From Candidatus Wildermuthbacteria bacterium RIFOXYD1_FULL_50_12 (GTDB taxonomy: Bacteria; Patescibacteriota; Minisyncoccia; Minisyncoccales; UBA10102): DNA of 39,773 nucleotides. Numbering within the stretch: position 1 is the first letter of the stretch; the number at the start of each line of letters is the position of its first letter. Positions 1 to 39,773 of the stretch are shown here, one piece after another. Made by a program: the position numbers and the translations under genes. A model generated the notes under the pieces. The model worked only from the letters and a program-made list of their open reading frames with translations, ran no database searches and was not told the origin of the DNA. The stretch is taken from positions 83,205-122,977 of the forward strand of contig MHUO01000004.1 in the NCBI GenBank assembly GCA_001825035.1, given 5' to 3'.

Positions 1-162
1 GTGAGCAATATGGGAAGATTTTTCTTTTTTTCCGGACTCGCCGCGATATTCTGGCTCTTCCCACTTCTGCCTATTCAAATGACGTTTTTCCTCGGAGCTT
101 TATTTTCGCTCGGGCTGATGTTGTTGGGTAATCCGCCAAAGTTGAGGTTGCGACACGCATAG
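1..162 (+). CDS. Small hydrophobic membrane protein, possibly 5'-truncated by the window edge
   Basis: Frame 1 is open from base 1 (GTG; internal ATG at 10) to TAG at 160-162: MGRFFFFSGLAAIFWLFPLLPIQMTFFLGALFSLGLMLLGNPPKLRLRHA. Not in the supplied ORF track. Confidence 0.45.
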   Translation: MSNMGRFFFFSGLAAIFWLFPLLPIQMTFFLGALFSLGLMLLGNPPKLRLRHA

Positions 163-167
163 AACCC

Positions 168-1403
168 ATGAGAACCCTGCAAAAACAAGACAAAGAGATT
201 TTTGATCTCATCAAAAAAGAAGAAAAGAGGCAGACAGAAACCATCGATCTTATTGCCTCTGAAAATTATCCGTCAAAAGCCGTGCGCGAGGCGCTGGGTT
301 CCATATATGTTGCAAAGTATTCTGAAGGCAGGCCTTACAAAAGATATTACGGCGGTATGGAGAACGTGGACGCCTTGGAAATATTGGTGGAACAGCGCGT
401 GAGAAAAGCGTTCGGAATCAGAGAAGAGTGGGCGGTGAACGTGCAACCATATTCTGGAAGCCCGGCAAATTACGCAGTATATCGCGGGATCTTGGAAAGA
501 GGAGATACTATTCTTTCTCTTGATTTGAGTCACGGAGGACACTTAACGCATGGAAGTCCCGTGAGTTTGAGCGGTACGGATTATCGCATTGTGCATTATA
601 CGGTGGACCGAAAAACCCAGCAGTTGGATTACGATGCTATAGCAAAACTTGCCTTGGAGACAAGGCCGCAGCTTATCATCGCAGGATACAGCGCGTATTC
701 AAGAATCATTGATTTTGCAGCGTTCGGGAAAATCGCCCAGAAAGTTGGGGCGCGCCTGATGGCAGATACCGCGCATATTACCGGGCTTATTATGGGAAAG
801 ATGCACCCGAGTCCCTTCCCGCACGCAGATATCGTTACCACAACCACGCACAAAACCCTGCGCGGGCCAAGGGGAGCTATGATTATCTGCAGGGAAGAGT
901 TGAGAGAAAAGATTTTTCCCAAGGTATTTCCGGGGCTCCAAGGTGGTCCGCACAATCACACCATTGCCGCCATTGGAGTCGCGCTCAAAGAAGCAATGAG
1001 TCCCGCATTCCGCGCCTACGCTTCTCAAATTGTAAAAAACGCAAAGCAACTCGCGAAAAGTTTGCAGCAGCTGGATTTTCAGATTATTTCAGGCGGCACG
1101 GACAACCATGTGATGCTCGTGGATTTGCGCAACAAAGACATCCTAGGCAAGCAGGCGCAGGAACTCTTGGAATCCTCGGGTATCGTGGCTAACCGCAATA
1201 CCATTCCCTTTGATCCCAACCCTCCTTTTAATCCCTCGGGCGTGCGCTTTGGAACGCCGGCAGTAACCACGCGGGGAATGAAAGAAAAAGAAATGAAACA
1301 GATTGCCTCGTGGATTTCAGAAGTTATTTCCAATCCCGCGTCCGCCCCCCGCGTAAAAAAAGAAGTCGCTTCCTTTTGCAAACAATTCCCCATTCCTGAC
1401 TAG
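168..1403 (+). CDS. glyA: Serine hydroxymethyltransferase
   Basis: 411 aa with SHMT motifs: LIASENYPS, YAEG-like KYSEGRPYKRYYGG, PLP-lysine region VTTTTHKTLRGPRGAMI, FPGLQGGPHNHTIAA. Confidence 0.97.
   Translation: MRTLQKQDKEIFDLIKKEEKRQTETIDLIASENYPSKAVREALGSIYVAKYSEGRPYKRYYGGMENVDALEILVEQRVRKAFGIREEWAVNVQPYSGSPANYAVYRGILERGDTILSLDLSHGGHLTHGSPVSLSGTDYRIVHYTVDRKTQQLDYDAIAKLALETRPQLIIAGYSAYSRIIDFAAFGKIAQKVGARLMADTAHITGLIMGKMHPSPFPHADIVTTTTHKTLRGPRGAMIICREELREKIFPKVFPGLQGGPHNHTIAAIGVALKEAMSPAFRAYASQIVKNAKQLAKSLQQLDFQIISGGTDNHVMLVDLRNKDILGKQAQELLESSGIVANRNTIPFDPNPPFNPSGVRFGTPAVTTRGMKEKEMKQIASWISEVISNPASAPRVKKEVASFCKQFPIPD
1359..1396 (+). repeat. 38-bp direct repeat, copy 1 (inside the glyA 3' end)
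   Basis: aaagaagtcgcTtccttttgcaaacaattccccattcc; matches 2057-2094 at 37/38 positions. Confidence 0.95.
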
Positions 1404-1415
1404 GTTGTTGACAAG

Positions 1416-1433
1416 AAGTAACCTATAAGTTAC
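1416..1433. promoter_or_regulatory. Candidate autoregulatory operator/promoter region of the toxin-antitoxin operon
   Basis: Imperfect palindrome gtaacctataagttac (14/16 self-complementary) just upstream of the toxin ATG at 1437. TTGACA lies at 1408-1413. Confidence 0.4.
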
Positions 1434-1436
1434 ACT

Positions 1437-1748
1437 ATGAGAAAGGAGGTTTTCTACGATAAGAATGCATTAAAGGAGTTGCAAGAATTGGGGGGAGCCG
1501 CCCAAAAAGAATTTCAGGCATATATTGCGATACTTGTCGAGGAAGGAAAGCTGGAATTTCCAGAGGCAAGGAAAGTGTCAAAAAATCTTTTTGAAATCAG
1601 GGTTATTCACGAGGGTGCCTATCGGGCCTTTTATGCATACATCAGAAAAGATTATATTATACTCCTCCATTTCTTTCCGAAGAAAACACAGAAAACACCT
1701 TTGAAAAATATCAAGATAGCTCAACAACGGCTTAAACAATATGAGTAA
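1437..1748 (+). CDS. RelE/HigB-like toxin (phage Gp49-like family)
   Basis: 103 aa; FYDKNALKELQEL...LFEIRVIHEGAYRAFYAYIRKDYIILLHFFPKKTQKTPLKNIKIAQQRL is typical of HigB/Gp49 toxins. It overlaps a downstream HTH gene. Confidence 0.85.
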   Translation: MRKEVFYDKNALKELQELGGAAQKEFQAYIAILVEEGKLEFPEARKVSKNLFEIRVIHEGAYRAFYAYIRKDYIILLHFFPKKTQKTPLKNIKIAQQRLKQYE

Positions 1749-2058
1749 AAAATTTCCCCAAAAAATACAACAAGCAGTTAAAAGAGGGGATGTCATCCCG
1801 TATGAGAAGGTTCTACGTGGGTACTCCAGAGAAGATAGGGCAGAAATTGCAGAGAAAGCGCGATATCTGAAAGCTGCTATGGAGCTTCGAAAAGTACGCA
1901 AACAATTGCATCTTTCTCAAGAAGAGCTCGCCAAGAAGATGGTAGTAAAACGCGAGTTCATTTCTCGCATAGAGAGTGGGCGGCAAAACGTGACTCTCGA
2001 TACTTTGTATCGAATCGCCGAAGTTACCGGCAAAGAATTCCGTTTGAGTTTTCGATAA
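1741..2058 (+). CDS. XRE-family HTH antitoxin (HigA-like)
   Basis: 105 aa; C-terminal LRKVRKQLHLSQEELAKKMVVKREFISRIESGRQNVTLDTLYRIAEVTGKEF is a clear XRE helix-turn-helix. 8-bp overlap with the toxin gene. Confidence 0.9.
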   Translation: MSKKFPQKIQQAVKRGDVIPYEKVLRGYSREDRAEIAEKARYLKAAMELRKVRKQLHLSQEELAKKMVVKREFISRIESGRQNVTLDTLYRIAEVTGKEFRLSFR

Positions 2059-2094
2059 AGAAGTCGCGTCCTTTTGCAAACAATTCCCCATTCC
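2057..2094 (+). repeat. 38-bp direct repeat, copy 2 (displaced glyA 3' end)
   Basis: aaagaagtcgcGtccttttgcaaacaattccccattcc followed by gTAG. Read in the glyA frame it gives KEVASFCKQFPIP-stop. Starts within the antitoxin stop codon. Confidence 0.95.
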
Positions 2095-2122
2095 GTAGCT
2101 CTCCAGTGGGAGGGAGCCAAAT

Positions 2123-2151
2123 TTGACATTCCTGGGAACCTGTAGTATGCT
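2123..2151 (+). promoter_or_regulatory. Sigma70-type promoter for the 2223 ORF
   Basis: TTGACA (2123-2128), 17-bp spacer, TATGCT (2146-2151). Confidence 0.6.
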
Positions 2152-2222
2152 TTTACCAGCATTGCTGGTGGGCTTTTTGGATAGCCCGATATTACGCCAG
2201 CGAAAAAAGGAGGATGGCTCCG

Positions 2223-2750
2223 ATGCCAAAGAAGACGTTGGCTCCGGCAGTTACCCACCGACGTGGGGACAGGCAGTTCGTTCCTCCAGAGGGCGGCAGG
2301 GTCCACATCCTGCGCGTGCTGGTCCAACTGGACCGCGAATGGCAGGAAGCCATAAACGCGGCTGGGCCAGATACCCCGGCGGACTATAACGTCCGCAAGG
2401 TCGGCAACCAGTATCCGTCCCACGGCGTCGGCATCGTTGAGGCCGAGGTCATTCTGATGAACTTCGGTCCCGATGGCGGCAACTGGGACCGGGCTATCGC
2501 TTGGGCCAGCCAGTACGGCCTCAAGCGGACCAGCCCGCGGCATGTGTTCGCTATCGGCGAGCACAATCCTTGGCTGCACCACGAGCTCGTGGTGGACCCC
2601 GTGTACGTGGTGGCAACTGAAGAGTGCGCCTTCGAGGGCTACCGGAACGCGTGCCGTGTCTGGTGGCGCAGGTCTCAGCGCAAGTGCGGCCTGTACTGGG
2701 TTGAGGTCTGCGGCTATTCCAGCGACTGGTTCGCCTTCCTTCGCGAGTAA
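2223..2750 (+). CDS. Hypothetical protein of unknown function
   Basis: ORF 2214-2750; the more likely start is ATG 2223 (MPKKTLAPAVTHRRGDRQFVPPEGG...) after aaaggaggat. GC-rich codons; good promoter and terminator flank it. Confidence 0.7.
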   Translation: MPKKTLAPAVTHRRGDRQFVPPEGGRVHILRVLVQLDREWQEAINAAGPDTPADYNVRKVGNQYPSHGVGIVEAEVILMNFGPDGGNWDRAIAWASQYGLKRTSPRHVFAIGEHNPWLHHELVVDPVYVVATEECAFEGYRNACRVWWRRSQRKCGLYWVEVCGYSSDWFAFLRE

Positions 2751-2774
2751 GCGTTTCGTCTTTCGAAACTGTTC

Positions 2775-2813
2775 GCCCTCGGTGTGTTACCGCACCGAGG
2801 GCTTCCTTTTTTT
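2775..2813 (+). terminator. Rho-independent terminator
   Basis: gccctcggtgtg-ttac-cgcaccgagggc (12-bp stem with one G-T pair, tetraloop) followed by ttccttttttt. Confidence 0.9.
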
Positions 2814-2837
2814 GGGGCGCATTGTAAAATATATGAT

Positions 2838-3659
2838 ATGGCGCAGTTGATGTACGGAGAAAAAATCGCAGAGGAGATTTTGAAAGAACTGGCAAAACAG
2901 AAACGGAAGCGGCGACCAAAGCTTGTGGTATTTCAAGTGGGGGAGAACGCAATTTCCGCCCGCTACCTTCGCGAGAAAGAAGAGGCGGCAGGGCGCATTG
3001 GCGTTCGGTTTTCCTTGGTGAAATTTCCCAAAGGCACTTCGCAAAAAAAAGTGAAGGAGGCGGTTGAAAAAGCGGGACGGTCGCAGTCGGTTGCGGGCAT
3101 TGTGGTGCAGCTGCCGTTGCCTGCAAAGTTTGCGGCGCAGGATATTTTGGACGCCATTCCTTTGGAAAAAGATGTGGACGTACTTTCTTCCCATGCGTTT
3201 GGTTTGTTTGCCTTGGGAAAACTGCCTATCGTTCCGCCCACGGCGCACGCGATTATGCTGCTTCTTGAACGGTACCGCGTCGCATGGCAGGGGAAACATA
3301 TCGTGGTTGTGGGAGCGGGCCGGCTGGTCGGCCTTCCCACCATGCTGTCGCTTGTGGCGGAGAAAGCGACGTTTAGCTCCGTGAACGAAAAAACAAAATC
3401 GCTCGCCTCCTTCACCAAACAGGCAGATATTCTCATTTCGGGCGTGGGGAAACCAAAGATTATTAAAAGCTCTATGCTTAAAAAAGGAGCGGTGGTTATT
3501 GACGCCGGGACTTCATTGGAAAAAGGGGCAACTTCCGGCGATGTGGATTTTAACAACGTGGTAAGCAAGGTGCGCGCCATTACCCCGGTGCCCGGAGGCG
3601 TTGGGCCCCTTACGGTGGCATGCCTTTTGGAAAATCTTTTTATTCTCTCTGCGCAATAG
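2838..3659 (+). CDS. folD: Bifunctional methylenetetrahydrofolate dehydrogenase / methenyltetrahydrofolate cyclohydrolase
   Basis: MAQLMYGEKIAEEILKEL..., VQLPLPAKFAAQDILDAIPLEKDVD, ITPVPGGVGPLTVACLLEN; start at ATG 2838. Confidence 0.96.
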   Translation: MAQLMYGEKIAEEILKELAKQKRKRRPKLVVFQVGENAISARYLREKEEAAGRIGVRFSLVKFPKGTSQKKVKEAVEKAGRSQSVAGIVVQLPLPAKFAAQDILDAIPLEKDVDVLSSHAFGLFALGKLPIVPPTAHAIMLLLERYRVAWQGKHIVVVGAGRLVGLPTMLSLVAEKATFSSVNEKTKSLASFTKQADILISGVGKPKIIKSSMLKKGAVVIDAGTSLEKGATSGDVDFNNVVSKVRAITPVPGGVGPLTVACLLENLFILSAQ

Positions 3660-3733
3660 CTGTGGAAAAAACATTTCGCGTGCCGCCTTGGGTAGAGTAT
3701 AATAAAATTATTATTAATATTAATGCATAAACG

Positions 3734-5236
3734 ATGTCGAATTTAAATTTTTTAGATGAAATCGCAATAAGTTTTGGATCGTATCTGCCAAGCTTAGTGG
3801 GCGCGCTGGCAGTTCTCCTTTTGGGCTGGATTGTTGCCTTGCTGATAGCAGGGATCGTGCGGGGATTGTTGCGCCGCACCACGTTAGACGAGCGCATTGC
3901 GGCATGGCTTATGGGGAAGCGCGATACGGAAGGGGTGAACGTGGAACAGTGGATCGCAAAGCTCGTGTTTTACTTTATCTTGCTGTTTGCCTTGGTCGCG
4001 TTTTTTGAAACACTCGGGCTTTCTCTCATTGCCTCTTCGCTTGACAGCTTCCTCGGCCAGATTTTTTCATACATTCCTCGCCTGATTGAGGCAGGGTTCG
4101 TGCTTTTGATTGCCTGGATTTTGGCTACCGCCTCGCGGCTTATCGCCCGGCGCGTGCTGGGTTTGGCAAAGATAGACAGAGAGCTTGAGGTGCGAGCGGG
4201 GCTGCGGCATGAAAAGGCGGCGCCTCTTTCGCGCACCCTTTCTGAGGCCGTGTACTGGCTTGTGTTTCTCTTGTTTTTGCCGGCACTCTTGGATGCTTTG
4301 GCGCTTCACGGGCTCTTGGAGCCGGTGCAGGGAATGAGCAACAAAGTCCTTACATTTCTGCCGAATCTTCTGGCAGCGGGGCTTTTGGTGTTCGTGGGGT
4401 GGTTTGCGGCCCGCATCGTGCAGAGAATCGTGACGAATCTGCTTGCGGCCTTGGGCGCCGATCGTCTTTCAGAGCGTGTCGGGATTATGCAGATTTTGGG
4501 AACTCAAACGCTTTCTTCAATGCTCGGAGTGGTGGCGTACGTGCTCGTGCTTATTCCCGTGCTTATAGCGAGCTTGAACGCGCTCGGGCTGGACGCAGTT
4601 ACGAATCCCGCGAGCAACATGCTGGCAATCATACTTGCGGCCATTCCTTCCATCTTTGCCGCAGGAATTGTGATGCTGTTTGCTTATATCGCAGGCCGCG
4701 TGGTGAGCGGACTCGTAAGCAATTTGCTTGCTGCCATAGGATTTGATAAGGTGTTAACTTTGCTGGGCTTAGGGAAGGAAATGCGAGGATCGCGAAAGCC
4801 GTCCGAAATCGTTGGATACCTCGTGCTGGTGGCCATATTGCTGTTTTCCTTTATTGAGGCGATGCGGCTGTTGGGCTTTGAAGTTGTTGCGGCCCTCACC
4901 GCGGAATTCATTGTGTTTTCCGGTCATATCATCTTGGGCCTCGTGATTTTCGCGATTGGGCTGTATCTTGCGGGCGTGGCTTCAAAAGCGCTGGCGCACG
5001 GAAGAGGCAGACAGGCGCACTTTTTGGCTTTGTCAGCGAGAGTCGCCATTCTTGCGTTCGCAGGAGCCATGGCTTTGCGCCAGATGGGTTTGGCTGACGA
5101 GATTGTGAGCATCGCATTCGGGCTCACCTTGGGCGCGGTTGCCGTGGCTGTTGCTCTCGCGTTTGGCTTGGGAGGCCGCGACGTGGCGGCAAAACATTTG
5201 GAGGAATGGACGAAATCCTTGAAGAGAAGGCGGTGA
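3734..5236 (+). CDS. Multi-pass membrane protein with repeated TM-helix units (MscS-related 'conserved TM helix' family)
   Basis: 500 aa. Repeated unit F(L)P(N/S/R)L..AG..(V/L)..(G/A)(W/Y)..AR.V, e.g. YLPSLVGALAVLLLGWIVALL, YIPRLIEAGFVLLIAWILATASRLIARRV, FLPNLLAAGLLVFVGWFAARIV, AIPSIFAAGIVMLFAYIAGRVV. Confidence 0.8.
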   Translation: MSNLNFLDEIAISFGSYLPSLVGALAVLLLGWIVALLIAGIVRGLLRRTTLDERIAAWLMGKRDTEGVNVEQWIAKLVFYFILLFALVAFFETLGLSLIASSLDSFLGQIFSYIPRLIEAGFVLLIAWILATASRLIARRVLGLAKIDRELEVRAGLRHEKAAPLSRTLSEAVYWLVFLLFLPALLDALALHGLLEPVQGMSNKVLTFLPNLLAAGLLVFVGWFAARIVQRIVTNLLAALGADRLSERVGIMQILGTQTLSSMLGVVAYVLVLIPVLIASLNALGLDAVTNPASNMLAIILAAIPSIFAAGIVMLFAYIAGRVVSGLVSNLLAAIGFDKVLTLLGLGKEMRGSRKPSEIVGYLVLVAILLFSFIEAMRLLGFEVVAALTAEFIVFSGHIILGLVIFAIGLYLAGVASKALAHGRGRQAHFLALSARVAILAFAGAMALRQMGLADEIVSIAFGLTLGAVAVAVALAFGLGGRDVAAKHLEEWTKSLKRRR

Positions 5237-5259
5237 GAGCTTTTGCAAAGGAGGACAAG

Positions 5260-6285
5260 ATGGCAGAAAGGGAACTAACTGCTGCTCAGCTTATGGACCT
5301 GACGCTTGGGTTCACAAAAATCCAAGCACTCGGGGCCGCCCTGGACTTTGTGTTGTTTACAAAGCTTTCGGGCGGAAAGGGCGTGAATGTTCCGGAAGCC
5401 GCCGACTTGCTAAGAATAGAAGAACGGCCGGCCAGGGCGCTGCTCATCTTTTGCGCGGCTCTTGGCCTGCTCGAGAGGCGGGAGGACGGCCGTTACTACA
5501 ACTCGCCTCTTTCAGAAAAGTTTCTCGTGCGGGGCAAACCCGACTATTTTGGCGGGTGGGCGATCATGGCAAGAGATCGGTTGTTCCCCGCTTGGATGGG
5601 ATTGACCGAGGCGCTCAGAACAAACCGCCCGCGGACATGGAAAGAGGGATCCGGGCACTTTGAGTCCATATACTCCCAGTCCGGGGAGTTGCGGACGTTC
5701 CTGGAAGGAATGCACTCTTTGAGCATCCATTCCGGGAGGGCTCTGGCTGAGGCGCTTGATTTTTCCTCGTATGGTCGCCTGCTGGATGTTGGCGGAGGAT
5801 CGGGCGCGTACGCCATCGCGGTGCTGGAGCACCACCCTCATCTTCGGGGGGCAGTTTTTGACCTTCCTTCGACCTTGGAAGTCGCGCAAGAGAAAATAGC
5901 AGGGGCTGGGTTATCCGGGCGTCTTAAAACCATTGGCGGCGACTTTTTCAAAGAAGAATTGCCGGCGGGATTTGATGTCCATCTGCTGTCAATGATTCTT
6001 CACGACTGGCCCCCCAAGGAGAATCTCGCGATTCTTCAAGCATGTTTTGACGCGTTGCCCTCGGGCGGCATCGTCATCATCAGCGAGCTGATGATGGACG
6101 ACGAGGAAACCGGGCCATTGCCGGCAGCCCAGATGGCAATGAACATGGTTATCGAAAATACGGGATTCAACTATACCTGGGGAGAGTACGAGCAGCGGCT
6201 TAAGGACGCGGGATTCCGGGAGATTCGGCGGATCCCCCTGGAGTCCCCTGCTGCCAACGGGGTCATTGTTGGCAGCAAGTCATAG
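5260..6285 (+). CDS. SAM-dependent O-methyltransferase with N-terminal dimerisation winged helix
   Basis: LLDVGGGSGAYAIAVLEHHPHLRGAVFDLPSTLEVAQEKI (SAM motif), MILHDWPPKENLAILQ (catalytic HDW), GGIVIISELMMDDEETGP. Start at ATG 5260 after aaaggagg; the track ORF begins at 5206. Confidence 0.88.
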   Translation: MAERELTAAQLMDLTLGFTKIQALGAALDFVLFTKLSGGKGVNVPEAADLLRIEERPARALLIFCAALGLLERREDGRYYNSPLSEKFLVRGKPDYFGGWAIMARDRLFPAWMGLTEALRTNRPRTWKEGSGHFESIYSQSGELRTFLEGMHSLSIHSGRALAEALDFSSYGRLLDVGGGSGAYAIAVLEHHPHLRGAVFDLPSTLEVAQEKIAGAGLSGRLKTIGGDFFKEELPAGFDVHLLSMILHDWPPKENLAILQACFDALPSGGIVIISELMMDDEETGPLPAAQMAMNMVIENTGFNYTWGEYEQRLKDAGFREIRRIPLESPAANGVIVGSKS

Positions 6286-6301
6286 CAAGACAAGAAAAGA
6301 A

Positions 6302-6334
6302 GGGGCCGGGTGTCTATCCGGCCCCCATTGTTTT
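6302..6334 (+). terminator. Probable rho-independent terminator after the O-methyltransferase
   Basis: ggggccgg-gtgtctat-ccggcccc hairpin followed by cattgtttt. Confidence 0.65.
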
Positions 6335-6360
6335 GGGAGCGCGATTACCTGTGTTATAAT
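6333..6360 (+). promoter_or_regulatory. Promoter for the substrate-binding protein / histidine kinase pair
   Basis: TTGGGA, 16-bp spacer, extended -10 TGTTATAAT. Confidence 0.5.
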
Positions 6361-6417
6361 AGAACAATAACAATCAAGGTCAAAAAGTATTCATAAACTA
6401 ATCCGATTCTTTACAAT

Positions 6418-7536
6418 ATGGAACAAACAGAACAGGTAATGCAACCAACGCAAAAACCTTCGTCCAGCAAATTTGTATATATCGTCAGTGTCGTTCTGGC
6501 GTTTCTTTTTATTTTCTTTTTAGGAGCGTGGTGGTTTTTGGGAAGAACTTCCCAGCTCCAAGAACAGCCACAGCCCTTTCGCGTGGTTCTCCCGATGTGG
6601 GATTCTCCGCCGGGGAGGCCATTGACCGAGGGGTTTGTGAAGAAAATGGAAGAGCTTGGCTACAAAGAAGGCATTGATATTGTTTATAAGCGGCACGGGT
6701 TTCTTGCGCCGGGCCCGGAAACGCTCGGAGTGGTCAGGAGTATATACGAGTCCGATTTGGCAGAGGGCATAGATCTTATCTTTACTGCCGAATGGAGCGA
6801 CACGAAGGCGGCACAGGAAGCGACCCAAGCGCTCGGCAAACCGGTCCCCATCGTATTTGGCGACGTTACCAATCCGATTGAATTTGGTTTCGCGGAAACG
6901 TGGGCTTCTCCCGGCGCCAACCTGACAGGGGTGTCTGAGAGACGCAACGATGTTGTGGAAAGAGCTCTTGAATTGTTCACCGCGACGGTTCCGGGAATCA
7001 AAAAAATTGGAGTGGGGGCGCAGGGCTTTATGCTGCCGGACGAGCCGTCCGTTAGTTACTATAAAGCCCTTTTAGAACAGGCAGAAAAGATGGGTATTGA
7101 GATAGTGGAATACACGACCGATGTTCCTCCGGGCCCAAGTCATAAAGAGGAAGTGATTCGTGTCTTCGACAGTATTGAGGAGGGAGAAGTGGATGCATGG
7201 CTGCATATTCCGGGCCATTTCTTCACTAATCAGCAAGCGCTTGAGCATCAGCTGGCTCTGCGGCTCAAAATTCCGTTCATGCTTCCAGCCGTAGAACATA
7301 ATGACGAAACAGGAGAATTAGTGGGGCTTTTCGTTTATGGGGCAGATTTCGTTGAGAAAGGGGAGCAAGCCGCCGTTTTCGCGGATAAAATATTGCGCGA
7401 GGGAGCGCATCCGTCTGACATTCCCCTGGAACTTCCCGACCGGTATATTCTCGTGATTAATCTCAAAACGGCTGAAGCAATTGGAGTTACCATTCCGCCG
7501 GAAATTCTTGAGCTGGCAGATCGGATCATTGAATAA
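6418..7536 (+). CDS. Membrane-anchored ABC-transporter-type substrate-binding protein (ABC_sub_bind family)
   Basis: N-terminal single TM (VYIVSVVLAFLFIFFLGAWWFLG), then FVKKMEELGYKEGIDIVYKRH..., DLIFTAEWSDTKAAQEAT..KPVPIVFGDVTNPIEFGFAETWASPGANLTGVS. Confidence 0.87.
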   Translation: MEQTEQVMQPTQKPSSSKFVYIVSVVLAFLFIFFLGAWWFLGRTSQLQEQPQPFRVVLPMWDSPPGRPLTEGFVKKMEELGYKEGIDIVYKRHGFLAPGPETLGVVRSIYESDLAEGIDLIFTAEWSDTKAAQEATQALGKPVPIVFGDVTNPIEFGFAETWASPGANLTGVSERRNDVVERALELFTATVPGIKKIGVGAQGFMLPDEPSVSYYKALLEQAEKMGIEIVEYTTDVPPGPSHKEEVIRVFDSIEEGEVDAWLHIPGHFFTNQQALEHQLALRLKIPFMLPAVEHNDETGELVGLFVYGADFVEKGEQAAVFADKILREGAHPSDIPLELPDRYILVINLKTAEAIGVTIPPEILELADRIIE

Positions 7537-7557
7537 TTCTTCCCAATCACACATGTA

Positions 7558-9381
7558 ATGCAACTGCGGTTGAGGACCAAACTGATACTGTTTGGGTTGA
7601 CGTTTGCGATACTTCCTCTCGGGGCAGCGATGTCTTCCTCTATTTTGCGATTTTATGACACGCAGAGGCATGCTGCCGTTGAAAGACAGGCCCGGATAGC
7701 AAAGAGCACAGCCCAAGAGATTGCAAATTTTCTCGCCATACAATTCCTTCGCGCGCAGGAAGTTGTGCTTCTTCAGCCCGAACTTATGCAGGATGGAGTA
7801 GTGCGCAGCATTGTTATGGAGCAGCTCTTGTTCAAGAACGATTCATTTGTTGACCTCTCCCTTATAAACGCGGATGGGCAGGAAATAGCAAGAAAACATC
7901 GATACCGCGTCATACGGGAAGACGATCTGCGCGATCTTTCTGCCAGCGAAGTATTTCAAGCGGCGCGGCAGCGCAAGGCATATCTGAGTGACGTGTACTT
8001 TGATCAGGGAAGGCCGTTGTTTCTCATTGGGGACGGAATTTACAATCGGCGCAACGAACTTCAGGGCGTAGCGCTCGCGGAGGTAGACGCAAGGATTATG
8101 CAGCAGGTGGTGAGCGAGACGACGATTGCTCAGGAAGGGGGAAGGGCGTATATTGTCAACGCAGACGGAATTGTGGTGGCGCATCCAGATATTTCCACGG
8201 TGCTGGCCCGGCGCGACCTTTCTTTCCTTCCCATTGTGGCAGCCCTCAAGCTTGCTCCCGCAGAAACGTCCGCGACTGTATACCAGAATGAGCTCGGGGA
8301 AGATATGCTGGGGTTTTGGGCCCCTATCGTCGTGCAATTGGACGATCCTACAGAAACTTTATGGTATGTCATTGCCGAAGAGAATGCTTCTCTCGCGTTT
8401 CGTCGCGCGAGAGAAGTGGTTTGGTTTTCGTTTGTTGCCCTTGTGCTGGCAGGAGTGCTGGCGGTAGGGGGCGCCTTATTCATATCACGACGCATTGTCA
8501 TGCCTATTGAGGTAATCCAGCGGTTAGCGATGCGGATAGGAAAAGGCGACTTTGGCCAACGGGTTACCGTACATACGCATGATGAGATTGAGGAGTTGGC
8601 GCGAGGGTTTAACCAGATGGCAGAACGGCTGCTGGAAGGAAAGGAGCGGAATGAACAGGTTTCCCGAATGAAATCGGAATTTCTTGCCATTACCGCCCAT
8701 CAGCTTCGTACTCCGCTGTCTGCCTCAAAATGGGTATTGCGCATGATATTGGACGGAGACGTAGGGCCCCTCAAAAAGCCGCAGAAAGAGCTTTTGGAGA
8801 AAGGGTACATGGTAAATGAGCGGATGATTACTTTGGTAAACGATCTTTTGGATGTCGTGCGCATTGAGGAGGGCAAATTTGAATACGCTTTTAAGAAGGG
8901 CGCGATCTCGGGGATTATTGAGGATGTGGCGAAAGAGACAAAAGCGGTTGCCGACAAAAAGGGCATTCGACTTTCGTTCCATAAGCCGGCCCAGGAGCTT
9001 CCCCAAGTTGCTCTTGACGCGCAAAAGTTTCGTTTGGCAGTATCAAATATCGTTGACAACGCGGTGCGATACACAAAGGAAGGCGGTCGCGTGGACATTG
9101 AGCTTACCTTTCACGATGATGAAATCCTTGTACTGGTGAAAGATACGGGAATTGGGATACCCAAGAAATGGCTGGATCGCGTGTTCACCAAGTTTTTCCG
9201 CGCAGATAACGCCGTGAAAATGCAAACCGACGGAAGCGGCCTCGGACTTTTTATCGCGAAAAACATTATTGAAAAGCACGGCGGCAGAATCTGGTTTGAG
9301 TCAGAAGAAGGCAAGGGCACAACTGTGTACTTTACCGTCCCCGTGAGAGAGAAGGCGTCGCGGACAAACCGCATCTCTTGA
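7558..9381 (+). CDS. Sensor histidine kinase (extracellular Cache-like sensor, HAMP, HisKA, HATPase)
   Basis: Two TM segments flank a ~260-aa sensor region. HAMP RRIVMPIEVIQRLAMRIGKGDFGQRV; H-box FLAITAHQLRTPLSASKW; N-box NIVDNAVRYTKEGG; G-boxes DTGIGIP and GSGLGLFIAKNI. Confidence 0.95.
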   Translation: MQLRLRTKLILFGLTFAILPLGAAMSSSILRFYDTQRHAAVERQARIAKSTAQEIANFLAIQFLRAQEVVLLQPELMQDGVVRSIVMEQLLFKNDSFVDLSLINADGQEIARKHRYRVIREDDLRDLSASEVFQAARQRKAYLSDVYFDQGRPLFLIGDGIYNRRNELQGVALAEVDARIMQQVVSETTIAQEGGRAYIVNADGIVVAHPDISTVLARRDLSFLPIVAALKLAPAETSATVYQNELGEDMLGFWAPIVVQLDDPTETLWYVIAEENASLAFRRAREVVWFSFVALVLAGVLAVGGALFISRRIVMPIEVIQRLAMRIGKGDFGQRVTVHTHDEIEELARGFNQMAERLLEGKERNEQVSRMKSEFLAITAHQLRTPLSASKWVLRMILDGDVGPLKKPQKELLEKGYMVNERMITLVNDLLDVVRIEEGKFEYAFKKGAISGIIEDVAKETKAVADKKGIRLSFHKPAQELPQVALDAQKFRLAVSNIVDNAVRYTKEGGRVDIELTFHDDEILVLVKDTGIGIPKKWLDRVFTKFFRADNAVKMQTDGSGLGLFIAKNIIEKHGGRIWFESEEGKGTTVYFTVPVREKASRTNRIS

Positions 9382-9382
9382 G

Positions 9383-10579
9383 TTAGTCCTCGTATATTCT
9401 GAGAAGTTCGTTATACTTCCCCGCGCGTTCGTTGACGGGAGCACCGAACTTAACTCCGTCTGCATTGCTCGCCTTTGCCACATGCACGATAAAATGATCG
9501 TCCGTTTCCCCCGATCGGTGCGAAACGATGATTTTGAGATTTCGCTCCCGTGCCGTTTTGATCGCGCGGCAGGTTTCCGTAATGGTCCCCACCTGATTGG
9601 GTTTGATGATGACGGCGTTTATACAACGCGCGTCTGCGTATTGCTGGATAAGATCCGGGCGCGTCGTGGTAAGATCGTCTCCTACAATCCAGACATTTTT
9701 CGCTTGAGTAGCGAATTTCTGGAAGGATTCTCTATCGTGTTCCGCAAAAGGATCTTCAATGGAAAAAAGCGAGGGTATGCGTTGTAAAAATCTCAAATAC
9801 GTTTTTTGCAGGGCAGCAGAGTCAAGCGCCTGCCCTCCGAATTCATATTCCCCTCCGCGCCAGAAATAGGAAGCGGCAGCGTCAATCGCGATTCCCAAAT
9901 TTTCAAAGCGATCTTCGACGATTTGTTTTTGCAGAATTTCCAGCGGCTCTTCATTGGCGGTGAAAGGAGCCGCGTATCCTCCTTCATCTCCTATGGGAAG
10001 CAGCAGTTTTTGAAATCGTTCCCCAAGGCGCTTTCCAAGCTGTCGATAAAAACGCACAATGCTCTCCACGGCTTCTTCGATACCCTTTTGCGGCTTTACA
10101 ACCACCATGTATTCTTGGATGTCGAGATTGCCCGTAGCATGCGCCCCTCCGTTGATGAGATTTGCGAAAAGAAAGGGTGTTTTGGGGACAAATTTTTCAG
10201 GGAAGAATTCTTCGCGCAGAAGCTCCCACACTTCAATTTTTTTTGCGTATGCTAACGCTTTTGCTCCTGCCATGGAAATTCCAAGAGCCACATTTCCTCC
10301 GATTTTGTTTTTGTTTGTGCTTCCGTCCAAGCGCAGAAGAAATTCGTCAAGGGCAACCAGAGAAGAAAAACTCTTCCCCTTCATTTGGGCGCGTATCCAT
10401 TGCACCGCGGCATGCGCCTCAGAAAAATTGAATACTTTTGCCTCCCGGCTGCCCGTGCTTGCTCCCGAGGGAATCTGCGCGCGGAACAGGGGGAAGATGG
10501 AGGTCGCAAGTTCAACTTCAATGGTTGCGTTTCCCCGCGAGTCAAGGATTTTCCGAACTTTAATATCGTGGATTTTCAT
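9383..10579 (-). CDS. eno: Enolase
   Basis: 398 aa; LDSRGNATIEVEL, PSGASTGSREA, LINGGAHATGNLDIQEYM, LPIGDEGGYA, SIEDPFAEHD, VGDDLTTT, IIKPNQVGTITET, SHRSGETDD. Confidence 0.95.
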   Translation of the reverse strand: MKIHDIKVRKILDSRGNATIEVELATSIFPLFRAQIPSGASTGSREAKVFNFSEAHAAVQWIRAQMKGKSFSSLVALDEFLLRLDGSTNKNKIGGNVALGISMAGAKALAYAKKIEVWELLREEFFPEKFVPKTPFLFANLINGGAHATGNLDIQEYMVVVKPQKGIEEAVESIVRFYRQLGKRLGERFQKLLLPIGDEGGYAAPFTANEEPLEILQKQIVEDRFENLGIAIDAAASYFWRGGEYEFGGQALDSAALQKTYLRFLQRIPSLFSIEDPFAEHDRESFQKFATQAKNVWIVGDDLTTTRPDLIQQYADARCINAVIIKPNQVGTITETCRAIKTARERNLKIIVSHRSGETDDHFIVHVAKASNADGVKFGAPVNERAGKYNELLRIYED

Positions 10580-10586
10580 GCAAGGA

Positions 10587-11591
10587 TTACTTTACTACGT
10601 TGAGAGGTTTTCCCTTCAAGAATCCCCGGATATTTTCAATGGTGGTGCGCAAAATCCTTTCGAGCGCCTCTTGCGAATTAAACGCGTTGTGCGGAGTAAC
10701 CAATACATTGGGCATTTTCATTAAAGCGTGATTCTGAAGCATGACCATAAGCCGATCCGCCTGCGCTTGCCCGCGCGACAAGAATTCAAGCTCGTCTTTA
10801 ATTTCTCCTTCTTCTTCCAACACATCAAGTGCCGCTCCTGCAAGAATGCCTTCCTGGAGACCCTCAATAATCGCTTGGGTCTCTATAATCCCTCCTCGTG
10901 CGGTATTGACGAGATACGCCCCCCTTTTTACGAGGGCGATGTTCTTTTGATTTATCAAATGGTGAGTTGCCTTTGTGTAGGGGCAGTGGAGAGAAATAAT
11001 ATCTGCTTGCGAAAGCAAATCCTCAAGGGACACATAGCGAAATCCTTTTTCTTTTGCGAGGGCGTCGTCGGGGCTGGGATCTGAGGCAATCACATTCATC
11101 TCAAAACCCTCTGCAATACCCACCATTTCTCTGCCGATTCGCCCTGTCCCAACGATGCCGAGTGTCTTTCCCTTCAGCTCAATACCGCGTAAGCCCGTGA
11201 GCGAAAAGGATTTAGTTTCTTTTATTTGATCAATCGCCTGATAAATTTTTCTCGTAAGGTTCAAAATGAGTCCGAACGCGAATTCTGCCACCGTATTGCT
11301 TCCGTACCCGGGTACGGAACTCACCGTGACGCCTCTTTGTCGGGCTGCTGCAAGATCAATATGGTCGTATCCCGTGGAACGGGTTGCGATGCCCTTGAGG
11401 TTTGGAAATTGCTCGAGCGTTTTTTTCGTGATGCGAGAGTCCATAAATACAGAAATCACGTCAAAATTCCGCTCCGCGGGCAGTTTTAATTCTGTAAGTT
11501 CTTCGCTGCTGAAATAGAATTCGTGAGGACCGAGCTCTTGTTTGATAATCAGCTCTTCCCATCCCTCAAGTTCGAAAAAAGCTATTTTCAT
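10587..11591 (-). CDS. D-isomer-specific 2-hydroxyacid dehydrogenase (D-lactate dehydrogenase-like)
   Basis: 334 aa; GTGRIGREMVGIAEGF Rossmann motif, ISLHCPYTKATHHLIN, VNTARGGIIET, VTPHNAFNS. Confidence 0.9.
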   Translation of the reverse strand: MKIAFFELEGWEELIIKQELGPHEFYFSSEELTELKLPAERNFDVISVFMDSRITKKTLEQFPNLKGIATRSTGYDHIDLAAARQRGVTVSSVPGYGSNTVAEFAFGLILNLTRKIYQAIDQIKETKSFSLTGLRGIELKGKTLGIVGTGRIGREMVGIAEGFEMNVIASDPSPDDALAKEKGFRYVSLEDLLSQADIISLHCPYTKATHHLINQKNIALVKRGAYLVNTARGGIIETQAIIEGLQEGILAGAALDVLEEEGEIKDELEFLSRGQAQADRLMVMLQNHALMKMPNVLVTPHNAFNSQEALERILRTTIENIRGFLKGKPLNVVK

Positions 11592-11603
11592 AAAATATGA
11601 AAG

Positions 11604-14063
11604 TTATACTTGGGGGTTCTTTATTCGCCGCTCTGTTGCCGCAATGCTTGAAATAGTTTGCATGATGACGTCTGGATTCAGCGAGATGCTTTCAATACCT
11701 TTTTCAACGAGAAAATCCGTAAATTCGGGGTAATCGGAAGGTGCTTGGCCACAGATGCCAATGTACTTTTTCTGCGTAATGCACTTTGCGATTACGGTTT
11801 CCAGCATAGATCGCAGGGCGGGATCATTTTCGTTTCCAATGTGTCCGATGCTGCTCGAGTCCCTATCGAGTCCGAGCACCAGTTGGGTCAGATCATTAGA
11901 CCCGATGGACATTCCGTCAAAAATTTCCAGAAATTCATCCGCTCTCAGGATATTGGAGGGGATTTCACACATCACATAAATCTTCAAAGTAGGGTCTGCC
12001 GTTTTGTCCAATCCATTTTCTTTCATAACGGAAATAACTTGTTTTCCTTCCTCCGGAGTCCGGCAGAAGGGGATCATGGGAACTGCGTTGCTGAGGCCCA
12101 TGCGCTCCCGCACCTTCTTGAGTGCCGCGCATTCCAAGCCGAATGCGCTTTTGAATCTCCTATCGTAGTATCGCGAAGCTCCTCTCCAGCCAAGCATGGG
12201 GTTTTCTTCATTCGGCTCGTATCTCTGTCCGCCTATGAGCGCCCGGTATTCGTTCGTTTTGAAATCCGAAAAGCGAATAATGACCTCGTGGGGCCAAAAC
12301 GCAGCCGCGATTTTCGCAATGCCCTCCGCAAGTTCGTCAACGTAGTATTGTGCCTTGTCTGCATACCCCGCAGTCAGCTCATCAATGCGCCTGACAATTC
12401 TTTTTGCCGCAAGATCGCGGACCGCCTCGCGCTTCAGTTTTGAATATTCCAAAAGCGCATTCGGATGAATTTTGATATAGGAGGCAATGATAAATTCAAG
12501 TCGCCCCAAGCCAACGCCTTTGACCGGCAAATACGAATTTTTGAATGCTTCTTCCGGCGAGCCGATGTTGACCATTACGCTCGTGCGCGTTTCGGGAATT
12601 TTGTCCAGGCGATGTTCGACCACCTCAAAGGAGATGGCTCCGTCGTATACGTATCCGTGCACCCCGGAGGAAGAATCTATAGTGATCATTCTTCCCGTTT
12701 TCAGTACGCGCGTGGCGTTGTCCGTTCCCACAATTGAAGGAATTCCGAGTTCCCGGGAAACAATGGCGGCGTGGCTCGTGCGCCCGCCTTTATCGGTGAC
12801 AATAGCTGCAGCTATCTTCATAATCGGCTCCCAATCGGGGTCTGTAATCTCTGTAACCAAGATTTCCCCCTTTTGGAATTCTCCGATATCCTTTACATTC
12901 TTTATGACCCGCGCTTTGCCCTGCGCGATTTTTGTGCCGACCGCTGCTCCTGATGCAAGCACTATTCCTTTCTCCTTCATTCGGTATTCCTTGTAGACGT
13001 TTTTATTTTCTGTTGAATGGACGGTTTCCGGACGCGCCTGCACAATGAATAATTTGTTTGTTTTTCCGTCTTTTGCCCACTCAATGTCCATGGGCTGGTA
13101 CCGCCCATGTTTTTTGGAGAAATGATTTTCTATTTTCAAGGTCCAGTTTGCTAGCGCGAGAATCTCTTCTTGAGATAGGCAGAACTTTTGCTGATCTTTT
13201 TTCAGAACCCCCACTTGTTTGATGCCTTTTTTCGCATAAATCATTTTTCGCACCTTTTTGCCAAGATTCTGCCCGATAATCGCCGCATATCCTTTTGCAA
13301 GAGTAGGTTTGAAAACGGTAAATTCATCAGGCGTAACCTTGCCCTGTACAATCATTTCTCCCAGACCGTAGGAAGCGTTGATCACGACCACTTTATCAAA
13401 GCCGGTCTCTGTATCAATGGAAAAGATGACTCCGCTGGACGCCAAATCGGACCGCACCATCTTCTGAACTCCCACCGACAAAGCAACGTCAAGGTGAGAG
13501 AATCCTTTATCTTGGCGATAGGAAATCGCGCGGTCAGTAAAAAGAGACGCAATTGCTTTTTTCACAGCTTTCAGGAGTTCTTTTTGCCCCACAACGTTAA
13601 GGTAGGTCTCTTGCTGTCCGGCAAAAGAAGCCCCGGGAAGATCTTCGGCGGTGGCAGAAGAGCGCACTGCAACATCGGGATTTAAACCATAGAGCTTGCC
13701 GAGCTGCGTATACGCTTCTTCAATTTCTTCCCTGAGGTCAGCTGGCAATTCCTCTTGCAAAATAAGCTGTCGGATTTGTCTTCCGTGCTGTTGGAGATTT
13801 TTGAGATTGTGAGTGTTAAGCGTGCTAAGAATTTTTCGTATTTTCGCTTCAAGTTGCGTTCCGTCGAGAAAATGCCGATAGGCGTCTGCGCTTATCGCAA
13901 ATCCGTTCGGAATATTAATCCCGAGGGGGGTAAGCTGGGCGTACATTTCTCCCAAAGCTGCGTTTTTGCCCCCCACCTGAGGGACATTCTCAATGGCGAT
14001 ATCTTCAAACCATAAGATGAAGGGTTTGTCGCTGCGTCTCATTGTGTTATTCGCGAATAGCAA
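11604..14063 (-). CDS. ppsA: Phosphoenolpyruvate synthase
   Basis: 819 aa; N-terminal PEP/pyruvate-binding domain, GGRTSHAAIVSRELGIPSIVGT phospho-His domain, C-terminal PEP-binding barrel ending GICGQAPSDYPEFTDFLVEKGIESISLNPDVI. Confidence 0.95.
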   Translation of the reverse strand: MLFANNTMRRSDKPFILWFEDIAIENVPQVGGKNAALGEMYAQLTPLGINIPNGFAISADAYRHFLDGTQLEAKIRKILSTLNTHNLKNLQQHGRQIRQLILQEELPADLREEIEEAYTQLGKLYGLNPDVAVRSSATAEDLPGASFAGQQETYLNVVGQKELLKAVKKAIASLFTDRAISYRQDKGFSHLDVALSVGVQKMVRSDLASSGVIFSIDTETGFDKVVVINASYGLGEMIVQGKVTPDEFTVFKPTLAKGYAAIIGQNLGKKVRKMIYAKKGIKQVGVLKKDQQKFCLSQEEILALANWTLKIENHFSKKHGRYQPMDIEWAKDGKTNKLFIVQARPETVHSTENKNVYKEYRMKEKGIVLASGAAVGTKIAQGKARVIKNVKDIGEFQKGEILVTEITDPDWEPIMKIAAAIVTDKGGRTSHAAIVSRELGIPSIVGTDNATRVLKTGRMITIDSSSGVHGYVYDGAISFEVVEHRLDKIPETRTSVMVNIGSPEEAFKNSYLPVKGVGLGRLEFIIASYIKIHPNALLEYSKLKREAVRDLAAKRIVRRIDELTAGYADKAQYYVDELAEGIAKIAAAFWPHEVIIRFSDFKTNEYRALIGGQRYEPNEENPMLGWRGASRYYDRRFKSAFGLECAALKKVRERMGLSNAVPMIPFCRTPEEGKQVISVMKENGLDKTADPTLKIYVMCEIPSNILRADEFLEIFDGMSIGSNDLTQLVLGLDRDSSSIGHIGNENDPALRSMLETVIAKCITQKKYIGICGQAPSDYPEFTDFLVEKGIESISLNPDVIMQTISSIAATERRIKNPQV

Positions 14064-15333
14064 TGATTAGGTCTGAAACGTTCGATCCCGTATTTCCGCA
14101 AAGAAGATACTCCTGCACGCGTTCAAAAAAATCATAAGACCGATTATTTTCAAGATATTCTTCAAGGGAGAGGTTCTCATCGAGCGCCTTCTTCTTTGTT
14201 ATCATATCACATATTGCTCCTGCAAAGTCAGTGTTGTCTCTCCCGTCTGAGGCAAGGGGCAAAAGGACGTGTCCTTCCTGCAGGAAACGGAGCGAAGAAA
14301 GCCCCAGCTCCAAATTCCTCCCTCCTTTTCCCGGATGTTTTATCGTAACCGTCGTTTCTCCGCCGTACAGCAAAACCGTGCGGGGCGCGGCTTTTTGGAG
14401 ATCCTCAACAATGGTTTTTGCCACATCCCTTGCTTCTCCCGTCAACACGGATGTGCGTATTTTGGCATGGAAGCCGAGCTCCTTTGCTTTTTCTGCCATT
14501 GCTTCAAGCGCCACGCCGTTGGACACAAACAAGATATTCGTAACGTTTTTGAAATATTTCCCTTCCTTGGGGGTTTCAAGCAGTGTAATCTTCGGGATTA
14601 CGCATGTTTCTAAAACAGAGTATTTTTTGAGAATTTGCTCCGCGTCTTCTTTTTTTGTCGTATCTTTGATGGTGGGGCCCGAGGCGATAAACTCCATGTT
14701 GTCTCCCGGCACATCGGAGAAAATCAGCGAAATTGAGCGCGCGGGATACGCGTGCATTGCGAGATACCCTCCTCTCGCGAGCGATAAATGCTTGCGCACG
14801 ATATTGAGTTCCTGAATGGTGGCTCCCGCGCGAAACAAAGAGCTTACGATTGCCGCTTCATCTTGGCAGGAAAGCGACTCTGGCTGGCAAAGAAGCGTGG
14901 AACCTCCTCCTGAAACGACAAATAAGACAAGATCGTCCTGTTCCAGCACCTTTAGCAATGTAATAATTTCTGCCGTTGCCTTTGCGTTGCGCTCCGTGGG
15001 AAAGGGATGATCTCCCACCAGAAGACGCAAGCGTTCAAGCGCCCCTTCTTTAATATCGAGCACTATGCCGCCCGCAATGCGGTCTCCGAGAACTTCTTCC
15101 AGCGCGGAGCAGGCGGCTAAAGCGCATTTTCCAATTCCGACGACATATACATTCCGTACATCTTTCAAGGAGAATGCCCGGTTTTGTATAAAAAGAGTGG
15201 AGTTCTCTATGCGTATGCCTTTTCGAACTATTGTAGGAGTATCAATAGCCCACAGACCTGCCTCCGCAATTTCAAGAGCCGTTTTTCTCGTTTCGCTGGA
15301 GGAGAGTTGTTCAAAGTTTTGGATCTTCCGCAT
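14047..15333 (-). CDS. Glycerate 2-kinase (DUF4147/MOFRL type)
   Basis: 428 aa; VGIGKCALAA, LVGDHPFPTERNAKAT, VSGGGSTLLCQPE, SDVPGDNMEFIASGPT, LLYGGETTVTIKHPGKGGRNLELGLS, LASDGRDNTDFAGAI. Confidence 0.92.
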   Translation of the reverse strand: MRKIQNFEQLSSSETRKTALEIAEAGLWAIDTPTIVRKGIRIENSTLFIQNRAFSLKDVRNVYVVGIGKCALAACSALEEVLGDRIAGGIVLDIKEGALERLRLLVGDHPFPTERNAKATAEIITLLKVLEQDDLVLFVVSGGGSTLLCQPESLSCQDEAAIVSSLFRAGATIQELNIVRKHLSLARGGYLAMHAYPARSISLIFSDVPGDNMEFIASGPTIKDTTKKEDAEQILKKYSVLETCVIPKITLLETPKEGKYFKNVTNILFVSNGVALEAMAEKAKELGFHAKIRTSVLTGEARDVAKTIVEDLQKAAPRTVLLYGGETTVTIKHPGKGGRNLELGLSSLRFLQEGHVLLPLASDGRDNTDFAGAICDMITKKKALDENLSLEEYLENNRSYDFFERVQEYLLCGNTGSNVSDLIIAIRE

Positions 15334-15369
15334 TTGGCCATCCTATCACAGATTGTAGAGAGGAGGAAA

Positions 15370-15385
15370 TTCCTTACTGGTGCCC
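15370..15385 (+). repeat. 16-bp direct repeat matching the tRNA-Leu 3' junction (copy 1)
   Basis: TTCCTTACTGGTGCCC, identical to 18813-18828. Confidence 0.8.
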
Positions 15386-15446
15386 TTGGTTAGATTGAAT
15401 TGGAGCCAAATAGTCCAAAATTTGAAACTCTGGGAATCTGCTCCAC

Positions 15447-15716
15447 CTAATTTTTATCCTTTGAGCTGATTTTTGTTTTCATTCCCAAAATTGTGCCTGT
15501 CCCTATGCCTAGTGCGTAAATTACAATTGCGATGATGCCCCTTTCTTTATCAAGTTGAGTAATAATGTTGTAAAGCACCAGCATTGAAACAATCGTCACG
15601 ATAACTGAAAAAATGGCAGCAGGAATAGCTTTTTCTTTTGCAATAAAACGCCAGTTGAGAGTGAGTAGAAAATCCTGAAGAATACCTGCCAAGAAATAAA
15701 GAATGAGATAATGCAT
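15447..15716 (-). CDS. Small membrane protein, about 3 TM segments
   Basis: 89 aa MHYLILYFLAGILQDFLLTLNWRFIAKEKAIPAAIFSVIVTIVSMLVLYNIITQLDKERGIIAIVIYALGIGTGTILGMKTK. Confidence 0.7.
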   Translation of the reverse strand: MHYLILYFLAGILQDFLLTLNWRFIAKEKAIPAAIFSVIVTIVSMLVLYNIITQLDKERGIIAIVIYALGIGTGTILGMKTKISSKDKN

Positions 15717-15742
15717 AATCGTATATTATCGTAGTTTGATTG

Positions 15743-15784
15743 TGGTGCTCTATATTGAAAATAGTTCGAACGCATTTCGCCGCC
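15743..15784 (+). repeat. Element left-end repeat, copy A
   Basis: TGGTGCTCTATATTGAAAATAGTTCGAACGCATTTCGCCGCC; matches the reverse complement of 17177-17218 at 37/42 positions. Confidence 0.85.
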
Positions 15785-15886
15785 TGCGGCGGCGAAAACA
15801 AGCCCCCGTAATTTGCGGCTCGCCCGCGGGGCTCGCCGCGTTCTTTGACAATTTCAAATTTTTCTATGAGTTAATCATAACTCATT

Positions 15887-15929
15887 GCAGTAAATTTTTC
15901 AAGAAAAATGAGCTTGAAAAATTTACTGC
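15887..15929. repeat. Long perfect hairpin in the element, 3' of hisG
   Basis: gcagtaaatttttcaag / cttgaaaaatttactgc, 17-bp perfect arms with a 9-nt loop. Preceded by atgagtta-atca-taactcat (15866-15885). Confidence 0.85.
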
Positions 15930-15961
15930 TTTGGCGGCAAATTCTTTAGCACTTTTACAAA

Positions 15962-15998
15962 AAGAACAGTGGGCAAGAATAAAATTCTCTTGCCCACT
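15962..15998 (-). terminator. Terminator for the minus-strand hisG-like gene
   Basis: Arms agtgggcaaga (15968-15978) and tcttgcccact (15988-15998); on the minus strand followed by CTGTTCTTTTT. Confidence 0.7.
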
Positions 15999-16020
15999 AT
16001 TGTGCAAACACTTGGTTTGC

Positions 16021-16911
16021 CTACGACATTATTAGCGGAATATCTCGATTGACGAGGATGTCGGTGACTCCAATCTGCAAAAGTTCGAAGATTACCTTTT
16101 GCTCGTCTTCTCGAGCCACAACAGATTGGAGAGCGAACCACCCTTTCACGCCAACAAGTGGCGAGCAGGAAGGCCCCTTAAGTCCTCCGATGATGCGGCT
16201 CGCCTCGTCCAGAACATTCTCGGGCACATTAGCTACGAGCATTACACGTTTCGAAGCTTGAAATGCACCGTTGATAAGCCGGATAAAACAATCGATGTAT
16301 GGCCGTTTAGATTCATCGGCGAACGATTCGGGGTTCGCTACAACAACGGTGTTGGACTCCATTATTTCGCAAATGATCTCGAGTTGGTTTTCTTCCAGAG
16401 AATCGCCGCTCTCTGTCACATCAACGATTGCCGTTGCCCCAAATCCGATCTTGTGTTCGGTGTTGCCAAAGGACGGAACAACTTTGATGTCATTTCTTCC
16501 TAGATCAATGAAGAATCTTTGGACCAACTGGACATACTCGGTGGCAACTTCGCAATTTTGGGGCAGTTCTTCTACCCGCCGAAAATCACTGGCTTGATTC
16601 ACCGCCAAGACGATCTTAACGGGTTTGTTGCCACTGCGACCAATCGGAAGTTTGAGCAAAACGGGGAATTCATAACCCCAGTTAGCAATCCAGTCCTCGC
16701 CCACAATGGCGACATCGAAATGACCATTCTTGAGGTAATTCGGGATTTCCTGCGGTCTCTGAAAGGCAACGCGCTTAATCCAATCAACTCCGACTTTGCC
16801 TTCCTTTGTCCGCCTTTTTTCTATCACCACCGGCAACCCCGCTTTGGCAAAAAGGCCGACAATGACCTCTTGCATGGAACCATCTGGAACGACTATATCA
16901 ATCTGACTCAT
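16021..16911 (-). CDS. hisG: ATP phosphoribosyltransferase, long HisG form with C-terminal regulatory domain
   Basis: 296 aa; FDVAIVGEDWIANWG, CEVATEYVQLVQRFF, GFGATAIVDVTESGDSLEENQLEII, VVVANPESF; HisG_C-like VPENVLDEASRIIGGLKGPSCSPLVGVKGWFALQSVVARED...IGVTDILV. Confidence 0.85.
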   Translation of the reverse strand: MSQIDIVVPDGSMQEVIVGLFAKAGLPVVIEKRRTKEGKVGVDWIKRVAFQRPQEIPNYLKNGHFDVAIVGEDWIANWGYEFPVLLKLPIGRSGNKPVKIVLAVNQASDFRRVEELPQNCEVATEYVQLVQRFFIDLGRNDIKVVPSFGNTEHKIGFGATAIVDVTESGDSLEENQLEIICEIMESNTVVVANPESFADESKRPYIDCFIRLINGAFQASKRVMLVANVPENVLDEASRIIGGLKGPSCSPLVGVKGWFALQSVVAREDEQKVIFELLQIGVTDILVNRDIPLIMS

Positions 16912-17075
16912 GGCATGCCTTCTCTCTTTCTAGTTTTGAATGAGCTGCGTTATCTACTACTTTTCGACAACAGCCTACCTTAACATAAAAGCTATAAATT
17001 GTCCATCCCAATAACAAAAAACAGAAATTTCTAAGAATTTCTGCAACAATATAGTATGCAAAAATTTTCTTTTAC

Positions 17076-17102
17076 AAAATGTGGTTCGAGCCGATATTTT
17101 TA
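17076..17102 (-). repeat. Recombinase C-terminal fragment, inverted, exact 27-bp match
   Basis: Reverse complement of 18700-18726 (taaaaatatcggctcgaaccacatttt). Confidence 0.9.
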
Positions 17103-17105
17103 TCA

Positions 17106-17125
17106 GGTTCTTTGGCAGTTTTTAA
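17106..17125 (-). repeat. Recombinase N-terminal fragment, inverted, ~20-bp match
   Basis: Reverse complement reads aaaaactgccaaagaacctg, identical to a stretch in the recombinase 5' region (about 17506-17525). It abuts the 17076-17102 fragment. Confidence 0.8.
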
Positions 17126-17212
17126 AAATCGCGGCGAAGCCGCTTAATTTTTGGGGGGCTTCTCGTCGCCACCTTCGGCGGCGAAATGCGTGCGGACTAT
17201 TTTAAGAATAGA

Positions 17213-17311
17213 GCACCAGTAAGGAAAAGTCAAATTTCGTTGGTTCGCCTCGCTTCGCTCGGCGACCAAATCGTAGGGAATTTTGGGCGAAAAAATCAAT
17301 TGGCGGTTTTG
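17213..17311 (+). repeat. 99-bp inverted repeat, left arm
   Basis: gcaccagtaaggaaaagtcaaatttcgttggttcgcctcgcttcgctcggcgacCaaatcgtagggaattttgggcgaaaaaatcaattggcggttttg; reverse complement of 18728-18826 with one mismatch. Confidence 0.97.
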
Positions 17312-17366
17312 AATTAGTAAAAGAAAATTTTGTCATAATTATTTATTATTAACTAAAGGAAAAAAT

Positions 17367-18389
17367 ATGAAATACATTATTTACGCACGCAAAAGCACCG
17401 AAGAAGACGACAGACAGATATTAAGTATTGAAGCACAATTTGTTGAGCTAAAAGAATTTGCCGCCAAAGAAAAACTTGAAATTGTCACCTCTTTTCAAGA
17501 GGCAAAAACTGCCAAAGAACCTGGGCGAATGAAATTCGCAGAAATGTTGTCATTGATAGAAAAAGGAAAGGCAGACGGAATAATTTCATGGCACCCTGAT
17601 AGATTAGCTCGTAATTCTGTGGACGGTGGCAAGATAATTCATTTTGTCGATCGGGGTTTAATCAAATCCCTCAAATTTCCCACTTTTTGGTTTGAACCGA
17701 CACCGCAAGGATTATTCATGCTCAATATCGCTTTTGGCCAATCAAAATATTTTGTAGACAATTTGCGAGAGAATGTAAAAAGAGGTTTGCGACAAAAAAT
17801 CAGAAATGGCGTTTGGCCCGGTTGGGCGCCAGTGGGATATTTGAATAATCCTAAAACTAGAATGATTGATATTGATAAAAGCAAATTTCTGAAAGTTAAA
17901 AAACTTTTTGAACTTTACGCCACTGGCGAATACACTCTAAAATCTCTCGCAAATTGGTGTAAAGAAAAAAGTTTGCGTGGAAATCTCGGAAAAGAAATTG
18001 CAATCGGCAATATCCAAAAAATTCTACAAAATATTTTCTACATTGGCCTGATGAAATATCATGGGGAAATTTTTGAGGGACAACACGAGCCGTTAATTTC
18101 AAAGAAACTTTTTGATAAATGCCGAGAAGTGATGAGCAAACGAGGAAAAGTGCAAGAAGTTAGAAAACATAACTTTGCTTTTCTTGGCTTGCTAAAATGT
18201 TACTCTTGTGGAGCGAGTATCACCGCCGAAATTCAAAAAGGACATAATTATTATCGTTGCACCAAGAAAAAAGGTTTGTGCCAAGAAAAACATTATTTAA
18301 GAGAGGAACTTTTAAACGAACAGATTAAAACCTTCCTTCAAAAATTTCTTTGTCGAGCCAAGACACCGGAAAAATTTTGGCGGCGCTGA
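17367..18389 (+). CDS. Large serine recombinase: resolvase, recombinase and zinc-ribbon domains
   Basis: MKYIIYARKSTEEDDRQILSIEAQ (catalytic Ser), GIISWHPDRLARN, recombinase domain PGWAPVGYLNNP, zinc ribbon GLLKCYSCGASITAEIQKGHNYYRCTKKKGLCQEKHYLRE. Confidence 0.93.
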   Translation: MKYIIYARKSTEEDDRQILSIEAQFVELKEFAAKEKLEIVTSFQEAKTAKEPGRMKFAEMLSLIEKGKADGIISWHPDRLARNSVDGGKIIHFVDRGLIKSLKFPTFWFEPTPQGLFMLNIAFGQSKYFVDNLRENVKRGLRQKIRNGVWPGWAPVGYLNNPKTRMIDIDKSKFLKVKKLFELYATGEYTLKSLANWCKEKSLRGNLGKEIAIGNIQKILQNIFYIGLMKYHGEIFEGQHEPLISKKLFDKCREVMSKRGKVQEVRKHNFAFLGLLKCYSCGASITAEIQKGHNYYRCTKKKGLCQEKHYLREELLNEQIKTFLQKFLCRAKTPEKFWRR

Positions 18390-18874
18390 ATAGTGAACAA
18401 GAGCAAGCAAAATTACAGACACAATTAGAAGTGGAAAACTTGAAAACGCAATTAAACCAAGTGGAAACAAAATTAACGAAACTGCTTGATGTGTTTTTGA
18501 ACGACGCTTTATCCATAGAAGAATACGCCGCCAAAAAGCAAAGCTTGCTTTCTGAAAAAGTATCGTTAAATGAAAAAATTAGCGACTTTGAGCAAAAAGG
18601 GTTGTCTTGGCTCGAACCGGCTCGTGAGTTCGTTTTATCTCTTAATCAAGCCGCAAAATTAGTAGAAACCGAAAACAAAAAAGAGATGACAACATTTCTT
18701 AAAAATATCGGCTCGAACCACATTTTACAAAACCGCCAATTGATTTTTTCGCCCAAAATTCCCTACGATTTAGTCGCCGAGCGAAGCGAGGCGAACCAAC
18801 GAAATTTGACTTTTCCTTACTGGTGCCCGGGGAGAGAATCGAACTCTCATGAGGTTGTCCTCAATGGATTTTGA
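18341..18874 (+). pseudogene. Out-of-frame C-terminal coiled coil of the same recombinase
   Basis: The -1 frame continues ...SLSSQDTGKILAALNSEQEQAKLQTQLEVENLKTQLNQVETKLTKLLDVFLNDALSIEEYAAKKQSLLSEK..., the expected recombinase C-terminus. One extra A in the A-run at 18340-18344 would fuse the frames. Confidence 0.8.
18728..18826 (-). repeat. 99-bp inverted repeat, right arm (ends in the tRNA-Leu 3' end)
   Basis: 98/99 reverse-complement identity to 17213-17311. Confidence 0.97.
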
Positions 18875-18907
18875 GTCCATCGCGTCTGCCTATTCCGCCA
18901 CCCGGGC
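18821..18907 (-). tRNA. tRNA-Leu (anticodon CAA), CCA encoded
   Basis: Minus strand GCCCGGGTGGCGGAATAGGCAGACGCGATGGACTCAAAATCCATTGAGGACAACCTCATGAGAGTTCGATTCTCTCCCCGGGCACCA. 7-bp acceptor stem, long variable arm, TTCGATTC T-loop, loop CTCAAAA. Confidence 0.97.
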
Positions 18908-18960
18908 AACCCAAAGACGCTTCCATTATATCGGGATTTACCTTTTTGTAAAGGAAAATA

Positions 18961-21024
18961 CTATTTCTTGTTGGTGGAGCAATCGGGATTTGAGCACTGC
19001 TCCTTTTTTCGTTTCTCAATCAAAAGAGAACCGCATTGTTCGCAGAGTTTACCCTTGCCCGCCTCTCGGCCAGACACAGGTTTGTCCCACAAGGCAAAAT
19101 CGCATTCAGGATAGCGACCGCATCCGTAAAAAATCTTTCTTCGTTTTGTATGCTTTGCGGTGAGCTGACCTTGCCGACATTTGGGGCAGGGAATATTGAT
19201 ATTGTTTTCTTCAAGCGAGGCCGTGTATTTGCATTTCGGGAAACCGGAGCACGCGTAAAACTTGCCGTATCTTCCCAGACGAATCAAAAGGGGTTTTCCG
19301 CATTCGGGGCACTTTTTGTCGGTTTTTTCCGCCGCTATCTTTTGTTTGGAAACCTCTTTTTCTTTCTTTGCAAGGTTTTGGGCAAAGGGTGTGTAGAATT
19401 CTTTTAACACCGGAACCCATTCCCTTTTTCCTTCTGCGATCTTGTCCAAGTCCTCTTCCATTCCTGCCGTGAAACCAACGTCAACGATCTCGGGGAAATG
19501 CTCTACGAGAAGATCGTTTACCGCGTTGCCAACATCAGTAGGGCGCAATCTTCGCTGTTCGTCCTTTTCCACGTAATTACGCTCCTGAATGGTTGAGAGA
19601 ATAGGAGCGTATGTGGAAGGCCGGCCAATGCCGAAGCTCTCAAGCGCCTTAATCAAGCTTGCTTCGTTATACCGTGGAGGCGGCTGGGTAAAATGCTGGG
19701 ACGGCACCAGTTTTTTTAAATCAAGAATCTCGCCTTTTTTGAGCACAGGAAGATCCGTTTCCTCAAATTTCATCGAGTAAACCTTAAGAAATCCGTCAAA
19801 TGTTAGCACTTGCCCTGTTGCGCGGAAGATGTATTGATGTGCCTGCACATCAACACTTGTTGCGTCGAATATGGCCTGCGACATTTGGCAGGCAAGAAAT
19901 CTCCGCCAGATTAAATCATACAACTTTGCTTGCGGAGGAGTGAGTTTTAGGTTTGCCGGCGCGTTGTTGGGATTGGTGGGCCTAATTGCTTCGTGCGCCT
20001 CTTGGGCGCCCTTTGATTTGGTTTTAAATCGGCGGAACGCGCCGGCTCCGTACTTTAGTCCGTATGTTTTTTCAATAAAGTTTTTTGCCGCAGCCAGCGA
20101 ACTTTCCGCAAGATTTACAGAGTCGGTGCGGTGATACGTGATAAGCCCCGTTTCGTAGAGCTGCTGGGCTATCTGCATGGTGAGCTTTGCTGGAAACCTG
20201 AGGCGCTGGGCTGCGGTTTGCTGAAGGGTTGAGGTGGTGAATGGCGGCAGGGGATTGCGCGAAATTTCTTTCCTTTCAATATGGAGGACCCGATACTCCG
20301 CCCCCCCTAATTCCTTCAAAATCGTATCGGCCTCTTCTTTGTTTTTGATATCAAGCTTCCCAGTCGGTCTTCCGTCTTTCTGGGCGAGTGTAGCTTGAAA
20401 TACGCTTTGTCCGTCAGTTGGTTGATTGAGCTTTTGGAGCGTGGCGACAATTGTCCAGTATTCCTGCGCTTTGAATGCCTCAATCTCTCGCTCCCTATCC
20501 GCGACCAAGCGCACCGCAACCGACTGCACTCGTCCTGCAGACAATTTGCGCGCCACCTTTTTCCAAAGAAAAGGGGAGAGCTTGTATCCTACGAGTCGAT
20601 CCAAAATGCGCCGCGCCTGCTGTGCATCTACCAGATTTATGTCTATTTTGCGCGGAGCCTTCAGCGCCTCTTCAATCGCGTGCTTGGTAATTTCGTGGAA
20701 TGCAATTCGTTCGGGATCCTTCAGCGAGAGCGCGTGCGCCAAATGCCAGGCGATGGCTTCTCCCTCTCTGTCTTCGTCCGTGGCGAGAATAGTTTGGCTA
20801 GCCTCCCCAGCTTCCTTCTTGAGAGCCGCAAGCGTTTTCCTGGCTTTGGCCGGGATGATGTACGTGGGTTCGAAATTGCGCTCCACGTCCACGCCCAATT
20901 TACTTTTGGGCAAATCGCGAATATGCCCCATGCTTGCCATGACGCGGTAATCTTTCCCGAGAAACTGGGATAAGGTGCGAGCTTTCGTTGGGCTTTCCAC
21001 GAGAACTAATTTTGGCATATTCAT
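18961..21024 (-). CDS. topA: DNA topoisomerase I
   Basis: 687 aa; KLVLVESPTKARTLSQFLG, LATDEDREGEAIAWHL, GLITYHRTDS, RPSTYAPILSTIQ; C-terminal zinc ribbons CPECGKPLLIR and CPKCRQGQL. Confidence 0.97.
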   Translation of the reverse strand: MNMPKLVLVESPTKARTLSQFLGKDYRVMASMGHIRDLPKSKLGVDVERNFEPTYIIPAKARKTLAALKKEAGEASQTILATDEDREGEAIAWHLAHALSLKDPERIAFHEITKHAIEEALKAPRKIDINLVDAQQARRILDRLVGYKLSPFLWKKVARKLSAGRVQSVAVRLVADREREIEAFKAQEYWTIVATLQKLNQPTDGQSVFQATLAQKDGRPTGKLDIKNKEEADTILKELGGAEYRVLHIERKEISRNPLPPFTTSTLQQTAAQRLRFPAKLTMQIAQQLYETGLITYHRTDSVNLAESSLAAAKNFIEKTYGLKYGAGAFRRFKTKSKGAQEAHEAIRPTNPNNAPANLKLTPPQAKLYDLIWRRFLACQMSQAIFDATSVDVQAHQYIFRATGQVLTFDGFLKVYSMKFEETDLPVLKKGEILDLKKLVPSQHFTQPPPRYNEASLIKALESFGIGRPSTYAPILSTIQERNYVEKDEQRRLRPTDVGNAVNDLLVEHFPEIVDVGFTAGMEEDLDKIAEGKREWVPVLKEFYTPFAQNLAKKEKEVSKQKIAAEKTDKKCPECGKPLLIRLGRYGKFYACSGFPKCKYTASLEENNINIPCPKCRQGQLTAKHTKRRKIFYGCGRYPECDFALWDKPVSGREAGKGKLCEQCGSLLIEKRKKEQCSNPDCSTNKK

Positions 21025-23003
21025 TACTGTACCACCGTTTTTAATTTTTCTACAGCTTCAGACAATATTTGACAATAGAGATTTAATCCGACGGAGTTGA
21101 CGGTTCCCGCCTGCTCTTTGCCTAAAATGTTTCCCGCTCCGCGTATTTCCAGGTCGCGGAGCGCGATTCGCCAACCAGACCCCAGCTCTTCTGCTTCCTT
21201 GAGCGCGCGCAGGCGGAGTTTTGCTTTCTCTCCCAGGCGGCCGCCATAGAGGAAATATGCGTGCGACTGGATATTTGAACGCCCAACCCGCCCCTTAATC
21301 TGATACGCTTGAGATAATCCGAGCTTTGTCGCGTCCTCCACGATAATAGTGCCGACATTCGGCAGATCCAGCCCGTTTTCAATAATTGTCGTGGCGAGTA
21401 ATACGTCAAATTTCTTTGCGCGAAAATCGTCCATCACTCCGATGAGCTGCCGCTCTCGCAATCTTCCGTGCGCAATGGCGACGCTTGCTTTGGGCACAAG
21501 TTTTCCTATGAAGTTTTTTGTCTGTTCAATTGTCCCGATGCGGTTGTGTAGATAATAGATCTGCCCTTTGCGCTCAAGTTCTTTTTCTAGCGCATCCTTT
21601 ATCATGGAATCCTTTCTTTTGGCAATGGTTGTTTTCACAGGCAGGCGGCCTTCAGGCGGGGTTTGAATCATGCTGATTTTTTTGAGGGAGGATAGGGCCA
21701 TATACAAGGTTCGCGGTATGGGGGTGGCAGAAAGCGAGAGTACATCAAGCGAAACGCGCATTTCTTTGAATTTTTCCTTTTGCCTCACGCCGAATTTTTG
21801 CTCATCGTCTATCACAAGCAATCCCAGATTTTTGAATTCCACATCTCGGGAAAGAAGACGATGCGTACCGATCACAAGATCAACCGCCCCTTCCTTTAGT
21901 CCCTTCAGAATCCGCCCTTGCTCTTTTTTTGACTGCAGGCGAGAAAGCATTTCTAGTCGTACAGGCAGATCTTTGATCCTGCCTTGAAAGTTCTGATAAT
22001 GCTGGTGCGCGAGAATCGTGGTGGGCGCCAAAAGGGCCGCTTGGTATTCGTTATGCGCGGCGTGCACCATGGCGCGGAGCGCCACCTCGGTTTTCCCAAA
22101 TCCAACGTCGCCGCACAGGATGCGGTCCATCGGTTCTGTTTTGGCGAGGTCTTGGGTGATGTCGTGGAGGGCCTGCATTTGATCCGGAGTTTCCTGATAG
22201 GGAAACGTGCTTTGGAGCCGTTGTTCTATCTCCTCGTGGCTGACATACGCCCGCCGCGAAGAAATCTCGCGGCGCGCATAGAGCGCAAGGAGGTCTTTGG
22301 CGAGTTTCTCAATTTCTTCTTTTGCTTTTCGCTTGGTTTTTTGCCAGAAGGGAGAGCCGAGACGCGAAATTCGCGGCTGTTCAAAACCAATATACCGGGA
22401 GAGCTTACGCTCAAGGCCAACGGGAACAAAAAGCTTATCTTCGGTAGCATAGGAAAGTACATAGTATCGCGTCCGCCAGCTGGCGGATTGTATTTCGGTA
22501 AACCCATCAAACATTCCTACTCCGTGGTCGAGATGGACAAGATAATCGCCTTCTCTGATTCCTTTTAAATCCGAGAAAAGCTCCTGGGATTTCAAGCGTT
22601 TTTTGAGCAGGTTTTTTGCCTGTTGCTCATCCTGAAAAGTGAGGGGAAGCACCTCAATGCTTTCAATGCGGTTTCCGACAAACTCTATTCTCCTCGCGTT
22701 CAGGGAATTGATAGGAAACACTTCAACGACACCGCCCCGATGGCTAAACTCGCCCATCTGCTCTACCGCCAAAACCTTCTCGTATCCGAGCTCGTCAAGT
22801 TTTCGCAAGAGCTCAGAAATGGAGTATTGCTGGTCTTTCTCCAAAAAGAGCGTATGGTCCTGAAAAAAGGCCTGGGTCTTTCGTGCGATGAGAATTTTTT
22901 GCAAATTTTCCTCAAACCAAACATTTCCCTTTTCCAAAAAGTAGGGGGTGATCGCCGCGACGAAGAGCTGGTCAATTGTTTTAGGCGATGACTGGGTTTG
23001 CAT
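21024..23003 (-). CDS. mfd: Domain-reduced transcription-repair coupling factor (Mfd-like)
   Basis: 659 aa; RNAP-interaction domain GDYLVHLDHGVGMFDGFTEI, helicase motifs CGDVGFGKTEVALRA, DDEQKFGVRQKEK, LSATPIPRTL, GRVGRSNIQSHAYF; ends after LGKEQAGTVNSVGLNLYCQILSEAVEKLK. Confidence 0.9.
   Translation of the reverse strand: MQTQSSPKTIDQLFVAAITPYFLEKGNVWFEENLQKILIARKTQAFFQDHTLFLEKDQQYSISELLRKLDELGYEKVLAVEQMGEFSHRGGVVEVFPINSLNARRIEFVGNRIESIEVLPLTFQDEQQAKNLLKKRLKSQELFSDLKGIREGDYLVHLDHGVGMFDGFTEIQSASWRTRYYVLSYATEDKLFVPVGLERKLSRYIGFEQPRISRLGSPFWQKTKRKAKEEIEKLAKDLLALYARREISSRRAYVSHEEIEQRLQSTFPYQETPDQMQALHDITQDLAKTEPMDRILCGDVGFGKTEVALRAMVHAAHNEYQAALLAPTTILAHQHYQNFQGRIKDLPVRLEMLSRLQSKKEQGRILKGLKEGAVDLVIGTHRLLSRDVEFKNLGLLVIDDEQKFGVRQKEKFKEMRVSLDVLSLSATPIPRTLYMALSSLKKISMIQTPPEGRLPVKTTIAKRKDSMIKDALEKELERKGQIYYLHNRIGTIEQTKNFIGKLVPKASVAIAHGRLRERQLIGVMDDFRAKKFDVLLATTIIENGLDLPNVGTIIVEDATKLGLSQAYQIKGRVGRSNIQSHAYFLYGGRLGEKAKLRLRALKEAEELGSGWRIALRDLEIRGAGNILGKEQAGTVNSVGLNLYCQILSEAVEKLKTVVQ
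22472..22487. repeat. Perfect 16-bp palindrome inside mfd
   Basis: tccgccagctggcgga. Confidence 0.9.
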
Positions 23004-23104
23004 TCATAAGCACTTTATAAAACAAAGCCCGCATATTTTCAAAGAGGGTGTGCTTCTTGACAAATTGCATACGATTTGTATGGATGAAAGAAGGAGGTGT
23101 GGCC

Positions 23105-23497
23105 GTGAGAGTACTTTATATAGGGGAAGGGGAAGATGGAAGGATTCCTTCCTTCCTCCAGAAGGAAGGTCACAATATTGAAGTCAGGAAGGAGGCGGAG
23201 GCAGTAGATCTATTGATAGGAATAGGAGTTTCTCCTACGCTTGCTCTTTTCACTCTCTATCAGCTCGGGCGAGCGGTGGTGATAGAGCAAGGTGTCTCTT
23301 CTCTGACGCTGACGCAAGCGATCAGGAACGTCAGCGCGACAATGCCGATCGTATATGTCGTGTGGTCGGCAAAAGATATAGGAGAGATGCTGTTGGCCCT
23401 GGATGGTGCAGGGGCCGACAGTGTCATCTTTGGAGACGAGCCCGAGGCGCTCGTGCTTGCGCGGTTCAATGCCTGCGTGAGGAGAGTCCTCGCGTAG
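23105..23497 (+). CDS. Stand-alone receiver-like (pseudo-REC) domain protein
   Basis: Likely GTG start after aaggaggtg: VRVLYIGEGEDGRIPSFLQKEGHNIEVRKEAEAVDLLIG...AVVIEQGVSSLTLTQAIRNVSATMPIVYVVWSAKDIGEMLLALDGAGADSVIFGDEPEALVLARFNACVRRVLA. Confidence 0.6.
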   Translation: MRVLYIGEGEDGRIPSFLQKEGHNIEVRKEAEAVDLLIGIGVSPTLALFTLYQLGRAVVIEQGVSSLTLTQAIRNVSATMPIVYVVWSAKDIGEMLLALDGAGADSVIFGDEPEALVLARFNACVRRVLA

Positions 23498-23568
23498 GCC
23501 TAACCCCCAAAGAGGGAGGGGAATGTTTCAGGGAGAGCTTGCGATCCTGCGAGTTCTTCCTGCTCTTT

Positions 23569-24177
23569 TTAATTCCATTCGCCCATTGCTCTCTCAATGC
23601 CACCTTGGAGAATCGTCTGGAGAGCTTGAGAAGATTTTTCAATTACTCTCTGCATTATCTTTGATTCTTCTTTTGTAAATTTTTCTAAAACGAAGTTTTC
23701 TACATCTTCGGGCTTGCCTTCTGCGGGCCCGCCTCGACTCGCCTGCGAGCCGGGCGAGGCGGGCAGAATGCCAATGCGGATTCTCGCGAAGTCCTTTGTT
23801 CCGAGCCGCTGGATGATGGATTCCACTCCCTTGTGTCCGGCAGAGCCGCTGCCCTTGGAAACTCTTATTTCTCCAAGCGGAATATCAATGTCGTCATGGA
23901 TGACGACATTGTTTGCAGGGGGAATTTTATAGAATTGCGCAAGCGATTGCGCCGTTTCCCCGGAATTGTTCATAAACGTCTGGGGTTTTGCGAGAATCAG
24001 TTTTTCATCCCCTATGCGCCCAGCAGAAACAAGGGCGTTTGATTTTTTGTCCATCTTAAATCCGGGAAGTTCGTGGTGCGTGGCTAGCGCGTCCACGGTC
24101 ATAAATCCGGCATTGTGGCGCGTGCCTTCGTATTGCGCGCCTGGATTGCCCAAACCTATGACAAGCCAGTGAGCCAT
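23569..24177 (-). CDS. pth: Peptidyl-tRNA hydrolase
   Basis: WLVIGLGNPGAQYEGTRHNAGFMTVDAL, LAKPQTFMNNSGE, VIHDDIDIPLGEIRVSKGSGSAGHKGVESI. Confidence 0.96.
   Translation of the reverse strand: MAHWLVIGLGNPGAQYEGTRHNAGFMTVDALATHHELPGFKMDKKSNALVSAGRIGDEKLILAKPQTFMNNSGETAQSLAQFYKIPPANNVVIHDDIDIPLGEIRVSKGSGSAGHKGVESIIQRLGTKDFARIRIGILPASPGSQASRGGPAEGKPEDVENFVLEKFTKEESKIMQRVIEKSSQALQTILQGGIERAMGEWN
23727..23764. repeat. 38-bp palindromic element within pth
   Basis: gcccgcctcg-actcgcctgcgagccggg-cgaggcgggc: 10-bp perfect outer arms plus an inner ctcg/cgag stem; encodes PGSQASRGGPA. Confidence 0.85.
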
Positions 24178-24205
24178 TGAATCATTTAATCATGTTTGCT
24201 ATAAT
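24177..24205 (+). promoter_or_regulatory. Promoter for lepB
   Basis: TTGAAT, 17-bp spacer, extended -10 TGCTATAAT. Confidence 0.65.
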
Positions 24206-24216
24206 ACACAAGTGTT

Positions 24217-24765
24217 ATGTCGAAACCCTTTTCTTTTTTTTGGGAGGTTGGGAAGATTGCTCTCATCGCGTTTGTGCTGGTGGCGGCTCTGCGGCTGTTC
24301 GTGTTCCAGCCCTTTTTGGTGCGGGGTGCTTCCATGGAACCGAACTTTCACAACTGGGATTATCTCATTGTGGACGAAATTTCTTACCGCTTCCGCGATC
24401 CCGGGCGCGGAGAGGTTGTGGTGTTTAAATTTCCCAACGATCCTTCCCAAAGATACATTAAGCGAATCGTCGGGCTTCCGGGCGAAACCGTTCAAGTGCA
24501 GGAGGGACAGGTAACTATTTTCCGGGGGGAAGAGGTTTTAGAACTGGATGAAAGCAGTTATGTGTCTTCCGATACTCCGGGGTCCGTAAAAATTACCCTG
24601 GAAAACGGAGAATACTTTGTGATGGGAGACAACCGCCGCTCTTCTTCTGACTCAAGAAGCTGGGGTACGCTTAGGGAAGATTTAATCATAGGCCGCGTTT
24701 TGTTTCGCGTGTTTCCATGGAGCGCCTTTGCGAAAGTTGGGTCGCCTGACTATGAGTCATTATGA
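24217..24765 (+). CDS. lepB: Signal peptidase I
   Basis: FLVRGASMEPNFHNWDYLIVDE (catalytic Ser), DPSQRYIKRIVGLPGETV (catalytic Lys), YFVMGDNRRSSSDSRSWG. Confidence 0.96.
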   Translation: MSKPFSFFWEVGKIALIAFVLVAALRLFVFQPFLVRGASMEPNFHNWDYLIVDEISYRFRDPGRGEVVVFKFPNDPSQRYIKRIVGLPGETVQVQEGQVTIFRGEEVLELDESSYVSSDTPGSVKITLENGEYFVMGDNRRSSSDSRSWGTLREDLIIGRVLFRVFPWSAFAKVGSPDYESL

Positions 24766-24766
24766 G

Positions 24767-24844
24767 TCCCGTACGAAATTCCCAAGTACAAGGCATTTCT
24801 ATACGGGTTATGTAATAAGATAACAAACGAAATTTCGTACGGGA
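24767..24844 (+). promoter_or_regulatory. Structured hisS leader with competing hairpins
   Basis: 14-bp perfect arms tcccgtacgaaatt (24767-24780) and aatttcgtacggga (24831-24844, including A of the hisS ATG). Alternative tacggg at 24802-24807 can pair with cccgta at 24768-24773. Confidence 0.6.
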
Positions 24845-26151
24845 TGAGCAAAAAAGTAAAATTCCAAACACCCACCGGGATGCACGACATCTTGCCAGAA
24901 GATCAGTTTTTGTATGAGAAGATTTGGCGCGTGGTGGATGATGTTGCGGCGTTTTACGGATTCGGCAAAATTGAAACTCCCTTGGTGGAAGACGCCGCCC
25001 TCTTTGAAAAGGGGACAGGAGGAACCACCGATATCGTGGAAAAACAGATGTACACGTTGAAGACGAGGGGAGGAGATATGCTCGCGCTCAGGCCGGAATT
25101 TACGCCGGGAATCGTGCGTTCGTACATCCAGCATGGAATGATCGCATTGCCCCAGCCCGTAAAGCTCTACGCTTATGGGCCTTTGTTCCGATATGAGCAT
25201 CCGCAAGCCGGCAGATTTAGGCAGTTTAGACAGGTGGACTTTGAAGTGTTTGGAGAACAGTCCGCGGCGTTGGATGCGCAAATTATCCAGATATTCTACG
25301 TCATTCTCAAGGAACTCAAGTTTTCGCATCTGATTATTGAGGTGAACAGCATCGGGGACAATCAATGCCGGCCGTATTATAAGAAGCTACTTTCCGGCTA
25401 CCTGCGGCCCCGGCAGAATTCTCTATGTGCCGACTGCAGAAGAAGAATCCGCGAAAACCCTCTTCGCACGCTGGACTGCAAAGAAGAGAAATGCCAGCGG
25501 GTTCGTTCACAAGCGCCCCAACTCATTGACCACCTATGCGAAGAATGCAAGAATCATTTCAAGTCGCTCCTTGAGTTTTTGGACGAGACCGATCTCCCTT
25601 ATCATCTGGATCCTTATTTGGTACGCGGACTGGACTATTACACGAAAACCGTATTTGAGATTTTTTCAGAGCAGACAATGAAGACGACAGGGGAAGGAGG
25701 AGAAGTGGTGCAGCGGAACGCGCTTGTGGGAGGAGGGAGGTATGACGGCTTGGTGCACCTGCTCGGCGGTAAGGACGTGCCGGCTTCCGGAGCCGCGGCA
25801 GGAGTGGAGCGCATCGTGAGCTTCCTGAAAGAAATGGAGTTTGCCGCCGCGCCCGCGCCCGTTGCGAGAATATTCCTCGCGCAGCTCGGCGACTTGTCAA
25901 AGAAAAAAAGCTTGCGGCTTCTAGAGGAATTTCGGAAAGCGAAAATTCAGATCGCGGAGTCCTTGGGCCGGGATTCGCTTCGCACGCAGCTGGCTCGTGC
26001 AGATAAGCTTGAGGTGGAGTATACGGCGATTTTGGGGCAGAAAGAAGTTCTCGACGGGACTATCGTGCTGCGCAAAATGGATACGGGAGAACAGGAGACC
26101 CTAAAGCTTGAGAAGGTGGTGGAAGAAATAAAAGAACGACTAAGGAAGTAA
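24844..26151 (+). CDS. hisS: Histidyl-tRNA synthetase
   Basis: 435 aa; TPTGMHDILPEDQ, ALRPEFTPGIVRSYI, GPLFRYEHPQAGRFRQFRQVDFEVFG, LVRGLDYYTKTVFEIF, GGGRYDGLVHLLGG. Confidence 0.97.
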   Translation: MSKKVKFQTPTGMHDILPEDQFLYEKIWRVVDDVAAFYGFGKIETPLVEDAALFEKGTGGTTDIVEKQMYTLKTRGGDMLALRPEFTPGIVRSYIQHGMIALPQPVKLYAYGPLFRYEHPQAGRFRQFRQVDFEVFGEQSAALDAQIIQIFYVILKELKFSHLIIEVNSIGDNQCRPYYKKLLSGYLRPRQNSLCADCRRRIRENPLRTLDCKEEKCQRVRSQAPQLIDHLCEECKNHFKSLLEFLDETDLPYHLDPYLVRGLDYYTKTVFEIFSEQTMKTTGEGGEVVQRNALVGGGRYDGLVHLLGGKDVPASGAAAGVERIVSFLKEMEFAAAPAPVARIFLAQLGDLSKKKSLRLLEEFRKAKIQIAESLGRDSLRTQLARADKLEVEYTAILGQKEVLDGTIVLRKMDTGEQETLKLEKVVEEIKERLRK

Positions 26152-26153
26152 GT

Positions 26154-26465
26154 ATGGACTGCATATTTTGTAAGATCGCGCAAAAGCAAGCACCGGCCCA
26201 AATCGCGTATGAAGACGACGAATTTATCGCATTTCACGACATTCGGCCAAAAGCCCCTCTGCATCTCCTCTTGGTTCCCAAAAAGCACATACCAAGTTTA
26301 CAGGAATCGCAGGAGGGGGATGCAGAACTTCTGGGAAAATTGTTGCTGCGAGCTCAAAAGGTCGCCCAAGAAAAACAGGTGAAAGGATATAAGCTAGCGA
26401 TGAACGTGGGGAAAGAAGGAGGACAAGAGATTGATCATATCCACTTACATCTCTTAGCGCAGTAA
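26154..26465 (+). CDS. HIT family (HinT-like) protein
   Basis: MDCIFCKIAQKQAPAQIAYEDDEFIAFHDIRPKAPLHLLLVPKKHI...GQEIDHIHLHLLAQ. Confidence 0.95.
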   Translation: MDCIFCKIAQKQAPAQIAYEDDEFIAFHDIRPKAPLHLLLVPKKHIPSLQESQEGDAELLGKLLLRAQKVAQEKQVKGYKLAMNVGKEGGQEIDHIHLHLLAQ

Positions 26466-26492
26466 ACCTTTTATAGTGAGTGGTATCGAACT

Positions 26493-26711
26493 ATGGCATT
26501 TGAGATTATCAAACAAGAGAGAGAGACCAATCAGTCCCTGATTCGCCGCTTCACCAAGCGCTTGAGAGAAAGCGGAATTTTGATGGGTGCGAAAAGGGCG
26601 GTTTTCCACAGGCGGGGAAAAAGCAAGAAGGTACAGCGAAAAGCAACCTTGCGTCGGTTGGAGAAGCGAAAGGAATACGAGCGGTTGCTCAAACTCGGCT
26701 TAAAACAATGA
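26493..26711 (+). CDS. rpsU: Small ribosomal subunit protein bS21
   Basis: 72 aa, basic; ESLIRRFTKR-like NQSLIRRFTKRLRESGILMGAKRAVFHRRGKSKKVQRKATLRRLEKRKEYERLLK. Confidence 0.85.
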   Translation: MAFEIIKQERETNQSLIRRFTKRLRESGILMGAKRAVFHRRGKSKKVQRKATLRRLEKRKEYERLLKLGLKQ

Positions 26712-27145
26712 AACAACGGATTCAGCAGGACTTGAAAGAAGCGATGCTCCAGAGAGATGAACTAAAAACGGGAGCATTACGCATGCTTTTGGCGGCTTTC
26801 GTGAACAAGGAGAAGGAAAAGGGCGAGCCGATTACTGAGGAGCAGGCGCAGGGCGTGCTTTTGGCAGAGGCAAAAAAACGGAAGGAAGCCGCTGAGGCGT
26901 TTGAAAAAGGTGGAAGGCAAGATATGGCAGAAAAAGAGCGAAAAGAGCTTGAAATTCTGCAAGAGTATCTGCCAGAGCAGATGCCAGAAGACGAAATTCA
27001 AAAGCTCGCAAAAGAAGCAATTGCGAAAACCGGCGCTTCACGCCCTCAAGATATGGGGAGGGTAATGGCAGAACTTATGCCTCAACTTAAAGGCAGAGCC
27101 GACGGCGCTCTTGTCAGCTCCATCGTAAAAGAGCTTCTTGGATAA
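26708..27145 (+). CDS. GatB/YqeY domain protein
   Basis: MKQRIQQDLKEAMLQRDELKTGALRMLLAAFVNKEKEKGEPITEEQ...ELEILQEYLPEQMPEDEIQKLAKEAIAKTGASRPQDMGRVMAELMPQLKGRADG. Confidence 0.95.
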   Translation: MKQRIQQDLKEAMLQRDELKTGALRMLLAAFVNKEKEKGEPITEEQAQGVLLAEAKKRKEAAEAFEKGGRQDMAEKERKELEILQEYLPEQMPEDEIQKLAKEAIAKTGASRPQDMGRVMAELMPQLKGRADGALVSSIVKELLG

Positions 27146-27150
27146 AGTAT

Positions 27151-27618
27151 ATGGCAGAGAGCGTAAGAGATCGCTTGATACGAAAAAGCCCGTGGCAAAT
27201 TCTGCTTCTTGCCGTAGTTATTTTGGTTGTCGGACAACTAATTTTGATTTGGCAGTATCGGCGCCTGGAAGGAGAGCGGCTAGGAGAGTTGGAGCAGAGA
27301 CAGGTTGTGGTGGAACAGCAGATGGAAGAGCGGGCGGCGCACGACGCGCTTCGTGAGTATCTTGAAGCCCGCGTTGCGGGAGACGAAAGTAAAGCACTTC
27401 GTTATATCACCGAACAGGCGGCGCTGGAGCTGCAGCAGGGAGTGTTTGAATTTTTCGGAGTGCAAAATTACGAAATTCAGGAAAGGGAAAAATTGGAAGA
27501 AGGAGTGTTTCGATTCCGGGTAGAGCTTACGCGCGATCGCCTGCGCCGAATAGAAATTATTGAACTGCTCAAAATCGGCGAGAACTATTACGTGAACTCC
27601 GTGCAACTGGCCGGTTAA
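27151..27618 (+). CDS. Membrane-anchored hypothetical protein
   Basis: 155 aa; one N-terminal TM (ILLLAVVILVVGQLILIWQY), then coiled coil and a globular domain. Confidence 0.7.
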   Translation: MAESVRDRLIRKSPWQILLLAVVILVVGQLILIWQYRRLEGERLGELEQRQVVVEQQMEERAAHDALREYLEARVAGDESKALRYITEQAALELQQGVFEFFGVQNYEIQEREKLEEGVFRFRVELTRDRLRRIEIIELLKIGENYYVNSVQLAG

Positions 27619-27646
27619 TTAGCCCTGAGTTTCATCGAAGGGCTAA
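27619..27646. terminator. Hairpin between convergent genes (possible terminator, no T-tract)
   Basis: ttagccct-gagtttcatcga-agggctaa. Confidence 0.4.
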
Positions 27647-27656
27647 CCCCGCCGGT

Positions 27657-28697
27657 TTATTCCTCTATCTGTACCTGAAAGGAGGAGGTGAGACGAGTGG
27701 GAAGGAGAGAGATCTCCTTTATTTTTTTGTTTTCCACGAGCATTTTTAAGATTGCTCCCCGCATGGTTTCTTCCGAAATGTTTTGATCAAACATGAAATT
27801 GCCCAAGCCGTAGGCGATCCATCCGTGGCTTCCGTCTTTTCTCGCGTGTGGCACGAGCGGCTGCACCACATGGGAATGATGCCCAACAACAAGATCGGCG
27901 CCCGCCTCAATCCCGCCTTGCGAAAATCGTCTTTGGAATTCATTGGGTTCGGGCGCATATTCTTCTCCCGCGTGCAGAGAGACAACGAGAATATCAGCCA
28001 GCTTTTTTGCTTTTCCAATATCCTGCAAAATATCGGGCAGGGTTTTCAAATCCGCCCACGCAATGCTACTGCTCTGCTCAGTGGCCGCCCATGCAGGGGA
28101 ACCCGAATTGGCATAGGCGAGAAATCCAACTTTTGTGCCGCGCACTTCTCGGATGACGAGGCCCTCCGCCTCTTCTCTGGAGAGTCCGCCGCCAACCGGC
28201 GCGATGCCGGCCGCCTTGAGCCGGCTGAGCGAGTCCTCAAACGCCTCTTTCCCGTAGTCAAAGCTGTGATTGTTCGCAACCGACAGTACGTCAAATCCCG
28301 TATAAACTAATCCTTCTATGGAGCGGGGATCTGCGCGAAAGGAATACATGCTCCCCACGTTTTCTCCCTTGTCTGAAATTTGGCTTTCCAAGTTGCCAAA
28401 CGCTAAGTCCGCTTCACTGAAAGCGTCTGCGATGCGATGAAAGGGCCATGTCCAATCCCCGCCATTTTTCTTGATTTCAAATTCAACGCCCCGGTCCAGC
28501 ATAATATCGCCTACGAAAAGAAGCGTGGCAGTTTGTGGCGCCTGCGTAATAGGAAGATGGAGGGCGGCGGGCCCGCCTATTGGCGAGGTAAGGAGCGCTT
28601 GAATATTCGGGCCGAAACCCGAAGAAAGAATGCCGAACGCAGAAAACAGGAGGAGAAGTGCAAGGCAGCAGAGAGCGAAGGAAAAAATAATTTTCAT
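27657..28697 (-). CDS. CapA-family (poly-gamma-glutamate synthesis-like) metallophosphatase protein
   Basis: LLFVGDIMLDRGVEFEIKKNGGDW, DLAFGNLESQIS, VLSVANNHSFDYG, VVSLHAGEEYAPEPNEFQRRFSQGGIEAGADLVVGHHSHVVQP. Confidence 0.93.
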   Translation of the reverse strand: MKIIFSFALCCLALLLLFSAFGILSSGFGPNIQALLTSPIGGPAALHLPITQAPQTATLLFVGDIMLDRGVEFEIKKNGGDWTWPFHRIADAFSEADLAFGNLESQISDKGENVGSMYSFRADPRSIEGLVYTGFDVLSVANNHSFDYGKEAFEDSLSRLKAAGIAPVGGGLSREEAEGLVIREVRGTKVGFLAYANSGSPAWAATEQSSSIAWADLKTLPDILQDIGKAKKLADILVVSLHAGEEYAPEPNEFQRRFSQGGIEAGADLVVGHHSHVVQPLVPHARKDGSHGWIAYGLGNFMFDQNISEETMRGAILKMLVENKKIKEISLLPTRLTSSFQVQIEE

Positions 28698-28755
28698 TGC
28701 TTTATTCTACAGGATTTACAGGCATATGCGAAAGAGATACTATCGGAATTGAAGT

Positions 28756-29490
28756 ATGTCTCAGGTTGTCAAAGTACAACAGGTAACAAAAATATACGGG
28801 AAAACCACGGCAGTGGATCGCATTTCCTTTGAAATGCGGGAAGGAGAAGTGGTAGGGTTGTTGGGCCCAAACGGCGCGGGGAAAAGCACTACCATTCATA
28901 TGCTTCTTTCCCTCCTGGAGCCGACCAAAGGCATCATTGAGATTTTTGGGAAGGATCTTAGGACTCATCGGGAGGAAATTTTGCAGCATATGAACTTTGC
29001 CACTTCATATTCTATGCTTCCCCACAATTTGACTCCGTATGAAAATCTGAAAGTGTTCGCCCTTTTGTACGGGGTGAAGAACTGGAAGGAGAAGGCAAAT
29101 TCTCTTCTGGAAGAATTCAATCTCGGAGCGTTCCGAAATGCGAGAACGGGCGCTCTTTCTTCCGGAGAGCAAATGCGGCTTGTGCTGGCAAAGGCGTTTT
29201 TAAACGACCCGAAACTTCTCCTGCTTGATGAACCGACCTCGTCTTTGGATCCCGCCGTGGCGAGGGATTTGCGTCGGAAAATCTACTACAAAATGGAAGA
29301 ACTCAATGGCACCATTCTTTGGACGTCTCACAATATGCGAGAAATTGAAGCAATGTGCGATCGGATTATTTTTCTCGCCCACGGGAAAATTGTCGCAGAC
29401 GACACGCCCGAGAACTTGAAGATAGCATATCAAAAAGACGATTTGGAAGAAATTTTTATTACCATAGCAGAACAGCCATCACGCGTATGA
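28756..29490 (+). CDS. ABC-2 type transporter ATP-binding protein
   Basis: GLLGPNGAGKSTTIHMLL (Walker A), LSSGEQMRLVLAKAF (signature), LLLLDEPTSSLDP (Walker B). Confidence 0.96.
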   Translation: MSQVVKVQQVTKIYGKTTAVDRISFEMREGEVVGLLGPNGAGKSTTIHMLLSLLEPTKGIIEIFGKDLRTHREEILQHMNFATSYSMLPHNLTPYENLKVFALLYGVKNWKEKANSLLEEFNLGAFRNARTGALSSGEQMRLVLAKAFLNDPKLLLLDEPTSSLDPAVARDLRRKIYYKMEELNGTILWTSHNMREIEAMCDRIIFLAHGKIVADDTPENLKIAYQKDDLEEIFITIAEQPSRV

Positions 29491-30287
29491 ATCTTCTTCA
29501 CGTCTATGGAATTTTCCTTCGCAATATTATTTTAATACGCCGGAGTGTCGGCAGAATGTTTGGGCTGTTCTTTTTCGCGACCTTTGAGCTTTTCTTGTGG
29601 GGGTTTATGACGTTCTATCTGCGCGATCTCGCGGGGGAGGACACAGCCGTGAACTTCGTATTCTTGTTGCTCACCGGGCTTATCTTTTGGCATTTGTTCA
29701 TACGGGCGCAGCAATCTTTTAGCATTTCGTTTCTGGAAGACGTGTGGACGCGCAACGTGATGAACTTTTTTGCCACGCCCGTGAGGAGAAAAGAATTTAT
29801 CGCCGGGCTCGCAGCCATTAGTATTGCCCAGGGGCTTCTTTCGTTTCTCTATATCTCAATTCTTGCAGCGTTCCTGTACGCCCTCAATATCTGGACACTG
29901 GGCTTCTATATGATTCCCTTTTTTGTGAATATCTTCGTGTTTGGATGGGCGCTTGGATTAATCGCCATAGGGCTCCTTTTGCGCTTCGGGCCCTCTTTTG
30001 AAATTTTGGCATTCTTTATTCCTATGATGTTCCTTCCGTTTTCCGCGGTTTATTATCCCGTATCCGTATTTCCCGAGTTCATTCAGCAAGCAGCATTTTT
30101 TCTCCCCACTATGCATTTGTTTGAGGGTATGCGCGCGGTCTTGACGCAGGAAATGTTTCCGCTTTCTCACGCCCTCTGGGCAACCGGGCTCAGTATTGTC
30201 TATTTTGCGCTTGGGCTCGCGTTTTTCGCCTGGATAATTCGCGTTGCGCGCGAAAAAGGCCTCATTGCGCGCCTGCTTCAGGACTAA
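29487..30287 (+). CDS. ABC-2 type transporter permease
   Basis: 266 aa, about 6 TM; start at ATG 29487 overlapping the ATPase stop (ATGA); ends VAREKGLIARLLQD. Confidence 0.92.
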   Translation: MNLLHVYGIFLRNIILIRRSVGRMFGLFFFATFELFLWGFMTFYLRDLAGEDTAVNFVFLLLTGLIFWHLFIRAQQSFSISFLEDVWTRNVMNFFATPVRRKEFIAGLAAISIAQGLLSFLYISILAAFLYALNIWTLGFYMIPFFVNIFVFGWALGLIAIGLLLRFGPSFEILAFFIPMMFLPFSAVYYPVSVFPEFIQQAAFFLPTMHLFEGMRAVLTQEMFPLSHALWATGLSIVYFALGLAFFAWIIRVAREKGLIARLLQD

Positions 30288-30329
30288 TGAATTGCCAAAA
30301 GCCCTATTTTCCGATAGGTTGAAGCTATG
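30257..30329 (+). repeat. 73-bp direct repeat, copy 1: permease 3' tail, intergenic region and ATG
   Basis: aggcctcattgcgcgCctgcttcaggactaatgaattgccaaaagccctattttccgataggttgaagctatg; 65/73 identical to 32734-32806, no gaps. Confidence 0.95.
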
Positions 30330-31709
30330 GCAAAGTTGCAATCCATAAATCCTTCAAACTACGAGATTTTGGGCGAGGTTGAAGTTTCTACTGCGCAAGA
30401 GATTGCGGAGAAAGTTAAGCTTGCAAGGGAGGCTCAAAAGGAGTGGCGAAATTTAAGGTTGGCGGGGAGAATTTCTGTTTTGCGGAAAGCATTTGATGAA
30501 TTTGCAAGCAAAAAAGAAGAACTCGCTTTGTTAATGTCAAAAGAAATGGGTATGCCTATTACCCACTCTCGCAACGGCTTTGAAGGTCCCGACGGTGCGT
30601 TTAGCTACGCAAATTGGTATTTTGACAACGCAAAAAAATACTTAAGTCCGGAAACAACATTTGAAGACGACAAGGAAATCCACCAAGTTTTTTATGAGCC
30701 CATAGGAGTTGTTGCAGTAATTATCCCCTGGAACTTTCCTTTTGCTAATTTTATCTGGGGTTGCGTCCAGAGCTTAATCGCTGGCAATACAATTATTCTC
30801 AAGCATTCAGAGGAATGTCCCTTGAGCGGAAAATTTATTGAGGATGTTATGTCGCGTCACTTACCACGAGGCGTGCTCAATGAAGTCTATGGCGATGGCG
30901 AAGTGGGTAAGGTTTTAGTTGAGCAAGATATTAACATGGTCGCTTTTACAGGTAGCACCAAAACCGGAAAATACTTATACGATGTTGCGGGAAAAAAGTT
31001 CATAAAAGCAGTGATGGAGCTTGGGGGTTCTGCTCCAGGCATAATTTTTGCAGACGCAAATCTTGAAGAAGCAGTTGGTAACGTGTGTTTTAATCGCGTA
31101 TACAACCAAGGGCAGTGTTGCGATGGACTAAAGCGGTTATTGGTGCACGAAAGCATATACGATAGTGCGGTAGCAAAGATCGCTGCAAACTTTTCTGCAA
31201 AGAAAGTAGGCAATGCCCTGCAAGAAGATACCGAGGTGGGGCCGCTTGTTGCGAAACGCCAACTTGAGACCCTCATTTCTCAAGTTCAAGACGCACAGGC
31301 AAAAGGAGCGAGGGTAATTGTTGGCGGCAATTCGCTGGAAGAAAAACTGGGTGGTGCTTTCTTTGAGCCAACCGTACTGACTGATGTTACAGAGGATATG
31401 AAGGTTTGGGCGGAAGAAGTGTTTGGACCAGTATTGCCCATTGTAAAGTTTGCGACTGAAGAAGAAGCCATAGGGTTGGCGAACCAGACATCGTATGGGC
31501 TTGGGGCGTATGTGTATACTCAAGACAGAGAGAAAGCAGAACGAGTTGCTGCTGCGCTTGAATCTGGCATGGTAAGCATGAACGGAGCAAACTACGTAAT
31601 GCCCTTTAACCCCTTTGGAGGATACAAAAACTCTGGCTTCGGAAGAGAACACGGAAAATATGGATTTCACGAAGTAACCCAGATTAAAGTTGTTGCGAGA
31701 GAAAAATAA
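30327..31709 (+). CDS. NAD(P)-dependent aldehyde dehydrogenase (succinate-semialdehyde dehydrogenase-like)
   Basis: 460 aa; VIIPWNFPFANFIW, FTGSTKTGKYLYD, MELGGSAPGIIFADANLE, NQGQCCDGLKRLLVHE (catalytic Cys), EEVFGPVLPIVKF. Confidence 0.95.
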   Translation: MAKLQSINPSNYEILGEVEVSTAQEIAEKVKLAREAQKEWRNLRLAGRISVLRKAFDEFASKKEELALLMSKEMGMPITHSRNGFEGPDGAFSYANWYFDNAKKYLSPETTFEDDKEIHQVFYEPIGVVAVIIPWNFPFANFIWGCVQSLIAGNTIILKHSEECPLSGKFIEDVMSRHLPRGVLNEVYGDGEVGKVLVEQDINMVAFTGSTKTGKYLYDVAGKKFIKAVMELGGSAPGIIFADANLEEAVGNVCFNRVYNQGQCCDGLKRLLVHESIYDSAVAKIAANFSAKKVGNALQEDTEVGPLVAKRQLETLISQVQDAQAKGARVIVGGNSLEEKLGGAFFEPTVLTDVTEDMKVWAEEVFGPVLPIVKFATEEEAIGLANQTSYGLGAYVYTQDREKAERVAAALESGMVSMNGANYVMPFNPFGGYKNSGFGREHGKYGFHEVTQIKVVAREK

Positions 31710-31756
31710 TGAAACTTCTCTTAATCTCTGGAGGAGTTCGGATGGGGGTGTTTTGA
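31709..31756 (+). pseudogene. Truncated 5' stub resembling the peptidase E gene start
   Basis: ATGAAACTTCTCTTAATCTCTGGAGGAGTTCGG... = MKLLLISGGVR MGVF stop; compare intact gene at 35656, MKLLLTSGGIT. Confidence 0.55.
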
Positions 31757-31757
31757 A

Positions 31758-32321
31758 ATGAGTAATATCGTACGTTCGAAATCATCAGACGCCGCCGCGC
31801 TGACGGAAATTGCAAAGGCCGCGAAGAGTTGTTGGGGGTATCCGAAAGAATGGATGGAAAAATGGGATGGCGAATTGACTCTCACAGGGAAAGACGCGGA
31901 GGAGAATTTTGTTTTTCACATTGAGCAGGAAGGTAAGATCATGGGATTTTATTCTCTAAGTGAGGATGGCGGACTATTTGAAGTTGAGCATATGTGGATA
32001 TCGCCAGAGTACATAGACAAGGGATTTGGAAAAGCGCTTTTCGAACATGCGAAAGAGATCGCATTGCGGCACGGAGGCAAGAAACTTCGCGTGGAGTCAG
32101 ACCCACATGCGGAAGGTTTTTACGTAAAAATGGGCATGCGGCGTGTCAGCGAAAAAGAGTCAAGCATCCCCGGTCTCCCCGGTCGCATGATCCCCATTTT
32201 TGAGAAGGAGTTAGAGCTGTCCACCTGTCCACCCCAGGGGTGGACATGGGGTGTTTTGTGTTTTGAAAAGAAAAACAAAGCGATTTACTTTGATGTCGGA
32301 ACCCACGAGATTTACAAATGA
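31758..32321 (+). CDS. GNAT-family N-acetyltransferase
   Basis: GKIMGFYSLSEDGGLFEVEHMWISPEYIDKGFGKALFEHAKEIALRHGGKKLRVESDPHAEGFYVKMGMRRV. The C-terminal ~30 aa run through a palindrome and may be extraneous. Confidence 0.9.
   Translation: MSNIVRSKSSDAAALTEIAKAAKSCWGYPKEWMEKWDGELTLTGKDAEENFVFHIEQEGKIMGFYSLSEDGGLFEVEHMWISPEYIDKGFGKALFEHAKEIALRHGGKKLRVESDPHAEGFYVKMGMRRVSEKESSIPGLPGRMIPIFEKELELSTCPPQGWTWGVLCFEKKNKAIYFDVGTHEIYK
32227..32245. repeat. 19-bp palindrome at the GNAT 3' end
   Basis: gtccacccc-a-ggggtggac, perfect 9-bp arms. Confidence 0.85.
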
Positions 32322-32697
32322 ATTTTCTTTTATTCTAAAGCCTGCCAAGCACGGTATTGGTGTGTTCGCCGTTCACGATATTGCCAAGGGCGCGTATTTG
32401 CGTTTGTTTGGCGACAATAAAGACGATGAGCATAACACACGGCTGCGGAACAAAAAAGATGTCCCGCCGGCTTTTCGCGAATACTGCGCCGACCGGGGGG
32501 ATACGTTATGGTGTCCGGGGGATTTTGGCGTAATGCCAATAGGGTGGTATTTGAACCATTCAAAATCTCCAAACGCGTTTCATAAAAATTATCATTGGTA
32601 CGCGGCATACGATATTGCCGCTGGCGAAGAAATACTCATTGACTACAATACGTTAGAGGAACCCGAAGAGGCCCGCAAAGATTACTACAAATCCTAA
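32293..32697 (+). CDS. SET-domain protein
   Basis: AKHGIGVFAVHDIAKGAYLRLF...GWYLNHSKSPNAFHKNYHWYAAYDIAAGEEILIDYNTL (NHS, GEE-DY motifs); start ATG 32293. Confidence 0.85.
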   Translation: MSEPTRFTNEFSFILKPAKHGIGVFAVHDIAKGAYLRLFGDNKDDEHNTRLRNKKDVPPAFREYCADRGDTLWCPGDFGVMPIGWYLNHSKSPNAFHKNYHWYAAYDIAAGEEILIDYNTLEEPEEARKDYYKS

Positions 32698-32733
32698 TTG
32701 AGGGTCGTGAAAACTGCGATCCCTCGCGCAAAG

Positions 32734-32806
32734 AGGCCTCATTGCGCGTCTGCTTCAGGACTAATGAATTGCCAAAACCCCGGTTTCCAGATAAATTGAA
32801 GCTATG
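32734..32806 (+). repeat. 73-bp direct repeat, copy 2: displaced permease 3' tail
   Basis: aggcctcattgcgcgTctgcttcaggactaatgaattgccaaaaccccggtttccagataaattgaagctatg; in frame GLIARLLQD-stop. Confidence 0.95.
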
Positions 32807-33379
32807 ATTAAGGACTTTCACCACTTTAAGGGAGAAGGGCTTTCTAGGTCTGAAAAAATACAGCGGAAGGTTGTAGAAACGCTTTTGGCGAGCACAATAC
32901 CCGACGAGCAGCGAGAAAGTTCTCTTGTTTGGGAGTTGAAGCACTCGGCAGGATGCTGCCAAATTGGCCGGATAGTAGCCCAGAAAAGGGGTTTAGACGT
33001 TGAGCTTGCCGAGGTTGCGTGCATTCTCCACGATGTTTACGTGATTGTCGAGGGGAAGTATGAAGAGCACGCAAAACGAGGGGCAGAGATAGCAAGAAAA
33101 ATGCTTGAAGAATCTGGCGATTTCAAGTCAGAAGAGGTAAACCTGATTGCCGAAGCCGTGGCTCATCACAGTGAGAAACAAATTTATACTCGCGCCCCCT
33201 ATGCGGAGCTTGTTAAAGACGCAGACGTTTTTGACTGCTCGCTGTACGAAAACGCAAAAGGCTTTTATATGTTGCATAAGCCCAAGGACATTTACGAAGA
33301 ATACGTAAAGAGAATTAAGAACGTAAGGAACGAACTCGGATTAAAAGAAGAAGAATTCTTCAGAGAGCCAAATGAGTAG
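32804..33379 (+). CDS. HD-domain phosphohydrolase
   Basis: 191 aa; ELKHSAGCCQIGRIVA...EVACILHDVYVIVEGKYEEHAKRGAEIARKML...IAEAVAHHSEK...ELVKDADVFD. Confidence 0.9.
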   Translation: MIKDFHHFKGEGLSRSEKIQRKVVETLLASTIPDEQRESSLVWELKHSAGCCQIGRIVAQKRGLDVELAEVACILHDVYVIVEGKYEEHAKRGAEIARKMLEESGDFKSEEVNLIAEAVAHHSEKQIYTRAPYAELVKDADVFDCSLYENAKGFYMLHKPKDIYEEYVKRIKNVRNELGLKEEEFFREPNE

Positions 33380-35651
33380 CATAATCTGGTTAGAAAAGCT
33401 CGGGCAAGATGATGTCGCTATCGCCGGAGGCAAAGGCGCCCAGCTAGGAGAACTCAAGAAAGCAGGATTTTCTGTTCCCGATGGCTTTGTGGTTTCCACA
33501 GTTGTGTACAAGAATCTTGTGGGCGGATCTGGTATACAAGAAAAAATCCATGAACTTTTATCTAATCTCGACTTAGAAAACACAGAAAAGCTCCAGGAAG
33601 TAAGCGACAAGATTCAAGCCCTTTTCGCTTCAGTATCGTTGCAGCAGGATGTAGCAGAAGAGATACTTAAGGCGTACAAATCTCTTGGAGGGCTAGTTGC
33701 GGTAAGAAGTTCTGCCACGGCAGAAGATCGAAAAGAAGCTTCTTTTGCCGGGCAACAAGCAACATTTCTGCATATTAAAGGAGAAGAAGCTCTAATTGAC
33801 GCTGTAAAAAAGTGCATGGCTTCGCTTTTTACTGCAAGGGCAATTTTCTATAGGGATCAGCAAAGGGTTGGACATGAAGACGTGTCTATTGCCGTCGTCA
33901 TTCAAAAAATGGTGCAAGCCCAAAAGGCAGGAGTCGCCTTTTCTATAAATCCTGTAACAAGCGACGTAAGCGAAGTCGTGATTGAAGCCGTAGCCGGCTT
34001 GGGAGAAGCTGTCGTCGGAGGGCAAGCAACCCCGGACAATTATGTGCTTGAGAAAAAAACACTGAACGTAAAAGAACGCCATCTGCAAGCCGACAACTCC
34101 GTTTTGCAAGACCTTGAAATAAAAGAGCTTGGGGAGCTTGTGCAAAAAATTGAAGCTCACTATGGCTACGCCCAAGACATAGAGTGGGCGATTGACGAGA
34201 ACGGTGCCGTACAAATCTTGCAGGCCCGACCGGTTACAACGCTTCAACCGGCAAGAGAAACGACAAAATGGAAAAAGATAATCTCAAGAGAATACGGAGT
34301 CCAGTATACTGAATTATCTTTGCGTTCTTTGAGTCCCGAGAACAAGTTTATAGTACCGGAGCCGTTTTATGAACAAGTGTACATCCCAGAAGAAGACAAT
34401 GAGGTTTGTTATATCGACGAGGCAAGATGGAACGCGTTTGTGGGTGCATTGAAAGAAAGGTATCTTGAGCAGCCAGAAAACTACGATGAGTTCGAGAAAC
34501 TCTTTATGGAAACTGGCACAGATTATGTGGAGATTGCAAAGCAAACAGCGCAAGAGAATCTCGAGGACAAAAGCAGTAATGAACTTAAAAAACTGTACCT
34601 TGATTACCAGAAAAAATCTCTGCGGTACGCGCCTTTTATTTGGATACAATTCATTATCAACAACTTCTTTGCGGACAAAGCAAAAGAAATCCTCGTAGAG
34701 AAACTCGGACAGGATAATCCGAAACTATACGACTTCTACGAGGTTATTGTAAAACCTTCTCAAAAAGCCGCTTCAATCCGGTTGGGCGAGGTAGCAGCTA
34801 AATGGAAAGAACTAAACTACGAAGAGAAAAATCAGGCATACGAAAACTTTAAATGGATACCATGTTTGGATATTCATAATAGGCCTTGGACCAAAGAAGA
34901 ATTTTCTTCTCATGTCAGCGAATTTGTGAAAGAAGAAAAGGAACTGATCGCGTCCTCCGAGCATGTTTTAGAAGAAGTAAATCCTTCAGCCAAAGAGAAG
35001 CGCACTCTTGAAATAGCAAGAAGTTTAACTTACCTCAAGGATCTTAAAGACGACTTTCGCAGGCAGGGCGTTTTCTATGGGCAGGTCCTTTTTCAAGAAA
35101 TTGCAAAAAGAATGGGAATAGAGTTGGACGGTATATCATATATGCTTGAATCTGAAATTGTTGAGTTTTTAGATAGTAGTACAACGGGTACTCAAAGCGT
35201 TGTTGATGAGAGAAAAAACGGATTCGTCATTTTTTTCTCCGAAAACAAAGAAATTGTTTGTAAAAGCGGGGATGCAATAGAATCTGCTTTGCGAGAACTT
35301 GGCCTCGCGGTTTTGCATGAGTTTTCAGAAGAGATCAAAGGAGTTCCGGCTTCTCTCGGGCATGCAAAAGGGATCGTAACAATTGTGAGGGGAGTATCCA
35401 ATCTCTCCAAAGTAAAGAAAGGAGATGTGCTGGTTGCGGTAGTTACGCACCCTGACTATGTGCCAGCGATGCAGCGAGCAGTTGCCATTGTGACAGACGA
35501 AGGAGGAATTACGAGCCACGCGGCGATCGTGTCTCGAGAGCTAGGATTGCCTTGTATAGTAGGGACAGAGCACGCTACTAAGGCTTTGAAAGATGGTGAT
35601 TTTGTAGAAGTCGACGCCACTTCCGGTTTCGTAAGAAAGCTAAAAACGTGA
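33372..35651 (+). CDS. PEP-synthase-like dikinase without the PEP-binding barrel (rifampin-phosphotransferase-like architecture)
   Basis: 759 aa; N-terminal ATP-binding domain (GGKGAQLGELKKAGFSVPDGFVV, VAVRSSATAEDRKEASFAGQQATFL, IEWAIDENGAVQILQARPVTTL), ~350-aa helical middle, C-terminal GGITSHAAIVSRELGLPCIVGTEHAT; ends at the His domain. Confidence 0.88.
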   Translation: MSSIIWLEKLGQDDVAIAGGKGAQLGELKKAGFSVPDGFVVSTVVYKNLVGGSGIQEKIHELLSNLDLENTEKLQEVSDKIQALFASVSLQQDVAEEILKAYKSLGGLVAVRSSATAEDRKEASFAGQQATFLHIKGEEALIDAVKKCMASLFTARAIFYRDQQRVGHEDVSIAVVIQKMVQAQKAGVAFSINPVTSDVSEVVIEAVAGLGEAVVGGQATPDNYVLEKKTLNVKERHLQADNSVLQDLEIKELGELVQKIEAHYGYAQDIEWAIDENGAVQILQARPVTTLQPARETTKWKKIISREYGVQYTELSLRSLSPENKFIVPEPFYEQVYIPEEDNEVCYIDEARWNAFVGALKERYLEQPENYDEFEKLFMETGTDYVEIAKQTAQENLEDKSSNELKKLYLDYQKKSLRYAPFIWIQFIINNFFADKAKEILVEKLGQDNPKLYDFYEVIVKPSQKAASIRLGEVAAKWKELNYEEKNQAYENFKWIPCLDIHNRPWTKEEFSSHVSEFVKEEKELIASSEHVLEEVNPSAKEKRTLEIARSLTYLKDLKDDFRRQGVFYGQVLFQEIAKRMGIELDGISYMLESEIVEFLDSSTTGTQSVVDERKNGFVIFFSENKEIVCKSGDAIESALRELGLAVLHEFSEEIKGVPASLGHAKGIVTIVRGVSNLSKVKKGDVLVAVVTHPDYVPAMQRAVAIVTDEGGITSHAAIVSRELGLPCIVGTEHATKALKDGDFVEVDATSGFVRKLKT

Positions 35652-35655
35652 TGCT

Positions 35656-36318
35656 ATGAAACTACTCTTAACTTCCGGCGGGATTACGAACCAGTCCATG
35701 AAGGATGAGTTGTTGCGATTGGCAGAAAAGCCAGCTGAAGAATTGGTGATTGCTTTTATTCCCACCGCAGCAAACACGGAAAAAGGCGATAAGGGTTGGC
35801 TTGTGAATGATTTGGTTACCCTGAAGAATTTGAATCCAAAGGCATTGGATATTGTTGACTTTTCTGCTTTGCCCCGCGATATATGGCAGCCGCGATTGGA
35901 GGCCGCTGATGTTTTGGTATTTGGAGGAGGTGATACCTTTCGCTTAATGCATCATCTTAAGAAGTCAGGACTTGCCGAATTATTACCAGGATTTCTTAAA
36001 ATGAGAGTGTACGTAGGAATCAGCGCCGGCAGTATTGTCACGGGTCCCAATTTTTCCGTAGGTCAGGCGTTGGGGCTCTATTACGAGGAGATTGGTGAAT
36101 ACGGGGAAGAAGACGGCTTAGGTTTCGTAGATTTTCACATTCGCCCGCATCTCAACTCTCCCGATTTTCCGAAAGTAAGAGACGAGTATCTTCGAGAATT
36201 GGCAAAAGAAATTCCAGAAACCATCTACGCAATCGATGACGAAACTGCCATTTCTGTGGCTGACGAAAAAGTGAAAATTATCTCCGAAGGAGGGTATAAA
36301 GTTTACAACGCGCCTTGA
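35656..36318 (+). CDS. Peptidase E-like (family S51) protein
   Basis: 220 aa; MKLLLTSGGITN, FGGGDTFRLMHHLKKSGL, YVGISAGSIVTGPNF, LGFVDFHIRPHLNSPDFP. Confidence 0.9.
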   Translation: MKLLLTSGGITNQSMKDELLRLAEKPAEELVIAFIPTAANTEKGDKGWLVNDLVTLKNLNPKALDIVDFSALPRDIWQPRLEAADVLVFGGGDTFRLMHHLKKSGLAELLPGFLKMRVYVGISAGSIVTGPNFSVGQALGLYYEEIGEYGEEDGLGFVDFHIRPHLNSPDFPKVRDEYLRELAKEIPETIYAIDDETAISVADEKVKIISEGGYKVYNAP

Positions 36319-36368
36319 GAGCTCTCTTGGCAAGGAGCAAGAGGAAAGAGTACAATAGAGGATTGTGC

Positions 36369-36767
36369 ATGATAGAGATCAATAATCTCACGGAGAGCAA
36401 GATTGATGAGGAGTTTTTGCGCAGAGTGGCAGAGAGGGTGTTGACTGGAGAAAAAAAGCGGAGAAAGGGACTTTCCATTGCCTTGGTAACTCCTAAACAT
36501 TCGGCAGAGTTAAATAAAAGATATCGGGGGAAAAGTAAGATAGCGAATATTCTCTCATTTGAAGGGGAGGGGAGCGAATTGGGAGAGGTTATAATCTGTC
36601 CCCAGGAGGTGAGGAAAGACGCCGCAAAATATGGTATGATGTTTGAACGGGCGTTAGCTTGGATGCTTATTCATGGCATCTTACATTTGGCAGGTTACAA
36701 TCACAAAAAGGAGCGCGATGCGAAAATAATGGGACAAAAAGAACTCACATATCTTTCTCGTATATGA
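36369..36767 (+). CDS. ybeY: Endoribonuclease YbeY
   Basis: LNKRYRGKSKIANILSFEGEGSELGEVIICPQEV...ALAWMLIHGILHLAGYNHKKERDAKIMGQKE; start ATG 36369. Confidence 0.92.
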   Translation: MIEINNLTESKIDEEFLRRVAERVLTGEKKRRKGLSIALVTPKHSAELNKRYRGKSKIANILSFEGEGSELGEVIICPQEVRKDAAKYGMMFERALAWMLIHGILHLAGYNHKKERDAKIMGQKELTYLSRI

Positions 36768-37963
36768 GAGCAGAGATTATAGCTGGCTTGGATATTGGCA
36801 CCCACAGTTTGAAGATGGCGGTGCTGCAAAAAAGAGGAGAAGGCGAAACGCCGGAGATTTTGGGATTTGGCGAAGAGTCCTCCTCCGGGGTGCGCAAGGG
36901 ATCGGTGGTGCATACCGATGAGGTGTCAAAGAAAATTCTCGCGCTCAAAGATCGTCTCTCCACCATTAGCGGGAAAAGCATACGAGAAGTAATCGTGAGC
37001 ATCGGAGGAAGTCATATATTCTGTGTGCCTTCGCACGGAATTGTTGCGGTTTCCAGGGCAGATGGACAAATTTCCCAGGAGGATGTAGACAGGGTATTGC
37101 AGGCCGCGCAAGCATTTTCTCTTCCTTCAAATAAAGAAATTCTGGAAGCATTCCCTCAGCAGTTCGTGGTAGACGGAGAAGAACGGGTAAAGGAAGTGGT
37201 GGGGATGAAGGGGGTGCGTTTGGAAGCCGACGTGCTCGCGGTGTGCGGATTCAGTCCCTATATTCGAAACCTTACGGAAGCGGTGATAGAAGCCGGGTTT
37301 GAGATTGCAGATACCGTGCCCGCTCCGTTGATGGCTGAACCCGCGGTTCTCGGACCCCAACAAAAAGAAGTTGGCGTTGCGGTGCTTGATATGGGAGCTG
37401 GAACAACCGGCCTTGCGGTGTACGAACAGGGCGACCTGATCCATGCGGCAGTATTTCCGGTGGGATCGGAAAACATTACCAATGACATCGCGGTCGGCTT
37501 GAGGTGCGAGCCCGACCTCGCAGAGCGCATAAAAGTGGGGCTCGGAGTTTCTCGGAGAGGAAAGCGCTCAGAAAAGCTTGAGACCGCAGAAGGACAGCCC
37601 TTGGCGTTTTCCCAGAAACTTCTTTCCCGCATCGTGCAGGCGCGCGTTCGGGAAATTTTTCAACTTGTGAACAAAGAATTAAAACAAATTTCAAGACAGG
37701 GAGCGCTGCCGGGCGGAGTGGTGCTGGTGGGAGGAGGAGCGAAACTTCCCAAGATCGTTGAGGAAGCCAAAAGAGAACTAAAGGTTACCGTGAGGCTCGG
37801 AAAGCCCCAGGGTGTGGTGAGCCCGCAGTCAGATCCCGCGTTTCTCGGCGTGATAGGTCTCCTTTTGGGAGCCGCTAGAGACGGGTATTATGGAAGGGGG
37901 AGTTATGCGGGAGCCGGATTCCTCCAGAAGGTGCGCCGCGTCTTCAGGCCTTTTATCCCGTAA
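36764..37963 (+). CDS. ftsA: Cell division protein FtsA
   Basis: MRAEIIAGLDIGTHSLKMAVLQ, VIVSIGGSHIFCV, VAVLDMGAGTTGLAVYEQGDL, VVLVGGGAKLPKI; C-terminal amphipathic GFLQKVRRVFRPFIP. Start ATG 36764 overlaps the ybeY stop. Confidence 0.95.
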   Translation: MRAEIIAGLDIGTHSLKMAVLQKRGEGETPEILGFGEESSSGVRKGSVVHTDEVSKKILALKDRLSTISGKSIREVIVSIGGSHIFCVPSHGIVAVSRADGQISQEDVDRVLQAAQAFSLPSNKEILEAFPQQFVVDGEERVKEVVGMKGVRLEADVLAVCGFSPYIRNLTEAVIEAGFEIADTVPAPLMAEPAVLGPQQKEVGVAVLDMGAGTTGLAVYEQGDLIHAAVFPVGSENITNDIAVGLRCEPDLAERIKVGLGVSRRGKRSEKLETAEGQPLAFSQKLLSRIVQARVREIFQLVNKELKQISRQGALPGGVVLVGGGAKLPKIVEEAKRELKVTVRLGKPQGVVSPQSDPAFLGVIGLLLGAARDGYYGRGSYAGAGFLQKVRRVFRPFIP

Positions 37964-37978
37964 CATAAACTTTCTGCC

Positions 37979-38914
37979 ATGCAGAAAAAAACCATCATCA
38001 AAGTGGTCGGAATAGGAGGGGGAGGAGGGAACGCCATAGACCGCATGATGCAGTGCAAGATTAAGGGCATTGATCTCATTGCGGTGAATACGGACGTGCA
38101 GGATTTAAAAAAGATCCGGGCTCTTCAGAAAATTAGAATTGGACAGGAGGCGACGCGCGGATTGGGAGCCGGCATGAACCCGGAGCTCGGCAAGCGGGCG
38201 GCGCTGGAAAGCAAAGCAGAACTGATCGAGGCCCTGAAAGGGGCCGATATGGTGTTTCTGACTGCCGGGCTTGGCGGAGGAACGGGAGGCGGAGCGATCC
38301 CGGTGCTCGCCCAGATCGCGCGTTCCCAAGGCGCGCTCACTATTGCCGTGGTAACGCGGCCTTTTTCATTTGAAGGATCGTGGAGGAGCAAACTCGCAGA
38401 AAGGGCCCTGACCGAACTTAAAGGGAAGGTTGACACGTTGCTCGTTATCCCCAACGATCAAATTTTAAAACTTGCCGATCAGGATATGTCGGTTCTGGCA
38501 GCGTTTTGGAAAGCAGACGAGATTCTGCGCCAAGCCGTGCAGGGAATTTCAGATCTTATCGTGTTGCCCGGGATCATCAATGTGGACTTTGCGGATTTGC
38601 GGAGCATTATGAAGAATTCCGGGAGGGCGGTGTTTGGCATGGGGCAGGCGAAAGGCGAAAAACGCATGGAGCAGGCGCTGGGAGCTGCGCTTCATTCTCC
38701 GCTTTTGAATATGTCCATTAAGGGCGCACGGGGCATTCTGTTCCAAGTGGCGGGAGCAGATGACGTAAGCTTGCATGAAATCCAAGAAGCCGCCCAGCAG
38801 ATAAAAGACGAAATTTCCCCGCAAGCAAAAATTATTTTTGGCGCGGTGCAGGATAAAAATCTCAAATTGGGAGAGGTGCGTTTCACCATTATCGCTACAG
38901 GATTTGGAGAATGA
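37979..38914 (+). CDS. ftsZ: Cell division protein FtsZ, lacking linker and C-terminal peptide
   Basis: 311 aa; KVVGIGGGGGNAIDRM, LIAVNTDVQDL, FLTAGLGGGTGGGAIPVLAQIA, NVDFADLRSIMKNSG; ends VRFTIIATGFGE-stop. Confidence 0.95.
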   Translation: MQKKTIIKVVGIGGGGGNAIDRMMQCKIKGIDLIAVNTDVQDLKKIRALQKIRIGQEATRGLGAGMNPELGKRAALESKAELIEALKGADMVFLTAGLGGGTGGGAIPVLAQIARSQGALTIAVVTRPFSFEGSWRSKLAERALTELKGKVDTLLVIPNDQILKLADQDMSVLAAFWKADEILRQAVQGISDLIVLPGIINVDFADLRSIMKNSGRAVFGMGQAKGEKRMEQALGAALHSPLLNMSIKGARGILFQVAGADDVSLHEIQEAAQQIKDEISPQAKIIFGAVQDKNLKLGEVRFTIIATGFGE

Positions 38915-39773
38915 CCTCCTCGCAATTGCTCTTTTACGGCTGTCTTTCTTTCATCGCGGGGATAGCCATTGCTTCTTTCTGGGCTTTTAGTCAGATAATT
39001 ATCCTGGCTGTTTTTATTTTCGGGATCTTTTTGTTCTCCGTATTTTTTAAAAGCTTGCCCATGCGAGCCGCGGGAGTGGTGTTTTTATGCGCCGCTTTCG
39101 GGCTGTGGGTTTACGAGGCCTCCGAGCGAACACATGCGGACAACGAACTACGGAGATTCTACGGAGAGAATGTTGTATTTGAAGCAGAGGTTATTAAGGA
39201 ACCTAAAGAAAGACCGAATAGTACGCAGGTCACAGTGAAGCCGGATTTTGTTTCGAGCGGGAATGTTCTCATTACGCTTGACCCGAGAGAGAAACTTTCG
39301 TATGGCGACCGAGTTACCCTTACGGGGATACTACAGGAGCCCGAATCATTCGACGATTTTGATTATGCCGCGTTCTTGGCCAAAGACGGCGTGTATGCTC
39401 TCATGAAAAAGCCAGAGGTCGAGATTAAAAAGAGAGAAGCATATGATCACGCGGGAGAAAGGGCGATGGCCGCGATTTTCAATCTTAAGGCGGAGTTTCG
39501 GGATGTTTTGGAGCAACATCTTTCTCCCCGTTTCAGCTCCGTGATGGTGGAAATGCTTTTGGGAGACAAATACGTAATGTCGGAAGGGCTTGCGCAAGAT
39601 CTGAATACTACTGGTCTCCGCCACATTATTGCTATTTCGGGCGCGCACATTGCAATACTTACGATGTATGTGATGCCGCTGTTCATATGGCTGGGTTTGT
39701 GGCGTCAGCAGGCTTTTTACGTTACTTTGGTACTGGTGATTTTCTATGTGGTGCTTACGGGATTACAGCCCTC
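38911..39773 (+). CDS. comEC: ComEC/Rec2 DNA-uptake channel, 3' end outside the window
   Basis: Starts with ATGA overlap of the ftsZ stop: MTSSQLLFYGCLSFIAGIAIASFWAF..., VVFEAEVIKEPKERP...YGDRVTLTGILQEPESFDDFDYAAFLAKDGVYALM, LLGDKYVMSEGLAQDLNTTGLRHIIAISGAHIAIL. Open at the window edge and absent from the track. Confidence 0.92.
   Translation, partial: MTSSQLLFYGCLSFIAGIAIASFWAFSQIIILAVFIFGIFLFSVFFKSLPMRAAGVVFLCAAFGLWVYEASERTHADNELRRFYGENVVFEAEVIKEPKERPNSTQVTVKPDFVSSGNVLITLDPREKLSYGDRVTLTGILQEPESFDDFDYAAFLAKDGVYALMKKPEVEIKKREAYDHAGERAMAAIFNLKAEFRDVLEQHLSPRFSSVMVEMLLGDKYVMSEGLAQDLNTTGLRHIIAISGAHIAILTMYVMPLFIWLGLWRQQAFYVTLVLVIFYVVLTGLQP

Follow-up and report, generated by a model that had tools for sequence, protein, structure and literature searches.

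A probable tRNA-targeted integrative element with a large serine recombinase in Candidatus Wildermuthbacteria, and its mainly Patescibacterial family

A segment of about 3.1 kb that adjoins the 3' end of a tRNA-Leu(CAA) gene in Candidatus Wildermuthbacteria bacterium RIFOXYD1_FULL_50_12 is very probably a worn copy of a small integrative element belonging to a widespread, mainly Patescibacterial family. We hold this reading with good confidence, while noting that no reads, excised circles or experiments stand behind it. As we propose the mechanism, a large serine recombinase would integrate a circle at tRNA 3' ends, crossing over at N73-N72, the discriminator base and its neighbour in the acceptor. 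Half of attB would be formed by the acceptor and T-arm of the tRNA, the TTCGAAC loop serving as the zinc-ribbon-domain (ZD) motif, and the L end of attP would mimic that motif 5 bp farther out, while an R end that starts with CCA would allow the occupied tRNA gene to keep or gain an encoded CCA. The element would comprise two arcs, with cargo between mirrored L arms and the recombinase between mirrored R arms, the arcs joining at an inverted attP that persists after integration. Further elements would later enter between the tRNA and the older element, producing stacks. The circular intermediate in this scheme is inferred, as are T-arm reading as the targeting rule and spread by DNA uptake.

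Layout of the element

The window, by which we mean the whole stretch of 39,773 nucleotides that was analysed, carries the element at 15743-18826 in the order S1, hisG cargo, S2, serine recombinase, S3 (Table 1). Throughout, R denotes the mirrored ends on the recombinase side and L those on the cargo side. In the letters used for integrase systems, S1 (15743) reads host-core-L (attL), S3 (18821-18826) reads R-core-tRNA (attR), and S2 (17213-17218) reads R-core-L (attP) in the opposite direction. The initial annotation had claimed att-type junctions at 15743, at 18813 and, on the minus strand, at 17218; inspection of the window's letters located all three exactly there. They form the outer edges of two pairs of inverted repeats, the L arms around hisG (65 nt, 82%) and the R arms around the recombinase gene (99 nt, 99%). 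Junctions and repeats of this kind far exceed chance expectation, and dozens of independent loci share the arrangement. A fourth R-core site, S0, lies outside the interval considered previously (15743-18907); at 15370 it matches the R end of two relatives (L048 and L049) over 17 nt and is probably the relic of an older stacked element.

Table 1. Features of the element and its surroundings, in window coordinates
Feature	Position	Strand	Basis
S1 junction, GATTG-TGGTGC-TCTATATTGAAAATAG	15743	+	
S2 junction, TTCCTTAC-TGGTGC-TCTATTCTTAAAATAG	17218	read on -	
S3 junction, TTCCTTAC-TGGTGC-CCGGGG, running into tRNA-Leu(CAA)	18813	+	
S0, putative relic R-core junction, R end like L048/L049	15370..15383	+	repeats and relatives
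S1, attL-like; core TGGTGC 15743-15748, then L arm; ZD-like motif TTCGAAC ~15765-15771	15743..15807	+	repeats and relatives
Copies of recombinase segment a; pieces 15846-15868 and 15929-15947 with a short palindromic insert between	15846..15947	-	inverted repeats
Cargo gene hisG, ATP phosphoribosyltransferase, 296 aa, PF01634 and PF08029; reads away from S2	16021..16911	-	ORF and domain search
Cargo leader, resembles recombinase leader (17314-17337) inverted	17055..17078	-	inverted repeats
Copies of recombinase segments c (17070-17102) and b (17104-17123)	17070..17123	-	inverted repeats
L' arm, inverted repeat of 15743-15807; with R' arm forms inverted attP-like S2, core 17213-17218	17154..17218	-	repeats and relatives
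R' arm, 99-nt inverted repeat of 18728-18826 (99%)	17213..17311	-	repeats and relatives
Large serine recombinase, PF00239, PF07508, PF13408; frame broken near 18340, C-terminal part in frame of 18350-18874	17367..18389	+	ORF and domain search
R arm; S3, attR-like, core 18821-18826 at tRNA 3' end	18728..18826	+	repeats and relatives
Target gene tRNA-Leu(CAA); T-loop ~18839-18844 (+ strand), proposed attB ZD motif	18821..18907	-	tRNA call and half-site alignment

Among recombinase domains, a Pfam search of the window element returned only those of serine recombinases, in the order PF00239-PF07508-PF13408 and all above cutoff. With a resolvase N-terminal catalytic domain, a recombinase domain and a zinc ribbon domain, the protein meets the definition of a large serine recombinase and is one; its coiled coil is only suggested by the sequence. 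The closest solved relatives by sequence match to the PDB, YokA and the A118 integrase, are distant, and so are the recombinases in phage and plasmid collections (about 31% identity or less among the matches listed). A comparison with three relatives shows that the window's recombinase loses its reading frame near 18340, the rest of the protein being encoded in another frame, whereas copies in relatives are intact; the two L arms of the window differ by 18%. These features suggest an old, worn copy, and because its recombinase is frameshifted and its L arms have diverged, the element is probably non-autonomous and unable to move alone. No gene for an excision (directionality) factor was recognised. 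The frameshift lay beyond the view of the initial annotation, as did the role of hisG as cargo, the family, the reading of the T-arm and the stacking of elements.

A family of related loci

When an alignment of eight sequences was run against 84,980 species genomes, it yielded at least 552 relatives. The best 80 of these (at least 552) were taken, which together with one viral contig and the window gives a sample of 82 loci, picked by protein similarity to a single alignment. Among 60 relatives, homologous recombinases repeatedly adjoin tRNA genes, several of them enclosed by inverted repeats that reach a few bases into the tRNA. Inverted R arms occur in 68 of the 82 loci; where sequence on both sides suffices, 43 of 48 loci have near-identical R arms of about 100 nt with the recombinase in between. 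A convergent tRNA begins 250-650 bp past the match in 51 of the 64 loci with at least 700 bp downstream, and S1 with a mirrored L arm around the cargo is present in 29 of the 33 loci that have R arms and at least 9 kb upstream. The L arms of one locus mostly match each other at 95-100% identity, as do its R arms. The median arm length is about 100 nt and the median cargo 1.45 kb (range 0.9-9.1 kb), and element size across the family is 2.5-11 kb. The recombinases of 30 loci have a mean identity of 62%, falling to 46% between loci. The family is widespread and mainly Patescibacterial, occurring in dozens of tiny-genomed bacteria; only three relatives were found on viral contigs, two of which are fragments.

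These related loci support the initial view of a compact integrative element with a serine recombinase at a tRNA 3' end, and they support each of its assignments (attL at 15743, attR at 18821 and attP at the inverted site 17218), although excision and circle formation remain untested. The inverted attP is a fixed part of the family architecture and not the stray trace of a circle.

Cargo varies from locus to locus. Besides hisG in the window, close homologues of which are absent from the 60 relatives, we identified single genes (many with no match in Pfam), a lysine exporter, an SDR with an NAD(P)H-hydrate dehydratase, and restriction-modification operons with N6_Mtase, Eco57I, ResIII and HSDR domains and specificity subunits. 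Cargo genes are often preceded by a leader that resembles the recombinase leader.

Target choice and the attachment-site rule

The targets in the analysed loci span 11 tRNA isotypes (Ser, Gln, Arg, Leu, Glu, Phe, Ala, Tyr, Asn, Val, and Trp), and Ile, Lys, and Gly tRNAs are targets in other relatives. When the L half-site and its paired tRNA were aligned at the discriminator base in 38 loci, the (T/C)CGAAC of L was found to sit 5 bp farther from the core than the TTCGAAC of the tRNA T-loop, with an identity between L and tRNA of 0.52 at offset 5, 0.38 at offset 4 and 0.13-0.34 at other offsets. A structure-based study of large serine recombinases placed the ZD motif of attP at half-site positions 16-24 and that of attB at 11-19, a shift of 5 bp (Rutherford et al. 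2013, PMC3783163). With N73-N72 as the central dinucleotide, the motifs of L and of the tRNA land on these published positions. This dinucleotide is common to S1, S2, and S3 in nearly all loci (L048 is an exception), and the two properties expected of a serine integrase, a common central dinucleotide and a 5-bp shift of the ZD motif, are both present. Because the shift equals the published attP/attB spacing, the T-arm of the tRNA probably serves the recombinase as the zinc-ribbon half of attB, an inference that no experiment yet supports.

On the recombinase tree, the trinucleotide that ends the tRNA is distributed by clade, requiring 13 changes against 23.4 when shuffled and a possible minimum of 10, and Leu, Arg, and Phe tRNAs with like endings share one recombinase clade. 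Near-identical recombinases are present in different candidate phyla.

The core had been described as TGGTGC, combining the terminal CCA of the tRNA with acceptor bases. This hexamer is indeed present at all three junctions; its TGG part, however, is supplied by the R end of the element, the consensus of which starts with CCA, and for this reason the identity between near and far arms takes in TGG. The true shared core is probably only the two bases at N73-N72.

Unoccupied relatives and stacking

Beside topA in same-family relatives, the tRNA-Leu(CAA) gene mostly ends in GCAC, followed by unrelated sequence without an element (L132, L134, L136, L148, and L159), and most of these relatives' tRNA-Leu genes at this locus lack an encoded CCA. 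The window and L133 instead read GCACCA and then R, while L137 and L032 carry R remnants at tRNA-Leu. Given that the R end starts with CCA and that the unoccupied relatives end in GCAC, integration seems to provide the tRNA with an encoded CCA. A boundary at the tRNA 3' end and an unoccupied site in relatives, which together characterize an integrative element at a tRNA gene, are thus both met. No empty allele was found that came from this strain or carried the left flank of the window, and since that flank has no match in the relatives' DNA downstream of tRNA-Leu, a direct comparison with an empty allele is lacking. In two other loci (L049 and L064) the next tRNA of a tRNA cluster lies directly left of S1, which identifies S1 as the host boundary there.

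Two elements stand in tandem at one tRNA in L102 and in L114 (a record titled complete genome), and in both the tRNA-proximal recombinase differs from the displaced one. L112 has a second L type beyond its own S3, and recombinase-like remnants lie left of S1 in L058. Such stacks would fit successive insertion between the tRNA and an older element. Architecture, tRNA abutment, the 5-bp shift, cargo diversity, stacking, and unoccupied relatives are all legible in the DNA itself, although only from sequence.

Orientation and the inverted attP

The recombinase points toward the tRNA in 54 loci and away from it in four (L069, L072, L108, and L111). The four loci with the tRNA upstream of the recombinase, together with the position of the recombinase inside near-perfect inverted repeats, might favour an invertible switch at 17213-18826, in which expression is controlled by the recombinase inverting its own cassette between the 99-nt repeats, and adjacency to a tRNA is secondary. 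We regard this as improbable and reject it on the orientation counts, as a switch should have both orientations common instead of 54:4. Flipping would moreover leave the flanks unchanged, because the R arms are identical, and S1, the mirrored L arms, cargo exchange, matching cores, and stacking would all go unexplained.

More doubtful still is an insertion-sequence-like transposon consisting of R', recombinase and R, with the hisG segment as an unrelated neighbour. Terminal inverted repeats do enclose a single recombinase gene, but the L-armed cargo segment recurs beside the recombinase in nearly all testable loci and carries copies of the recombinase's own segments, and the catalytic family is that of serine integrases. 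The core, too, is inverted (GCACCA...TGGTGC at 17213/18821) where a direct target duplication would be expected, and on this inverted core and the mirrored L arms we reject a simple insertion sequence. We give hardly any credence to an assembly artefact or random relic, in which misassembly at tRNA ends made the inverted repeats, for although many contigs end inside or just past the arms, as repeats would cause, the layout is shared by numerous independent assemblies, among them L114 and long contigs such as L083 (685 kb), and the arms, the 5-bp offset and the recombinase-tRNA specificity are locus-specific and coherent.

The integrative element therefore remains our preferred reading, and within it the function of the second attP is less settled. 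The same three segments of the recombinase gene (a, b, and c in Table 1) reappear as antisense copies at the ends of the cargo in about 30 loci, with nt 84-120 near S1 and nt 138-157 and ~1335-1361 near S2, and on average these copies match their own recombinase better than other recombinases. Segments a and c coincide with peaks of synonymous-codon conservation in the recombinase gene (~0.92 against 0.53 overall), and segment a is not such a peak in a subfamily without copies. Taken together, the copies and the peaks point to a putative function as nucleic acid, or to continual exchange between the arcs. A coding role for the b and c copies was rejected because b and c are mutually in frame in the window but not in L057, and no known RNA family accounts for the conserved segments, since an Rfam search of 15300-19000 returned tRNA only.

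We speculate that the mobile form is a two-arc circle, in which recombinase and cargo arcs meet at two identical, inverted attP sites and the antisense copies act as nucleic acid, whether in matching of the arcs, cargo exchange between elements or silencing of the recombinase. We consider this possible but not probable. The orientation bias counts against it, and against the integrative reading as a whole, as two identical attP sites should give equal orientations. The window and L081 belong to a sublineage in which the L arms of S1 type are distinct from those of S2 type and hold their places at two different tRNAs, as if one attP were always used. Alternatively, S2 may control the recombinase promoter, a point that we leave undecided. 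If the two-arc circle and its functional antisense copies were confirmed, they would constitute a new kind of mobile-element architecture.

Relation to known systems and significance

The family resembles phage-type large serine integrases (A118/Listeria LI integrase; PDB 4kis, 6dnw) in the domain order, in an attP longer than attB with the ZD motif shifted by 5 bp, and in the sequence match to the A118 integrase. In contrast to these, the present family targets the T-arm and 3' end of many tRNA isotypes, has a second, inverted attP and carries no phage genes. Integrons likewise place a recombinase beside a recombination site with exchangeable single-gene cargo, but theirs is the tyrosine recombinase IntI acting on attC hairpin cassettes, whereas the present family has a serine recombinase, one cargo arc per element and no cassette array sites. 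Tycheposons, which use tyrosine recombinases, insert at tRNA 3' ends, restore the gene end, stack and carry cargo. The same four properties link the present family to tRNA-targeted genomic islands, which insert at tRNA 3' ends (PMC12884075). The present family differs from both in its serine chemistry and its two-arc layout with an inverted attP, and membership among tycheposons or tyrosine-integrase islands is not met, only serine recombinase domains having been found.

Staphylococcal and enterococcal cassette chromosomes (SCC/ECC elements), with variable cargo, serine (Ccr) recombinases as conserved genes and composite att sites (PMC6222049), also resemble the family as cassettes of a recombinase plus variable cargo, and CcrB gives the best NCBIfam resemblance. 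That resemblance is far under the cutoff (96 bits against 900), and SCC/ECC elements target rlmH, have direct-repeat att sites of ~50 bp and reach tens of kb, whereas the elements described here measure 2.5-11 kb, target tRNAs and have mirrored 100-nt arms around both arcs; membership in SCC/ECC is accordingly not met. No description of the family was found in the open-access literature (subscription papers and preprints were outside the search), and the architecture is possibly new.

Serine integrases are valued for genome engineering, yet each normally comes with an idiosyncratic attB. If a family does read the tRNA T-arm, which is nearly universal, and takes its specificity from the acceptor end, its targets would be predictable in many bacteria, and it would offer a clean test of the 5-bp attP/attB rule. 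The fixed inverted attP remains puzzling and makes predictions that can be tested directly. For Patescibacteria, in which gene exchange is poorly understood, the family represents a concrete vehicle of gene transfer, including that of restriction-modification systems.

Related loci in the genome and in a relative

Left of S1, the attL-like site, lies a further junction between the R arm (the mirrored end on the recombinase side) and the core, which matches the R end of loci L048 and L049 over 17 nt, bears a weak likeness to the L arm (cargo side) in its right half, and is probably a relic. The same genome holds another decayed element, L019, as well as a second recombinase, L018, just upstream of which its contig ends. 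In the relative G027, the decayed element (L032) retains two cores with a 22-bp R remnant between them, and its cargo differs from that of the window.

Features by locus
Feature	Location	Coordinates	Description
R-core junction	window	15370-15383	TTCCTTAC-TGGTGC
DUF5698 gene	window		89 aa; between R-core junction and S1
hisG	window	16021-16911 (-)	cargo
L019	own genome, contig C1	4699-4880	tRNA-Ser, then 32-nt R/R' palindrome, scaffold gap, truncated recombinase
L018	own genome, contig C3	172-1741	recombinase, open, 512 aa, runs into tRNA-Ile(TAT)
L032	G027	1501-2771	topA-tRNA-Leu(CAA) locus as in window
Inverted repeat	recombinase coding sequence	nt 733-755; 961-985	TCAAAGAAACTTTTTGA / TTCAAAAAGTTTCTTTG

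Cargo and recombinase genes

Close relatives lack a HisG of this cargo's kind, and the sole other His-pathway search, with PF00977, turned up a single weak match at another place in the genome.

The inverted repeat within the recombinase coding sequence is conserved at synonymous sites. These genes also carry [TC]CGAAC, the T-loop/ZD-like motif. It is twice as frequent there as after synonymous-codon shuffling, at two fixed distances from the near R arm: 12-18 bp and 102-120 bp ahead of it.
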